From NCBI GenBank assembly GCA_024403275.1, contig JAKSSD010000007.1, positions 1 through 58,323 on the forward strand: a stretch of DNA of 58,323 bases. The letters run 5' to 3'. Of the stretch, positions 1 through 58,323 are shown piece after piece (position 1 is the first letter of the stretch; every line of letters starts with the position of its first letter). The notes under the pieces are model-generated. The model was not told the origin of the DNA and ran no database searches. It saw only the letters and a list, made by a program, of their open reading frames with translations. The stretch is from Lachnospiraceae bacterium. Lineage in GTDB: Bacteria > Bacillota > Clostridia > Lachnospirales > Lachnospiraceae. Both the position numbers and the translations under genes were made by a program.

Positions 1-42
1 TCTTCCATCTGTATAATTATCTAAGTCTAACTGACGTACCAT
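1..42 (-). CDS. 5' end of an unidentified gene cut by the left edge
   Basis: An ATG at 42 on the minus strand opens a frame (MVRQLDLDNYTDGR) that stays open to the window edge. A GAGG ribosome binding site lies 7 bases before it. Only 14 codons are visible, so no family can be named. The terminator at about 87-120 separates it from the upstream gene, which fits the start of a new transcription unit. It could also be chance. Confidence 0.4.
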   Translation of the reverse strand, partial: MVRQLDLDNYTDGR

Positions 43-86
43 TTTTATGCCTCATATTACATTAATATTCTGATTATCCATAATGA

Positions 87-120
87 AAAAAGGGAGTAGC
101 CATAAGGCCATCCCTTTTTT
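87..120 (-). terminator. Rho-independent terminator after the 105-aa membrane protein gene
   Basis: On the minus strand a stem built from GGGA-TGGCC and GGCTA-(C)-TCCC closes a TTAT loop. It is flanked by an A6 run before and a T6 run after. It sits about 30 bases after the stop codon of the gene at 152-469. Confidence 0.8.
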
Positions 121-151
121 TATAGCTAGATTCTAGCAAAAATAAAAAGTC

Positions 152-469
152 TTATTCTGCCTTCTCGTCCTTAATTTCGATTGCATCTTCATCATCAAAG
201 AAGTCATCATCGAAATCATCATCGAAATCATCATCAAAATCTTCAAGATAGTTTGGTGTAAGATAACGATATACGAGATATGCGATACCTGCAACAGCAG
301 CTACTGCACCAATAATTGCAAGAATTGTAATAATGATATTACGTCTCTTTGCAGCTTCTGCAGCTTCCTGTTCTCTCTTTTTCTTATTAATAATTCCATC
401 AAGCTTTGTTAACTGAAGGAGATCATCAAAATCTTTAATCTTTTTAACTACTTTTAATACATTAAGCAT
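152..469 (-). CDS. Small single-pass membrane protein with acidic tail
   Basis: The 105-residue protein has a basic, lysine-rich amphipathic N-terminus (about 1-42). One hydrophobic segment follows (about 43-68, IIITILAIIGAVAAVAGIAYLV). The C-terminal tail is very acidic, with three to four repeats of the unit DDDF (about 75-95). The tail is encoded by a 12-base tandem repeat near 200-240. The most likely topology is a membrane anchor with a charged tail. I recognise no enzymatic family and assign no function. An extended -10 at 512-520 and a strong GGGGG ribosome binding site precede the gene, and a terminator follows, so it is probably monocistronic. Confidence 0.7.
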   Translation of the reverse strand: MLNVLKVVKKIKDFDDLLQLTKLDGIINKKKREQEAAEAAKRRNIIITILAIIGAVAAVAGIAYLVYRYLTPNYLEDFDDDFDDDFDDDFFDDEDAIEIKDEKAE

Positions 470-511
470 AATCTTTTCCCCCTGTCATTTAATTAAGAGT
501 ACTATTGTCAT

Positions 512-520
512 ATTATAGCA
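512..520 (-). promoter_or_regulatory. Extended -10 promoter of the 105-aa gene
   Basis: The minus strand reads TGCTATAAT, an extended -10 with a perfect TATAAT hexamer, 42 bases before the start codon. No good -35 is visible, as is common for TGn promoters. Confidence 0.5.
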
Positions 521-543
521 TCTATTGATTAAAAATGGTAGAG

Positions 544-2934
544 TTAAATTAAATTTAATTTAGCAAAACGAGAATCTAATATTCTCTGTCCGTATTCTTC
601 GAATTCAATAGTAATATAAGTACTTTTACCTGAATTATCGATTTCTTTAATAACTCCATCACCAAATTTAACATGATTAACCCTGTCACCAGGCTTAAAA
701 CTGGTATTGGCAACCAAATCACTTCCCTTAGTCAGTCCACTAAGACCTGGATTAAGATTAACTACCGGCTTAGCCACTGCTTTAGGCTTGCTATAATTAA
801 CACCCTTTAGTAACCCTGTTGTTCCGTAAGGTTTCTTGGATAAATCAACATTATTATCGGAACTTTCAGGCTTTTTATTAACCATTTTACTGGTATATCC
901 TGCATATAATCTGTTAGGCTTGAAGGCTGACTGTTCAACTGTCGAAATACTGTCTATTGTATTAGTAGTAAATTTCATGGACGAATCCAACAATTCAGAA
1001 GGAATTTCACGAACAAATCTACTCACAGGATAGCTGGTCCAGCTTCCTCTTATCATTCTGCTTCTGGCAGCTGTTAAGGTCAGATCTTCCTTGGCTCTTG
1101 TAATACCTACATATGCAAGTCTTCTCTCTTCTTCCATATCTTCATAATCAGCACTCACTATCGATCTGTCACCTGGGAACAAACCATCTTCCATTCCAAC
1201 TATATAGACATGATTATACTCAAGACCTTTGGCTGCATGAAGAGTCATAAGCAAGATTCTGTCAGCATCAGTATTAACATCATCTATATCCGCTACAAGA
1301 GAGACATCATTTAAGAATTCCTGAAGTGTAGGGCCACGCTCTGCATCTGGATTATCGGTAGCATATTTCTCTTCAAAATAAGCTGCCTTGGTTATAAGTT
1401 CATCGATGTTGGCCATTCTGTCCCTTGCATCTTCCTCTTCTTCGTTTTCGAAAAGGTAATCCTCATAACCAATTTTCTCTATCAGTTCACCAATAAGTTC
1501 TGGCAAATCTTCAAATTCATTCTCTGCAATTCTGTGTCTAAAAACACATATATCCGCAGCGAAATCCATCATCTTTGAAGCAGTCTTTCCAAGAGTTGGA
1601 ACCCTGTCTGCATGAAGAAGAGTCTCAAATAATGATATCTCATTATTCTCAGCATAGGCTCTCGCCTTACCAAGAGAAGTTTCACCAATTCCACGTTTAG
1701 GAACGTTGATAATTCTCTCCACATTCAGATTGTCACTACCATTAGCTATAGTCTTCAAATAAGCTAAAATATCCTTAATCTCTCGTCTGCCATAGAAGTT
1801 TGTACCACCTACAATGTTATATGGCATATTTTCCTGTAATAAAACTTCTTCAAGTTCACGGGACTGCTGATTAGTTCTGTAAAGAATTGCGCAATCCTTC
1901 TTCATACAGTCTCTTCTTCTCACCTTGGTATAGATATCATCTACTACAAACTGAGCTTCCTCTCTCGCTGTATCAAAGTGGCGGAAATGCACCTTGGTAC
2001 CTGCTCCGTTTTGAGACCAGAGAGTCTTCTCCTTACGATTATTATTGTGAGCAATAACTGCATTGGCAGAATTAAGAATATTCTCTGTAGAACGGTAATT
2101 CTGTTCAAGCTTAACCACTAAGGCATCAGAATAGTTCTTCTCAAAATCAAGAATATTTCTGATATTAGCTCCTCTGAATCTATAAATCGACTGATCATCA
2201 TCACCTACTACGCATAAGTTTCTATACTTATCTGCAAGCATCTTAATAAATGAAAACTGAACTGTATTAGTATCCTGATACTCATCTACAAGAATATATC
2301 TGAATCTGTTTCTATAATTCTCCAAAATCTCAGGACTCTTCTTGAAAAGTTCTACTGTAAGTAACAAAAGGTCATCAAAATCAAGGGCATTATTATCAAA
2401 TAAAGCCTTCTGATATTCTCTGTATACCAAAGCAGTAATCTTCTCAAAATCCTCCATAGCAGTAGAGGCATATTCTTCCACTGATACCATTTCATTTTTA
2501 CAGGTACTGATAACAGAAAGAATAGTCTTAGGTGGAAACTTCTTAGGATCAATACTATTCTTCTTAAGAATATTTGTTACCACCTTCTTGGTATCATCAG
2601 TATCATAGATAGTGAAATTAGTATCATAACCAAGAACATCTATATGTCTTCTTAAAATCCTTGCACATGTCGAGTGGAATGTAGCCACCCAGATAGAATC
2701 CGCGCCAAATCCTACCAGATCATCAACACGGCTTCTCATCTCCTCTGCTGCCTTATTAGTAAATGTAATGGCAAGTATATTAAAAGGAGAAATACCTTTA
2801 TCAATCATATGTGCAATTCTGTATGTAATTACTCTTGTTTTTCCTGAACCAGCACCAGCAAGAATAAGAAGAGGTCCCTCGGTCTGAAGAACAGCTTCCA
2901 TCTGTTCAGGATTTAATTTTCCTTCTAAACGCAT
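544..2934 (-). CDS. pcrA: ATP-dependent DNA helicase PcrA/UvrD (SF1A)
   Basis: This 796-residue superfamily 1A 3'-5' helicase acts in DNA repair and in restarting or clearing replication forks. Visible motifs are the Q-motif region LNPEQMEAV, Walker A GAGSGKTR (about 27-34), motif II VDEYQDTN, QSIYRFRGAN (motif III), TLHAAKGLEYNHVYIVGMED (motif V region) and YVGITRAKEDL (motif VI). A PcrA-type C-terminal Tudor-like patch (FKPGDRVNHVKFGDG) follows a variable linker. The length is slightly above typical PcrA. It has its own promoter (2963-2991), and the ribosome binding site GGAG precedes the ATG. No terminator is evident before the next gene downstream. Confidence 0.96.
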   Translation of the reverse strand: MRLEGKLNPEQMEAVLQTEGPLLILAGAGSGKTRVITYRIAHMIDKGISPFNILAITFTNKAAEEMRSRVDDLVGFGADSIWVATFHSTCARILRRHIDVLGYDTNFTIYDTDDTKKVVTNILKKNSIDPKKFPPKTILSVISTCKNEMVSVEEYASTAMEDFEKITALVYREYQKALFDNNALDFDDLLLLTVELFKKSPEILENYRNRFRYILVDEYQDTNTVQFSFIKMLADKYRNLCVVGDDDQSIYRFRGANIRNILDFEKNYSDALVVKLEQNYRSTENILNSANAVIAHNNNRKEKTLWSQNGAGTKVHFRHFDTAREEAQFVVDDIYTKVRRRDCMKKDCAILYRTNQQSRELEEVLLQENMPYNIVGGTNFYGRREIKDILAYLKTIANGSDNLNVERIINVPKRGIGETSLGKARAYAENNEISLFETLLHADRVPTLGKTASKMMDFAADICVFRHRIAENEFEDLPELIGELIEKIGYEDYLFENEEEEDARDRMANIDELITKAAYFEEKYATDNPDAERGPTLQEFLNDVSLVADIDDVNTDADRILLMTLHAAKGLEYNHVYIVGMEDGLFPGDRSIVSADYEDMEEERRLAYVGITRAKEDLTLTAARSRMIRGSWTSYPVSRFVREIPSELLDSSMKFTTNTIDSISTVEQSAFKPNRLYAGYTSKMVNKKPESSDNNVDLSKKPYGTTGLLKGVNYSKPKAVAKPVVNLNPGLSGLTKGSDLVANTSFKPGDRVNHVKFGDGVIKEIDNSGKSTYITIEFEEYGQRILDSRFAKLNLI

Positions 2935-2962
2935 ATAAAACTCCTACAAACAACTTACCAAT

Positions 2963-2991
2963 ATTATACCAAACATACGTTCTGATTACAA
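2963..2991 (-). promoter_or_regulatory. pcrA promoter
   Basis: TTGTAA and TATAAT are separated by 17 bases on the minus strand. A TG one base before the -10 makes it an extended -10 as well. It lies 29 bases from the pcrA start codon. Confidence 0.7.
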
Positions 2992-2996
2992 TAGAA

Positions 2997-3024
2997 AACC
3001 ATGCCCAATTTCTTGAGCATGGTT
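2997..3024 (-). terminator. Terminator of the iorAB operon
   Basis: The minus strand folds as AACCATGCTCAA - GAAA - TTGGGCATGGTT, a 12-bp stem with one G-U pair and a GNRA tetraloop. It is followed by a short U-rich stretch, 28 bases after the iorB stop and just before the pcrA promoter. Confidence 0.75.
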
Positions 3025-3051
3025 AATTTTAAACTTAAATCAAATCTTAAT

Positions 3052-3621
3052 TTATAAAGCGTAACCTGCCTCAAAAGCTGCCTTGTTAATATCAATTGTC
3101 TTCTGAGGAACTGTCTTTTCGATTACGTTAATCCAATCTTCCTTGGCAAAATCCATATGCTTTGCAGCAATACCAACGATGATTGTATTAAATACCTTTG
3201 CATTGCCAAGCTTCTTTGCTTCAGCCATAGCATCTACTGACATAACCTTATATTTCTTTGAAAGATCCTCAAGTATATTTTCTGGATACTCTGCTGCCCC
3301 TGTAACTACTGTCATAGGATCAATTCTCTGATCATTTACAATAAGAACACCATCTTTTTTAAGGAAATGAGCATATCTTAATGCCTCAAGTCTTTCGAAT
3401 GCAATAAGAACATCTGCACAACCTTCTTCAACGATTGGCTCATATACCTTCTCGCCATAACGAACGAAAGTAACTACTGAACCACCACGCTGAGCCATAC
3501 CATGTACCTCAGAAAGTTTAACATCATAACCTGCTGATGTAATTACACCACCAAGAATTCTACTTGTAAGAAGTGTACCCTGTCCACCAACACCAACAAT
3601 CATAATACTCTTAGTTTCCAT
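3052..3621 (-). CDS. iorB: Indolepyruvate:ferredoxin oxidoreductase beta subunit
   Basis: The 189-residue protein matches the gamma-type domain of 2-oxoacid:ferredoxin oxidoreductases. It starts with the Rossmann-like motif IMIVGVGGQGTLLTSRIL, then has GMAQRGGSV and the later ADVLIAFERLEALR. In the family this subunit pairs with IorA to oxidise arylpyruvates from aromatic amino acid transamination to aryl-acetyl-CoA, reducing ferredoxin. It lies 2 bases after the iorA stop, so the two genes are translationally coupled. The length is normal for IorB. The reaction direction in vivo (oxidation or reductive carboxylation) cannot be read from sequence. Confidence 0.93.
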   Translation of the reverse strand: METKSIMIVGVGGQGTLLTSRILGGVITSAGYDVKLSEVHGMAQRGGSVVTFVRYGEKVYEPIVEEGCADVLIAFERLEALRYAHFLKKDGVLIVNDQRIDPMTVVTGAAEYPENILEDLSKKYKVMSVDAMAEAKKLGNAKVFNTIIVGIAAKHMDFAKEDWINVIEKTVPQKTIDINKAAFEAGYAL

Positions 3622-3623
3622 GC

Positions 3624-5360
3624 TTACACCTCCACTGTTTCAATTGCACCGAATTTACAACGTGAAGCGCAAAGACCGCAGCCATTACACATTGTATCGT
3701 CAATAGCAATTGTTCCATCTGCTTTTTTAGTAATTGCAGGGCAACCTGGCTTTAAGCAAATTCCACATTTCTTACACTTGTCAGGTATTGCTACACATTT
3801 CTTATGAGAAACATTTGTCTTAAGAAGTGCACATGGAGCCTGAGAAATAATAACTGAAACAGCATCTCTGGCAACTTCTTCCTTAACTGTCTTCTTAAGT
3901 GTCTCTGTATCAAATGCATTAACTACTGTAACGTATTCAACACCAAGTGCGTGACATAAATCAATCAAATCTACAGCGTATGTAGCTTCGCCCTTCAATG
4001 TCTTACCTGTTGCAGCATGGTCCTGATGACCTGTCATACCTGTTGTAGAGTTATCTACGATGATAACTGTACCAGTTGACTTGTTGTATACCATATTAAG
4101 AAGTGAATTGATACCTGTATGAAGGAATGTTGAATCTCCGATTACAGCAACCCAATCCTTGATATATTCTTTTCCTTTTGCCTTCTCCATACCATGAAGT
4201 GTAGAGATAGATGAACCCATACAAACAGTTGTATCGATTACATTAAGTGGTGCTACTGCGCCAAGTGTATAACATCCGATATCACCTGCAGCATGAAGAT
4301 TTAATTCCTTAAGTACTGTAAATGTACTTCTGTGAGGACATCCTGGGCAGAGGATTGGTGGACGTGCAGGAACCTGTGCTGGTTCTTCTGTCTTAACCTC
4401 CTCATTGAGGATAGCCTTTCTTAACATATTTGCTGAGTACTCACCCTGAAGAGTAAGAATGTCTTTTCCATGACATTTGATTCCCCATGATTTAACCTGC
4501 TCTTCAATAAGTGGCTCTAACTCTTCCACTACATAAAGTGTATCTACCTTTGAAGCAAATTCTTCAATAAGCTTTTTAGGAAGTGGATGAACAAGACCAA
4601 GTTTAAGTACTGAAGCATTTGGAAGTGCTTCCTTTACGTACTGATAAGGAATACCTGATGTGATTACACCAATCTTTGTATCCTTCATCTCAACTGTATT
4701 AATTGGCATTGTACATGCATCTTCTGCAAGGTCCTTGAGACGCTTTTCAACAACTACATGACGAAGCTTTGCATTAGCTGGCATCATTACATTCTTTCTG
4801 ATATTTCTCTCATAAACCTTATCTTCAATTTCTACTCTGTCATTAAGTTCAACTACTCCCTGGCTGTGCGCTAAACGTGTAGTTGTTCTAATCATTACAG
4901 GACAGTCATATTTTTCTGATATTTCAAAAGCTGCCTTTGTATACTCTTTTGCTTCCGCTGAATCAGCTGGCTCAAGAACCGGAATCTGAGCAACTCTGGC
5001 AACGCATCTTGAATCCTGCTCATTCTGTGAAGAATAAAGTCCTGGATCATCTGCTGCCACAAGTACAAGACCACCATTTACGCCGATATAAGAAACTGTA
5101 AATAATGGGTCTGCAGCTACATTTACACCTACCATTTTCATTGATGCAATAGCTCTTACACCACTCATTGATGCACCAATGGCAACTTCCATTGCTACTT
5201 TCTCATTAGGTGACCATTCTGCGTAAATCTCAGGATACTTAACGATATTCTCGCTTATTTCCGTACTTGGTGTTCCTGGGTATGCAGAAGAAACCTTAAC
5301 GCCTGCTTCATAGGCACCGCGGGCTATAGCCTCGTTACCTAGCATGATTTTCTTTTCCAT
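3624..5360 (-). CDS. iorA: Indolepyruvate:ferredoxin oxidoreductase alpha subunit
   Basis: The start at 5360 (MEKKIMLGNEAIARG) was chosen because AAGGAG lies 9 bases upstream. The longer frame to 5399 has no ribosome binding site and would begin next to the RNase P RNA. The 578-residue protein has an N-terminal pyrimidine-binding domain (YPGTPSTEIS), a central domain, a TPP-binding domain (ILCPGCPHR, GDIGCYTLG, GDSTFLHTGI) and a C-terminal ferredoxin domain. The ferredoxin domain carries two cysteine clusters (CKKCGICLKPGCP and CNGCGLCASRCK) for 4Fe-4S centres. It forms the IorAB complex with the next gene. Promoter position is unclear because rnpB ends only about 45 bases upstream. Confidence 0.95.
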   Translation of the reverse strand: MEKKIMLGNEAIARGAYEAGVKVSSAYPGTPSTEISENIVKYPEIYAEWSPNEKVAMEVAIGASMSGVRAIASMKMVGVNVAADPLFTVSYIGVNGGLVLVAADDPGLYSSQNEQDSRCVARVAQIPVLEPADSAEAKEYTKAAFEISEKYDCPVMIRTTTRLAHSQGVVELNDRVEIEDKVYERNIRKNVMMPANAKLRHVVVEKRLKDLAEDACTMPINTVEMKDTKIGVITSGIPYQYVKEALPNASVLKLGLVHPLPKKLIEEFASKVDTLYVVEELEPLIEEQVKSWGIKCHGKDILTLQGEYSANMLRKAILNEEVKTEEPAQVPARPPILCPGCPHRSTFTVLKELNLHAAGDIGCYTLGAVAPLNVIDTTVCMGSSISTLHGMEKAKGKEYIKDWVAVIGDSTFLHTGINSLLNMVYNKSTGTVIIVDNSTTGMTGHQDHAATGKTLKGEATYAVDLIDLCHALGVEYVTVVNAFDTETLKKTVKEEVARDAVSVIISQAPCALLKTNVSHKKCVAIPDKCKKCGICLKPGCPAITKKADGTIAIDDTMCNGCGLCASRCKFGAIETVEV

Positions 5361-5406
5361 TTCAAGTAACTCCTTCAAAATCCTAAATCTTTCTATCATT
5401 AAAAAT

Positions 5407-5733
5407 GAGTGGAACTATAAGCCGGGTTATGTCGAGAACGATCATCTATCTAGTATCTGTGTTACCACAGACATCAAGCAACCTACCTGAACCAAGCCGG
5501 GCCGACTTGTGGGTTCTATCTGGTCTTGCTTCGGATGGGGTTTACACAGCCTTATCTGTTACCAGATAATCGGTGGTCTCTTACACCGCCTTTTCACCCT
5601 TACCACTTGCGTGGCGGTTATTTTCTGTTGCACTGGCCTGGGAGTCACCTCCACCGGACGTTATCCGGCATCCTGCCCTATGAAGCCCGGACTTTCCTCA
5701 CCTCAAAATGAGCCGCGATCGTCCATTCCACTC
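5407..5733 (-). ncRNA. rnpB: RNase P RNA
   Basis: The minus strand carries the universal RNase P RNA elements. Near the 5' end is GAGGAAAGTCCGGGC (about 5686-5700). In the middle is ACCCCATCCGAAGCAAGACC (about 5525-5545). Near the 3' end is ACATAACCCGGCTTA (5418-5432). The termini pair as P1, GAGTGGAA (5726-5733) with TTCCACTC (5407-5414). The mature length is about 327 bases, normal for a bacterial RNase P RNA. With the protein subunit it removes 5' leaders from pre-tRNAs. Open frames inside this region are spurious. Confidence 0.96.
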
Positions 5734-5741
5734 AATTCTTA

Positions 5742-5770
5742 ATTATATAATTTTGCCGTCTAAAAATCAA
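5742..5770 (-). promoter_or_regulatory. rnpB promoter overlapping the upstream stop codon
   Basis: TTGATT (5765-5770) and a perfect TATAAT (5742-5747) are spaced by exactly 17 bases on the minus strand. The predicted start falls about 7 bases before the P1 helix of rnpB. The -35 hexamer overlaps the TGA stop codon (5767-5769) of the glycosyltransferase gene. Confidence 0.8.
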
Positions 5771-6795
5771 TGTGAGATTGATTTCCTTAGTCTCCTGTAT
5801 TTCCATAAAAGGCTATATTTTACATAGAAGACAAATGAATTTTTCATCAGTAAATCTACATATTTTTTCTGCTCCTCATCCATAAATCTGCCATAGGATG
5901 GATTGCTCCTAAAATCAGGGAAATACTCTATCATTTTTTTCTTCATATTCTTAACAAAAGAATACTTTTTGCCCTTTCTCATAAGCATGTATGAGAAAAG
6001 CGTATTTACCAAAAACATTCTGGTAAAATTATCTTCAATAACATCCTTGTATTCTTCAAAAAAACCACGTTTTTTTAATTCATTTACCATAGTCTCTGAT
6101 GCTGCCATACGATCAAGACATTTGCTCTTTGTTATCTCATGAACCGTTGATGTATCATGCTGATAGTAGTAATACATTGGCTCCTCAATATACTCAAATC
6201 TATTAACGTACATAGTCCATATAGGTCCTGCACAGTTATCCTCATAAAAGATTCCTTCAGGGAAAGTAAGCTTATTCTCTCTTATCATAGAGCCTCGATA
6301 CACCTTAGTTACCATACTTCCACTCTCACGAAGGTAATTCTTTCTTTTATCCACATCAAAAACACCACACTGCTCGACCTTGTTATTCTTAACAACCTGA
6401 CCAACCTCATATGTATGCTCATGAACTAATGAGTAATCACAACCTACTACATCCGCCCCTGTTTCCAAAGCCTTATTAATAAGTTTTTCATAGTAGTCAC
6501 TGCTAATCCAGTCATCAGAATCAATAAATCCAATCCACTCGCCCTTGGCTACCTTTAAACCTTCATTCTTAGCTCCACCCTGACGCTTATTTACAGTATA
6601 TGTAACTACCTTAAATTTATCAGGATATTTAGCCTCGTAGGCTTTAAGAATCTCTAAGGAATTATCTGTTGATGCATCATTTACCGCTATGATTTCATAA
6701 TCCTCTATGGTCTGATTAATCAATGATTCCAAGCAATATTCAAGTTTTCCATCTGCTGCCATATTATAGACAGGCACAATAATACTTAATCTCAT
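5767..6795 (-). CDS. Family 2 glycosyltransferase (GT-A)
   Basis: The 342-residue protein opens with the GT2 signature LSIIVPVYNMAADGKLEYCLESL. It then shows the nucleotide-sugar contact EIIAVNDASTDNS (about 35-47) and the metal-binding WIGFIDSDDW (about 88-97, DXD type). It is a soluble GT-A enzyme that should add a sugar to a lipid-linked or surface glycan; donor and acceptor cannot be told. It starts 3 bases after the polymerase-sialyltransferase fusion gene in the same operon, so it probably works on the same glycan. No terminator separates it from rnpB. Confidence 0.88.
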   Translation of the reverse strand: MRLSIIVPVYNMAADGKLEYCLESLINQTIEDYEIIAVNDASTDNSLEILKAYEAKYPDKFKVVTYTVNKRQGGAKNEGLKVAKGEWIGFIDSDDWISSDYYEKLINKALETGADVVGCDYSLVHEHTYEVGQVVKNNKVEQCGVFDVDKRKNYLRESGSMVTKVYRGSMIRENKLTFPEGIFYEDNCAGPIWTMYVNRFEYIEEPMYYYYQHDTSTVHEITKSKCLDRMAASETMVNELKKRGFFEEYKDVIEDNFTRMFLVNTLFSYMLMRKGKKYSFVKNMKKKMIEYFPDFRSNPSYGRFMDEEQKKYVDLLMKNSFVFYVKYSLLWKYRRLRKSISH

Positions 6796-6798
6796 ACT

Positions 6799-9387
6799 TT
6801 ATATTTTCTCATTCTGATTATGAATTTCTGGATCCTCGTATTTATCCATGAAATATCTGCCAAGCTTTACCTTTTCATCTGCAAATTTAATGCTTCCAAG
6901 CTCTGTAAATACACTGATAACCTTCTTGAAATGAACCTCCTCAAAGAAATTAAGAATTTCCATAGGAACCTTTCCTTCAAACTGAAGCACATCTGCAAAT
7001 ACTGTTGGATAATCAAGCTCATCTCTTGGATGAGGCTTAAGGAAAATAGTTCCCTCCTTGCCATACTCTGCAATCAAATCCCTGAAAATCTGCTCTCTTG
7101 TCTCTAAAGATGGAGTCAATGGCTCTGTAAGAATCAGGATATTATCCTTACCATTTTCTGTCTGACTGATTTCCTTTCTGATTCTGTCAATATCCTTAAC
7201 AAAAGCCTCTATAAGAAGTTTCTTTTCTTCGCTTGTAAGTCTTTCCTCAAGGTCTTTACGAGGAAGCTCTATATATTTTTTGAAAGGATATTTAACCTTA
7301 GACAAATCATTAAGTTCCATATCGATACAGTATTTGCTGTAGCCATCACAAATGAAAATAAGATTTAATTCCATACTAAAGAACTTCTTAAGTTTGAAAT
7401 GTCCACGGTTGTTATAAATAGCAAGATTGTATCCTGCAAGATAATCGAGTCCGTCTTCTACTGCATGATAAGGAATTCTCTTCTTGTTAAGATATACACC
7501 AATTGGGTCCGAGTCACAGAACACATAAACCTCATTGTATTCCTTGAAATTCACTGGCACGTACTTGCTCTCTAATTTAGCAAGCTTGCTTGTATATTTA
7601 ATTCTTTGAACCATGTTAGAAATAATATTTCCACGGTCCTTCTTTAGTTCCATAAGTTCAGGGAATTCTATATCCTTCTTCTCATCGAAATCTATTACTT
7701 CCTTGAAAACTTTAGTCTTAAGAAGTCTCTCTCCTATATTTCCAAAGTCATTTGACATTTTGCTAAGTACCATTGTGGCATTTCCACGTTCGCTTTCTGG
7801 AAGTGCAAATTCCTTAAGCATTGAAATATAGACATGATAGAAAGTATGCGCTACATAAATTCTTCCTTTTTTCTTCTTTTCAAAGGAATATGCATATCTT
7901 ACCTCATCCTGATTTACAAATTTACAAATTGCTGGGTAAATAAATACAAATCCGAAGAAGGTAATTGGATATAAGGTATTAGCACCTTCTCCCCACCATA
8001 CTCCAAACATCATTGCTAGCCAAAGAATAGGAAGCGCATTCATGATATTTTTCTTCTTAAGGTAAATGACAAGAAGTCTTACGTATCCTGCAAATAATAC
8101 AAGATTGTATAAGCTTCCGCCGATAATTCCGTATCTGTTAAGACTCCTTATGTACATATTATGTGGATTATATGCATAATATGAACCAACCTGAAGACCA
8201 CCAAGATTTTGTCCTGAGAATTTAACCTCTCTTAAGAAAGCCTCCCAGATCTGAATTCTGTATGAAGATATACAATCAAGGAAACTAAGCAGCGGATTAG
8301 TATAATAAGCCATAGATTCTTCAGCATACTCCTGATTAACCATAGCTCTGTAAATTCTAAATAAATTGTAGTGGATAAATGAAGTAGCGCCTTCTGCCTC
8401 ATAGACACTCTTCCAGTAAGCATATCTTTCGTGCGCAACTGTACTCATTCTCCAAAGAATAAATATTCCAAGGGCTGCAATTGCAAGTATTATCAAGCTT
8501 CTTATAAGAATCTTCACGAAGGAAGTATCTTTTCTTAGGAATAAGAAGCATGTAATAAACATAAATAATACGCCTGCCATGAGAGTTCTCGTATTGATTA
8601 TGTACATCATGAAACAGATAAATAAAAGACCTGCTACACTTACAAAGAATCTGAAATGCTTCCATCCATGCTTCTTAAGAGTGTAAACAATTGAGAATAT
8701 TGCAATTACCATAAGGCAGCAATGATACATGCCATAAGCGCCGATATTTACGAAGCTTCCGTAGTATCTTTCTCCATCGTATGGGAACATAATCAAAGAT
8801 TTACCATCCATATAAATCATTGAAAGCATAAAACCATCGCAGATTCTTATGCAAAAATTCTCCCACTCTTCAACCTTTAACGGAGTGATATAAAGAAGTC
8901 CAAAAGCGATAAGAATAACTACTGGCTCCAAAGTATTAAAGCTATAGTAAAAAGCAATCATAGTCATTGCTATAAACATGACAAAAATGTAAATATTTAC
9001 TTCTTTAAATTTGATAAGGTTTTTATATAAACAAATATCAACAAGAGTTAATATCACAAGAAACTGAAGGATTCCTGAATAGATATCTATCTGAATAAGG
9101 TCCGGTGAACCGGTATGCATTTTGATTTTGTAGATAAATAAAGGAATATCCACTATTACAGCTATTAGCGATGGGATATTAAAGATTTTCACTTTCCTCA
9201 AAATCATTATTACAAGAACAAATGCAATCATTGATTTACAGATTGCCACATCCTTAAATACCTGATAAGGAACTGAATCCATATCACAAAGAGCTTTGAC
9301 TGAATAAGCTATCAAAAGAGCCATTAAAACATTCAAAGCTATTTTTGCAAATTTATTATCATAAAATTTTTCTATTTTTGCTTTCAT
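6799..9387 (-). CDS. O-antigen polymerase/ligase-like membrane protein fused to a sialyltransferase-like domain
   Basis: The start at ATG 9387 is preferred. The GTG at 9393 overlaps the GGAG ribosome binding site, which is spaced 5 bases from the ATG. The protein has 862 residues. Residues about 1-490 form a Wzy/WaaL-type multi-spanning domain with a loop motif YNPHNMYIRSLNRYG ahead of the last membrane segments. Residues about 505-862 are soluble and begin RIYVAHTFYHVYISML. They carry the two motifs shared by bacterial sialyl- and polysialyltransferases (GT52/GT38-like GT-B folds), VEDGLDY (about 644) and the HP motif KPHPRD (about 786). The family would use CMP-nonulosonate. The opposite operon makes such a donor. 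The fusion is seen directly; its polymerase and transferase activities are inferred. Confidence 0.8.
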   Translation of the reverse strand: MKAKIEKFYDNKFAKIALNVLMALLIAYSVKALCDMDSVPYQVFKDVAICKSMIAFVLVIMILRKVKIFNIPSLIAVIVDIPLFIYKIKMHTGSPDLIQIDIYSGILQFLVILTLVDICLYKNLIKFKEVNIYIFVMFIAMTMIAFYYSFNTLEPVVILIAFGLLYITPLKVEEWENFCIRICDGFMLSMIYMDGKSLIMFPYDGERYYGSFVNIGAYGMYHCCLMVIAIFSIVYTLKKHGWKHFRFFVSVAGLLFICFMMYIINTRTLMAGVLFMFITCFLFLRKDTSFVKILIRSLIILAIAALGIFILWRMSTVAHERYAYWKSVYEAEGATSFIHYNLFRIYRAMVNQEYAEESMAYYTNPLLSFLDCISSYRIQIWEAFLREVKFSGQNLGGLQVGSYYAYNPHNMYIRSLNRYGIIGGSLYNLVLFAGYVRLLVIYLKKKNIMNALPILWLAMMFGVWWGEGANTLYPITFFGFVFIYPAICKFVNQDEVRYAYSFEKKKKGRIYVAHTFYHVYISMLKEFALPESERGNATMVLSKMSNDFGNIGERLLKTKVFKEVIDFDEKKDIEFPELMELKKDRGNIISNMVQRIKYTSKLAKLESKYVPVNFKEYNEVYVFCDSDPIGVYLNKKRIPYHAVEDGLDYLAGYNLAIYNNRGHFKLKKFFSMELNLIFICDGYSKYCIDMELNDLSKVKYPFKKYIELPRKDLEERLTSEEKKLLIEAFVKDIDRIRKEISQTENGKDNILILTEPLTPSLETREQIFRDLIAEYGKEGTIFLKPHPRDELDYPTVFADVLQFEGKVPMEILNFFEEVHFKKVISVFTELGSIKFADEKVKLGRYFMDKYEDPEIHNQNEKI

Positions 9388-9433
9388 TTTCACTCCGCCA
9401 TTAATCCCTAAAGGGCATAATTAAACATTTAAA

Positions 9434-9462
9434 ATTATAGCATAAATAACAAATGCTAACAA
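9434..9462 (-). promoter_or_regulatory. Promoter of the polymerase-sialyltransferase operon
   Basis: TTGTTA (9457-9462) and a perfect TATAAT (9434-9439), preceded by TGC (extended -10), are separated by 17 bases on the minus strand. The predicted start lies about 40 bases before the chosen ATG. Confidence 0.75.
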
Positions 9463-9495
9463 GTTTACACTTAATCCTACAATACTCCAAATCAA

Positions 9496-9524
9496 TTGAA
9501 AAAAGGCCCTTGCTGTATTATAAT
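9496..9524 (+). promoter_or_regulatory. Promoter of the pseI operon
   Basis: TTGAAA (9496-9501) and a perfect TATAAT (9519-9524) are spaced by 17 bases. The predicted start is near 9531, giving a leader of about 54 bases before pseI. It is divergent from the promoter at 9434-9462, with the two -35 boxes about 33 bases apart. Confidence 0.8.
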
Positions 9525-9584
9525 TACTATGTATGTTTACACTTACGTTTAACATTACAATTTTTATGAATTTACGGAGAATTT

Positions 9585-10634
9585 ATGAAAAAAGAAATCA
9601 AAATCGGATCAAAAGTATTATCCTCTACTTCCCCATATATTATTGCAGAAATGTCTGCTAATCATTTGATGGATTTAGAGAGGGCCAAAGCAATTATTCT
9701 TGCTGCCAGGGAATCTGGCGCAGACGCAATCAAGCTTCAGACCTACAGACCTGATACTATTACTTTAGATGTTCATAATGAAGAGTTTCTTTGCACTCCT
9801 GGAAGCCCCTGGGAAGGCATGAATCTCTTTGATTTATATAAAACCGCTTACACTCCTTGGGAGTGGCACGAGGAATTGTTTAACTACGCAAAAGAAATCG
9901 GCATTGACTGTTTCTCCACACCTTTCGACTTAACAGCTGTGGACTTCTTATCTCAGTTTGATATGCCTGCAGTTAAGATTGCTTCTTTTGAGATTAATGA
10001 CATTCCTCTCATTGAGAAGGCCGCAAAGCTTGGAAAGCCTATAATTATTTCAACAGGTATCGCTGAAATCGAAGATATTAATCTTGCCATTGAAACCTGC
10101 CATAAAGCTGGCAATGACCAGATTGTTTTGTTGAAATGCATATCTTCATACCCTGCTCCATACAGCGAATTCAATTTGAAGACTATTCCTGATATGGAGG
10201 ATAAATTTGACTGTGTAATCGGTATTTCCGATCATTCTATGGGAAGCATCATTCCTATTTCTGCAGTCACTCTTGGAGCTACAGTTATCGAGAAGCATAT
10301 GACACTCAAGAGAGCAGATGGCGGTCCTGATGGTTCATTCTCTATGGAGCCTCAGGAATTCAAGGCAATGGTTGATGATGTTCATAACATCTGTCAGGCT
10401 CTCGGTGAAGTTACCTACGAACTTACAGACAAGCAAAAGAATGCTCGTCCACGTTCCAGATCTTTGTACGTAAGTGCTGATATCAAAGCAGGCGAAAGCT
10501 TTAGTGAAAACAATATCAAATCAGTTCGTCCTGGCTATGGACTTCACACCAAATACTACTACGATATTCTTGGTAAGAAAGCAAAATGTGATTTAAAAAT
10601 GGGAACTGCCCTTAAGTGGGATTACATCGAATAG
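9585..10634 (+). CDS. pseI: Pseudaminic acid synthase
   Basis: The 349-residue NeuB/PseI/LegI-family enzyme condenses phosphoenolpyruvate with a 6-carbon diacetamido sugar to form a nonulosonic acid. Family motifs are IIAEMSANH (about 19-27), SGADAIKLQTYRPDTITL, CFSTPFD, VKIASFEIND, IISTGIAE, LKCISSYPAP, GISDHSMG and VIEKHMTLKR. A C-terminal SAF (antifreeze-like) domain follows (about 285-345, RSLYVSADIKAGE, VRPGYGLHTKYY). SANH, TYRPDTITL and the SAF sequence are closest to PseI rather than NeuB, judged by eye. GGAG lies 8-9 bases upstream of the ATG. It is the first gene of a five-gene operon whose last two genes complete the route to the CMP-activated sugar. Confidence 0.9.
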   Translation: MKKEIKIGSKVLSSTSPYIIAEMSANHLMDLERAKAIILAARESGADAIKLQTYRPDTITLDVHNEEFLCTPGSPWEGMNLFDLYKTAYTPWEWHEELFNYAKEIGIDCFSTPFDLTAVDFLSQFDMPAVKIASFEINDIPLIEKAAKLGKPIIISTGIAEIEDINLAIETCHKAGNDQIVLLKCISSYPAPYSEFNLKTIPDMEDKFDCVIGISDHSMGSIIPISAVTLGATVIEKHMTLKRADGGPDGSFSMEPQEFKAMVDDVHNICQALGEVTYELTDKQKNARPRSRSLYVSADIKAGESFSENNIKSVRPGYGLHTKYYYDILGKKAKCDLKMGTALKWDYIE

Positions 10635-10642
10635 GAGCATAC

Positions 10643-11593
10643 ATGAACGTTTTACTCTTAAGTATTGGAGCCAAGCACGCCCTGGTATCTTTTTTCAAAC
10701 AAAATAACAGTGGATTCGACAAAGTTGTCACTACTGACTGCAGCAAATATTCTGCTGGCTTATATAACAGTGATGCACACTACCTTGTCCCAAGAATGAG
10801 TGAGGATAACTATCTTCCTGCTCTTCTTGAAATCTGTGATAAGGAAAATATAGACGCAGTACTTCCATCTCAGGAAGATGAGCTTATATTGATTACTAAA
10901 AATCGTCATTTATTTGAAGATAAGAACGTAAAAATCGTATCTTCTGATGCCGCTTTAGTTGAACTTTGTCGTGACAAACTCGGTCTTTATGAATTTCTTT
11001 CATCTAAAGGAATTCCTTGTGTGCCTACAATTGACTGTTGCAATATCTCAACTGATTCAGTGGATTTACCCGCTTTCTTAAAACCTCGTTTTGGAGCAGG
11101 AAGTGTTGGTAACATTAAGATTAGCTCTCCTGTTCTTTTGGAAAGCTATATAAATGATGCCTCAACTCCTCTTATTCTTCAGCCCTTTATGAAGGCTAAA
11201 GAGTTTGGTGTAGACGTTTACGTAGATATGATAAATGGTGAAGTAACTGACATTTTTGTCAAAGAGAAAATCCGCATGCGTGCTGGTGAAACAGAGAAAT
11301 CTCTCTCTGTGAGAAATACTGACATTGAAGAAATCGTTAAGAATATAATCTCAGTACTTCCACTTAGAGGTCCTATTGATATGGATTTCTTCTTATACGA
11401 GGACAAATATTATTTACTCGAGATCAACCCTCGTTTTGGAGGTGGTTACCCACATGCAAACCTTTGTGGTATTAACTTTCCTCTTAATATTTCTAATAAT
11501 TTAAAAGGTCAGATTAATCCTGATAACATTGGCAACTACCAGACTGATACAGTTGCCCTTAAATATACAGAAACAATGCTTATGGAGAAATAA
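10643..11593 (+). CDS. ATP-grasp family ligase in the pseudaminate operon
   Basis: The start at 10643 (MNVLLLSIGAKHALV) has AGGAG 5 bases upstream. A longer frame from 10616 overlaps pseI and lacks a ribosome binding site. The 316-residue protein resembles carbamoyl-phosphate-synthase-like ATP-grasp proteins. It has an N-terminal Rossmann-like part with VLPSQEDELILI, then LCRDKLGLYEFLSSKGIPCVPT. The ATP-grasp core has FLKPRFGAGSVGN, and a Mg-binding end IDMDFFLYEDKYYLLEINPRFGGGYP. Such enzymes join a carboxylate to an amine or another nucleophile via an acyl-phosphate. It is not a known core pseudaminate step, so it may add an acyl or aminoacyl decoration. That role is inference. Confidence 0.8.
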   Translation: MNVLLLSIGAKHALVSFFKQNNSGFDKVVTTDCSKYSAGLYNSDAHYLVPRMSEDNYLPALLEICDKENIDAVLPSQEDELILITKNRHLFEDKNVKIVSSDAALVELCRDKLGLYEFLSSKGIPCVPTIDCCNISTDSVDLPAFLKPRFGAGSVGNIKISSPVLLESYINDASTPLILQPFMKAKEFGVDVYVDMINGEVTDIFVKEKIRMRAGETEKSLSVRNTDIEEIVKNIISVLPLRGPIDMDFFLYEDKYYLLEINPRFGGGYPHANLCGINFPLNISNNLKGQINPDNIGNYQTDTVALKYTETMLMEK

Positions 11594-12706
11594 ATGGAAA
11601 TCGGCAGTATTCTTGAATTTGATGACAAAGAATTATATATGGATAATCCTCAAAAGGGAATTGATGATTTCACTCTTCCATTTATGAATGGCGAGAAATA
11701 TAATATCAATTTCTATCAGAATGCAAGAAATGCCACTGAGGCTTTGTGTTTATACTTAAAGTCTCAGATTTCTTCTGTAATTCTTCCTGATTATGTATGT
11801 TCAACAGTTTCTGACTCAATCAACAGAGCTGGTATTGATGTTATTCGTTATCATCTTAATAAGGATTTCCAGTTTGATATCGAAGAGATTAATCAACTTA
11901 TGAAAGATTATAGTGAAGCAGACAAAAAAACTGTCCTATATATCGTACACTACTTTGGAAAGGCTTTAGACTCTTCTCTTGTAGCTTTAGCTAAAGAATG
12001 GATGTCAAAGGGCTATACTGTATTTGAAGATATTACTATGTCTATCTTCTCTAAGGATGATGGGAATTTTGGATTCGGCAATTATATTATCGGAAGCTTA
12101 AGAAAATGGCTTCCTATACCTGATGGAGGTTTTATTGCTTCTAAGAATCTGCTTCCAGAAGTACCTGAATTCGAAGATATCAGCAGATACTGCTATTATT
12201 CATATTTAGCTCAGGAAATGAAGCGCGATTACATAAGAGGTGGCGAAACAGATAATGTTCTCAAAGAAGATTATATGAGACACTATAAAAAATCAATCGA
12301 CTATCTTTTCTCAGATTATACTATTTATCCAGTTTCAGGAATTACTGAGAAATACCTGTCAAACTATTCTTGTGAAAATATTATAGCCAGGAGAAAGGCT
12401 AATTATAAATATTTCTATGAGAAGCTTGCGGACATTGATTTCGTTAAACCTTTAATCCCTGTATCTGATAATTACCTTCCATTTGGAATGATAGTAACTA
12501 CAAACAACAGAGACGAACTTCTATCCTTCCTTGTTTCAAAGGATGTTTATTGTAATGTGCACTGGCGCCTTGATTACGAAGGCTTAGGAGAAGAGGCTAA
12601 GCTTCTCTCTTCTTCTATAATGACAATCCCTTGCGACCAGCGCTATGGCACTAAGGATTTCGACAGAATTGTTGAAGTTTTAAAAGAATATAAATCTGGT
12701 AAATAA
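11594..12706 (+). CDS. DegT/DnrJ/EryC1-type PLP enzyme
   Basis: The 370-residue protein has the fold-type I layout of sugar aminotransferases. It has an N-terminal NARNATEALCLYL segment, ILPDYVCSTV, a PLP-contacting Asp in VFEDITMS (D146) and a likely Schiff-base lysine K171 in GSLRKWLPIPDGGF. In the pathway a DegT enzyme (PseC) makes the C4 amine, but PseC normally has a KN-x-TTGEGG type motif. This one differs, so it may do another transamination. The ATG follows the ATP-grasp stop codon directly, with its GGAG inside the preceding gene, which indicates tight coupling. Substrate unknown. Confidence 0.72.
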   Translation: MEIGSILEFDDKELYMDNPQKGIDDFTLPFMNGEKYNINFYQNARNATEALCLYLKSQISSVILPDYVCSTVSDSINRAGIDVIRYHLNKDFQFDIEEINQLMKDYSEADKKTVLYIVHYFGKALDSSLVALAKEWMSKGYTVFEDITMSIFSKDDGNFGFGNYIIGSLRKWLPIPDGGFIASKNLLPEVPEFEDISRYCYYSYLAQEMKRDYIRGGETDNVLKEDYMRHYKKSIDYLFSDYTIYPVSGITEKYLSNYSCENIIARRKANYKYFYEKLADIDFVKPLIPVSDNYLPFGMIVTTNNRDELLSFLVSKDVYCNVHWRLDYEGLGEEAKLLSSSIMTIPCDQRYGTKDFDRIVEVLKEYKSGK

Positions 12707-12708
12707 AT

Positions 12709-13755
12709 ATGATAGCTTTTAGAGTAGATATAAATAAGGATATCGCATCCGGTCATATAATGCGCTGCATGACAATTGCAGAAAAAGTCAGAGCAGCCGG
12801 TGAAGAAGTGTTATTCATCTCAGGCGATGAGTACTGCTCTTCTTTTCTTACTCCTAAATCCTTCAAATATGTTATTACCAATAGTCCTGCTGATAATTGG
12901 GACAGTGAAATCGACCTAATGAAATCAATCATTAAAGAGTATTCAATAAAATGCCTTTTTGTTGATTCTTATATCGTATCCGATACTTACCTCAAAGAAT
13001 TAAATACAGTTTGTAAAATCGCATTTATAGATGACTTCTTAACCAAGCAGCTTGATGTTTCCTTACTATTAGCACCAACCCAGTCAAGAAGTCTTGATTT
13101 TGTAAATGATTTATATAAAGATACAAATACCAAGCTTCTTCTTGGCAAAGACTATTTAATAATAAGGGATGAATTCCTGGATTCGAAAGATTGTGGCCCT
13201 GATGCTAAAGCTTCAAATATTAATTTCTCAGACAAGGGAATCTTAATCACTACAGGCGGTTCTGATAAATATCATTTTACCTTAGGAATCATTAAAGAGA
13301 TTCTTGCTAATAGTGCACTCTTAAAGAATAAGTATTTCGTTATTATTGGTTCCTTAAATGATGATTACGATGAAATAAAAGCACTTGTAAAGGATTGTGA
13401 TTCCTTCGTGCTTCTTAAGAATATTTCCAATATGGGATATTATATGCATAATAGTTTCTATGCTATTTCAGCAGGTGGAAATACTGTATATGAACTACTC
13501 TGTTGCAAGGTCGCTCTATCCACAATCGCTTTATCTGACGATCAGGTAGCTCTTGGAAAACGACTTGCAAGTATGAATATCCTTAACTACGAGGGAGATT
13601 GCAGACAAGATACCAAAGAAGTAATTGCTAAATGTATTAATACCCTGGAAGATATTAGTCAAAACGGAATTAATAGTAAAATGCAAAGTGCTGTTGAAGC
13701 TTATACAGATGGACTTGGTGCCACAAGAATTGCCAAAGCCCTTATTGAATTATAA
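12709..13755 (+). CDS. pseG: UDP-sugar hydrolase PseG-like
   Basis: The 348-residue protein resembles PseG, a GT-B (MurG-like) enzyme that removes UDP from the 2,4-diacetamido sugar before PseI acts. The N-terminus IAFRVDINKDIASGHIMRCMTIAE contains the catalytic-type GHIMR histidine (H17). Later segments are LFVDSY, FIDDF, LLGKDYLIIRDEF, ILITTGGSDKYH and the donor-binding YAISAGGNTVYELLCC. It starts 2 bases after the DegT gene. It is somewhat longer than the roughly 275-residue Campylobacter enzyme, comparable to other Firmicute versions. The match rests on motifs and context. Confidence 0.83.
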   Translation: MIAFRVDINKDIASGHIMRCMTIAEKVRAAGEEVLFISGDEYCSSFLTPKSFKYVITNSPADNWDSEIDLMKSIIKEYSIKCLFVDSYIVSDTYLKELNTVCKIAFIDDFLTKQLDVSLLLAPTQSRSLDFVNDLYKDTNTKLLLGKDYLIIRDEFLDSKDCGPDAKASNINFSDKGILITTGGSDKYHFTLGIIKEILANSALLKNKYFVIIGSLNDDYDEIKALVKDCDSFVLLKNISNMGYYMHNSFYAISAGGNTVYELLCCKVALSTIALSDDQVALGKRLASMNILNYEGDCRQDTKEVIAKCINTLEDISQNGINSKMQSAVEAYTDGLGATRIAKALIEL

Positions 13756-13767
13756 AAAGGAGTATTT

Positions 13768-14463
13768 ATGGAAAACGCTATAGTTATTATTCCTGCCCGT
13801 GGTGGCAGCCAAAGAATACCAAAGAAAAACATCAAATCCTTCCTTGGTAAGCCTATTATTTCATACGTAATTGAAACTGCATTAAAATCAGGAATCTGCG
13901 ATGAAGTAATGGTCTCTACAGACAGTGAAGAAATCGCCAATATTGCTAAACAATATGGTGCAAATATACCATTTATGCGAGATGCATCCCTGGCCGATGG
14001 ATATACAACCACCGATGCAGTTATCATCGATACAATCAATCGTTACAAGGCAATGGGCAGAGAATTTAAATACATCATCTGCATGTATCCTACTGCTCCA
14101 TTTGTAACAGTAGAGCATCTCAAGGAAGCTATTTCTTTAATGGATAAACACCAGGCTAAAGAAGTTAAAATGTTAGCCGAATTCTCATTCCCACCACAGC
14201 GAGGAATGATTATTGACGAAAATGGTTATGCTGAATATAAATACAAAGAATATGCCAACACTCGTTCTCAGGACTTAAGTCCAATCTACCACGATGTTGG
14301 CCAGTTATATGTTTATGATACAAAGCAGTTTCTTGAATCTAATGGTTCAATAGTAGATGGTGTTGTTCCTCTTTTGGTAGAAGAAAAAGATGTCCAGGAC
14401 ATCGACAATGAGCAGGACTGGATTATGGCTGAACTTAAATATAAGGTTCTTAATAATCTTTAA
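13768..14463 (+). CDS. pseF: CMP-pseudaminic acid cytidylyltransferase
   Basis: The 231-residue NeuA/PseF-family enzyme activates the nonulosonic acid with CTP. It opens with the nucleotide-binding IIPARGGSQRIPKKNIKSF, then has VMVSTDSEEIANIA, YPTAPFV and LAEFSFPPQRGM. The PseF-like RSQDLSPIYHDVGQLYVYD follows near 170-190. The last three features are typical of PseF rather than sialic acid NeuA. AAGGAG precedes the ATG. It ends the operon and is followed by a strong terminator. The CMP-sugar made here is the expected donor for the sialyltransferase-like domain encoded on the opposite strand. Confidence 0.9.
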   Translation: MENAIVIIPARGGSQRIPKKNIKSFLGKPIISYVIETALKSGICDEVMVSTDSEEIANIAKQYGANIPFMRDASLADGYTTTDAVIIDTINRYKAMGREFKYIICMYPTAPFVTVEHLKEAISLMDKHQAKEVKMLAEFSFPPQRGMIIDENGYAEYKYKEYANTRSQDLSPIYHDVGQLYVYDTKQFLESNGSIVDGVVPLLVEEKDVQDIDNEQDWIMAELKYKVLNNL

Positions 14464-14507
14464 TATTTGAATTCCTGGATATAAAAACTATATTTTTCAT
14501 TAATTTA

Positions 14508-14539
14508 AAAATCCGTACATATCGCTATGTACGGATTTT
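14508..14539. terminator. Terminator of the pse operon (possibly bidirectional)
   Basis: AAAATCCGTACATA (14508-14521) pairs with TATGTACGGATTTT (14526-14539) in a 14-bp perfect stem with a TCGC loop. A T-rich tract follows on the plus strand. It also lies about 24 bases after the nucleoside kinase stop on the minus strand. Confidence 0.9.
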
Positions 14540-14562
14540 CTTTTTTTAATACAAATATGAAT

Positions 14563-16224
14563 TTATACATTAAATATTGAGCCACCAATAAACTCTCTAA
14601 CAATTGAGTTGTTAGGAATTCTTGTTGTGTCCATGCAAAGGAAGTATTCTAAGAATTTAAGAAGTCTCTTAGCTTCATAGTATTCAGGATCATCCTTTGA
14701 AACACTGTAAAGAATTGGTTCTGCTATTGATTTTAATGCAGCAAGTTCATAAACCTGTGCTGAGTTAAACATAGCATCTGCTGTCTCCTGATAAGGGAAT
14801 ATGTTCTCTTCCTCACCTCTACGAACTGATGGCCACATCTCAATAGTTCTCTTTGCTGATGCACCACGTGTTCTATAATCTCTTACCATTCTTCTGATAA
14901 GTCTTGCATCTGTTGTTGGAATACAGTTATGCTCATCAATATTGAGAGTTGTAAGAGCTGAAATGTAGATCTTATATTTACTCTCTACTGGAAGTGTTGA
15001 ACTCATCTTATCGTTAAGAGCATGAATACCTTCGATAACGAGAACATCGTCTGGACCAAGCTGCTGGTAGTTGCCTCTGTATTCTCTTGCACCAATCTTA
15101 AAGTTAAAGGTTGGTATCTCAACTCTCTCTCCTGCGAGAAGATTGTTCATATCCTCATTGAACTTAGCAATATCGATAGCCTCGAGACATTCGAAATTAA
15201 GCTTACCATCCTCATCCAAAGGTGTATCCTCTCTGTTAACGAAATAATCATCAACAGCAATAGGATGTGGTTTGAGGCCAAGTGTTCTAAGCTGAATTGA
15301 TAATCTGTGCGAGAAGCTTGTCTTTCCTGATGAAGAAGGACCTGCAATCATTACAAATTTAACGCCTTTTCGTGAAGCGATATCTTTTGCAATATCTGCA
15401 ATTCTTCTCTCCTGTAAAGCTTCCTGAACAAGTACAAGGTCATATAATTCGCCTGAACAAATCTTATCATTCAAGTCTCCTACTGTATCGATTCCAAGCA
15501 TTTTATTCCATTCTGTAGCATCCATCATTGTATTGAATACCTTATCAAATGGAACAAATTCATCAAGCTTCTCTGGAGTCTTCTTCTTAGGAAGATTTAA
15601 AATAAATCCACCATTATAGGTTAATACTTCAAAGTTTTTAATATAACCACAATTTGGAAGCATGTGGCCATAATAGTAATCTGTATAACCTTCAAGTGTA
15701 TATACATTAATAACTGAACTCTTTCTGTACTGGCAGAGTTTCAATTTATCATCCATTCTCTGAAGTGCAAATATTTCTTTTGCTTCCTCAATTGGAATTG
15801 ACTTCTTCTCAATTGGAATACATCCATCTACAAGCTCCTGCATTCTCGACTGAATCTTCTTAGCAAGTTCATCATTTGCTTCAAAATCTCCATCGCATGA
15901 GAAGTAATATCCAGTATTAAGAGAAAATTCAAGTTTAATCTTATTTACCTTATCCTCTTCAATGCAGTCATTACAAGCCTTCATAAATAAAAGAACCGCT
16001 GTTCTCTTATAAGTACGATGACCTGTTCCATCACTTAAATCAAGAAACTCTAAAACGCCATCCTTCTCAGGATATTTGTTCAATTCTCTAAGTTTCCCAT
16101 TAAATACAGCTATGGCTATATCTGATTTAAACTGATCCTTGAAGTCCCTGGCAATGATCTCAAAAGTAACTCCATACTGGTACTCTTTAGTAACATCACC
16201 AACACTAATTTTCACATTATCCAT
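14563..16224 (-). CDS. Nucleoside (uridine-like) kinase with tRNA-synthetase-like N-terminus
   Basis: The 553-residue protein has an N-terminal TGS-like region (about 1-70, VTKEYQYGVTFEIIA), then a threonyl/alanyl-tRNA synthetase second-additional-domain-like part. A C-terminal phosphoribulokinase/uridine kinase domain has Walker A MIAGPSSSGKTSFSHRL (about 290-306). It also has AVDDYFVNREDTP, FNFKIGAREYRGN and DVLVIEGIHALN. In the family this architecture is found in clostridia and phosphorylates a nucleoside using ATP or GTP. The N-terminal domains may sense or bind RNA, but this is not shown. A GGAGGGGG ribosome binding site precedes it. It is the last gene of a four-gene minus-strand operon. 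Confidence 0.85.
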   Translation of the reverse strand: MDNVKISVGDVTKEYQYGVTFEIIARDFKDQFKSDIAIAVFNGKLRELNKYPEKDGVLEFLDLSDGTGHRTYKRTAVLLFMKACNDCIEEDKVNKIKLEFSLNTGYYFSCDGDFEANDELAKKIQSRMQELVDGCIPIEKKSIPIEEAKEIFALQRMDDKLKLCQYRKSSVINVYTLEGYTDYYYGHMLPNCGYIKNFEVLTYNGGFILNLPKKKTPEKLDEFVPFDKVFNTMMDATEWNKMLGIDTVGDLNDKICSGELYDLVLVQEALQERRIADIAKDIASRKGVKFVMIAGPSSSGKTSFSHRLSIQLRTLGLKPHPIAVDDYFVNREDTPLDEDGKLNFECLEAIDIAKFNEDMNNLLAGERVEIPTFNFKIGAREYRGNYQQLGPDDVLVIEGIHALNDKMSSTLPVESKYKIYISALTTLNIDEHNCIPTTDARLIRRMVRDYRTRGASAKRTIEMWPSVRRGEEENIFPYQETADAMFNSAQVYELAALKSIAEPILYSVSKDDPEYYEAKRLLKFLEYFLCMDTTRIPNNSIVREFIGGSIFNV

Positions 16225-16264
16225 AAGCCCCCTCCTATATGATAATTTTTGCTATACTTTTATT

Positions 16265-16522
16265 TTAAGCCTTTGCTTCAAGTTGTGCTGCCTTTACTGC
16301 CTTAACAAGCTGATCAGCGCATGATGTAGGCTTACTTCCACATGTATTTCCCGCTAATTTCTCTTCAATCTGAGCAACTGTCATTCCATCCACCAGTTTT
16401 GCAATGGCCTTAAGATTACCATTACATCCACCAAAGAATTCAACATTTGTAATAACATCTCCATTGATGTTAAATTTGATAAACTGAGCACACACCATTT
16501 GTGTCTTATATGTATATTCCAT
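16265..16522 (-). CDS. TSCPD-domain protein
   Basis: This 85-residue protein is a free-standing TSCPD domain, as found at the C-terminus of class II ribonucleotide reductases and as small clostridial proteins. Four cysteines that could bind a metal are visible: C11 (MVCAQ), C33 (GGCNGNLKAIAKLVDG), C61 (NTCGSKPTSC) and C68. The motif GGCNGN-x-KAI is characteristic. Its biochemical role is not established. It sits 9 bases after radA and 40 bases before the nucleoside kinase. Co-transcription with nucleotide and DNA-repair genes is suggestive only. Confidence 0.85.
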   Translation of the reverse strand: MEYTYKTQMVCAQFIKFNINGDVITNVEFFGGCNGNLKAIAKLVDGMTVAQIEEKLAGNTCGSKPTSCADQLVKAVKAAQLEAKA

Positions 16523-16531
16523 TAGTCCCTC

Positions 16532-17899
16532 CTAAAATTTAATATCCTGAATATTTTCAACGAATATAAGAGTCATACCATCTATCGCTTTGACTGTTTT
16601 CTTACAGGAAGCTGGCAAAATACATCTCTTAAATCCTAGCTTGGCTGCTTCCTTAACTCTTGTTTCCGCCTGTGAAACTGATCTTATCTCACCAGAGAGA
16701 CCAACCTCTCCAAATACCACCAAATCCTCTGGTATCGGCTTATTCTTAAAGCTTGAAATAATCGCCAGAATCAATCCTAAATCAACTGATGGTTCACTAA
16801 CCTTAATACCACCTGCAACGTTTACATATGCATCACAATTCCCCAGAGGCATACCAATCTTCTTCTCAAGAACTGCCATAAGAAGACTGACTCTGTTATT
16901 ATCAATACCTGTTGACTGACGTTTAGGAAATCCGAAATTAGTCTGTGTAACCAGCGCCTGAATCTCTATAAATATAGATCTTGTTCCTTCCATTGAACAA
17001 GTGACCACTGAACCCGAAGCATCTTTGGCTCTTCCTGAAAGCATGAATTCTGAAGGATTCAATACTTCTGCCAAACCAGACTCTCTCATCTCAAACACAC
17101 CAATTTCATTAGTAGAGCCGAATCTGTTTTTAACACCTCTCAACACTCTGTAAGAAGCATGTCTGTCGCCCTCAAAATATAGAACTGTATCTACCATATG
17201 CTCAAGGATTTTAGGTCCTGCAACATTTCCATCCTTAGTCACATGACCAACAATGAAGATACATACTCCCATTACCTTGGCAAGCTTCATTAAAACGCCT
17301 GTAGCTTCTCTTACCTGAGATACCGAACCAGGTGCACCAGAAACATCCTCTAAATACATCGTCTGAATTGAATCAATGATGACAATCTCGGGCTTTCTCT
17401 CTTCTATAACCTCTTCAATGGTATCAAGACAGGTTTCACAAAACAGATTGACATTATCTTTAAATTCTCCAATTCTATCTGCGCGAAGCTTAATCTGTCT
17501 TAAAGACTCTTCACCTGAAATATAGAGCACATCTCTTCCTGCATCACCTAAGGTTTTACATACCTGAAGCAAAAGAGTTGATTTACCTATACCTGGATCT
17601 CCTCCGAGTAGCGTTAAAGAGCCCCAAACGATACCACCGCCCAGGACTCTGTCTAATTCTTTAATATTCGTTTGTATTTTGTCTTCCTTCTTAAGTTCAA
17701 CCTTTGAGACTGGCATAATAACCGAGCTCTCAATTCCACTCTTCCTCAAAGAAGGAGCAGCACTCTTTGCAAGTTTGTTTGCCGGAGCCTCTACAAATGA
17801 ATTCCAAGCCTTGCATCCTGGGCATTGTCCCATCCATTTTGGACTTTCATATCCGCATTCCTTACAAAAGAGTATCTGTTTAGCTTTTTCTTTCGCCAT
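16532..17899 (-). CDS. radA: DNA repair protein RadA
   Basis: The 455-residue protein has the N-terminal zinc finger of RadA/Sms (C12, C15, C26, C29 in CKECGYESPKWMGQCPGC). It has a RecA-like ATPase with Walker A GGDPGIGKSTLLLQ, the RadA-specific KNRFG motif (GVKNRFGSTNE), and a C-terminal Lon-protease-like domain (VNVAGGIKVSEPSVDLGL). In the family it promotes branch migration and processing of recombination intermediates. The length is typical. It follows a 132-aa gene by 7 bases. In many Firmicutes radA lies next to clpC, and that synteny is partly preserved here. Confidence 0.96.
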   Translation of the reverse strand: MAKEKAKQILFCKECGYESPKWMGQCPGCKAWNSFVEAPANKLAKSAAPSLRKSGIESSVIMPVSKVELKKEDKIQTNIKELDRVLGGGIVWGSLTLLGGDPGIGKSTLLLQVCKTLGDAGRDVLYISGEESLRQIKLRADRIGEFKDNVNLFCETCLDTIEEVIEERKPEIVIIDSIQTMYLEDVSGAPGSVSQVREATGVLMKLAKVMGVCIFIVGHVTKDGNVAGPKILEHMVDTVLYFEGDRHASYRVLRGVKNRFGSTNEIGVFEMRESGLAEVLNPSEFMLSGRAKDASGSVVTCSMEGTRSIFIEIQALVTQTNFGFPKRQSTGIDNNRVSLLMAVLEKKIGMPLGNCDAYVNVAGGIKVSEPSVDLGLILAIISSFKNKPIPEDLVVFGEVGLSGEIRSVSQAETRVKEAAKLGFKRCILPASCKKTVKAIDGMTLIFVENIQDIKF

Positions 17900-17906
17900 A
17901 CAACCT

Positions 17907-18305
17907 CTATTTTACAATCTTAACTTCTTTAACTTCACCACTTTGAAGTTCTACGCTTAAGTTAATCTTTCCTGAGCTGTTTGCTTTCATCTTACCAATA
18001 GACTTGCCATCTACTTCGATGTCATATTCTGTGTTCTCTTCAAGTTCTACTGTAATCTGAGCATCCTTGTCACATTCAACCTTAAATGACATACCTGCTT
18101 CATTTTCCTCGAAATCAGTTACTGTTGTACCTGGAACTGATTCGAAAAGGAATAAGCCATTCTTCTCAAGTTTTGTCATTGTATTAAATGTTTTAATTTT
18201 ATAAAGATTACCACAATGTGGGAAATCTTCCTTCTTAGCTTTCTCTGTTAATGTGTAATCGCCAAAAGCAAGTTTTCCGTTTTCCAATGTGCTAATAATT
18301 TCCAT
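17907..18305 (-). CDS. Conserved hypothetical protein between clpC and radA
   Basis: The 132-residue soluble protein has no signal peptide and no cysteine cluster. The N-terminal half has FGDYTLTEKAKKEDF, GNLYKIKTFNTMTKLEKNG and LFESVPGTTVTDF. The C-terminal half looks beta-rich (VELEENTEYDIEVDGKSIGKMKANSSGKINLSVEL), like a small beta-sandwich domain. From memory, similar Lachnospiraceae proteins carry the automatic label endosialidase. Nothing in this sequence supports that activity, and I do not adopt it. It starts the operon with radA, the TSCPD gene and the nucleoside kinase. Confidence 0.75.
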   Translation of the reverse strand: MEIISTLENGKLAFGDYTLTEKAKKEDFPHCGNLYKIKTFNTMTKLEKNGLFLFESVPGTTVTDFEENEAGMSFKVECDKDAQITVELEENTEYDIEVDGKSIGKMKANSSGKINLSVELQSGEVKEVKIVK

Positions 18306-18344
18306 TATTGTATACCTCCAAATACAAATTATAAGTATGTACTA

Positions 18345-18353
18345 ATTATACCA
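18345..18353 (-). promoter_or_regulatory. Extended -10 promoter of the radA operon
   Basis: TGGTATAAT on the minus strand gives a perfect -10 with a TGn extension about 40 bases before the 132-aa gene. The -35 region (TTCGCA at 17 bases) is poor. Confidence 0.5.
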
Positions 18354-18377
18354 TAAACAACACTCAATGCGAAATGT

Positions 18378-20834
18378 TTATTTTGTGAACACAACTTTTT
18401 CTTCTTTGTAATTCACCTTAACTGTATCTCCTGCATTTACCCTTCCAGAAAGGATTTCCTCACATAAAGGATCTTCAAGTTCCTTAATTATTCCTCTCTT
18501 AAGTGGTCTCGCACCCATTAAAGGATCAGAAAACTTATCCACAATGTGATTCTTGAGTTCTGTAGTAAACTTAAGCTCAATCTTCATCTGCTTCTTAGCT
18601 CTGCCTGCAAGATTCTTAAGAAGTAATGCAGTAATATCTTCAAGGTTTGTTCTGTCAAGCTTATGGAATACTATAAAATCATCAATTCTATTGATAAATT
18701 CAGGCTTAAACAGCTGCTTAACTTCCTCCATTACCTGATTTTTCATCTTCTCATGATTTTCTTCAGCTGTAGTTCTGCTTCCAAAGCCAAGATTCTTTGG
18801 CTCTGTAATCTTCTTCGCACCTACATTACTTGTCATGATAATGATTGTATTCTTAAAGTTAACTTTTCTTCCCTGTGCATCAGTCACCTGACCATCATCA
18901 AGAATTTGAAGTAATACATTAAATACATCAGGATGAGCTTTTTCTACTTCATCAAAAAGTACCACTGAATAAGGATTCTTTCTTACTCTGTCAGCAAGCT
19001 GTCCACCTTCTTCAAATCCAACATATCCCGGAGGAGAACCTATAATCTTTGATACTGAATGCTGTTCCATATATTCAGACATATCGATTCTTATAAGTGA
19101 ATCCTCTGAACCAAATACAGCCTCAGCCAAGGCTTTTGACAATTCAGTCTTTCCTACACCTGTTGGTCCTAAGAATACGAAGCTTCCAATAGGCTTTCGT
19201 GGATCTGATAAGCCTACTCTGCCTCGTCTTATAGCCTTACTAACTGCTTCTACAGCTTCATTTTGGCCAATAATTCTCTTATGAAGATTCTTCTCAAGAT
19301 TCAAAAGTCTTTCAGTTTCCTTCTTTGAAAGTTCCTGAACTGGAACCTTACTCCATCTGGAAACAACCTTCTCAACCTCAGAAACTGTAACCTTCTTTAC
19401 AGTCTTGACCTTCTTATTTCTGCTATTAGCTTCAGCCCTTCTTAAATCGTTAAATAAGGCATCCTGTCTAACCTTGGTATCGCTTGCGAGTCTGAAATCT
19501 CCCTTTTCCAAAGCATCCTTCATAATATCATCACATTCAGAAATCTCTGTTCTGAGTTTATGAATTTTATCTGAAGGACTAAATCCATCAAGAACGATTA
19601 AAGCTGCCGCTTCATCCATTACATCAATAGCTTTGTCTGGAAGCTTTCTGTCTGTAATATATCTCTCAGATAAATTTACACAAGCCTCAAGTGCAGCCTC
19701 ATCATAAGTAACATGATGATGCTCCTCATACTTATGCTTAATGCCATGAAGAATTTCAAGTGTATCCTTAATAGTTGGCTCACTTACATTTATTGGCTGA
19801 AATCTTCTCTCAAGTGCTGCATCCTTAGCAAAATATTTCGTAAATTCTTCCTCTGTAGTTGCACCAATAAGCTGAATCTCGCCACGTGACAAGGCTGGCT
19901 TTAAAATATTAGAAGCATCAAGTGAACCCTTTGCTCCACCTGCTCCAATAAGAGTATGAATCTCATCCATAAATAGGATAATATCTCCATCCTCTGCTAC
20001 TTCTTCAATTACCGCCTTAATTCTTTTTTCAAATTCACCACGATACTGTGTTCCGGCAACAAGAGCTGACATATCAAGAGTAAGAATTCTCTTATCCCTG
20101 ATAAGCTCTGGAACCTTGCCATCAGCTATTTTTTGAGCAAGAGCTTCAACAATCGCTGTTTTTCCAACACCAGGTTCACCTACAAGACAAGGATTGTTCT
20201 TGGTTCTTCTAGAAAGAATCTGAAGAATTCTATGAATCTCATCCTCTCTTCCCACTACAGGATCAAGTTCTCCCATAGCAGCCATCATTGTAAGGTCTTT
20301 GGTATAATCTTCCAAAGAAATATTCACAGACTGCTGTCCATGTGCCATTTCCTCTGAATGAACAAATTCTTCTGGTCCTTCCTTTTCATCTTCAAGACCT
20401 ATTCTTTCAAGAATCTCCATCACAAGTTTCTCAATAGGAGTACCTGAATCCTTCAAAAGATACTTCAAAAGATTGCAACCTAAACACTTATCTTCTGTAG
20501 CTACTGCAAATAAAATATGTTCTGTTCCAATCTCATATGAACCACTATGTTCTGCAATCTCTTCAGCTTTTTCGACAATCCTTTTGACCTGAGGTGTATA
20601 TTCGAGTTTACCCTTTACCTTTACAGCCTCAAGAGCATTAACCTTATTTTCAAAGCTCTTTTTAACTTCGTTCAAAGTAATGCCATGTTCTGCAAGAATA
20701 TTGCCTGCAATCGACTCTTTGCATTTAACCAAACCATAAATGAGATGTTGTGAATCGAGCGCGCTGGCTCCATTACTCTTTCCTATCTGATTAGCATATT
20801 TAAAAACCTGTTTGCATAAATCGTTCTGTTTCAT
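18378..20834 (-). CDS. clpC: ATP-dependent Clp protease ATPase subunit ClpC
   Basis: The start MKQNDLCKQV at 20834 is preferred, with GAGGG 5 bases before it; an in-frame ATG at 20846 is the alternative. The protein has about 818 residues. It has an N-terminal Clp repeat domain (about 1-145), a first AAA+ domain (GEPGVGKTAIVEAL, Walker B IILFMDEIHTL) and a UVR-like middle coiled region (about 430-475). The second AAA+ domain has FLGPTGVGKTELSKAL, SVVLFDEVEKAHPDV and the pore loop GSPPGYVGFEEGG. It unfolds proteins and feeds ClpP. The usual Firmicute partners ctsR, mcsA and mcsB are not next to it, and no CtsR box was seen. Confidence 0.95.
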   Translation of the reverse strand: MKQNDLCKQVFKYANQIGKSNGASALDSQHLIYGLVKCKESIAGNILAEHGITLNEVKKSFENKVNALEAVKVKGKLEYTPQVKRIVEKAEEIAEHSGSYEIGTEHILFAVATEDKCLGCNLLKYLLKDSGTPIEKLVMEILERIGLEDEKEGPEEFVHSEEMAHGQQSVNISLEDYTKDLTMMAAMGELDPVVGREDEIHRILQILSRRTKNNPCLVGEPGVGKTAIVEALAQKIADGKVPELIRDKRILTLDMSALVAGTQYRGEFEKRIKAVIEEVAEDGDIILFMDEIHTLIGAGGAKGSLDASNILKPALSRGEIQLIGATTEEEFTKYFAKDAALERRFQPINVSEPTIKDTLEILHGIKHKYEEHHHVTYDEAALEACVNLSERYITDRKLPDKAIDVMDEAAALIVLDGFSPSDKIHKLRTEISECDDIMKDALEKGDFRLASDTKVRQDALFNDLRRAEANSRNKKVKTVKKVTVSEVEKVVSRWSKVPVQELSKKETERLLNLEKNLHKRIIGQNEAVEAVSKAIRRGRVGLSDPRKPIGSFVFLGPTGVGKTELSKALAEAVFGSEDSLIRIDMSEYMEQHSVSKIIGSPPGYVGFEEGGQLADRVRKNPYSVVLFDEVEKAHPDVFNVLLQILDDGQVTDAQGRKVNFKNTIIIMTSNVGAKKITEPKNLGFGSRTTAEENHEKMKNQVMEEVKQLFKPEFINRIDDFIVFHKLDRTNLEDITALLLKNLAGRAKKQMKIELKFTTELKNHIVDKFSDPLMGARPLKRGIIKELEDPLCEEILSGRVNAGDTVKVNYKEEKVVFTK

Positions 20835-20852
20835 TCGTTCCCTCATAATGTA

Positions 20853-20884
20853 AAACCCCTGTTATCAACGAATAACAGGGGTTT
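20853..20884 (-). terminator. 13-bp hairpin between the SH3 gene and clpC
   Basis: AAACCCCTGTTAT and its exact complement enclose a 6-base loop. On the minus strand it is followed by TTTTACATT, a weak U-tract. It is 15 bases after the SH3 gene stop and only 18 bases before the preferred clpC ATG. It could be a terminator, an attenuator or an mRNA-processing hairpin in a shared transcript. Confidence 0.65.
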
Positions 20885-20899
20885 CATTGCTTTTAATCT

Positions 20900-22324
20900 T
20901 TAGATGTCAATGAAATCAATATCTTCGTCATCGTCTACATCACTGTAGTATTCGTCATCATCCATATCTTCATCATCAACTTCTTTTGAGAAATAATCTA
21001 AAAATTTATCTTTTGCACTCTTGCCTTTTTTCTCTTTAGCAGGCTTAGCTTCTTTCTGTCTTGCCTTGCTTCTTACTGGCTCTTCATCCTCTTCGATATT
21101 TGATACAGGAATTGAATCCTCATCATCATAATCATCGTAATCGTAGTCGTCATCATCCTCAACACCCTTTGATGCCTTAAGCGCAAGGAAGAATACTGCG
21201 CCAAGAAGTGCAATGATAACAACAATAAGTGCTACAAGAATCCATTTAACCTGAATTCCGAATACTGTACCGGCATTACCCTTGTTTCCACCCTTAGTCT
21301 CCTCAAAAAGTCCGTCGTAAGGAATGTACTGCTCATTCTGGCTATTGAAGATATACCATCCTGTAATCTCTTCTTCATTTACACCATACATAAGATAGAA
21401 ATCGCCCTTGTTCCATCCCTTAACCCTGTTATCTCCAAGAGATACCTCATCAAAGCCTGCTGGAATAATTGCTGGATCTTCAAATGGCTCCATAGGTGTA
21501 ACAAACTTCTTATTTACAACTGTAGTATCTGGAGTAGAAGGTGTTGGTTCTGTTGGCTCAACATCTCCTGGTGCAGGAGCTGGTTCACCAATATTTTCTG
21601 ATGGATCTGCATCACTATCAGGTGTTGTTGGTGTCTCAATTGGAGCTGGTGTTGTTGGTGTTGTATCAACTGTTGTCTCTGCTGGAGCATTAGTTGGTTT
21701 TGTAAATGTAAGAAGGTCACTTCTGATGAAACCCTTCTTTGTAACACCATCAACTGTAAATGTTACCTGATACCACTTGTAACCATCTGATGCCTGTGCT
21801 TCACCTACTACTGTTACTTCGCTGTTCTGATTAGCCTTTGCAATGAGATCTGATGTTGCAGAAGCCTGTGAACGGATATTTACTACATCTCCACTAATAT
21901 AAGCTGATTTAGAATCAACTGATGTAACATTAGTTGTTGTTGTAGTTGTTGTATTAGTATTAGTATTTGTGTTTGTATTTGTGTTGGTATTAGTATTCGT
22001 ATTTGTATTTGTTGTAGCTTCTCCCTTTGTAACGAAATCAGCCTTGATATAACCTGTTACGCCAACACTTGTTGATACCTTGTACCAAAGGTCACCTGAA
22101 TCATTCTTAACCTCTTCAACGATTGTAACCTTATCACCTGAATTAACCTTACCAAGTGAGTTACTGCTTGCGCTTGATGAAGAACGAATATTTACGTTAT
22201 TATCATTTACCGTACCTGGTGTGTCAGCCTTTGCTCTAATTGCAAGAATGTTGATACATGCAACAAATGCTATAAAAGCTACCATCATCTGTGCGATAAA
22301 CTTCTTACTCTTAAACATTTTCAT
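20900..22324 (-). CDS. Membrane-anchored protein with two bacterial SH3 domains
   Basis: The 474-residue protein has an N-terminal signal-like helix ending near AIRAKA-DTPG (about 1-34). Two SH3b domains follow (about 35-100 with VNIRSSSSASSNSLGKV, and about 135-205 with VNIRSQASATSDLI). They are separated by an Asn-Thr repeat linker. A Pro/Thr-rich spacer comes next, then one transmembrane helix (about 357-381, VKWILVALIVVIIALLGAVFFLAL). The cytoplasmic tail is highly acidic with a Lys-rich patch. SH3b domains often bind peptidoglycan, so a wall-sensing or scaffolding role is plausible but unproven. GGAGG precedes the ATG. Confidence 0.8.
   Translation of the reverse strand: MKMFKSKKFIAQMMVAFIAFVACINILAIRAKADTPGTVNDNNVNIRSSSSASSNSLGKVNSGDKVTIVEEVKNDSGDLWYKVSTSVGVTGYIKADFVTKGEATTNTNTNTNTNTNTNTNTNTNTTTTTTTNVTSVDSKSAYISGDVVNIRSQASATSDLIAKANQNSEVTVVGEAQASDGYKWYQVTFTVDGVTKKGFIRSDLLTFTKPTNAPAETTVDTTPTTPAPIETPTTPDSDADPSENIGEPAPAPGDVEPTEPTPSTPDTTVVNKKFVTPMEPFEDPAIIPAGFDEVSLGDNRVKGWNKGDFYLMYGVNEEEITGWYIFNSQNEQYIPYDGLFEETKGGNKGNAGTVFGIQVKWILVALIVVIIALLGAVFFLALKASKGVEDDDDYDYDDYDDEDSIPVSNIEEDEEPVRSKARQKEAKPAKEKKGKSAKDKFLDYFSKEVDDEDMDDDEYYSDVDDDEDIDFIDI
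21932..22016 (-). repeat. Low-complexity (ACN AAY)n tract coding for an Asn-Thr repeat
   Basis: Inside the SH3 protein gene the sequence is a run of imperfect 6-base units encoding alternating Asn-Thr, followed by consecutive Thr. It codes for the flexible linker between the two SH3 domains and could vary in length between strains by slippage. Confidence 0.75.
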
Positions 22325-22397
22325 ATTTTACCTCCGTGTTGTTATTCACAACTTAAATAATATTCTACCACATTTTGATAAATATATCGATAGAAAA

Positions 22398-23669
22398 TTA
22401 TGCCTCAAAAATAGCCTTACCTATATCATTACGCATGTACTTATTGTCAAATTCTACCCATGCAGTTGCATCATAAGCTTTCTTTCTGGCCTCAACAAGA
22501 TTGTCACCTGTAGCTGTAATTCCAAGAACACGACCACCATTTGTAACAATTTTGCCGTTTTCTTCCTTACTTCCGGCATGGAAGCAGAAATAGTCTGATT
22601 TACCATCAAAATTCTCAAGACCTTTAATCTCTTTGCCCTTTTCGTATGCTAATGGATATCCATCACTTGCAAGAACAACACATACTGCAGCATTATCTTC
22701 AAACTCAAGCTCGATTGTATCAAGCTTCTTATCAACACATGCCATCATAACATCTGTAATGTCATTCTTCATTCTTGTAATAACTACCTGAGCTTCTGGA
22801 TCACCAAATCTTGCATTGTACTCAAGAACCTTAGGTCCATCCTCTGTGAGCATAAGACCAAAGAAGATAACTCCCTTGAATTCTCTTCCTTCTTCTCTCA
22901 TAGCATCAACTGTTGCCTGGTAAATATACTTATGACAGAATTCATCTACCTCTTTTGTATAGAATGGTGAAGGTGAAAATGTACCCATACCGCCAGTGTT
23001 AAGACCTTCATCGTTATCCTTTGCTCTCTTATGATCCTGAGCAGAAGTCATAATCTTAATTGTCTTACCATCTGTGAAGGAAAGAACACTTACTTCACGG
23101 CCTGTCATAAATTCCTCAATAACCATACGGTTACCAGCTGAACCAAATTTCTTATCATCCATAATTTCATGAACGCCTGCTACAGCTTCTTCATAGTCCT
23201 TACAGATAAGAACACCCTTTCCAAGAGCAAGTCCGTCAGCCTTTAATACGATTGGGAACTTACATGTATCAAGGAAAGCAATTGCATCCTGTGAATTATC
23301 AAAATTCTCATACTTTGCAGTAGGAATATTGTATTTCTTCATAAGGTCTTTACTGAAAGCCTTGCTACCCTCAAGAATAGCTGCCTTCTTATCTGGTCCA
23401 AATGCCTTAAGTCCTGCTGTTTCAAGTACATCAACAAGTCCTGCAACTAATGGATCGTCTGGTCCAACTACAACAAGATCCACCTGTTTTTCAAGAGCAA
23501 ACATAGCAATCTTATCAAATTCCATAACTCCAATTGCTTCGCATTCAGCGAGCTTTGCAATACCTGCATTTCCTGGAACGCAGTAAATCTTGTCAACCTT
23601 TTCACTCTTCGCAAGCGCAGTAACAATAGCATGTTCTCTTCCGCCGCCACCAACTACTAAAACTTTCAT
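22398..23669 (-). CDS. purD: Phosphoribosylamine-glycine ligase
   Basis: The 423-residue GARS enzyme catalyses step 2 of purine synthesis: phosphoribosylamine + glycine + ATP to GAR. It shows the N-terminal MKVLVVGGGGREHAI, VVVGPDDPLVAGLVD, the ATP-grasp elements IVLKADGLALGKGV and VIEEFMTGREVSVLSF, and the metal-binding LEYNARFGDPEAQV. Length and motifs are standard. Its start codon follows the purN stop without a gap, so it is the last gene of the purEMND operon. No clear terminator lies in the 73 bases before the SH3 gene. Confidence 0.97.
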   Translation of the reverse strand: MKVLVVGGGGREHAIVTALAKSEKVDKIYCVPGNAGIAKLAECEAIGVMEFDKIAMFALEKQVDLVVVGPDDPLVAGLVDVLETAGLKAFGPDKKAAILEGSKAFSKDLMKKYNIPTAKYENFDNSQDAIAFLDTCKFPIVLKADGLALGKGVLICKDYEEAVAGVHEIMDDKKFGSAGNRMVIEEFMTGREVSVLSFTDGKTIKIMTSAQDHKRAKDNDEGLNTGGMGTFSPSPFYTKEVDEFCHKYIYQATVDAMREEGREFKGVIFFGLMLTEDGPKVLEYNARFGDPEAQVVITRMKNDITDVMMACVDKKLDTIELEFEDNAAVCVVLASDGYPLAYEKGKEIKGLENFDGKSDYFCFHAGSKEENGKIVTNGGRVLGITATGDNLVEARKKAYDATAWVEFDNKYMRNDIGKAIFEA

Positions 23670-24263
23670 TTATTTAGCTCCTTTTGCAATCATTCCAATA
23701 CTCTTTGGAAGAATAATCCATTCAGCCTGTTCCATTACTCTCTGCTGGAGAATCTTAGGTGTATCACCTTCCATTACCTCAACAGCCTTCTGCATAATAA
23801 TAGGGCCTGTATCTGTTCCTTCATCCACATAATGAACTGTTGCACCAGTAATCTTAACACCTCTCTCAAGAGCTGCTTCATGTACCTTAAGTCCATAGTA
23901 ACCTGTTCCACAGAATGATGGAATCAATGATGGATGAATATTAATAATCTTTCCTCTGTATTCTTTGATAACTATTTCAGGAATAACAACAAGGAATCCA
24001 GCAAGAACGATAAGATCTGCTCCTGAAGCCTTTAATTCAGCAAGAAAAGCCTCATTAAACTGTTCTCTATTCTCATAATCCTTTGGAGATACACATTTAC
24101 CTTTGATACCTGCAAGCTTCGCTCTTTCAAGAGCATAGGCACCAGCATTATTTGAAATAACTTCAACTATTTCTGTGTTCTCAAGTTCTCCTGATTTGAT
24201 AGAATCAATAATGGCCTGTAAATTAGTTCCGCCACCTGATACGCATACTACAACCTTTAGCAT
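23670..24263 (-). CDS. purN: Phosphoribosylglycinamide formyltransferase
   Basis: The 197-residue GAR transformylase uses 10-formyl-tetrahydrofolate for step 3 of purine synthesis. It has the phosphate-binding VCVSGGGTNLQAIIDS, the catalytic IINIHPSLIPSFCGTG (Asn and His) and TVHYVDEGTDTGPII (Asp). The length is normal. Its start overlaps the purM 3' end by 7 bases, and its stop abuts the purD start, so the three genes are translationally coupled. Confidence 0.96.
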   Translation of the reverse strand: MLKVVVCVSGGGTNLQAIIDSIKSGELENTEIVEVISNNAGAYALERAKLAGIKGKCVSPKDYENREQFNEAFLAELKASGADLIVLAGFLVVIPEIVIKEYRGKIINIHPSLIPSFCGTGYYGLKVHEAALERGVKITGATVHYVDEGTDTGPIIMQKAVEVMEGDTPKILQQRVMEQAEWIILPKSIGMIAKGAK

Positions 24264-25282
24264 AAGGTAACTCCTTTTTCGCCTTTATTACATTTACCTA
24301 CAATATATGGTTCCTCGCCTGCTGCCTTAATAGCTGCCATTGTCTTGTCAACATCAGCTGGATCAACAGCGATAATCATACCAAGACCCATGTTAAATGT
24401 ATTGTACATCATTTCATCTGCAATATTGCCTTCCTTCTGGATAAGCTTGAAGATTGCAGGAACTGGGTATGAATCAAGTTTTACTTCTGCGTTGATTCCT
24501 TCTGGAAGCATTCTAGGAATATTCTCATAGAATCCACCACCTGTGATGTGGCTACAAGCCTTAACTGTAACACCACTATCCTTAATGCTCTTAAGAGCCT
24601 TTACATAAATCTTTGTTGGAGCAATAAGTGCTTCACCAAGAGTTGTGCCAAGTTCGTCTCTGTAACGATTAAGGTTATCTGCTGTCATTCTAAATACTTT
24701 TCTTACAAGTGAGAAACCATTTGAATGAACACCGCTTGATGCCATACCAATAAGAACATCTCCGTCCTTTAAGTTCTCTCCTGTGATTAAATCCTTACGA
24801 TCAACTACACCTACAGCGAAACCTGCAAGATCGTATTCATCCTCTGGCATAAGGCCTGGATGCTCTGCTGTTTCACCACCAACAAGTGCACATCCTGACT
24901 GCTTGCAGCCTTCTGCAACACCCTTTACGATTGTAGCGATTTTCTCTGGAATATTCTTTCCACAAGCAATATAGTCAAGGAAGAATAATGGTTCACCACC
25001 TGCGCAAACAACATCATTTACACACATAGCTACAGCATCAATACCAATTGTATCGTGCTTATCAAGAAGGAATGCAAGCTTAACCTTTGTTCCGCATCCA
25101 TCTGTTCCTGACAAAAGAATTGGATCTTCCATATCCTTAATAGATGATAAAGAGAAAGCACCTGAGAAACCACCAATACCGCCTAAAACTTCTGGTCTCA
25201 TTGTTCCCTTAACATATTCTTTCATAAGTTCTACTGACTTATATCCTGCTTCGATATCAACACCTGATGACTTGTAATCCAT
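24257..25282 (-). CDS. purM: Phosphoribosylformylglycinamidine cyclo-ligase
   Basis: The 341-residue AIR synthase closes the imidazole ring in step 5 of purine synthesis. Visible elements are YKSSGVDIEAGYKSVELM, LLSGTDGCGTKVKLAF, the loop DVVCAGGEPLFFLDYIACG, LVGGETAEHPGLM, and GMASSGVHSNGFSLVRKV near the C-terminal half with CSHITGGGFYENIPRML. The length is standard. It lies 14 bases downstream of purE. The order purE-M-N-D lacks purC, purF, purH and purL, which must be elsewhere. Confidence 0.97.
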   Translation of the reverse strand: MDYKSSGVDIEAGYKSVELMKEYVKGTMRPEVLGGIGGFSGAFSLSSIKDMEDPILLSGTDGCGTKVKLAFLLDKHDTIGIDAVAMCVNDVVCAGGEPLFFLDYIACGKNIPEKIATIVKGVAEGCKQSGCALVGGETAEHPGLMPEDEYDLAGFAVGVVDRKDLITGENLKDGDVLIGMASSGVHSNGFSLVRKVFRMTADNLNRYRDELGTTLGEALIAPTKIYVKALKSIKDSGVTVKACSHITGGGFYENIPRMLPEGINAEVKLDSYPVPAIFKLIQKEGNIADEMMYNTFNMGLGMIIAVDPADVDKTMAAIKAAGEEPYIVGKCNKGEKGVTLC

Positions 25283-25296
25283 TTTATTTCTCCTTT

Positions 25297-25797
25297 TTAA
25301 TAATTTTTGTATCCAACTTCCTGAAGTCTTGCATCTTTCTTCTGAACACCCTCTTTTAAAGATGCAGCATAATCCTTAACTTTCTGTAAAAGCTCTGGAT
25401 CTGATGTGGCAAGAATCTTTGCAGCAAGAATTCCTGCGTTAGCACCACCGTTTATAGCTACTGTAGCAACAGGGATACCTGAAGGCATCTGTACTATAGA
25501 GTAAAGTGAATCTTTTCCACCAAGGCTTGTTGTATGCATTGGAATACCAATAACTGGCATTGGGAAAATAGCAGCGCACATACCTGGAAGATGTGCAGCC
25601 ATTCCTGCTCCTGCAATAATAACCTTGAATCCCTTTGACTCTGCGCTCTTTGCATATTCAAAGAATACGTCTGGCTCTCTGTGAGCTGAAATAATTGTCA
25701 TTTCGTATGAAATACCAAACTTGTCCAGCATTTCTGCTGCCTTACTCATGATGGGCATATCTGAATCAGAGCCCATTACAATACCTACCTGTGCCAT
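25297..25797 (-). CDS. purE: N5-carboxyaminoimidazole ribonucleotide mutase
   Basis: The start at 25797 (MAQVGIVMGSDSD) has AAGGAG 7 bases upstream; the longer frame to 25824 overlaps the preceding gene and lacks this site. The 166-residue class I PurE shows GIVMGSDSDMPIM, the substrate loop TIISAHREPDVFF, AGAGMAAHLPGM and MHTTSLGGKDSLYSIVQMP. It moves the carboxyl group from N5-CAIR to CAIR. No purK is seen here. The gap to the upstream lipoprotein gene is only 17 bases, so the operon has no leader of its own. Confidence 0.95.
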   Translation of the reverse strand: MAQVGIVMGSDSDMPIMSKAAEMLDKFGISYEMTIISAHREPDVFFEYAKSAESKGFKVIIAGAGMAAHLPGMCAAIFPMPVIGIPMHTTSLGGKDSLYSIVQMPSGIPVATVAINGGANAGILAAKILATSDPELLQKVKDYAASLKEGVQKKDARLQEVGYKNY

Positions 25798-25814
25798 ATT
25801 TATCTCCTTTAAAT

Positions 25815-27521
25815 TTATTCCCAACCCATATTGTTTATTTCTATCCAGTCAAATATTCCAACGCCATCATACTTAAAAGTGTATGTAGTATCATCATATT
25901 CATATTCAACTGCTACAATATCTTTTCCATTTACCTTAAACAACTGACAGTTACCAATTTCGCCTACTAAGAAGATTTCTGAACCCTTCTCAATTGTATA
26001 TGCTTCATCAGTTGGGTAACAATTACTGTCTGTCTTACATCCATTTACTTCTGTCATTGTTGTGAAAATGCAATAAGGATCAATAGCCTCCTCGTCTGTT
26101 TCACCAAGGAAAAGACCATCTGTAAGTTCAATTGTTCCATCTGCACCTATATAAGCATTTGTAAATGTCCATGTAGGAATATCTGAACAAAATATTACTG
26201 AGCATAATCTAATATTATCTGTATTTCTAAAGTCCTGTAAACCATAAGACTGACCTTCAGAAATTCTTGTCCATTTATTATCTTCGAATGCAAATGTATC
26301 TATTCTCCAGCCTGGATCCCTATTGCCCTGTAAAAGGTAAAGATAATATTTTGAATTCTTTCTTGCTATATAAAGTTCTGGTTCTGCAGCTGAATAAATA
26401 TCAAAATCTCCAGTCTCTAACCAGTTATCTCCCATATTATCACTGAATGAAATATAATCTCTCTCTTCAGTATATGTATCATAATATTCATCATAAATTT
26501 GTCTTGTATAATATCCAAGGCAATGCTTTGTACCCTTATACTCGAAAGGAAAACTCATGCTTTCTCTCAAATGAATAACATAATCTCCACCAGCATTTTC
26601 AAATAACTCATCTCTGTAAAGTCCTGGATTCTCTGCATATGATATATCAACCTGAACACATCCTGATGCATAAGGAGCTATCAAATATGGAGAGAACAAA
26701 AATGTTACACCATCATTTGTTACATAGAAGCCTAAATATCCACCATCAATAATCTCCTGAATATTTGCTCTAAGTTCTTCCTTTGTAGATGAGAAAAACA
26801 TCTCATGATCATCGTATACATTCCAAATCTGGTCAGCAATTGCTGTAGCCACATCAGCATCTTCTTTTACGATATCACCGATTTTAAGCTCTTTTCCTGT
26901 ATTAGAATCATATGTATGTCCGTAATAATATGAAGCTGGATGTGCACCACCTGCATAAGATGATGAGTTATCACTTAATGAGAAAAGCTTATCATCTGCT
27001 CTTGTAACACTTATTTCTGTAATCTCTGACCATGGATAACCTTTATATTCAGGATCAAGTTCAAGCATTGAATTGTAGTATTCCTCCCATGAATCAAGAG
27101 AATTTCCCTTAGCCAGAAGGACTTCTTCAATGCGATTCTTATTCATCTCTTCTATAGCTTCTTTAAGCTTAGGATATTTAGTGTCGTCACCAATATAAAC
27201 AGTACGGAATGGCGCCATAAACTCTTCAATATAATATCCGTCACTTCTTACATACCATTCTGAAAAATCATCATAATAGTAATAATAATCAATCTGACAT
27301 AAATCACCCGATTCATTATCATCTTCTACCAATGTTCCAACAGTGCCAATATCTGGCTTGTTTTCATCATCTGGATTAGTATTGGTGTCATCTATAATTG
27401 TTGCCTGACCAGTTACATTGTTCTTATTACCATCCCCTACATTGCTTCCAAATGTACATGCAGTCATTGTAAGAACTGATGTAAGCGCTATTGCTGTCAG
27501 TAACTTTGATTTTCTAATCAT
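25815..27521 (-). CDS. RsiV-like lipoprotein (DUF3298-type), upstream of purE
   Basis: The start at 27521 has AGAGG 6 bases upstream. The 568-residue protein has a lipoprotein signal peptide with lipobox LTMTAC (C22). A DUF4163/DUF3298-like region (about 60-280) includes SSYAGGAHPASYYYGHTYD and NTGKELKIGDIV, the layout found in RsiV and PdaC-type exported proteins. The rest is a long unassigned beta-rich domain with many Tyr and Asp. RsiV's DUF3298 binds lysozyme in Bacillus; whether this one does is unknown. There is no anti-sigma domain or partner sigma gene. It is a paralogue of the next gene upstream. Confidence 0.75.
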   Translation of the reverse strand: MIRKSKLLTAIALTSVLTMTACTFGSNVGDGNKNNVTGQATIIDDTNTNPDDENKPDIGTVGTLVEDDNESGDLCQIDYYYYYDDFSEWYVRSDGYYIEEFMAPFRTVYIGDDTKYPKLKEAIEEMNKNRIEEVLLAKGNSLDSWEEYYNSMLELDPEYKGYPWSEITEISVTRADDKLFSLSDNSSSYAGGAHPASYYYGHTYDSNTGKELKIGDIVKEDADVATAIADQIWNVYDDHEMFFSSTKEELRANIQEIIDGGYLGFYVTNDGVTFLFSPYLIAPYASGCVQVDISYAENPGLYRDELFENAGGDYVIHLRESMSFPFEYKGTKHCLGYYTRQIYDEYYDTYTEERDYISFSDNMGDNWLETGDFDIYSAAEPELYIARKNSKYYLYLLQGNRDPGWRIDTFAFEDNKWTRISEGQSYGLQDFRNTDNIRLCSVIFCSDIPTWTFTNAYIGADGTIELTDGLFLGETDEEAIDPYCIFTTMTEVNGCKTDSNCYPTDEAYTIEKGSEIFLVGEIGNCQLFKVNGKDIVAVEYEYDDTTYTFKYDGVGIFDWIEINNMGWE

Positions 27522-27570
27522 AATAAACCTCTTATCCCTATTTTCCCTATTTATACTCATAGACTATAGT

Positions 27571-27599
27571 ATTTTACTACATTTCTTTTCTTTTCTCAA
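27571..27599 (-). promoter_or_regulatory. Promoter of the lipoprotein-purEMND unit
   Basis: TTGAGA (27594-27599) and TAAAAT (27571-27576) are spaced by 17 bases on the minus strand, each one mismatch from consensus. It lies 50 bases before the lipoprotein ATG and after the terminator of the paralogous gene. Confidence 0.7.
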
Positions 27600-27610
27600 G
27601 ATTAACTATA

Positions 27611-27644
27611 AAAAGGAAACGATTGCAATTAATCGTTTCCTTTT
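27611..27644 (-). terminator. Terminator between the two lipoprotein genes
   Basis: AAAAGGAAACGATT (27611-27624) pairs perfectly with AATCGTTTCCTTTT (27631-27644) around a 6-base loop. The minus strand continues into TTATAG. It ends the upstream lipoprotein transcript. Confidence 0.85.
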
Positions 27645-27665
27645 ATCATTAGCATTTGCCAAATA

Positions 27666-29258
27666 TTACCAAATTTCCACTACTTCAAGATATTCATAGT
27701 AATCATAATCAATTAAACTCAAAACATACTGATTACCATCTTCATCAACAAAGATAATTTTATCTGAAATACTGTCATAATACTGAGGAGTAAGCTTTGT
27801 ACCCACCTCTAACACTGAACCTTCTGTTGACATACGGTCAAAGTCTGTTATCTTGTCGATTTGCATTTCTTTTTTAACTTCATAATAACACCAGTCGCAC
27901 TCAAATTCTAAATAATCATATGGGCTAATCACACCTATATCATTAATAAAGCAATTGCCTCTTGCGCTAATATAAGTTAAGCAATCAATATTCATCCATA
28001 ATTCAATATTAGCTAAATCTAACATTGAGATAATAGAACCGTACTGGATATCCCATAAATCTACATTTTCTCCATCGAAACAGAATGTATAGAATGTATC
28101 CAAACAGTCATAGTTGCTAATCTGATAATAAATATATGTATTATCCCCAATAGTAACCATGTATACCTGTGGACACTCCAAAGATGGACAGTCATAAGAG
28201 TATTCATTCATGAAATCACTTCCTGAAATGAAATTAACATCTCTATACGCAAACTCTGCATACCTGTCTATATTAATCCACATATATAATGCGTTTCCAT
28301 TAATATTATACTCATGATTTGGAATCATCTCCTGTGTGTAGAAGCCACCATAATTAGTAAAATATTTATCTGCGAATTTGTAATCAGAATCTTTATAATC
28401 GATTACAACCTCAAATGACCCTGCTGCCCTTGGTGTACCAAGTGAATATACGTTGAAATAAATCACAAGGCCAGTATTAGTAATATTGAAATTGAATTTA
28501 TCTGTTTCTTCCATGAAGTTTTCTTCAATGCGACCTTTAATATCATCAACGCTTAAGCCGTAAGTTCCTTCTGGATAATTTGCTGAAAGATATTCTGCTA
28601 AATTCTCTACGAATTTATCATCTACTGTAACAACATCCTCAAGTTTAATTTCTTCACCTGTTGTTATATCATAATTATGACCATATGAAAGAACATCAAA
28701 CATTGTTCCTCCATAGTAAGATTCATTAATTGTTACAAAGGAAAGAACCTCTTTGTCTCCTCGAACTAAATAATCTATAGATTCATCATATGTTCCTTCT
28801 TCAAAATAAACTTCTTCAGGCTGATTTTCCACGAAATAATCATGAATTGCCTCAAGCTGCTTATTTACATCCTTATGATATTCATCCAAAGCCTTTGTCA
28901 AAGGAGCAAATTCATCCATCATGCTCTGATCATAATCAAGAAAAATGGAATTATAAGAAACTCTTGATAGTAAAGAATCACCTTCTCCATAAACATCATT
29001 ACTAATCTTTCCCTTGTAATATTTAGGAGTAACTGATATTTCTTTTATATCTTCTGCGCCTGTCTGTGTATTATCCTTGTCTTTATCATTATCTTTGTCT
29101 GTTTCAACATCCACATCATCTTTAGGCTTAACCTCATCAATAGTGGCAACAGTACTAATTGGCTTATTCACCTCTGTCTCACCACCAAATGTACAAGCTG
29201 TCATTGATGCAAGAAGAGTTACTGTTAAACCCATTGTTAAAAATTTCTTCAAATTCAT
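27666..29258 (-). CDS. RsiV-like lipoprotein, paralogue
   Basis: The start at 29258 (MNLKKFLTMG) has AGGGG 5 bases upstream. The 530-residue protein has lipobox LASMTAC (C22), followed by TFGG, exactly as in its neighbour (TACTFG). An Asp/Lys-rich linker precedes a DUF3298-like region with ESYYGGTMFDVLSYGHNYD and TTGEEIKLEDVV. The usual GGAHP motif is here GGTMF. The C-terminal half is Tyr- and Cys-containing and unassigned. It is probably a surface lipoprotein produced by duplication. It is monocistronic between the direct repeats upstream (29293-29345) and its own terminator. Confidence 0.73.
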   Translation of the reverse strand: MNLKKFLTMGLTVTLLASMTACTFGGETEVNKPISTVATIDEVKPKDDVDVETDKDNDKDKDNTQTGAEDIKEISVTPKYYKGKISNDVYGEGDSLLSRVSYNSIFLDYDQSMMDEFAPLTKALDEYHKDVNKQLEAIHDYFVENQPEEVYFEEGTYDESIDYLVRGDKEVLSFVTINESYYGGTMFDVLSYGHNYDITTGEEIKLEDVVTVDDKFVENLAEYLSANYPEGTYGLSVDDIKGRIEENFMEETDKFNFNITNTGLVIYFNVYSLGTPRAAGSFEVVIDYKDSDYKFADKYFTNYGGFYTQEMIPNHEYNINGNALYMWINIDRYAEFAYRDVNFISGSDFMNEYSYDCPSLECPQVYMVTIGDNTYIYYQISNYDCLDTFYTFCFDGENVDLWDIQYGSIISMLDLANIELWMNIDCLTYISARGNCFINDIGVISPYDYLEFECDWCYYEVKKEMQIDKITDFDRMSTEGSVLEVGTKLTPQYYDSISDKIIFVDEDGNQYVLSLIDYDYYEYLEVVEIW

Positions 29259-29292
29259 ATTTTCCCCTTTCGAAAAACACATCCATTAAATT

Positions 29293-29345
29293 CGGATAAT
29301 CTTATAACAAATCCATATAAACACGGACAATTTTATAACAAATCC
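29293..29345. repeat. Two 22-base direct repeats upstream of the lipoprotein gene
   Basis: CGGATAATCTTATAACAAAT-CC (29293-29314) recurs as CGGACAATTTTATAACAAAT-CC (29324-29345), 31 bases apart (about three helical turns), with 20 of 22 positions identical. They lie 35-87 bases before the start codon, where the promoter should be, and may be operator or promoter duplicates. Confidence 0.55.
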
Positions 29346-29382
29346 TAAATATGTACAAGTTTTACTTTAGTTAACTTAACAA

Positions 29383-29415
29383 AAAATCCCCTCATCCGTT
29401 AAGATGAGGAGATTT
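29383..29415 (-). terminator. htpG terminator
   Basis: On the minus strand AAATC-T-CCTCATC and GATGAGG-G-GATTT form a stem with one mismatch and a 6-base loop, followed directly by a T run. It is 14 bases after the htpG stop codon. Confidence 0.85.
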
Positions 29416-29429
29416 CACTTGGTTTAAAT

Positions 29430-31445
29430 TTATTTTGCAAGAATCATCATAATCTTGTTAGAACGATTAACAAACTTTGTCATCTCTTCCGGTGAGAGTG
29501 GACCATGCTGAATGAGTGCAAGATCGAATAACTGCTCACAGATAAGATTTACATTCTCACCTTCCTTATTCTCAAGAAGGAACTGAACAAGCTTATTATT
29601 AGCATTAAGAACCAATGTGAGGCCTTCCTTGCTAAACTCATCAATACCCATTCCGCTTGCATACATTCTCATCATTTCCTGCATTCTTCTTGTTTCTCCT
29701 GACATAGTCATCATTGATGAGATATCTTTATTTGTAAGTTTTTCAAGCTTAATTCCAATATTATCTTTCTTTACAATCTTCTTAAATAAGCTTTCAAGCT
29801 CTTTCTCTTTAGCTTTGAGCTCTTCCTGAGTCTTAGCTGAAGTCTTAGCCTTAAGTGCATCTGATAAATCTTCATCAATTCTCTTGAAGCTTACGCCCTG
29901 ATTCTTCATTTCAAGCTGATTGATAAATGGCATATCAATATTGTCTGGAAGAACAATTGCATCCATCTTAGCTTTCTTAAACATTGCTACATACTGGCTC
30001 TGTTCTACAAGATCTGTGGCGAAGTAAATAATCTTTTCCTTCTTCTCTTCAGCTTCTGTATTCTCTTCTACAATTTCTTCAACTTCAACTGGATTGCCAT
30101 CTTCATCTACTGCTGTATCAATAGGTTTTGTCTCAAGGCACTCTGGAAGTGTCATGTAGTTACCATCAAGATTCTTAAAGAGAATGTAATCATTCATCTT
30201 CTCACAGAACTTGTCATCCTTTAAGCAGCCATATTTGATAAATGGAGCGATATCATCCCAGTATTTCTCGTAATTTTCCTTATCTGTCTTGCAAAGACCT
30301 GATAACTTATCTGCAACCTTCTTAGTAATATAATCACTGATTTTCTTAACAAATCCATCATTCTGAAGTGCAGAACGTGATACGTTAAGTGGAAGGTCTG
30401 GACAGTCAATTACACCCTTTAATAAGAGAAGGAATTCTGGAATAACCTCCTTGATGTTATCTGCGATAAATACCTGATTATTATAAAGCTTGATTGTTCC
30501 CTCAATAGCATCATACTGCATGTTAATCTTAGGGAAGTAAAGAATACCCTTTAAGTTAAATGGATAATCCATATTAAGGTGAATCCAGAAAAGTGGCTCC
30601 TTATAATCGTTAAATACCTTACGATAGAATGCAAGATAATCTTCCTTCTCACATTCTGCTGGATTCTTCATCCAAAGAGGATGTGGATCATTAAGAAGTT
30701 CTGGTCTCTTAACGATTTTTACCTTTTCTTCTTCTCCCTCCTTCTTCTCAAGCTCCTCAACAACTACATCACTTTCAAGCTTCTCACTCGCATTGATTGT
30801 CTGAGTCTCTTTAGTGTTAAGCTTTGAAATATAAATCTCTGTAGGCATAAAAGAACAATACTTCTTGATAATTTCTTTCGCACGATATTCATTACAGAAT
30901 TCAAGGCACTCTTCATTTAAATAAAGAGTAATCTTTGTTCCAACATCTTCCTTGTCAGAATCCTCCATTGTAAATTCTGTACCGCCATCACACTCCCAAT
31001 GAACTGCTTTAGCACCTTCTTTATAAGAAAGTGTATCAATTGTAACCTTGCTTGCTACCATAAATGCAGAGTAGAAGCCAAGACCAAAATGACCAATAAT
31101 CTGATCATCATTTGCCTTATCCTTATATTTTTCAATGAAATCAGTAGCACCTGAAAAAGCGATCTGATTGATGTATTCTTCTACTTCATCTGCTGTCATA
31201 CCAAGACCGTTATCAATAAATGTAAGTGTCTTGTTTTCAGGATCAACTACTACATCAACCCTTTCCTTAAATCCATCTGGAAGTGTATATTCTCCCATCA
31301 TATCAAGCTTCTTAAGTTTAGTAATTGCATCGCAGCCATTTGATATAAGTTCACGCATAAAAATATCGTGATCTGAATATAACCACTTTTTGATAATTGG
31401 GAAAATATTCTCTGAATTAATTGATAATGAACCTTTTTTTGCCAT
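29430..31445 (-). CDS. htpG: Chaperone HtpG (Hsp90)
   Basis: The 671-residue Hsp90 has the GHKL ATPase N-domain with E32, N36 and D39 in MRELISNGCDAI, LTFIDNGLGMTADEV, and the lid GHFGLGFYSAFMVA. The middle domain carries the catalytic-Arg region NVSRSALQNDGFVKKI. The C-terminal dimerisation domain ends in FVNRSNKIMMILAK. Charged insertions (about 225-240, KKEGEEEKVK, and about 455-475, EIVEENTEAEEKKE) make it longer than the E. coli protein. A CIRCE element and a good promoter lie upstream, so HrcA heat-shock control is likely. A terminator follows. Confidence 0.96.
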   Translation of the reverse strand: MAKKGSLSINSENIFPIIKKWLYSDHDIFMRELISNGCDAITKLKKLDMMGEYTLPDGFKERVDVVVDPENKTLTFIDNGLGMTADEVEEYINQIAFSGATDFIEKYKDKANDDQIIGHFGLGFYSAFMVASKVTIDTLSYKEGAKAVHWECDGGTEFTMEDSDKEDVGTKITLYLNEECLEFCNEYRAKEIIKKYCSFMPTEIYISKLNTKETQTINASEKLESDVVVEELEKKEGEEEKVKIVKRPELLNDPHPLWMKNPAECEKEDYLAFYRKVFNDYKEPLFWIHLNMDYPFNLKGILYFPKINMQYDAIEGTIKLYNNQVFIADNIKEVIPEFLLLLKGVIDCPDLPLNVSRSALQNDGFVKKISDYITKKVADKLSGLCKTDKENYEKYWDDIAPFIKYGCLKDDKFCEKMNDYILFKNLDGNYMTLPECLETKPIDTAVDEDGNPVEVEEIVEENTEAEEKKEKIIYFATDLVEQSQYVAMFKKAKMDAIVLPDNIDMPFINQLEMKNQGVSFKRIDEDLSDALKAKTSAKTQEELKAKEKELESLFKKIVKKDNIGIKLEKLTNKDISSMMTMSGETRRMQEMMRMYASGMGIDEFSKEGLTLVLNANNKLVQFLLENKEGENVNLICEQLFDLALIQHGPLSPEEMTKFVNRSNKIMMILAK

Positions 31446-31500
31446 TTAAATCACCTCTCTATAATCTGCGCAAATGCGTTGTTTTTAATCTACATTTACA

Positions 31501-31528
31501 ATTATAAGTCATTAATATTAAAAGTCAA
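31501..31528 (-). promoter_or_regulatory. htpG promoter
   Basis: TTGACT (31523-31528) and a perfect TATAAT (31501-31506) are spaced by 16 bases on the minus strand, giving a start about 50 bases before the htpG ATG. Confidence 0.8.
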
Positions 31529-31535
31529 TAAAAAA

Positions 31536-31562
31536 TTAGCACTCATTTGAATTGAGTGCTAA
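31536..31562. promoter_or_regulatory. CIRCE element (HrcA operator), also terminator-like
   Basis: TTAGCACTC (31536-31544), nine bases, then GAGTGCTAA (31554-31562) match the CIRCE consensus exactly. The element lies 7 bp upstream of the htpG -35 box. It starts 3 bases after the stop codon of the parvulin gene and is followed on the minus strand by T6, so the same palindrome could end that transcript. HrcA binding is established for this consensus; the dual use is inference. Confidence 0.93.
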
Positions 31563-31565
31563 TAA

Positions 31566-32618
31566 TTATTTACCCTTTATCATAATTTCTGTATAAATAT
31601 CAAAAAACTGGTTCGTTGTTATCGCTTCTTCATGACTGATTGTAAGCTTGCCCCACTCTTTTTCATTTAAATTTCCAACGAGAGTTGAGAGAAATTCCTG
31701 ATATTTTTCTTCAAAGGCTTTATTCTTGGCTTCTTTGATAATTGCCTCTCTGTTAGCCTCTGTTTCTTTTCTTTCATAAGTGCTTATACACTTAATGATA
31801 TAGAAGCCATCCGGAGTAGTAACTACATTACTTATTTCTCCCTCTTCAAGGCTGAACGCTGAATTTTCATAGCTCTCTGGCATCTCACCTCTTCTATAAG
31901 TATGAGTACTTGTGGAATCCTCATTATAGCTTACGCAAAGACTCTCGAAATCCCTATTGGTCACAGCCTCATCTCTTATTTCCTGAGCTCTTTCTCTGGC
32001 TTCTCTTTTGGCACTTTCAGAATAATCTGTCAGCTTTCCATCTGTACCCTCATGATATGTCTTAATGAAAATATGTTCTACAGTAACACTTCTTGCATCA
32101 TCATCACTGATTTCAAGATTTACCTCATCAACGATTGAATTGTAGACCTTCTCAGCTACGGCATATTCATAATACATATTATAAATCAAATCCTCATTAA
32201 CATTTAACGCCTTAATTTCATCCTTGCTAAGAGTTTTGATATAAGCCTTTGAAGCCTTTTTAACTGATTTCTTCTCATCTGATGTCAAGGAAACCTTTTC
32301 CTGCTTGGCCATGAGATTCAAAACCTTAATTCTTGAAACCTTGGCAAGAACAGTATCCTTAAATGCCTCTTCAATTGTCTTATCTCCTGCCGAAGTATTC
32401 CAGATTTCAGAACCATAAATATCTTCGTAATTATTAGCCATATTGGTAAGATAAATATTCATCTCATCCCTGTTGCAGGAAATATTATTAATCTTAAATA
32501 TTTCTCCTTCTGCGAAGCCGCCAGTTACAACTACGGTCTTTCCACATCCTGTAAGTAACGTCACGGAAAGCATTGCAGTAAGTAGAACACTTAAAATTCT
32601 TTTGAACTTCATCATCAT
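31566..32618 (-). CDS. Parvulin-type peptidyl-prolyl isomerase lipoprotein (PrsA/SurA-like)
   Basis: The 350-residue exported foldase has a lipobox LLTGC (C25). A SurA-N-like helical region follows (about 40-165), then a parvulin rotamase domain (about 170-280). The domain shows VEHIFIKTYHEGTDGK, ESLCVSYNEDSTSTHTYRRGEMP, FSLEEGEISNVVTTPDGFYIIKCIS. In the family such proteins help fold secreted proteins outside the membrane. Three ATGs occur in a row; the first has AAAGGG 7 bases upstream. It follows glyA across a hairpin only about 21 bases before its start, so co-transcription with glyA is possible. Confidence 0.88.
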   Translation of the reverse strand: MMMKFKRILSVLLTAMLSVTLLTGCGKTVVVTGGFAEGEIFKINNISCNRDEMNIYLTNMANNYEDIYGSEIWNTSAGDKTIEEAFKDTVLAKVSRIKVLNLMAKQEKVSLTSDEKKSVKKASKAYIKTLSKDEIKALNVNEDLIYNMYYEYAVAEKVYNSIVDEVNLEISDDDARSVTVEHIFIKTYHEGTDGKLTDYSESAKREARERAQEIRDEAVTNRDFESLCVSYNEDSTSTHTYRRGEMPESYENSAFSLEEGEISNVVTTPDGFYIIKCISTYERKETEANREAIIKEAKNKAFEEKYQEFLSTLVGNLNEKEWGKLTISHEEAITTNQFFDIYTEIMIKGK

Positions 32619-32639
32619 AATTCTACCCTTTTATCAAAT

Positions 32640-32663
32640 AAGGAGAGGCTTTCACCTCTCCTT
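32640..32663 (-). terminator. Hairpin between glyA and the parvulin gene
   Basis: AAGGAGAGG pairs with CCTCTCCTT around a 6-base loop. The following U-tract on the minus strand (TTATTTGAT) is weak. It lies 13 bases after the glyA stop. It may be a leaky terminator. Confidence 0.65.
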
Positions 32664-32676
32664 TGTAAGTAATAAA

Positions 32677-33915
32677 TTAGATTAATGGATATTTCTTTGT
32701 TAATTCATCAACAATTGCTCTTGCGTATGGAATCTTTTCTTCTCCACCCTTTACGATAGCTGCAATTGCATCTGCAATCTTATCCATATCCTCTGTATTC
32801 ATACCACGTGAGGTAACAGCTGGAGTACCTAAACGAACACCACTAGTAACAAATGGCTTCTGAGGATCATTTGGAACTGTATTCTTGTTAGCTGTGATAT
32901 GAGCTTCATCAAGCATCTTTTCAAGTTCCTTACCTGTGAACTTCTCACCTCTTAAATCAACAAGCATTAAGTGGTTATCAGTTCCACCAGAAACGATTTT
33001 AACTCCTCTGCTCATAAGGCCTTTGCTAAGTGCCTGTGCATTATCTACAACATTCTGAGCGTATGTCTTAAATTCTGGTGATAAAGCTTCCTTGAAGCAA
33101 ACTGCCTTAGCTGCAATAACATGCATCAATGGGCCACCCTGAATTCCTGGGAAAATAGCCTTGTTAAAATTGAACTTATCAACTGCTGCCTGATTTGCAA
33201 GAATAAGACCACCACGAGGTCCTCTTAAAGTCTTATGTGTTGTAGTTGTTACTACATCTGCATATGGGAATGGAGATGGGTGTAATCCTGTAGCAACAAG
33301 ACCAGCGATATGAGCAATATCAACCATCATAACTGCATCTACCTTATCACAGATTTCACGAATTCTCTTGAAATCAATTGTTCTTGCATATGCTGAAGCA
33401 CCAGAAATAATCATTTTTGGCTTGCACTCAAGTGCAAGTTCTTCCATTTTATCGTAATCGATGAAACCGTCATCGTTTACACCATAAGGAACTACTTTGA
33501 AATATTTACCAGACATATTAACTGGTGAACCATGTGTAAGATGTCCGCCATGATCAAGATTCATACCCATGATAGTATCACCTGGCTGAAGTACAGCAAA
33601 CTGAACTGCCATATTAGCCTGTGCACCTGAATGAGGCTGAACATTTGCATAATCACATCCGAATAATTCTTTTGCTCTTTCAATAGCAAGTGATTCAACA
33701 ACGTCTACACATCCACATCCGCCATAGTATCTCTTAGCTGGATAACCTTCTGCATATTTGTTTGTTAATACGCTACCCATTGCTGACATAACTGCTTTTG
33801 AAACCCAGTTCTCTGAAGCAATAAGTTCGATATGACTATTCTGACGATTTTCTTCGTCAACAATTGCCTGTGCAATTTCAGGATCAACCAATTTAATATC
33901 TTCTAATGAATACAT
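32677..33915 (-). CDS. glyA: Serine hydroxymethyltransferase
   Basis: The 412-residue PLP enzyme interconverts serine and glycine, charging tetrahydrofolate with a one-carbon unit. Motifs are [12 protein letters not shown] (N-terminus), [41 protein letters not shown], the PLP lysine in [13 protein letters not shown] and FKTYAQNVV. Length is standard. The product supplies formyl groups for PurN and glycine for PurD, encoded in the same window. It has a clear promoter and a GGAGG ribosome binding site. Confidence 0.97.
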
Positions 33916-33952
33916 CTTTTGTTCCTCCGAGTAATAATTTTCAAACAGGTCA

Positions 33953-33982
33953 ATTATAGCATGTAAATTAAAGCATTGTCAC
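33953..33982 (-). promoter_or_regulatory. glyA promoter
   Basis: GTGACA (33977-33982) and TATAAT (33953-33958) with a TGC extension are spaced by 18 bases, 37 bases before the glyA ATG. No glycine riboswitch fits in the short leader. Confidence 0.7.
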
Positions 33983-33987
33983 TAATT

Positions 33988-34356
33988 TTAGAAAGAAAAC
34001 TCTATTCTAACGTCACCATCGAGATAAAAGCCATCTCCATAAGCAAAAGTCTCTTCCATTAAATCAAGCTTGTCAGCAGAAGCATATTCGAAAGAATGAT
34101 GATTGATAACAAGCTTATATTCATCAACCACATCTCCATCAAATGTTTTAGTAAGATTAATTCCTGCATTCTTGAATCCATTATCTGCCAAATATCTTCT
34201 TACACTATTAACATATGTTTCTTCATTCTGAGCAAGCATTTCATAATATGCTTTTGTCTTAATTTCCTCTGCATGAGCTACAAGTGCTACACTAAGAATC
34301 CCTGTAAATATTAACGCTGCTACCATACCTGCAAATAACTTAATCTTAACTGACAT
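33988..34356 (-). CDS. Small secreted protein of unknown function
   Basis: The 122-residue protein has a typical signal peptide (about 1-29: basic start, LFAGMVAALIFTGILSVALV, then AHA followed by EE). The mature part is about 93 residues, with alternating charged and aromatic residues (YEMLAQNEETYVNSVRRYLADNGFKNAGINL, DEYKLVINHHSFEY, VRIEFSF). No cysteines or wall-anchor motif are visible. I recognise no family. GGAGG precedes the ATG. It has its own extended -10 and may be monocistronic. Confidence 0.65.
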   Translation of the reverse strand: MSVKIKLFAGMVAALIFTGILSVALVAHAEEIKTKAYYEMLAQNEETYVNSVRRYLADNGFKNAGINLTKTFDGDVVDEYKLVINHHSFEYASADKLDLMEETFAYGDGFYLDGDVRIEFSF

Positions 34357-34399
34357 ATCTATATCCTCCGTAAATGTTTTTGTTTTTCTTTACGAGTTG

Positions 34400-34408
34400 A
34401 TTATAGCA
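34400..34408 (-). promoter_or_regulatory. Extended -10 promoter of the small secreted protein gene
   Basis: TGCTATAAT on the minus strand, 44 bases before the ATG, is a perfect extended -10. No convincing -35 is seen. Confidence 0.5.
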
Positions 34409-34446
34409 TTGGCAGGTGTCCGATAAAAAGTACAGCTAAATTTATA

Positions 34447-34680
34447 TTAAGTAGTAATTGTTATATCCAAATCTTCAAGGACTTCCATTATAGCAAAGAA
34501 ATAGAATTCACCCTTATTAACATTGTTAATTTTAATTTCTTCTATTGTCATTTCGCTAAGGCAGTCATAAAGAGCATCTAAATTATTACCGTAATAATCA
34601 GGAAATCCAAATACTTCCTTAAGATAAGCATGTGCGCTCTCTCTTTCGTTTAATTTTTCTGCATCTAACTCATATATCAT
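34447..34680 (-). CDS. Barstar-like RNase inhibitor
   Basis: The 77-residue acidic protein matches the barstar family layout. It has an N-terminal strand, the helix SAHAYLKEVFGFPDYYGNNLDALYDCLSEM with the diagnostic FPDYYGNNLDALYDCL segment, and a C-terminal strand region with DLDITIT. In the family these proteins inhibit barnase-type RNases. No barnase-like gene is adjacent, so it is an orphan immunity-type gene here. AAGGAG precedes the ATG. The 240 bases upstream are very AT-rich. Confidence 0.82.
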   Translation of the reverse strand: MIYELDAEKLNERESAHAYLKEVFGFPDYYGNNLDALYDCLSEMTIEEIKINNVNKGEFYFFAIMEVLEDLDITITT

Positions 34681-34819
34681 GTTTATGCTCCTTTTAAATT
34701 GTATAAAACTTACATAAGAATCATTTATACATATCTTTTTTTATTCAATTATTTAAATTTACACCTTTATATTATATATACATTTTTAAATTTGTATATT
34801 TATTTATTATGAAATTCTC

Positions 34820-34861
34820 TGACTTAAAATAGAAAATGTTTGACTTAAAATAATATATGTT
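34820..34861. repeat. Tandem 21-base direct repeat over the LtaS-like promoter
   Basis: TGACTTAAAATA-GAAAATGTT (34820-34840) is followed at once by TGACTTAAAATA-ATATATGTT (34841-34861), with 18 of 21 positions identical. The second copy contains the -35 box except its first T. A 21-bp period places both copies on the same DNA face, as for direct-repeat activator sites. Confidence 0.65.
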
Positions 34862-34868
34862 GTATGAT
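34840..34868 (+). promoter_or_regulatory. Promoter of the LtaS-like gene
   Basis: TTGACT (34840-34845) and TATGAT (34863-34868) are spaced by 17 bases, 52 bases before the ATG. Confidence 0.75.
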
Positions 34869-34920
34869 TTTCGCGATTTACATGATGTATATATAATAAT
34901 AAGGAAAAGAAGGTATCGAG

Positions 34921-37209
34921 ATGGCAGTCGATAATATGGAAGAAAAAAAATACAAAAAATACATTATAGGACTTATTCCAATGGCTATTTACTTTGGAAT
35001 ATTCTTTTTGACAATAACCGCTTTGGAACTTTTCATGAGAATTTATATATCAGGCAAAATTACTGGTATGAATTTATTCTTTTTATTCTTTGTTCCTGCC
35101 GAAGCAATGTTTTTCACAGCTCTCGCAGGCTTCTTCAAGAATATAGGTAATAAGATAACTCTCCCAATTCTTTTGTTCGTAATCAGCATTTATTACTGCG
35201 TTCAGTTCGTATATTTTAGAATATTCGGATCCTTGTTCTCAGTATCAATGATGGGAATGGGTGGCCAGGCAGTTGGAAACTTCTTTTGGGCAATGGAAGA
35301 AATTCTTATTTCATCCATCATTTTCTTAACACTCATACTTGCGCCTGTAATCGCTTCAATTGTTGTAGGCATTATTAAAAAGATTCGTTTTGCAGGATAC
35401 CCTGTATTGATGCATCTTTTCGTAATCTTATTATCAGTTGCCTTATGGTTTGCAGGTATTCAGGGCTTAAAGCTTGGCGGAACTGACAAGCAGTCAGCAT
35501 ATCACGTATTTCACAGTTTATCTGTAGATACAGACTCTGCCGCAGGCAGTCTTGGTACACTTACTACTTTCTTAGTAGAGTGCGGTGCCTACTATCTCGG
35601 TATTGGTAATACTGAAAGCAGTACTGAAGAACTCGTGGAAATCGATAAATCTGCACTTGAATTAATTCCTGACGAAGAAATCGTGGAAAACATTCCTGAT
35701 GAGGAGTCTGAAGAAGAAGTCGAAGAAGTTGTAGAAGAAATTGTTTACGAACCATGGATCGATGATTCCTTTGATTTCGAAGCTCTTGCAGAAAACGCTG
35801 CTGATGCTAATACCAAGAATATGTATTTATTCTTTGCACAACAGGAGCCAACCTATAAAAACGAGTATACAGGTATGTTTGAAGACTACAATCTCATTTA
35901 TATCTGTGCTGAAGGTTTCTGGAAATATGCATGTAACGAGAAGGTAACTCCTACTCTTTATAATATGTCAAATAACGGAATTGTTTTAACTAACTACTAC
36001 AATTCATTCCTTAATACTACAACTAATGGTGAGTTTGCTTTTGCTACTTCACTTTGGCCAGATGTATCAAGATATGCAATGTCAGGTACTGACGTAGGAA
36101 GCTTTCCTCAGTCAGCAAGCAAATATATGCCTTATGGTTTAGGAGATTTATTCTCTGCTGATGGAACTAACACATACGCTTTCCATAACTACTATGGCAC
36201 ATATTACAGAAGATATCTTTCATGGCCAAACCTTGGATATCAGGATACCAAATTCAGTGATGAAATGAAATTAAGCGTTGTATGGCCAGCCAGCGACCTT
36301 GAAATGATGGAGCAGTCAATCGATGATTATATCGAAGAGGACACTTTCCATGCTTACTATATGACTTTCAGTGGTCATGGTCCTTACAATGGTTCAAACA
36401 GAATGGTTAATAGAAATATCAACGAAGTTAAGGAACTTCTTGGTGACGATGCAGCTAATTATAATGCAGAAGCCTTGAATTACTTTGCTTGTAATCTTGA
36501 GCTTGAAAAAGCTATGAAATATCTTTTAGAAAGACTTGAAGAAGCTGACAAGCTTGATAATACAGTAATCGTTCTTACTGGTGACCACTATCCTTACTAT
36601 CTCTCAGCTCAGGGAAGAGAAAGTCTTGTTGGTGGTGAAATCAGCGAGCTTGAACAGTATCATTCAGCTTGTATCATTTACAACTCAGCTATTGAAGAGC
36701 CTATCTACAATGATAACTACTGCTGTAATGTTGATATCGTTCCTACAATATTAAATCTTTTCAATCTTCCTCATGATTCAAGACTTCTCATGGGAACAGA
36801 TGTATTTTCAAACAGCATGCACACTGCAATGCTTTATAACAAGAGTTTCTTAAATGACAATGTTGAGTACAACTCTTCTACTAAAGAAACATACTGGAAG
36901 ATCAACACTGACCTTTACTGTGAGGAAGCCCTTGATGCTTACCTTAACAGCTACATGGATTTCAACGAATCCAAGTATCTCGCTAGTATCAATATTCTTA
37001 AATACAACGTTTATTTCTCACTTTGGAAAGACGCTGGATTACTTACAGATGAAGAAATAGCCGCTGAGAATCAAAGAGCAGCCAAGGTACTTCAGACAAA
37101 CGCTGAACAAAACGCACGTGAAGCAGAGGCCCAGAGAATCCGTGAGGAAGAAGCCGCTGCAGCTGCTGAAGCCGAAGCCCAACAACAACAGGAAGAACAG
37201 CAAAACTAA
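34921..37209 (+). CDS. LtaS-like phosphoglycerol transferase (sulfatase-fold, membrane)
   Basis: The 762-residue protein has about five membrane helices (1-185). An acidic Glu/Val-rich linker follows (about 240-290). The extracellular alkaline-phosphatase/sulfatase domain spans about 320-620. Catalytic-type motifs are NLIYICAEGFWKYA, the nucleophile region NTTTNGEFAFATS (T367 aligns with the LtaS KTSDSEF threonine), YMTFSGHGPYNG and VIVLTGDHYPYYL with metal-ligand Asp/His. Members polymerise or transfer glycerol phosphate onto lipoteichoic acid or other glycans. The C-terminal 50 residues are Ala/Glu/Gln-rich and probably helical. It is a single-gene unit with its own promoter and terminator. 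Confidence 0.88.
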   Translation: MAVDNMEEKKYKKYIIGLIPMAIYFGIFFLTITALELFMRIYISGKITGMNLFFLFFVPAEAMFFTALAGFFKNIGNKITLPILLFVISIYYCVQFVYFRIFGSLFSVSMMGMGGQAVGNFFWAMEEILISSIIFLTLILAPVIASIVVGIIKKIRFAGYPVLMHLFVILLSVALWFAGIQGLKLGGTDKQSAYHVFHSLSVDTDSAAGSLGTLTTFLVECGAYYLGIGNTESSTEELVEIDKSALELIPDEEIVENIPDEESEEEVEEVVEEIVYEPWIDDSFDFEALAENAADANTKNMYLFFAQQEPTYKNEYTGMFEDYNLIYICAEGFWKYACNEKVTPTLYNMSNNGIVLTNYYNSFLNTTTNGEFAFATSLWPDVSRYAMSGTDVGSFPQSASKYMPYGLGDLFSADGTNTYAFHNYYGTYYRRYLSWPNLGYQDTKFSDEMKLSVVWPASDLEMMEQSIDDYIEEDTFHAYYMTFSGHGPYNGSNRMVNRNINEVKELLGDDAANYNAEALNYFACNLELEKAMKYLLERLEEADKLDNTVIVLTGDHYPYYLSAQGRESLVGGEISELEQYHSACIIYNSAIEEPIYNDNYCCNVDIVPTILNLFNLPHDSRLLMGTDVFSNSMHTAMLYNKSFLNDNVEYNSSTKETYWKINTDLYCEEALDAYLNSYMDFNESKYLASINILKYNVYFSLWKDAGLLTDEEIAAENQRAAKVLQTNAEQNAREAEAQRIREEEAAAAAEAEAQQQQEEQQN

Positions 37210-37223
37210 AATATCTATATATC

Positions 37224-37254
37224 AAAAAAAGACCATTTCAAATGGTCTTTTTTT
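37224..37254. terminator. Bidirectional terminator between the LtaS-like and GH43 genes
   Basis: AAAAAAAGACCATT pairs with AATGGTCTTTTTTT around a TCA loop, so a T7 run follows the stem on either strand. It serves the convergent genes ending at 37209 and 37262. Confidence 0.92.
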
Positions 37255-37261
37255 ATATCCT

Positions 37262-38806
37262 TTATTCATTAGTCAAAATGCTCTCAACTCTAAATTCAGC
37301 GACTCCACCAATCTCCTTTTGAGAATAAATGCACATTCCAATTCTTGCACCGGTGAAGAGATCAAGCTTAAATTCTATTTTAATGGCTTCCTTGGTAATC
37401 TCCTTATCGTCTATAAAAAACCTTACTTCATCCTTCATATTCTCAAAACAGGTAAGTGCCTCAATATTGCATTTACAATCAGGATTATCAATTATTTCAT
37501 CAATAATAATCCTAGCTTCCTCATAATCATTTAGCCCTATGCCAAAGCCTTCATGCTTATGATTACTAACTATAAGTACCTTATGAAAGCCATCCTTATA
37601 CCTTCTTACACCAGCCATTGCATACTGTCCAATAAGAACAATTAAGCCTGCAGTATCTCCTATCTTTAGTCCACTATAATCAAGGCTTATTCTTGCACTT
37701 CCCGAAGGATATGTTGTCCTATGAGTCAATGTATTAATAGCATGCATGGGATTAACCGAAAGCTTTCCTGTTTCAACCCTGATGCTTCTCTCATCTTTTA
37801 TTTCAACAAGCTTTTTATTAGGAATATGATTCCACTGCCATTGAGGAGTAATAATATATTGCTTGTTGTCTAATGATTTCTTAGCTATGGAAGAATTAAT
37901 AAGACTCTCATACTTGTAATCAGGTCTGTAATCTGTAACTGTAAAATTCCTTGTCGCTTTTCCATCATTTCCAAATACAGGAAATCCATCTTTCCACTCA
38001 ATAGGCATGAGTGATGGTATTCTACCTACTGCACCACTATCCTGAAAAAGAATAGCATACCATTTACCATCAGGAGTATCCACAATGCCCCCCTGAGCTA
38101 TTCCCTGATTAAGATATCCACCATCATCGCTTAGTACATCTTTACCTATATACTCTCCATCCACCCTATCACTTACAAATACGCTTTCTGTACGCATTCC
38201 ATCTGTTGGACAATGAATAAGAGTTATTAAATATTTATTATTAATCTTGTAAAAATGAGAACCCTCATAGCCAAGTCTTACCCTATTGGGATCATCTTCT
38301 ATAATAATCTTATCAATTCCACCATTCTTTGGCCCTGACAAATCATCAGCAAGCTCTGTAAGATGAATATTCATGTTTCCATGAACAATAAATATACTGT
38401 CTTCATCAAACAATAGTGAGCAATCATGATAATAACCCTTTATCATTCTATGTTCCCAGGGACCTTCTACTTTATCAGCTATAAATAGATGCGTATCCTC
38501 CTGTTCATGAGAAACAAATGCTATATAGAATTTACCATTATGATACCTAAAAGATGGTGCCCACATTCCGTGACCATAAAGATTCTTATTATCTTCTAAC
38601 CTCTCTTCTTTTGTACCATCTAATTCCTCAAAAACATAGGATACTATTTCCCAGTTCACAAGATTATAGGATCTTAATATAGCTGCGCCTGGAAAATAGT
38701 ACATAGTAGTACTGACCATATAATATGTATCATCCACTCTAATTACATCTGGATCAGGATAATCCTGACTTATTATTCTATTTTGACAAACTTCTATATT
38801 GTTCAT
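37262..38806 (-). CDS. Intracellular glycoside hydrolase family 43
   Basis: The 514-residue protein has the five-bladed beta-propeller GH43 domain (about 5-310) and a C-terminal beta-sandwich (about 320-512). Likely catalytic residues are D18 (base, in SQDYPDPDVI), D128 (in YYHDCSLLFDED) and E181 (acid, in LGYEGSHFYKI). There is no signal peptide, so it acts in the cytoplasm on imported oligosaccharides. It is probably a beta-xylosidase or alpha-L-arabinofuranosidase; the substrate is not determinable. No transporter lies next to it. An inverted repeat (38874-38890) upstream may be its operator. Confidence 0.9.
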   Translation of the reverse strand: MNNIEVCQNRIISQDYPDPDVIRVDDTYYMVSTTMYYFPGAAILRSYNLVNWEIVSYVFEELDGTKEERLEDNKNLYGHGMWAPSFRYHNGKFYIAFVSHEQEDTHLFIADKVEGPWEHRMIKGYYHDCSLLFDEDSIFIVHGNMNIHLTELADDLSGPKNGGIDKIIIEDDPNRVRLGYEGSHFYKINNKYLITLIHCPTDGMRTESVFVSDRVDGEYIGKDVLSDDGGYLNQGIAQGGIVDTPDGKWYAILFQDSGAVGRIPSLMPIEWKDGFPVFGNDGKATRNFTVTDYRPDYKYESLINSSIAKKSLDNKQYIITPQWQWNHIPNKKLVEIKDERSIRVETGKLSVNPMHAINTLTHRTTYPSGSARISLDYSGLKIGDTAGLIVLIGQYAMAGVRRYKDGFHKVLIVSNHKHEGFGIGLNDYEEARIIIDEIIDNPDCKCNIEALTCFENMKDEVRFFIDDKEITKEAIKIEFKLDLFTGARIGMCIYSQKEIGGVAEFRVESILTNE

Positions 38807-38873
38807 TTAAATATTAATCCTTATATTATTTATCATTACAGTAAAGTGAATTTTGTTGATTCTATGTAAATGA

Positions 38874-38890
38874 ATTTGCTAAAAAGCAAA
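38874..38890. promoter_or_regulatory. Inverted repeat upstream of the GH43 gene
   Basis: ATTTGCT and AGCAAAT are separated by AAA, a perfect 17-bp palindrome about 70 bases before the GH43 start. The size suits a LacI- or other dimer-type operator. It does not match the CcpA cre consensus. Confidence 0.4.
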
Positions 38891-38915
38891 TCCGATTCCC
38901 ATCGTCGCTATAATA

Positions 38916-38943
38916 TGAAAAGGACATCTTTCGATGTCCTTTT
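38916..38943 (-). terminator. PFOR gene terminator
   Basis: GAAAAGGACATC and GATGTCCTTTTC form a 12-bp perfect stem with a 4-base loop, 29 bases after the nifJ stop codon. The U-tract is partly within the stem. Confidence 0.8.
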
Positions 38944-38972
38944 CAATTTTAAAATGTATATTGTTATATAAA

Positions 38973-41900
38973 TTATTTGTATAACTCAACAAGTCTGAGT
39001 AAGTGCTGATATCTTTCGTTAGCAACCTTCTCTGACTGAGCGAATAATTCTTCAGCTCTTTCTGGGAATGGCTTAACAAGACGAGTATATCTTGACTCAT
39101 TGTTAAGGAATTCCTGATATGTTCCATCACCTTCCTTAGATGATAATGTGAATGGATTCTTTCCTTCAGCCTTAAGTGCTGGGTTGAAGCTGAATAAGTT
39201 CCAGTAACCAGACTTAACAGCCTTCTTCATTTCATCCTGGCAGTGGTTCATACCGCCCTTAGCGATACCGTGAAGTTCACATGGAGCGTAACCAATGATA
39301 AGTGAAGGACCATTGTAAGCTTCTGCTTCTGCGATAGCCTTAACAGCCTGAGCTGGGTTAGCACCAAGAGCGATCTGTGCTACATATACGTAACCATAGC
39401 TCATAGCGATTTCAGCAAGAGACTTCTTGTTGATTTCCTTACCAGCTGCAGCGAACTGACAAACTTCACCGATGTTAGAAGCCTTAGATGCCTGTCCACC
39501 TGTATTTGAATACATTTCTGTATCGAATACCATTACATTTACATTCTCACCAGAAGCAAGAACATGGTCTAAGCCGCCGAAACCGATATCGTAAGCCCAA
39601 CCGTCACCACCTAAGATCCATACTGACTTCTTAGCAAGGTAATCCTTCTTAGCAAGTACTTCCTTAGATTTCTCACATCCAGCTGCTGCTGCCTTCTCAA
39701 GTTCAACAACTAATGCATCTGTATACTCGCTGTTGCACTGTGTGCAATCCTTAGTTTCGATGAACTTAGCTGCTGCTGCCTTGAATTCTGCTGTAGCCTT
39801 ATCTGAATTCATTAATTCTTCGATCTTAGCAATTGCCTGGTTACGAAGAACCTTCTGACCTAAATACATACCAAAGCCGTGCTCAGCGTTATCCTCGAAT
39901 AATGAGTTAGACCAAGCTGGACCCTTCTTAGAATCCTTGTTAACTGTATATGGTGATGTAGCTGCAGGACCACCCCAGATTGATGAACAACCTGTAGCAT
40001 TTGAAATGTACATATGCTCACCGAATAACTGTGTAATGAGTCTTGCGTATGATGTTTCTGCACAACCTGCACATGAACCAGAGAACTCGAGGAGTGGCTG
40101 GTTGTACTGTGAGTTGATTGGAGTAACACCGTTTGCTAAAGCTGGCTTTAATTCCTTCTTGCCAACGTTTGCAACTAAGTAGTCGAATACTGGCTGCTCT
40201 GCGCTCTGTGATTCCTGTGGAACCATCTTTAATGCACCCTTAGCAGCTGCAGGACATACTGTTACACATTCGCCACAACCCATACAATCGAGAGGTGATA
40301 CGCTCATTGTGTACTTCATTGTTGCATCGTTTGCATGCTTAGAATCAGCAAGCTTGATATTTGCAGGAGCTGCTGCAACTTCGTCTGCGCTTAAGATGAA
40401 TGGACGAATTGTTGCATGTGAACATACGAATGCACAGCTGTTACACTGAGCACAAGCTGTTGGATCCCATTCAGGAACCATAACTGCTGTACCACGCTTC
40501 TCGTATGCTGAAGCACCTGTTTCGAACTGACCATCTGCGATATCCTTGAATGCAGATACAGGAAGTGAATAACCATCCATTAAACCGATAGGATCAAGGA
40601 GTTCGTTAACCATCTTAACTGTAGCTGGACGACCTGTTCTCTCAACAGCTTTCTTCTCAGCTGTTGCTGTAGCCCAATCTGCTGGGATTTCTACTTTATG
40701 AATTGCATCTACACCAGCATCAATTGCCTTGTAGTTCATTTCTACTACTGCGTCACCCTTCTTTGAGTATGACTTCTTAGCAGCCTGCTTCATGTAATCG
40801 ATAGCTTCATCGATTGGCATTACGTTAGCAAGTTTGAAGAATGCTGACTGAAGAATTGTATTTGTTCTCTTACCCATACCAATTTCGATAGCCTTATCGA
40901 TAGCATTGATTGTGTAAAGCTGAACGTTGTTCTTTGCAATGTACTGCTTAGCTTCTGCTGGCATATGCTCATTTAATTCTTCGTCTGACCACTGGCAGTT
41001 GATCATGAAGATTCCGCCTGGCTTAACATCCTGAACCATCTTGTAACCCTTGATTACGTATGATGGGTTGTGACATGCAACGAAGTCAGCCTGGTTGATG
41101 TAATATGGGCTCTTGATAGGCTTGTCACCAAATCTCAAGTGAGAAATTGTGATACCACCTGTCTTCTTTGAGTCATACTGGAAGTATGCCTGGATGAACT
41201 TGTCTGTATGGTCACCAATGATCTTTGTTGAGTTCTTATTAGCACCTACAGTACCGTCACCACCTAAGCCCCAGAACTTACACTCTACTGTACCTGCAGC
41301 AGATGTGATAGGTGCTGGCTTAACCTCAGGTAAGCTTAAGTTAGTAACGTCATCTACGATACCAATTGTAAATCTTGCCTTAGGAGCATCCTTAGCAAGT
41401 TCTGTATAAATAGCAAAAATTGAAGAAGGACATGTATCCTTTGAACCAAGACCATAACGACCACCGATTAATGTGATATCGTTTAATCCTGCTTCACGAA
41501 GTGTTGTAGCAACATCAAGGTATAATGGTTCACCAAGTGATCCTGGCTCTTTTGTTCTGTCTAATACAGCAACTTTCTTTGCTGTCTTTGGAAGAACCTT
41601 AAGAAGTGCTGATGAAACCCAAGGACGATATAAACGAACCTTGATTAAACCAACCTTCTCGCCAGCTGCTGTTAAGTAATCGATTACTTCTTCAGCAACA
41701 TCACAAACAGAACCCATAGCGATGATTACTCTGTCTGCATCAGCAGCACCATAGTAGTTGAATAAGTCGTAGTTTGTACCTAACTTATCGTTAACTTTCT
41801 TCATGTACTTCTCTACTACTGCAGGAAGTGCATCATAAACGCCGTTACAAGCTTCACGATGCTGGAAGAATACGTCATCATTTTCATGAGAACCTCTCAT

Positions 41901-42542
41901 TGCTGGATGTTCTGGATTTAAAGCGTGCTTACGGAACTCTTCAACAGCTTCCATGTTGCACATTTCTTTAAGATCTTCGTAATCCCATGTTTCAATCTTC
42001 TGAATTTCATGTGATGTACGGAAACCATCGAAGAAGTTAAGGAATGGAACCTTTCCTTCAATTGCTGCAAGGTGAGCAACTGGAGCTAAGTCCATAACTT
42101 CCTGAGGATCTGATTCAGCAAGCATAGCGAAACCTGTCTGACGACAAGCATATACGTCACTATGGTCACCGAAGATATTAAGTGACTGTGTAGCTACACA
42201 ACGAGCTGATACATCGAATACACAAGGTAACTGCTCAGCTGCGATCTTGTACATATTAGGAATCATAAGTAAAAGACCCTGTGAAGCTGTAAATGTTGTT
42301 GTGATTGCACCGGCTGCAAGTGAACCATGAACTGTACCTGCTGCTCCGGCTTCTGACTGCATCTCTGATACTGTTACAGTATTTCCAAAGATGTTCTTTC
42401 TACCTTCAGCTGACCACTGATCAACATAATCGGCCATAGGTGATGAAGGTGTGATAGGATAAATACCAGCTACTTCTGTGTAAGCATAAGCTACATGAGC
42501 TGCGGCTGTATTACCATCCATTGACTGTTTTTTTCTAGCCAT
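38973..42542 (-). CDS. nifJ: Pyruvate:ferredoxin (flavodoxin) oxidoreductase
   Basis: The start at 42542 ([11 protein letters not shown]) has AAAGGAGG 8 bases upstream. The 1189-residue single-chain PFOR converts pyruvate + CoA to acetyl-CoA + CO2, reducing ferredoxin, and is the central fermentative step in clostridia. Domains in order are the pyrimidine-binding alpha ([21 protein letters not shown]), the second 2-oxoacid domain, and gamma ([19 protein letters not shown]). Then comes a two-cluster ferredoxin domain ([14 protein letters not shown] and [13 protein letters not shown]). The TPP domain follows ([38 protein letters not shown]), with a C-terminal extension. It has a strong promoter and a terminator, so it is monocistronic. 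Confidence 0.97.
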   Translation of the reverse strand: [1189 protein letters not shown]

Positions 42543-42610
42543 TTTTATTGCCTCCTTTAATTTTTGCATTGAAATAATAAACTTATGTTTATCTCCACGC
42601 TATCGCTAAT

Positions 42611-42639
42611 ATTATATGCTTGTTTCTGCCATTTGTAAA
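42611..42639 (-). promoter_or_regulatory. nifJ promoter
   Basis: TTTACA (42634-42639) and a perfect TATAAT (42611-42616) are spaced by 17 bases on the minus strand. The leader to the ATG is about 60 bases. Confidence 0.78.
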
Positions 42640-42648
42640 CAAACAAAT
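42631..42648. promoter_or_regulatory. Inverted repeat over the nifJ -35 box
   Basis: ATTTGT and ACAAAT flank six bases and cover the -35 hexamer. It is similar in size to a Rex site but does not match the TTGTTAA half-site exactly, so the regulator is not named. Confidence 0.35.
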
Positions 42649-42681
42649 TACCAGCTTTTATACCTTTAAGATTAAAAGTCA

Positions 42682-42710
42682 TTGATTATATTTTCTTAAT
42701 CTTCTAATAT
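42682..42710 (+). promoter_or_regulatory. Promoter of the GtrII-like gene
   Basis: TTGATT (42682-42687) and TAATAT (42705-42710) are spaced by 17 bases, 47 bases before the ATG. The match is moderate. Confidence 0.5.
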
Positions 42711-42757
42711 TAATATTACATATATTTATGTAGAAACTATGAAACTCAGGAGTTCTT

Positions 42758-44296
42758 ATGAATCTATCCAATTATTATAAAGAAACCAAGTTTATTGCTT
42801 TGCTGACAGGGTTAGTCATTTCTCTTGTTTACGGGCCTTTAATTTTTGCAACTGAATATCATGCCGATCTTGAATATATTATTTTAACTAAGGGCTCTAT
42901 GTATAACTGGAGTGCTTTGGATCGTTTCGGGCTTATTTTAGTGAAAAAACTCACTTCTCTTTCCTGGTACAATCCGTTTTTTGAAGGATTTTTATTTATC
43001 ATTACCTTAATGATAACCGTATTTTTCCTTTCATATTTATTTAGAATTCTTATGGGCCAGATTAGTCCTATGGTACCTTATATTGCTACTGCTCTATTTC
43101 TTATTTTCCCAACCTTTACTGAGCAGTTTTATTTCAGATTTCAGTGCTTTGAAATGCTTTTCGCTATACTTCTTCTTGTTATCTCAGCTTTGATGTTACA
43201 CACATTCATTAAGTATAAGAAAATATATTCCGCATTCATAGCAGTTATTCTGTCTGTCATATCCTTTGGTATTTATCAGGCAATGTTAAATCTCATGATT
43301 ACCTTCTACCTTGGAATGTTTACTCTTATGCTCTTCAATGAGGAGAAGAAAACTATTATAAGAGGCACCATTACCTGCCCTTCCCATTTTCTGATTTCTG
43401 CTTTTCTTTATAAGCTTGTATGTATGATTGTTTGTAAAAGTGATGGATATTTTTCAGATAAGATTTTCTGGGATGATTACCCATTTTCAACCTGTTATCA
43501 TTTCGTTAAGCATTATATAAGAAATGTTTTGCTTGGCGAGAAATATGTTTATACACTATCTTTTCTCATTATGATAATAGTTTCCTTAATCGCTTTTGTA
43601 ATGCTTCTTATCAAAATAAAAGCCAAGGCTTTATTAAACCTTGTAGGTATTATTGGACTTATGATTGCGCCATTTCTTCTTGCCATCCTTCAGGGCTTTG
43701 AAGCAGAAGCAAGAACGCAGCTTTCTCTTCCTTTATCAATAGCCTTCCTTTGGTTATTCGTTATGGCCGTGATTGATAAATTTTATAAGAAAGCTTTCAA
43801 TAAAATTGATTTATCAATTCCTTTTATCGCCTTAGCCTTTATTTGCCTGATTATGAATATTGTTCCATCTGAGAGACTTATTTATTCCTATAAAATGCAG
43901 GCTGATTTTGACGAGGCAATTATGCATGAAATTGCAATGGATTTAACCAATTACAATTGTAAGTCAGATGAAGATGACGCGCTTCCAGTGATTATCCTAG
44001 GACAAATACCATATTCTCCAAACGCATCCTGTTATGAATATAATGAAGAAAATGATTTATACATTCTCTCATCAGTCTTTTCGCTTGATAAGGAAGTAAG
44101 TCCTGAGTATTTCTTCTCAACTAACAGAATCATAGGGGCTATGAACGCAAATGGTTATAAATTCAAAGCTCCACAAGAAAGTACCTTTATGAATGATGCA
44201 TACGCAAATGCTGCTTCTCTTCCTTCTTTCCCTAATGAAGGTTACATACTTCAAACTGATAATTATGTATTAGTTAAATTAAGTGATATTAATTAA
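42758..44296 (+). CDS. Multi-spanning membrane protein, GtrII-like glucosyltransferase
   Basis: The 512-residue protein has about ten hydrophobic segments from residue 12 to about 375 and an extracytoplasmic C-terminal domain. The first loop contains EYHADLEYIILTKG and MYNWSALDRFGLILVKKL. The Asp/Glu-containing first loop and overall layout resemble the GtrII-type glucosyltransferase family, which adds glucose from a lipid-linked donor to surface polymers. No nucleotide-sugar motif is present, as expected for a lipid-phosphate-sugar user. Target unknown. It is a single-gene unit, divergent from nifJ, with a terminator after it. Confidence 0.68.
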   Translation: MNLSNYYKETKFIALLTGLVISLVYGPLIFATEYHADLEYIILTKGSMYNWSALDRFGLILVKKLTSLSWYNPFFEGFLFIITLMITVFFLSYLFRILMGQISPMVPYIATALFLIFPTFTEQFYFRFQCFEMLFAILLLVISALMLHTFIKYKKIYSAFIAVILSVISFGIYQAMLNLMITFYLGMFTLMLFNEEKKTIIRGTITCPSHFLISAFLYKLVCMIVCKSDGYFSDKIFWDDYPFSTCYHFVKHYIRNVLLGEKYVYTLSFLIMIIVSLIAFVMLLIKIKAKALLNLVGIIGLMIAPFLLAILQGFEAEARTQLSLPLSIAFLWLFVMAVIDKFYKKAFNKIDLSIPFIALAFICLIMNIVPSERLIYSYKMQADFDEAIMHEIAMDLTNYNCKSDEDDALPVIILGQIPYSPNASCYEYNEENDLYILSSVFSLDKEVSPEYFFSTNRIIGAMNANGYKFKAPQESTFMNDAYANAASLPSFPNEGYILQTDNYVLVKLSDIN

Positions 44297-44326
44297 TCTT
44301 CCAATTAAAAGAAATTATTCCATATA

Positions 44327-44362
44327 AAAAGAAACTAACACCATCAGGTATTAGTTTCTTTT
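44327..44362. terminator. Bidirectional terminator between the GtrII-like and GGDEF genes
   Basis: AAAAGAAACTAA-c-ACC and GGT-a-TTAGTTTCTTTT pair around ATCA with one mismatch. Poly-A and poly-T flanks allow use by both convergent genes. Confidence 0.82.
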
Positions 44363-44379
44363 CTTTATTTATAAATATC

Positions 44380-45675
44380 TTATATTAAACGAACTGCTAT
44401 ACAGTTTCTTCCGTTTGATTTAGCCTCGTATAAGGCTTCATCAAGTCGCTTAAAGGCATCCTTAACACTATCGTTCTTATTGACATTTGCAAGTCCTACA
44501 CTACAGGTCATATTTCCTATTGTGTCAAAAATTTTGGCGGCTATAAAGGCACGTATTTCTTCAGCGATTTTACTAACCTCTTCTATTTCAAGATCATAGC
44601 ATACACATACAAATTCTTCGCCACCCCATCTTCCAATCTTAATGTTATGACCAGCTAATTTATCACAGATACATTTGACAAATTCTTTCAAAACATCATC
44701 GCCGACCGCATGTCCAAAGTTATCATTTATCTTCTTAAACCAGTCTATATCAAACATCATTAAGTATAATGGCTTACTCTCATTTTTTAAATCATCAATC
44801 GCATTGCCAAGTTCTGTTTCAATACGTCCATGATTGAATACGCCTGTTAAGGCATCATGTGATGCAAGATTCTCAAACTTCTTAAGTTCTTCAAACAACT
44901 GCAATGAGCTCTCATGAATGTTTTCAACCATAAATACAAAGCGGAAATCCTGTTCACTAGTTGTATCTGTTCTACCAAATATCAGTTTAACCCAAATAAA
45001 CTCGCCTTCAAGATTCTTCATCTGACAATCAAAGGAAAAACTCTTGCCAGGTCTTAGATGCGATTTAAGGTATTCTGGATCGGATTTTTTCAAGAACATC
45101 TCCTGATCCTCTGGCAAAAACATATTAACAATCATCATTCTCCACTCTGAATATTTAACATCATAGTGCATATCATCATTAGAGATTTCCGACACATTAA
45201 TACTGCTTGATATATCTTTATTCAAATCTACATACATTGAGAACAAATATGTTTCCTGTATCGTCTTAACCTTGTTTTCGGCCAAAACATTTCTCTCATA
45301 TTCTGTTTTATCCAAATCACAAAGAAGAATAACGTAATCTCCTTCACTATCTTTAACAGGATATGCAAGCATCTGAACCAAATGATTTTCCCCATCAATT
45401 ATCAGGCTGACCTTTTGAGCCACTCGTCCATTGAATTCACCAATTTTAGGCAAAAATACCTGATACTCTTCAGTTATATTTCCATTGTTATCACTCAAAT
45501 GAAAACATAACTTTTTAAGTAGCTCCTTATATGAACCTTCTTTTTCAACAAATCCCTCTAATCTTTTGGATATCTTTATTGATTTATATAAATCTTCCTT
45601 CGAAGAAACGACAAAAATAGCATCAACGCTGTCATTCAATATTTCTTTTACTTCATTGTCTGTATAATTCTTCAT
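44380..45675 (-). CDS. Diguanylate cyclase with PAS-like sensor
   Basis: The 431-residue soluble protein has an unassigned N-terminal part (about 1-140), a PAS-like domain (about 150-260, ending FSFDCQMKNLEGEFIWVKLIFG) and a GGDEF domain (about 268-430). The active site is RWGGEEFVCV, with substrate-contact LMMFDIDWFKKINDNFGHAVGDDVL. No RxxD inhibitory site is obvious just upstream of GGEEF. It should make c-di-GMP from GTP in response to an intracellular signal. It follows the FIST-GGDEF gene by 25 bases, with AAGGGGG before its ATG, and is the last of the three-gene operon. Confidence 0.9.
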   Translation of the reverse strand: MKNYTDNEVKEILNDSVDAIFVVSSKEDLYKSIKISKRLEGFVEKEGSYKELLKKLCFHLSDNNGNITEEYQVFLPKIGEFNGRVAQKVSLIIDGENHLVQMLAYPVKDSEGDYVILLCDLDKTEYERNVLAENKVKTIQETYLFSMYVDLNKDISSSINVSEISNDDMHYDVKYSEWRMMIVNMFLPEDQEMFLKKSDPEYLKSHLRPGKSFSFDCQMKNLEGEFIWVKLIFGRTDTTSEQDFRFVFMVENIHESSLQLFEELKKFENLASHDALTGVFNHGRIETELGNAIDDLKNESKPLYLMMFDIDWFKKINDNFGHAVGDDVLKEFVKCICDKLAGHNIKIGRWGGEEFVCVCYDLEIEEVSKIAEEIRAFIAAKIFDTIGNMTCSVGLANVNKNDSVKDAFKRLDEALYEAKSNGRNCIAVRLI

Positions 45676-45700
45676 CGTACCCCCTTATTTAACCTTCACC

Positions 45701-47503
45701 CTAATTTATATTTGCATAAAGAATTCTTCTTGTCGCTTTATGGAAGCCATCCTTCTCTCTATACATATCCATATCCGCATTCATTTTCCAATCACTGATT
45801 GACCCCCTGACGCCATCCGGATTATTTAATCTTGACTCTCCAACTGCCATGGACAGCTTATAAGTTTCAACTCTATTGTATTCGTCCATTCTGGCCTTTA
45901 ACTTATTTCGATATTCAAGCATTTGCTCTTCGCTGGCATCGATGATAACTACAAATTCATCTCCGCCAATTCTAAAGCATTCACCCTTATCTGCATAAAT
46001 ATCACTGATAACTGTAGCTGTACCCTTAATTAGTTCATCTCCAGCCTCATGACCATACTGATCATTTGTAGCCTTCAAACCATTTAAGTCTATCATCAGC
46101 ATAGCCCAGTCTTTGTCATGTATCTTTTCATTTTCAATTTCCTTCAATAACTCATCGAAGGCCAATCTATTCTTGAGACCAGTAAGTCCATCTGTTTTAG
46201 CAATGCCCTTTAACTGATCATTGTAAAACTTAAGCTGGCTGTTAGTAGTTTCTAATTCAAATACGGTTTCACGAATAAATGTAGCCATTCTGGATGCAAG
46301 CGGAAGTTTAGTGCTTGTAATTCTTTCTTCAAATACCACACTATTCTTACCCTTCTTGCCTTCTCCCTCACGCATTGCCGCAAGAACAAGTGTTACACTA
46401 TGCTGGTTGAGACTGCCTTTTTCACGAAGGAATTCTCCATGTGAGAAGAAGCCTGCACTTCCCTTCACGTAACGGAATGGATAGATTTCAGTAGTTGGCT
46501 CATCCATACCCCAGAATACCTTACGGGCTGTACAATAGAATATATGTAAAAGCTCCGCATTGAAATCGCTTATTTCCTTTGCGGCTTCTCTTACCGCATC
46601 CATAATAGTATCAGGCTCACCATATGATAATCTGACAATAGTGCCCTCTTCTACATTTGCACTCATAACAAGCGAGCCATCCTCATTTCCGGCTGCAGCC
46701 GCTCTTACAATTCTTATTCCATCACGTTCAAACATCATAGGAAACTCTAATGCATTTACGAAAAGATTCTCATCATTTTCAATTCTTAAATATTTCTTGT
46801 ATACGTTATAAGCTGGCTTTCCATCCAACTCATAAATCGTGCAGCCCTTTGCTTTTGTAACAACAAAGGTTCTTCCTATTGGCTGCCATCCACTTACTTT
46901 GAATGAATTAACATGAAAATCCTCTCCACCGAAGAACAATACAAGAAGTCCTGTAGTATCAAAACCACCAACAGAAGAGAATACACATGAATCTGTACTG
47001 GTAATATCTTTAGAACATACAATACTTCCAAACATCTGAATGTCTTCACGTAAGCAATCAAATTCTTCACTAAAAACATTAGGAGATTCAGAATTAATTG
47101 TTCGATAAAATTCAACCGCCTTAACCCATGGATTATTCTCACATACCTTTATTATGTCCATAGCAATATCCTTGGTAGCCTGCTTAGACATACTGTACTG
47201 ATTAATCTTAAACTTCGTTGTTTCTTTTTCAAAAACAGTAATTGTAACCGACATTTCTGATGTAATTTCACAATCCGAAACATTACCTGCTGTAGAATGT
47301 CCGACCCAAGGCTTTCCTGGAAATATTCTCTCAATACATTCCCATACTGGTCGAACTTCATCTTCCCTTAATTCTGTTGAAAAGATATGAAAATACATGG
47401 ATATATCATCGTATTTAAATCTCTCTAATATTCTTTGTTTATATAAATCCAAACTATTTTCAAACTGTTTCTGATTAATATACTCAATTGTCTTCTTTAT
47501 CAT
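45701..47503 (-). CDS. FIST-domain diguanylate cyclase
   Basis: The 600-residue soluble protein has a FIST N domain (about 30-235, with WVGHSTAGNVSDCEITSEM) and a FIST C domain (about 240-400, ending before LASRMATFIRETV). A short helical linker and a GGDEF domain (about 430-600) follow. Catalytic motifs are LMIDLNGLKATNDQYGHEAGDELI and RIGGDEFVVIIDA (about 510). FIST is known as a sensory domain thought to bind small molecules such as amino acids; the ligand here is unknown. It sits 37 bases after the HD-GYP gene and 25 bases before a second cyclase. This suggests a matched synthesis/degradation set. Confidence 0.92.
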   Translation of the reverse strand: MIKKTIEYINQKQFENSLDLYKQRILERFKYDDISMYFHIFSTELREDEVRPVWECIERIFPGKPWVGHSTAGNVSDCEITSEMSVTITVFEKETTKFKINQYSMSKQATKDIAMDIIKVCENNPWVKAVEFYRTINSESPNVFSEEFDCLREDIQMFGSIVCSKDITSTDSCVFSSVGGFDTTGLLVLFFGGEDFHVNSFKVSGWQPIGRTFVVTKAKGCTIYELDGKPAYNVYKKYLRIENDENLFVNALEFPMMFERDGIRIVRAAAAGNEDGSLVMSANVEEGTIVRLSYGEPDTIMDAVREAAKEISDFNAELLHIFYCTARKVFWGMDEPTTEIYPFRYVKGSAGFFSHGEFLREKGSLNQHSVTLVLAAMREGEGKKGKNSVVFEERITSTKLPLASRMATFIRETVFELETTNSQLKFYNDQLKGIAKTDGLTGLKNRLAFDELLKEIENEKIHDKDWAMLMIDLNGLKATNDQYGHEAGDELIKGTATVISDIYADKGECFRIGGDEFVVIIDASEEQMLEYRNKLKARMDEYNRVETYKLSMAVGESRLNNPDGVRGSISDWKMNADMDMYREKDGFHKATRRILYANIN

Positions 47504-47540
47504 GCTAACAGCCCCTTATATCAAATATGCTAAAATAATA

Positions 47541-50500
47541 CTATTTCTTATTAATATGGATATTTGTTAATGCACACTGGTCGCCTGTGAGATAGAAATA
47601 AATATTTGAAACGTCATCTGGAAGTGTCGTTTTATTATTAGTTTCTAATCCACTATTTTCAACCAGTACCTCTATTATATTGTCCTTTCTTGATATTGAC
47701 AGTTTACAGTCTACACCCTCTTTGTTATTTTGTTTCCAAACGCTCCAGTTTCCAAATTTTTCACTCCTTGTTACAAGTGATTCATTTGGCAAATCGGAAT
47801 TATCACACCAGACCTCACCATCAAGTCGTACAAATACAATCTCTCTAAAGTTTTTACCACCAATTTTACCATCATCTGATGTAAACAAAGCAACAATCGG
47901 GCAATGCCATACTCTTCTTGAAGAAGGAAGACTTAATGTATGGAAACTAACATCTATGTCACTATCAACTTCCACTATTTCTGAATGACTTGTTATCCAT
48001 CCATCTATCTGAACATTAGGAATATCTCCTGATGGTCCACCGATATATGTTATCTTATCAGCAATACGTGAAATATAATTCTTTTCTACTGCATCTTCTG
48101 AAATATCAACCTTAAGAATATCTAATTTACAGAATTCTCCAGTTAACGCAAGGTAAACATATCTTGATGCATCATATAAAGCAAAAGTCATTTCATCAAT
48201 TTGATTGTCTGTTGTGATTCTAACGAATAAATGATCTTCCTCTTTTACCATGAAAACTTCAGCAGTATAGAGCTTATTACAGTCTAATTGGAGTAGTACA
48301 TCATTATTTGAATTCTGAGTAAATTTACGTACATAATCAGGATAAATAGTTCCATTCAAATCTACACTGGCAAACTCAATAAAATCCATTTCTCCAGCTA
48401 ACAAACTATCCTCAAGATAATATCTGGCATCTGCTGAGTCATAGAAAAGAATTGTTGGCTGACCACCATTTCTTAAAGGCTCATACTGGATTTTAATTGA
48501 TACTGGTTTATCTGATATTCTAATGCCTGAAGAAACCTTTGATTTATAATCATCAAATTTATATGAAAGATCCGCTCCAAATACTTCCTCTGTTCGGCCT
48601 TCCCTCATCTTATATTCTTCATCCTTATCAAGAAGATTAATCATAATTCTGGCATATTCTGGATCAAACTGAGTACCCATTCCTTTAATCAGTTCTTCTC
48701 GAACATACATCTGAGGTATTATTTCACGGTAACTACGCATTGAAGTCATCGCATCATATGCATCTGCAACGGCAATAATTCTTGCTATTCTAGGAATATC
48801 ATCTGCTTTTAGTTTCTCTGGATAACCCTTTCCATCATATCTCTCATGATGATAACGAGCGCCTATACTAAGCGAAGGAGACATTACAATCTTTGATAGA
48901 ATCTGGCCACCCAATCCCGGATGCAGCTTAATAACAGCAAACTCCTCATCTGTAAGCTTACCCTTTTTATTAATAATTCTGTCATCAATTCCTATCTTAC
49001 CAACGTCATGAAGTAAACCAGCAAGATACACCTCATCGCACTCTTTTTCAGACATTCCAGCTTCTTTTGCTATCTCTCTTGAATATTTGGCTACTCTGTT
49101 TGAATGACCATTGGTATATGAATCCTTAGCGTCGACTGCAGTAGCTAATGCCTCTACCGTCTGTCTTAAGAACTCATCTGCCTGCTCCTGAATTCTGATG
49201 GTTTTATTATAATCATCAATATTTCTCTGATATTTCTTTAAGGTCCTGTTAAGACGTCCTGAAAATTCAATATATTCTCTTCTTTTAAATGCGCCCCTTT
49301 TATATCCCATAATCATATATCCGGCAACGCAATCATCAACCTTCAAAGATTTAAATACATAAGTTTTTCCTATGCCATCCTCAACATATCCCAACAACAT
49401 ATCCTTTGTATTTATTGTGTTATCAGAATATATTACACCACCTGTTCTTGCACCGATTACATCCATTACAGATTCAAAGAAACTCTCCTGGTGAACATCT
49501 TCTGGAACATTCATATAAGCAAGCTTTTTGTACTGCGGATTAACATATATATGAAAATTTTCTGTTTCTTCACCTGTAGACGAGAAAAAATCCTCGTTAA
49601 TACTATTATGTATATCTTCAAATTTTTCATTTGACATAATACACATATCAAGGTGTAACTCTCTTCCTAACAAAGTATCTGAGAAAAAGCGTTCAGACCA
49701 CCAAATTCTACCTATTTTCTTTCTCAATTCCGTCTCATCATTGCAATCCATGCATCCACAGCTCTCACCAGGAATCGCAACACAAGGTACTACACTCTTT
49801 TTGATAGATTTCTTATCTGTTACCAGTTCTGTAATAAGCTTCGCACTTTCACTACCCTGTTTATAATATCCCTGATCAACAGTAGCCAAAGAAGGGTAAC
49901 TTACCTTACCATCACTTAGATTATCAAAGCCTGTAACAATTACATCTTCTGGAATTCTGTAACCAAGCTGCTCTAAAAACAGTACTACGAACATAGCCAT
50001 CTGGTCGTTAGCACAAATAAAAGCATCTGGTAATTTCTCTTTCTTATCACGATAATGTTCACACACATATTGTCTAATAAGATTTACTTCCCAACATGCA
50101 TAAAAAATATTTTCATCTTTTAAAAAATGCCCGTGTGCTTCAAGAGTTTCTTTTACCATCTGCATTCTGGCATTTGAATCTTCATTATCCTCTGAACCAG
50201 CAATATAAATAACATCTTTTACGTCATGTTTTTCTATTAAATGCTCACATAAGTTTTTCATTCCGATATTATTATCTATCGTAACAGTAGAAACCCCATC
50301 AGCCTCAGTTCCCTGAAGTATAACTGGTACCCCTGCCTGCTTGCATTTATTTATAATTTTAGAAACATCCGATTTGATGCCAGAGCCAAATATTATAGCA
50401 GCATCGAAGAAGGACATATCTGCCAATGAATATATAGAGTCTTCTGCTTCATTCTTTTTCACACCATCCACTGAACCAGAATATGAAGTGAAGACAAAAA

Positions 50501-50603
50501 GATCGATGTCATCGTCTGAAAAATAACCATTAAATCCATCTATAAATTTATCAATATTCTCTGCATTCCACCCATTTACAAATAAAGCAACTTTTGCCTT
50601 CAT
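47541..50603 (-). CDS. Sugar-sensor HD-GYP c-di-GMP phosphodiesterase with duplicated beta-rich tail
   Basis: The 1020-residue protein begins with a LacI/periplasmic-binding-type domain (about 1-290; VIVTGFDNLSDGKVSYPSLATVDQ) without a DNA-binding helix-turn-helix or signal peptide, so it is cytosolic. A Cys-rich patch (CVAIPGESCGCMDC) and a GAF-like region (about 300-450) follow. A complete HD-GYP domain (about 485-665) has GHSNRVAKYSR, LLHDVGKIGI, HPGLGGQIL, YHHERYDGKGYPE and ADAYDAMTS. The C-terminus has two related beta-rich units ending ALTGEFCKLDILKV (about 830) and YLTGDQCALTNIHI (about 1015), probably ligand-binding sandwiches. It should hydrolyse c-di-GMP under control of a sugar-like ligand. 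First gene of the operon. Confidence 0.88.
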   Translation of the reverse strand: MKAKVALFVNGWNAENIDKFIDGFNGYFSDDDIDLFVFTSYSGSVDGVKKNEAEDSIYSLADMSFFDAAIIFGSGIKSDVSKIINKCKQAGVPVILQGTEADGVSTVTIDNNIGMKNLCEHLIEKHDVKDVIYIAGSEDNEDSNARMQMVKETLEAHGHFLKDENIFYACWEVNLIRQYVCEHYRDKKEKLPDAFICANDQMAMFVVLFLEQLGYRIPEDVIVTGFDNLSDGKVSYPSLATVDQGYYKQGSESAKLITELVTDKKSIKKSVVPCVAIPGESCGCMDCNDETELRKKIGRIWWSERFFSDTLLGRELHLDMCIMSNEKFEDIHNSINEDFFSSTGEETENFHIYVNPQYKKLAYMNVPEDVHQESFFESVMDVIGARTGGVIYSDNTINTKDMLLGYVEDGIGKTYVFKSLKVDDCVAGYMIMGYKRGAFKRREYIEFSGRLNRTLKKYQRNIDDYNKTIRIQEQADEFLRQTVEALATAVDAKDSYTNGHSNRVAKYSREIAKEAGMSEKECDEVYLAGLLHDVGKIGIDDRIINKKGKLTDEEFAVIKLHPGLGGQILSKIVMSPSLSIGARYHHERYDGKGYPEKLKADDIPRIARIIAVADAYDAMTSMRSYREIIPQMYVREELIKGMGTQFDPEYARIMINLLDKDEEYKMREGRTEEVFGADLSYKFDDYKSKVSSGIRISDKPVSIKIQYEPLRNGGQPTILFYDSADARYYLEDSLLAGEMDFIEFASVDLNGTIYPDYVRKFTQNSNNDVLLQLDCNKLYTAEVFMVKEEDHLFVRITTDNQIDEMTFALYDASRYVYLALTGEFCKLDILKVDISEDAVEKNYISRIADKITYIGGPSGDIPNVQIDGWITSHSEIVEVDSDIDVSFHTLSLPSSRRVWHCPIVALFTSDDGKIGGKNFREIVFVRLDGEVWCDNSDLPNESLVTRSEKFGNWSVWKQNNKEGVDCKLSISRKDNIIEVLVENSGLETNNKTTLPDDVSNIYFYLTGDQCALTNIHINKK

Positions 50604-50639
50604 AAATATCTCCTCCCTGGATATTTATCATTCCCCTTA

Positions 50640-50669
50640 ATTCTAAGTATAACTAGTCCATCTTAGAAT
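50640..50669. promoter_or_regulatory. Inverted repeat around the HD-GYP gene promoter
   Basis: ATTCTAAG (50640-50647) and CTTAGAAT (50662-50669) enclose 14 bases that contain a minus-strand -10-like TATACT (50645-50650 overlaps the left arm). It lies 37-66 bases before the start codon and may be an operator. Confidence 0.4.
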
Positions 50670-50739
50670 AATAATATTTCTATGATACCATTCATTTTCC
50701 AACAAATTTCCAACGAAAACTCCATTTCCCTGGCATTTA

Positions 50740-50768
50740 TTGACATTATCTTTTACTTTGGCAATAAT
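50740..50768 (+). promoter_or_regulatory. Promoter of the histidine kinase/response regulator operon
   Basis: A perfect TTGACA (50740-50745) and AATAAT (50763-50768) are spaced by 17 bases, giving a leader of about 50 bases. Confidence 0.75.
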
Positions 50769-50824
50769 TAAATTAAGTTAAACTTGATTAATATATTTAA
50801 CAGTTCATAAAAGGACGAATTTAG

Positions 50825-52054
50825 ATGATTTTAGAATTTTTTAAAGACAGTTTATTTTTTCTACTTTCCTATACATTTTTTATAGGCATAATGTTGTCTG
50901 ATAAGTATATTTCCAAGAAAAATAAACACATTTTTATTTTCGCCATCATTTTAGCTATTCTCAATACATTAACTGATTATGTAGAGTTTTGGACTCTTTT
51001 AGTTCCAGGCCATGTTCTATTGCGCGAATTAGCATCTTATACTGGATATAGTGTGCGACCATTTCTTGTTTTATGTTTCATGCAGCTTTGTTTACCAAAG
51101 AAAAAGCACTATATCTTTTTAGGCCTGTCCATAGCAAATTTACTCTTATTCTTCACCAGTCATTTTACTCACTTAGGGGTTTTCTTTAGCCCTGACAACG
51201 CTTTTCAAAGAGGTCCTTTATGGGGATTCGTTTTTATAATAAGTGGTCTTGGCCTAATATATATATTAATATTATCAATCAAGGAGTACTTTAGTCGTCG
51301 CATTCGACGTTGGATAATACCTCCAGCTTGTGTTGTACTTATTCTTTATGCTGTTTATTCAGATTATATTTCGATGGGCGCTTATCCTTCTAATCTAAGT
51401 AAGACTCTTGTAGTCGTAATTTTGCAATTTTATTTGTTCTATCATCTGGATCTTGCCAGACAATACGAGGAAAAAATGCTTCAGAATCAGAAGCTTCAGT
51501 TAATGCTTTCTCAGATTAAGCCACACTTTTTCTTTAATACGATTACAACTATACAGGCTCTTTGTAGTATCGACCCTAAGAAAGCCTCAGAAACCCTGGG
51601 ACTTTTTGCCACTTATGTAAGGCAAAATATCACTACTACAACTGATAGTTTAACTCCTTTTTCAAAGGAAATTGAACATGTAAAAACCTACGCATCCATC
51701 GAGTCTCTTAGATTTCCAAACATTGAAGTGCAGTACGATATTCAATTTAGCGATTTTGATATAGCAACTCTTTCCATTCAGCCTCTTGTTGAAAATGCAA
51801 TCAAACATGGCATCCGTTCTAAAGAGCATGGAATAGTTTTGATAAGCACTCAATATAATAATCAATCTATTATAATTAATATTTCAGATAATGGAATTGG
51901 CTTTGATACATCAATTATTGATGAATTAGATGATACTCATGTAGGTATTCACAACGTTAAAAATCGATTAGAAATCCTTCAGAACGCTTCAATGGCCATT
52001 AATAGCAGCTCTGATGGAACAAATATTACTATAACTATTCCTTGGGAGAATTAA
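50825..52054 (+). CDS. LytS-type sensor histidine kinase with 7TM input
   Basis: The 409-residue kinase has seven hydrophobic helices (about 8-205), a short coiled linker (LDLARQYEEKMLQNQKLQLML), and a His_kinase-type transmitter. The phosphoacceptor is H234 in LSQIKPHFFFNTITTIQAL. The HATPase part shows the N-box PLVENAIKHGI, G1 ISDNGIGFDTS and G2 VGIHNVKNRLEIL. The signal is unknown; 7TM inputs of this kind often sense small or membrane-soluble ligands. The stop codon is one base before the start of the response regulator gene, so they form a pair. Confidence 0.92.
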   Translation: MILEFFKDSLFFLLSYTFFIGIMLSDKYISKKNKHIFIFAIILAILNTLTDYVEFWTLLVPGHVLLRELASYTGYSVRPFLVLCFMQLCLPKKKHYIFLGLSIANLLLFFTSHFTHLGVFFSPDNAFQRGPLWGFVFIISGLGLIYILILSIKEYFSRRIRRWIIPPACVVLILYAVYSDYISMGAYPSNLSKTLVVVILQFYLFYHLDLARQYEEKMLQNQKLQLMLSQIKPHFFFNTITTIQALCSIDPKKASETLGLFATYVRQNITTTTDSLTPFSKEIEHVKTYASIESLRFPNIEVQYDIQFSDFDIATLSIQPLVENAIKHGIRSKEHGIVLISTQYNNQSIIINISDNGIGFDTSIIDELDDTHVGIHNVKNRLEILQNASMAINSSSDGTNITITIPWEN

Positions 52055-52055
52055 T

Positions 52056-52877
52056 ATGAAAGCTCTTTGTATTGACGATGAACCATTTGTATTACAACAG
52101 AATATTTTAATGTGTCAAAACTCTGGATGTTTCTCTTCGGTAAATGGAGCCATGAATTCAAAGGAGGCTCTTTCCTTTCTGGAGGACAACAAAGTTGACT
52201 TTATATTTCTTGATATAAACATGCCTAATACAAGTGGCTTATCCTTGTATGAGATTATCAAGCAAAAATATCCACATATTGCACTTGTTTTTGTTACTGG
52301 ATATTCAGAATATGCTTTAACTGCTTTTCAGATGCATGCTGATGGATATTTAACCAAGCCTATTTCTACAGAAGATATTAAGGCTGAAGTTAATCATATC
52401 AACGATCAGAAAAATCGTTTCAAGACTCTTCCAGATATATTTGTACAGACCTTTGGAAATTTTGAAATTTACGTAAAGGGAACTCCTGTTAAATTTGAAA
52501 GAAAGAAATCCAAGGAACTTTTAGCTTATCTTGTCGACAAAAGAGGCACCAGTGTTGTTCGTGCAGAATTAGCTTCAATTTTTTGGGAGGATTCCTTATA
52601 TGATCACTCCAAACAAAAACAGTTAGATGTATTTATTCAGAGTTTGAAAAAGACACTTAAAGAATATGATATTCAATCAATTTTTGAAATAGAAAAAGGT
52701 GAGCTCAGAGTCAATCCTCTTAACTTTAAATGCGATTATTATGATTTGCTCGACGATAAAGAAGAAGCAAAACAAAATTACTGTGATAACTATATGAATG
52801 CCTATTCCTGGTCTGAAAATACCAAGGCATATCTTTCATTAAAGCATCTGAAGAATGACTCTTTGCCTAACCTGTAA
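52056..52877 (+). CDS. Response regulator with SARP-like winged-helix output
   Basis: The 273-residue protein has a receiver domain (about 1-120; acidic D7-D8, phosphoacceptor D53 in FIFLDINMP, K in YLTKPIS). An OmpR/SARP-like DNA-binding region follows (about 127-235), opening with FVQTFGNFEIYVKGTPVKFERKKSKELLAYLVD and ASIFWEDSLYDHSKQKQLDVFIQSLKK. The short tail may be a remnant of the bacterial transcriptional activation domain. It should be phosphorylated by the kinase encoded just upstream. Target genes are unknown. LytS-type kinases usually pair with LytTR regulators, so this output domain is unusual. Confidence 0.9.
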   Translation: MKALCIDDEPFVLQQNILMCQNSGCFSSVNGAMNSKEALSFLEDNKVDFIFLDINMPNTSGLSLYEIIKQKYPHIALVFVTGYSEYALTAFQMHADGYLTKPISTEDIKAEVNHINDQKNRFKTLPDIFVQTFGNFEIYVKGTPVKFERKKSKELLAYLVDKRGTSVVRAELASIFWEDSLYDHSKQKQLDVFIQSLKKTLKEYDIQSIFEIEKGELRVNPLNFKCDYYDLLDDKEEAKQNYCDNYMNAYSWSENTKAYLSLKHLKNDSLPNL

Positions 52878-52893
52878 GAGTGAATTGTCACTC
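52878..52893 (+). terminator. Short terminator after the response regulator gene
   Basis: GAGTGA and TCACTC pair around ATTG directly after the stop codon, followed by CTTATTATTGTT. The stem is short. Confidence 0.5.
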
Positions 52894-52897
52894 CTTA

Positions 52898-53542
52898 TTA
52901 TTGTTCTCTCTTCATGAATAATACTACTGAAATAATGCCAAATAGAATTGTCATTAAAGCACCTGCTCCTACGAAACCTATATTCCTTCCAAAGCTTCCA
53001 TTCTCGACAAGGACGTATGGAATAATCATTTCGTTAATCTCTTCATTAGTATATCCTGCATCCTTAAGATATGATTCAAGGAAACCTCTCTCCTTAGATG
53101 ACATCTTCTTAAGGGAACCATTAATGTACTTAAATCCGCTATCACCAAGTTCAGTACTTCCGCTTGTATCTTCCCACCATTTCCATGATGCATCAACAAT
53201 CTTGTCATAAACTGAAAAATCTCTTGCATTAGCTCTGACACCGATGAAATGTTTCATATAGATACGTCCGTCAGTATCTGAAATCTGAAGATCTGGAACT
53301 GTGTAAATCGCAGATACATCATTATTATTCTTAGTATCAGTAGTAATCTCAAATGGTTCTAACACAAAATCAAGATATACTTCAATATGTTGTCCACTCT
53401 TAAGAGTTGTCCAGTCTGTATCATAAAGATCTGTTGATGGTAATATTCCTGTAACAACGCCTTTAATTCCAAAACAAAATAAAATAATACCAGCTATGGC
53501 TGCTATAGCAAATCTGATTGCATAATTAACTCTTCTACTCAT
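52898..53542 (-). CDS. Two-helix membrane protein of unknown function
   Basis: The 214-residue protein has hydrophobic helices at about 9-32 (FAIAAIAGIILFCFGIKGVVTGI) and 185-209 (NIGFVGAGALMTILFGIISVVLF). They enclose an extracytoplasmic domain of about 150 residues. That domain has aromatic-rich segments (DASWKWWEDTSGS) and charged ones (MSSKERGFLESYLKDAGYTNEEINEMI). I recognise no family with certainty and propose no function. GGAGGAG precedes the ATG. It is convergent with the two-component system and lies downstream of birA, 67 bases apart. Confidence 0.68.
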   Translation of the reverse strand: MSRRVNYAIRFAIAAIAGIILFCFGIKGVVTGILPSTDLYDTDWTTLKSGQHIEVYLDFVLEPFEITTDTKNNNDVSAIYTVPDLQISDTDGRIYMKHFIGVRANARDFSVYDKIVDASWKWWEDTSGSTELGDSGFKYINGSLKKMSSKERGFLESYLKDAGYTNEEINEMIIPYVLVENGSFGRNIGFVGAGALMTILFGIISVVLFMKREQ

Positions 53543-53609
53543 TTTTATCTCCTCCTAATATATTACACAACGTTTACAGAATATCATACGTAACTATCGA
53601 TTACAATAA

Positions 53610-54614
53610 TCAGTACTTGACAACGCTTACTTCTCCTGAAGATAAGGCGTCTGTTCTGCCATCCTCATATTTAATAAGTAATCTGCATTCATCATCAATT
53701 CCAGTAACCAATGCATAATCATTCTTCTCTTTTGAATCGCCATAAGGAAGGATTTTAACATAATTACCTACTAACATTGATTTTTCCTTATAGCCTTCAA
53801 AGAATGGATATTTATCAGGCTCTTTATAACTTTTATAAAACTCTCCAATTATAGCTCCTGCAAGTCTGTCTCTTACCTCGCTATCAACATTATTTGCAAG
53901 AAGTGCTCCAGCTTTCTTTTTTATATCATCTGGAAATCCATCATATGGAGTATAAATATTAATTCCAGCTCCAATTATCACATGAGAAAGCCTTCCATCC
54001 TCTAACGAAGCTATTCCTTCAGTGAGAATTCCCGCAATTTTCTTATCATTATAATAAATATCATTTACCCATTTAATCTTGGTATCTATTCCTGTAACCT
54101 TCTTGATAGCACGACAAATACACTCTGCAGCCATACATGTATAATTAGTGGCGTGTGCAAAATCCGTATGTGGAAACAACAGGAAACTCATATAAAGACC
54201 TGTACTTGTAGGTGAATAAAAATCTCGGCCTTTTCTTCCTCTTCCCTTTGTCTGACAATCAGCAATAAATACTGCCTCTTTCTCTCCATTATTAGCATAT
54301 TCTCTAGCTAAATCATTAGTAGATCCAACTGTTTGGAATGCCTCAATATGAATATCCTTAAGGTATTCGAATTCCGCATACTCCGTATTTATTTCATTAA
54401 AAATAGCTGCTTTGTTAATAATCTTTTCTGTTTCCATCAATCTATATCCCTTATTAGTAATCGCTTCTATTTTGATGTCTTCCTTCTCAAGACTTTTAAT
54501 TGCTTTCCAAACTGCTGCTCTTGTAACATATATTCTGTTCGCAATCTCTTCTCCAGAAATAAAGTTCGAACCACTCTCTTTTAAAATATCGTAAACTTTC
54601 TCTTTTGTAGACAT
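53610..54614 (-). CDS. birA: Bifunctional biotin-protein ligase / biotin repressor
   Basis: The 334-residue BirA has an N-terminal winged helix-turn-helix (about 1-65, SGEEIANRIYVTRAAVWKAIKSLEKE). A catalytic BPL domain follows with TVGSTNDLAREYA, the biotinyl-AMP loop GRGRKGRDFYSP (about 125-136), KWVNDIYYNDKKIAGILTEG and IIGAGINIYTP. A C-terminal SH3-like domain is present. It attaches biotin to carboxylases and represses biotin genes when loaded with biotinyl-AMP. The presence of the DNA-binding domain and the tandem operator in the divergent bioY promoter fit this double role. Confidence 0.95.
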   Translation of the reverse strand: MSTKEKVYDILKESGSNFISGEEIANRIYVTRAAVWKAIKSLEKEDIKIEAITNKGYRLMETEKIINKAAIFNEINTEYAEFEYLKDIHIEAFQTVGSTNDLAREYANNGEKEAVFIADCQTKGRGRKGRDFYSPTSTGLYMSFLLFPHTDFAHATNYTCMAAECICRAIKKVTGIDTKIKWVNDIYYNDKKIAGILTEGIASLEDGRLSHVIIGAGINIYTPYDGFPDDIKKKAGALLANNVDSEVRDRLAGAIIGEFYKSYKEPDKYPFFEGYKEKSMLVGNYVKILPYGDSKEKNDYALVTGIDDECRLLIKYEDGRTDALSSGEVSVVKY

Positions 54615-54661
54615 ATCGATTCCTTTTCTATCGTTAATTGTAAACCTTTATATAAATTCTA

Positions 54662-54691
54662 TTGACTTTAATCTTTCTGTAATTGTAGACT
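54662..54691 (+). promoter_or_regulatory. bioY promoter
   Basis: TTGACT (54662-54667) and TAGACT (54686-54691) are spaced by 18 bases. The -10 lies inside the first BirA-type site. A second candidate -10 (TAAACT) lies in the second site. Confidence 0.5.
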
Positions 54692-54725
54692 ATCTCTCGA
54701 CAATTGTAAACTATCGGTCGACAAT
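54681..54725. promoter_or_regulatory. Tandem BirA-type operator upstream of bioY
   Basis: Two copies of an imperfect palindrome follow each other with a 21-bp period: TTGTAGAC-N6-TCGACAA and TTGTAAAC-N6-TCGACAA. The half-sites resemble the TTGTNAAC type known for BirA in Firmicutes. A further lone half-site AATTGTAAACC (54636-54646) lies toward birA. The position over the bioY promoter fits repression by BirA-biotinyl-AMP. Assignment is by pattern and context. Confidence 0.75.
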
Positions 54726-54751
54726 ATAAATTTATCAAAGGAGCTATTATT

Positions 54752-55324
54752 ATGTCTGAAAATAATCAAAAAAATAAAAGTCCTTTTACTGTGTTAGATC
54801 TTACGCAAATTGCCTTGCTTGCAGCTATCATTTGTATATTAGGACCTTTATCCCTTCCTCTTCCTTTTAGCGAAGTACCTGTATCACTTTCAATATTTGG
54901 TATTTTCTTAGCCCTTATTGTAGGTGGTCTCAAAGATGGAAGTATAAGTATTCTTATATATATTCTTCTTGGTCTTGTAGGTGTACCTGTATTTGCAGGT
55001 TTCACTGGCGGATTTGCTAAACTCGCCGGTCCTACTGGCGGTTATATCATTGGATACCTTCCAATGGCTCTTGTAGCAGGTCTTTTCATTACACTTTCCA
55101 AAAGAAAGATTGCTTTTACAATCCTCGGACTTATTTTAGGTCTGGCTGTCTGCTACACCTTTGGTTCTTTATGGCTTGGTATTTCCACCAAAATGGGATT
55201 AGGCAAGGCCTTTATGGTAGGCGTAATTCCTTACATTCCATTTGACCTTGGAAAGCTCATTATATCCTTGCTAATTGGCATTCCTGTTCAAAAAGCAGTA
55301 TCAAAAATCCAGAATAAAGATTAA
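54752..55324 (+). CDS. bioY: Biotin transporter substrate-binding subunit BioY
   Basis: The 190-residue S component of an ECF transporter has six hydrophobic helices. It shows typical segments LGPLSLPLPFSEVPVSLSIFGIFLALIVGGLKDG, LLGLVGVPVFAGFTGGFAKLAGPTGGYIIGY and GVIPYIPFDLGKLIISL. It binds biotin and works with the shared ECF ATPase/T module encoded elsewhere. AAAGGAG precedes the ATG. It is probably repressed by BirA through the tandem operator in the shared intergenic region. No biotin synthesis genes are nearby, which suggests reliance on uptake. Confidence 0.95.
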   Translation: MSENNQKNKSPFTVLDLTQIALLAAIICILGPLSLPLPFSEVPVSLSIFGIFLALIVGGLKDGSISILIYILLGLVGVPVFAGFTGGFAKLAGPTGGYIIGYLPMALVAGLFITLSKRKIAFTILGLILGLAVCYTFGSLWLGISTKMGLGKAFMVGVIPYIPFDLGKLIISLLIGIPVQKAVSKIQNKD

Positions 55325-55331
55325 CTTATAA

Positions 55332-55361
55332 ACGGGGTTATGGTTTAAGCCACAACCCCGT
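55332..55361 (+). terminator. bioY terminator
   Basis: ACGGGGTT-a-TGG and CCA-c-AACCCCGT pair around a 6-base loop with one mismatch, followed by CTTTTTTAT. Confidence 0.92.
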
Positions 55362-55366
55362 CTTTT

Positions 55367-55633
55367 TTATAAATCACCATTATAGAATTCTTTTAATATA
55401 TCTGCCATTTCCTCAAGCTGTTCATCAACGTATACAGAATCAATTTCTTCTCTGTCATTTACGAAATCTTCACCGGGAAAATTTATATTCTTAATATCAG
55501 TAATATCAGAAATTCCAATTGCTTCAAGAACTTTACTTTTTCGAATTCCTAAGTCCTTTACCGAAATCACTTTCTTTTCAGCTTCGTCTTCTATACATAC
55601 TTCATTTGAATCAAAATCCAGTATAAGCTTCAT
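55367..55633 (-). CDS. Small acidic protein of unknown function
   Basis: The 88-residue protein is acidic and soluble, with no signal peptide or membrane helix. It starts MKLILDFDSNEVCIEDEAEKK, has a central IRKSKVLEAIGISDITDI segment and ends with a likely helix DEQLEEMADILKEFY. I recognise no family. AGGGAG precedes the ATG. It begins 14 bases after the lysoplasmalogenase gene stop, so the two are probably co-transcribed. Confidence 0.6.
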   Translation of the reverse strand: MKLILDFDSNEVCIEDEAEKKVISVKDLGIRKSKVLEAIGISDITDIKNINFPGEDFVNDREEIDSVYVDEQLEEMADILKEFYNGDL

Positions 55634-55647
55634 ATTTACTCCCTAAA

Positions 55648-56328
55648 CTATCTTGCAATAAAAAGACTTGATGCAATAAGTAACTGACCAATGTAATACA
55701 AAGAAAGATTGGTAATACGAAGTGAAAACTTTGTTGTTCCACTGAATGTATTAAAGATAAGAACTATATCTGATGCTGTAAATAATACTGCTCCGACTGC
55801 ATAAACAATGTCATGTGTATTAGCAGTAGAAATCGCTATTCCAATAGCAATTACAGTCATAATAATTACTGCACCAAGATAGAATACACCAAATATCTTA
55901 AATGCAATCTTAACTTCCATTGTTTTAAATATGTAAATAAGTAATGCTGCTGCAAGAATTGCACCAATTACTACGCATATAATTGTATTTACCGAAATAG
56001 GAATCAATGCACATAGATATAAAATATGTCCCACTAAGAAAGCAACGATACCAAGCAGGAAAGCTTTTTGTCCATGTTTCTTGAAAACAAATCTAAGATT
56101 GAGAAGAATATCTCCAACCATGCCAAAAATCAAACCGATTGCTATCAGTCTTCCAAGTGAATCTGAAGTGACTCTCAAGAATCCCAACATACCAATAGTC
56201 ACAAACATCAACGCTGCTGAACCCTTTAAAATATCAGCAAGCACATATTTTTCCTTATGCTCAACCGCAATAAATGTTCCCTGCAATGCAATTCCTACAA
56301 GTGCTAATCCAACAATAACTGGTAACAT
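55648..56328 (-). CDS. YhhN family membrane protein (lysoplasmalogenase-like)
   Basis: The start at 56328 (MLPVIVGLALV) has AAAGGAGG 5 bases upstream; the longer frame runs through a REP-like repeat and is not used. The 226-residue protein has about eight hydrophobic helices, with YhhN-type motifs VLADILKGSAALMFVTIGML, LIFGMVGDILLNL and YAVGAVLFTASDIVLIFNTF (Asp residues in helices). Members hydrolyse the vinyl-ether bond of lysoplasmalogens. Plasmalogens occur in anaerobic clostridia, so the role is plausible. A REP-like copy lies in its leader. Confidence 0.82.
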   Translation of the reverse strand: MLPVIVGLALVGIALQGTFIAVEHKEKYVLADILKGSAALMFVTIGMLGFLRVTSDSLGRLIAIGLIFGMVGDILLNLRFVFKKHGQKAFLLGIVAFLVGHILYLCALIPISVNTIICVVIGAILAAALLIYIFKTMEVKIAFKIFGVFYLGAVIIMTVIAIGIAISTANTHDIVYAVGAVLFTASDIVLIFNTFSGTTKFSLRITNLSLYYIGQLLIASSLFIAR

Positions 56329-56340
56329 ACTTCCTCCTTT

Positions 56341-56361
56341 GGGGACGGTCCTTTTGCCACG
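56341..56361 (-). repeat. REP-like repeat, copy 1
   Basis: GGGGACGGTCCTTTTGCCAC plus G on the plus strand is identical to two further copies 535-600 bases away. It sits directly upstream of the lysoplasmalogenase ribosome binding site, within that gene's leader. Confidence 0.8.
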
Positions 56362-56377
56362 CCCATCTAACCATTCC

Positions 56378-56383
56378 ATTATA
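56378..56383 (-). promoter_or_regulatory. Possible -10 of the lysoplasmalogenase gene
   Basis: A perfect TATAAT on the minus strand follows the desulfoferrodoxin terminator by 5 bases. The -35 would fall inside the terminator stem and is poor. The leader made from here would carry the REP-like copy. Confidence 0.4.
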
Positions 56384-56388
56384 ACTAA

Positions 56389-56424
56389 AAAGAGGAAGGA
56401 TTACTATTATAATCCTCCCTCTTT
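56389..56424 (-). terminator. Desulfoferrodoxin gene terminator
   Basis: AAAGAGGGAGGATTA and TAATCCTTCCTCTTT form a 15-bp stem (one G-U pair) around a 6-base loop. A short T run follows on the minus strand, 10 bases after the stop codon. Confidence 0.85.
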
Positions 56425-56434
56425 CTAAATAAAT

Positions 56435-56815
56435 TTAGCAAATTTTTGCTGATTTCCATAGTTTGTGAAGATTGCAATAAGCATACGCACAAACAACAGA
56501 ATCATCATCAGTCAAAGCGAATTCCGCACATGGCTTTTCACCAGGCTTCAATTCCTTTCTCTGACTACCCTTGACTGTCTCGAGTGCGATCCATTCAATA
56601 AAATGATTATCTAACATTGGATGTTCTTCACTACCTACTTTAACGACAACCTTGTTTCCCTTGACTGTTATCACTGGAACATGCTTCTCCTTAGCCACGT
56701 CACTGGTTACTGGTATAACCTCTGTCATTTCCGTACCGCAACACATCATTGAAACGCCTGATTCTTTAACCATACCAACAAAGTTACCGCAAACATCACA
56801 TACATAAAATTTCAT
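56435..56815 (-). CDS. dfx: Desulfoferrodoxin (superoxide reductase, 2Fe type)
   Basis: The start at 56815 (MKFYVCDVCGNF) has AAGGGGG 8 bases upstream. The 126-residue protein has an N-terminal desulforedoxin-like iron site (C6, C9, C25, C26). The C-terminal superoxide reductase centre has ligands in KEKHVPVI, GSEEHPMLDNHFIEWI and CNLHKLWKS (His x4 plus Cys). It reduces superoxide to hydrogen peroxide without releasing oxygen, a typical defence of strict anaerobes. The electron donor (often rubredoxin) is not encoded here. The longer frame to 56998 is an artefact of the repeat region. Confidence 0.96.
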   Translation of the reverse strand: MKFYVCDVCGNFVGMVKESGVSMMCCGTEMTEVIPVTSDVAKEKHVPVITVKGNKVVVKVGSEEHPMLDNHFIEWIALETVKGSQRKELKPGEKPCAEFALTDDDSVVCAYAYCNLHKLWKSAKIC

Positions 56816-56895
56816 AAATACACCCCCTTTAATAAATGGTGAATTCATAATAATTCCAATATGTGAAAATATATTGTCACTTTTGTGTTTGTTTT

Positions 56896-56916
56896 GGGGA
56901 CGGTCCTTTTGCCACG
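56896..56916 (+). repeat. REP-like repeat, copy 2
   Basis: GGGGACGGTCCTTTTGCCAC plus G, identical to copy 1, lies between the desulfoferrodoxin and CPBP genes, 11 bases before copy 3. Confidence 0.8.
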
Positions 56917-56927
56917 CATCGCACATT

Positions 56928-56960
56928 GGGGACGGTCCTTGTGGCAAAAGGACCGTCCCC
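56928..56960. repeat. REP-like repeat, copy 3 (inverted pair forming a hairpin)
   Basis: A 13-base partial copy GGGGACGGTCCTT (56928-56940) is followed by a full inverted copy (56941-56960). They form a 13-bp perfect hairpin with loop GTGGCAA. It lies 6 bases after the CPBP stop codon and may also act as its 3' end structure. No REP-associated transposase is in the window. Confidence 0.82.
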
Positions 56961-56966
56961 ACGACA

Positions 56967-57635
56967 CTATATAACTTCAAATATAATAAGTGCACCAATA
57001 ATGTTTATAACTACATTAGCACACGCATGCGTAATATAGCTAGCCAAAATACTCTCAAATTTATTAGATAACCATTGAAGGAACAATCCAACTCCTGTCA
57101 GCCCAGCCATACAGATAATAAATATAAATGGATTAAACCAGGTTACAAATATTCCAATATGATAAATTGAAAACAGAATCGCGCTAATTATCGCTCCAAG
57201 CTTTTTACTTTTAAAGATTCCGTTAATATAGCCTCTGAAGAAGCTCTCTTCCAAAAACGAATTACATACAATGATATACGCAAATACAAATAAACAATTG
57301 CTTCTTGTAAGATTTTCCTTTGCAATCAGACTTTGTCTTATATTATTTAGATCAATAAATCTTCTAAATATCAAGAAAGCCAGCGCCGTTCCAACAAAAA
57401 ATATAGCCATTGAAATGAGAATCGGCTTAATATTTTTAATCTTACGAAGACGAATAACTTCAACAAATTTCTTATGAGTTAATCCGCTATATAAAACAAT
57501 CGAACCCATAAATGCCACAACTTTTATTACTGTTTTAAGCGTATATCCTAAATTAAAAAGTTCTTCTAACATAACCACTACTACAATAGCAGCAATGGCT
57601 AGAACCATTCCAATGCATATATCCTTCTTTTTCAT
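56967..57635 (-). CDS. CPBP family intramembrane metalloprotease
   Basis: The 222-residue protein has six to seven hydrophobic helices and the CPBP/Abi motifs EESFFRGYINGIF (motif 1, EExxxR) and ILFSIYHIGIF (motif 2 His). A later hydrophobic LQWLSNKFESILASYITHACANVVIN carries the third conserved His/Asn. Members are membrane proteases, sometimes linked to peptide maturation or bacteriocin immunity; no bacteriocin gene is nearby. GGAGAG precedes the ATG. The gene ends at the REP-like hairpin. Confidence 0.85.
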   Translation of the reverse strand: MKKKDICIGMVLAIAAIVVVVMLEELFNLGYTLKTVIKVVAFMGSIVLYSGLTHKKFVEVIRLRKIKNIKPILISMAIFFVGTALAFLIFRRFIDLNNIRQSLIAKENLTRSNCLFVFAYIIVCNSFLEESFFRGYINGIFKSKKLGAIISAILFSIYHIGIFVTWFNPFIFIICMAGLTGVGLFLQWLSNKFESILASYITHACANVVINIIGALIIFEVI

Positions 57636-57748
57636 ATTTCTCTCCGCTTTGTTTCCATTGTTAAATTTATTGTCGCTCCAAAAGCATCAAGTTATAATTT
57701 TCAGCGTTCTCCACTCAGCACAATAGATGTGTCCATCAACTTTAAATG

Positions 57749-58090
57749 TTATTCCCAGGCTTTCCAAACGTCTGGTGCATACCCAAGCGAAGATTTTTTA
57801 CCATTCCTAACAACTGGAGTTTTGATTATCGATTGATTTTCAAGTATTTTATCAAGCTTATCCTCATCTGCAATATGCTTAATCAAAGCAAGAATATCCT
57901 TGTCTTTTCCATCCCAGTTGATCATGTTTTCAAATCCGCCATTTGCATCCGCTACAGATTTAAACTCTCCCTTGCTCATGCCTTTTTCTTTCATATCTAT
58001 AAATTGATACTTTATCCCACGTTCTTTAAAGAAACGTTCTGCTTTTTTTGTATCATTACATTTTTTAGTTCCATAAATCTGTATATTCAT
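57749..58090 (-). CDS. ArsC/Spx-family thioredoxin-fold protein
   Basis: The 113-residue protein has the ArsC/Spx fold with YGTKKCNDTKKAERFFKERGIKYQFIDM at the N-terminus and IIKTPVVRNGKKSSLGYAPDVW near the end (cis-Pro TPVV). It has a single cysteine (C11) in KKCNDTKKA, without the CxxC of Spx. The Arg residues typical of true arsenate reductases are not obvious. It is more likely one of the YffB/glutaredoxin-like members of unknown function. No arsenic genes are nearby. AGAGG precedes the ATG. Confidence 0.82.
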   Translation of the reverse strand: MNIQIYGTKKCNDTKKAERFFKERGIKYQFIDMKEKGMSKGEFKSVADANGGFENMINWDGKDKDILALIKHIADEDKLDKILENQSIIKTPVVRNGKKSSLGYAPDVWKAWE

Positions 58091-58111
58091 ATATCCTCTA
58101 TCCTTACTATA

Positions 58112-58245
58112 TCAAATCAGAACGCCACAAATATGATCTACTTCATGCTGTATAATCTCTGCTACAAATCCAGTATATTTTCTCCTAATCTATCAAAATA
58201 TTATAACCTATGAAATCCAAACAAAATCCACCTTTACAATAACGC
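58112..58245 (-). pseudogene. Peptide deformylase remnant
   Basis: Reading the minus strand to the TGA at 58112-58114 gives IRRKYTGFVAEIIQHEVDH followed by ICGVLI. This is the C-terminal metal-binding end of a short clostridial peptide deformylase (HExxH in QHEVDH). In-frame stop codons (TGA, TAG) lie directly upstream of IRR. A second frame upstream reads VRYCKGGF, resembling the preceding VxY strand, so the gene looks frameshifted and truncated. No start or the upstream EGCLS motif was found. The exact right end is uncertain. Confidence 0.75.
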
Positions 58246-58323
58246 ACTTCTAATAATATGTATAACTTATAATCTCACCTTTTGATTTTATCAAATGATT
58301 ATCGTTATCATATTCATTTGTAT

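Follow-up and report, generated by a model that had tools for sequence, protein, structure and literature searches.

Wzy-dependent synthesis requires that the last transferase in the cytosol and the polymerase on the outside work with the same sugar, and how this match is secured is hard to test, the proteins being separate. The locus described here raises the question of what a single chain holding both activities would do. It lies in a stretch of 58,323 nucleotides (contig JAKSSD010000007.1 of the Lachnospiraceae bacterium assembly GCA_024403275.1), all of which we call the window, and consists of one open frame on the reverse strand at 6799..9387, with 862 codons and a stop at 6799-6801; translation may start at the ATG at 9387 (862 residues) or at a GTG at 9393 (864 residues). 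The first-pass annotation had described one 862-residue frame with PHN, EDG and KPHPRD motifs, joining a Wzy/WaaL-like membrane protein to a sialyltransferase-like domain. The frame and all three motifs are present as described, and the fusion observation as a whole is confirmed. Its interpretation is partly supported, since both domain assignments stand at the level of sequence profiles while the Wzy/WaaL side never passes the Pfam cut-off. We somewhat favour the reading, with a probability of roughly 0.55, that the protein is a polymerase and a nonulosonic-acid transferase acting on both faces of the membrane. The features on which the argument draws are as follows.

5767..6795, reverse strand: GT2 glycosyltransferase (Pfam), directly downstream of the fusion gene
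6799..9387, reverse strand: fusion gene of 862 codons and a stop; a GTG at 9393 may serve as the start instead
6802..7887, reverse strand: polysialyltransferase-like (PF07388) domain, residues 501-862; homologous to standalone genes from about residue 505 on
7021..7038, reverse strand: KPHPRD codons (HP motif), residues 784-789; HPRD in 22/22 members
7450..7458, reverse strand: EDG codons, residues 644-646; 22/22 members
7867..7923, reverse strand: linker, about residues 489-507, in which the start codon of the standalone transferase is lost (codon inspection)
7888..9387, reverse strand: Wzy/WaaL-like membrane domain, residues 1-500 (Wzy_C below cut-off; R377, H409 and G420 kept in 15/15; hydropathy)
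8158..8166, reverse strand: PHN codons, residues 408-410, in a long loop between predicted helices; H409 in 15/15
9434..9462, reverse strand: TTGTTA-17-TATAAT, a promoter-like site ahead of the fusion gene, suggestive only
9585..10634, forward strand: pseI, divergent, encoding pseudaminic acid synthase (490 bits with TIGR03586, over cut-off)
10616..11593, forward strand: ATP-grasp protein of the pse operon (NF009406 over cut-off; PF02655)
11594..12706, forward strand: DegT-like protein, possible aminotransferase (over the cut-off of PF01041 at E 1.7e-7; no more than 16.5 bits with the PseC model)
12709..13755, forward strand: pseG, UDP-sugar hydrolase (TIGR03590 over cut-off)
13768..14463, forward strand: pseF, CMP transfer to nonulosonic acid (TIGR03584 over cut-off)

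Promoter-like sites show no excess over shuffled sequence in this region (16 found, 17.6 expected). The fusion protein matched no NCBIfam family, and searches of the PDB with the protein and with both domain profiles gave no meaningful sequence match.

Profile matches and conservation suggest that the C-terminal domain is sialyltransferase-like and a putative nonulosonic-acid transferase. PF07388 (alpha-2,8-polysialyltransferase) is matched over the Pfam cut-off at residues 518-802 (32.2 against 23.3 bits, E 1.1e-7), and the domain by itself scores 36.3 bits. EDG and HPRD are each conserved in 22/22 sequences when the domain is aligned with 21 chosen relatives that are 48-63% identical to it. 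Of these 22 members 21 match PF07388 and 16 match PF07922 (GT52), the best E-values being 2.1e-9 for PF07388 against 1.2e-16 for PF07922, and we place the aligned family between PF07388/GT38 and PF07922/GT52. With those families the window domain has in common its above-cut-off PF07388 match and the D/E-D/E-G and HP motifs; it differs from GT38/GT52 sialyltransferases in that the adjoining pathway is one for pseudaminate and not for Neu5Ac, its first gene being identified by NCBIfam as PseI rather than NeuB. In Neisseria both sialyltransferase motifs matter for catalysis and for binding of CMP-Neu5Ac (PMC2169525, in excerpt). By themselves, however, the EDG and HP motifs are weak evidence for a sialyltransferase, because the E/D-E/D-G...HP pair with a spacing of 80-200 residues occurs in 2 of the 40 window ORFs of at least 150 amino acids, the second being a 1020-residue ORF at 47541-50603, and because Bacillus subtilis SpsB carries both motifs yet is reported to be dispensable for the transfer of legionaminic acid (excerpt of PMC7439481); the assignment made here draws on the profile match and on conservation, not on the short motifs. 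A tree groups the window transferase domain with those of loci L077, L095, L078, L082 and L112 (99/97).

The N-terminal domain matches Wzy_C (PF04932) at residues 253-427, at 19.8 against a cut-off of 31.7 bits (E 7e-4) for the whole protein and at 19.8 to 23.6 bits across all scans of the window protein (E 4.7e-4 for the domain). Because these scores lie below the cut-off, we file the domain by profile as Wzy/WaaL-like and not as a member of the family. When it is aligned with 14 chosen relatives, 19-27% identical to it, S197, P202, R377, H409 and G420 are identical in 15/15 sequences and R207 in 14/15, and Wzy_C is found at E<=0.1 in 8 of the 15. The domain resembles the Wzy/WaaL/PglS group (PF04932, GT-C B fold) in its many predicted membrane helices, its weak Wzy_C match and a predicted long loop with conserved histidine and arginine residues; it departs from that group in falling below the Pfam cut-off and in carrying a fused enzyme of cytosolic type. 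For the related PglS, the available part of the source names a histidine in the matching region as the proposed catalytic residue and proposes that arginines handle the diphosphate (PMC12800693). Two hydropathy scans gave 11 membrane segments in residues 1-500; the further helices added by eye, one around 45-64 that is strong on one scale, one around 425-443 and a weak one around 177-195, bring the total to 13-14. With 14 helices the distribution of charges fits an inside location of both termini and an outside location of H409 and R377, whereas with 13 it does not; a cytosolic C-terminus requires an even number of helices and thus depends on those added by eye, one of them weak. Apart from the N-terminal half, its own genome has no strong match to the membrane family, and a second, weak Wzy_C match there (C108) was rejected as a GtrII-like glucosyltransferase.

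The statement that the donor pathway is encoded by the divergent operon is upheld, PseI, PseG and PseF all scoring over their NCBIfam cut-offs, and because the operon encodes these three enzymes a CMP-pseudaminate-type donor is likely to be made next door. No PseH acetyltransferase match was seen among the scanned genes of the operon. Positions 10616-12706 hold the ATP-grasp gene and the weak DegT-like gene, and the sugar may bear an unusual N-substituent; flagellin modification in Shewanella likewise involves an ATP-grasp gene (PMC3765264, in excerpt). Elsewhere in the genome, PseB-like pieces occur at two contig ends together with one full-length dehydratase-like frame, none of them over the PseB cut-off; the two pieces, at the ends of G000:C112 and G000:C154, are probably one gene split by the assembly. 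The genome also encodes one Polysacc_synt (flippase-type) protein over cut-off, and a flagellin gene (L130:2116-6018, on G000:C125) adjoins LicD-family and polysaccharide pyruvyl transferase genes. Neither a flippase nor a further polysaccharide cluster was found among the scanned neighbours of the fusion gene, the others of which are housekeeping genes: indolepyruvate oxidoreductase, a PcrA-like helicase, ATPases that we label RadA-like and ClpC-like from our reading of their Pfam matches, and purD. Among 35 loci of at least 9 kb that carry a strong transferase copy, 18 have pse genes in the stretch that was fetched and 17 have a GT2 ortholog (E<1e-90).

According to the model that we favour, a natural gene fusion has brought an outer-face Wzy-type polymerase and a cytosolic nonulosonic-acid transferase into one protein. 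The C-terminal domain would lie in the cytosol, some 16-20 residues past the last helix, and would use CMP-pseudaminate, or a derivative, from the divergent operon to add a nonulosonic acid to a repeat unit carried on undecaprenyl diphosphate, possibly in concert with the GT2 enzyme encoded next to it. A flippase encoded elsewhere would then flip the lipid-linked unit, and the N-terminal domain, with H409 and R377 in an outer loop, would use it to lengthen the chain. If the nonulosonic acid is added last, it would be the residue that the polymerase links to the growing chain. The host is, we presume, a bacterium in which LPS is not expected, unlike Brucella, the organism that supplies the one described precedent for what is a rare layout. 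Brucella WadA is a bifunctional glycosyltransferase/O-antigen ligase in one membrane protein, whose transferase domain adds a sugar on which the ligase domain then works at the other face, as set out in the available part of the source (PMC9938171); the first-pass annotation, which knew of no enzyme with such a layout, had thus overlooked a described one with the opposite domain order. WadA and the window protein each combine a soluble glycosyltransferase, cytosolic in WadA, with a Wzy/WaaL-type membrane domain in one chain, with an active site proposed for each face of the membrane, and in this sense the window protein has the WadA-type layout, the likeness being one of layout and the cytosolic side of its transferase being a prediction. 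The order is reversed, however, with the transferase of WadA (1-266) preceding its ligase (267-703) while the window protein has its membrane domain first, and WadA attaches glucose to the core of LPS and acts as a ligase for O-antigen, whereas the window protein has a sialyltransferase-like domain (PMC9938171, in excerpt). As has been proposed for WadA, the fusion would bind the polymerase to the very sugar on which it depends. The literature retrieved was scant and contained no report of a sialyltransferase fused to a protein of Wzy or WaaL type, a weak negative.

Unfused relatives of the two domains bear on whether the two functions are linked. A strong transferase copy occurs in 49 family genomes, and a membrane-profile match in 42 of these; in 17/49 the transferase and a Wzy-like gene lie 7.5-22.6 kb apart, that is, within 23 kb, against about 1.2 expected within 31 kb under uniform placement, where the 31 kb limit was set after the distances had been seen and the null ignores the natural clustering of polysaccharide genes. 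Counting a further segment of the gene in G485, which lies 30.5 kb away, gives 18/49 within 31 kb, and still 17 within 23 kb. The 49 omit second-copy transferase matches (G706, G451) and weak transferase-like matches with E above 1e-70 (for example G524, G502, G689:C4, G685, G433, G619 and G718:C31). Ten such Wzy-like ORFs were scanned, nine of them from the 17 genomes and the tenth from G270, where the distance is 44 kb; some are truncated by the end of the locus. Each gives a weak Wzy_C match, with E between 6e-6 and 0.03, and none passes the cut-off. In G019 the transferase and an unfused Wzy-like relative are 19 kb apart, and G546 carries the same pse-transferase-GT2 operon (L108) and, on a different contig, a membrane domain (L102) that is sister to that of the window protein (96/97, both on long branches) and sits in a glycosyltransferase cluster.

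The alternative that survives best, though we consider it unlikely, is that the N-terminal domain acts as a ligase or as an oligosaccharyltransferase of the PglL/PglS kind and, instead of polymerising the nonulosonate glycan, would move it, once capped by the transferase domain, from lipid to protein or to a wall polymer. Wzy_C covers related polymerases, ligases and O-oligosaccharyltransferases alike (PMC12800693, in excerpt), the locus is a small islet with no polysaccharide cluster among its scanned neighbours, and four flagellin-like genes in the genome provide candidate protein acceptors; however, no acceptor is known, the closest relatives of the membrane domain (L102, G019) lie in glycosyltransferase clusters, and unfused transferases are located near Wzy-like genes. 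It is improbable that only the transferase domain is functional and that the Wzy-like part serves to anchor it in the membrane or is a remnant in decay. Standalone relatives have no predicted membrane segments, so that an anchor would be a gain, and the uniqueness of the N-terminal half within its genome fits such a reading, but R207, R377, H409 and glycines are kept and the frame is open throughout.

Less probable again is a Maf-like role, in which the transferase family would put nonulosonic acid directly onto flagellin and the fusion would exist for another reason. Flagellins are present, the module sits among housekeeping genes in both the window and L095, and the role would be vacant if the genome has no Maf, as the lack of a PF01973 match would have it; that search, however, was positive only in 4 archaea among 14 controls and may miss bacterial Maf proteins. 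Against this reading, the genes of the relatives are clustered with glycosyltransferases, ABC exporters or MatE and lie near Wzy-like genes.

All of these readings take the fusion to be real, and comparison with L077 (G002) bears directly on this. There the same five pse genes diverge from the transferase and GT2 genes, and only the Wzy piece is absent; BLASTN aligns the two loci over 1047 bases toward PseI (71%) and over 2100 toward the transferase and GT2 (65%), similarity restarting at about residue 505, the edge of the domain. Standalone transferases start with M-x-K-x-GR or similar, and in the fusion that methionine is replaced, with no in-frame ATG, GTG or TTG codon from residue 471 to 522. 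The two halves are alike in GC content (33.0% and 34.6%), and the DNA of the fusion matches only itself across its own genome (2.47 Mb, 179 contigs). Because the Wzy piece is all that the syntenic L077 is missing, and because the fusion has lost the start codon of the standalone gene, a true gene fusion appears likelier than an assembly chimera. That a chimera or a base error joined two genes is the most improbable reading of all, the 179-contig genome and the lack of a second case in the searched genomes speaking for it, but synteny with L077 on both flanks of the Wzy piece requiring two wrong joins, one of them in frame, exactly at the domain edge and with loss of the start codon.

The pairing is a singleton, seen in one case, and in relatives the two parts are split, which the first-pass annotation had named as grounds for refuting its reading. 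Within the genus (31 genomes) a whole, separate transferase gene occurs in 25 others, fragments at contig ends in 2 and none in 3; standalone frames have 357-403 residues, and no fusion to Wzy was found in the 30 other genomes. Any transferase match was seen in 56/397 genomes of a family sample and 41/392 of an order sample, the samples of genus, family and order overlapping, and no other match in either covers both halves. A phylum sample gave PF07388 matches in 12/398 genomes, the window frame (873) being by far the longest and the next having 560, 539 and 490 residues. Scanning public genomes with the fusion protein returned one relative, L095, with the transferase alone, in a search by six exact peptide patterns that would miss most relatives. 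No copy of the fusion was found in phages or plasmids, and none of 25 pattern matches to transferase relatives in viral contigs was confirmed.

Fusions are nevertheless common on both the Wzy-like and the transferase side, this pairing having been seen once. In a survey of 19 membrane-family ORFs from 17 fetched stretches of the genus, with the last helix placed by crude hydropathy, 10 extend at least 140 residues beyond it, and Pfam names the partner in four. L061:3700-6483 and L065:4553-7561 (927 and 1002 amino acids) join a Wzy-like domain to a DUF1972 glycosyltransferase, and L060:3366-7586 and L064:4803-9098 (1406 and 1431 amino acids) join one to an LVIVD/beta-propeller; like the window protein these four carry a C-terminal partner beyond the last helix, but theirs is a DUF1972 glycosyltransferase or a propeller where the window protein has a sialyltransferase-like domain. 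The propeller is a separate gene adjoining a Wzy-like gene in L072 and L073. Transferases of the PF07388/PF07922 type are fused to GT4 (L096:8286-10697) and GT2 (L099:5381-7315), and one stands behind an N-terminal part with no assigned family (L097:6380-9544). Among the pse genes of relatives, DegT-like, PseG and PseF matches share a single 991-residue frame (L101:2744-5719), DegT-like and PseG matches one of 809 residues (L092:469-2898), and PseI and a formyltransferase domain one of 537 residues (L086:7357-8970).

Tentatively, then, the Wzy-type polymerases of Lachnospiraceae might serve as a chassis for partners fused after the last helix, so that the polymerase would be tied to an enzyme setting, or a protein handling, its own substrate, with the window protein as the first polymerase known to have its own nonulosonic-acid transferase. 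Equally tentative is the range of such partners, which could include the nonulosonate transferase, the DUF1972 glycosyltransferase and the beta-propellers, on the cytosolic or the outer side. A natural fusion, an unfused syntenic relative and the other fusions of the genus together offer a direct handle on how transferase and polymerase are matched. From the fusion one would learn with which polymerase a given transferase pairs; it predicts that the residue at the site of polymerisation is a nonulosonic acid, and it would place pseudaminate-type sugars in the surface polymers of the Lachnospiraceae, a common gut-type group of Firmicutes.
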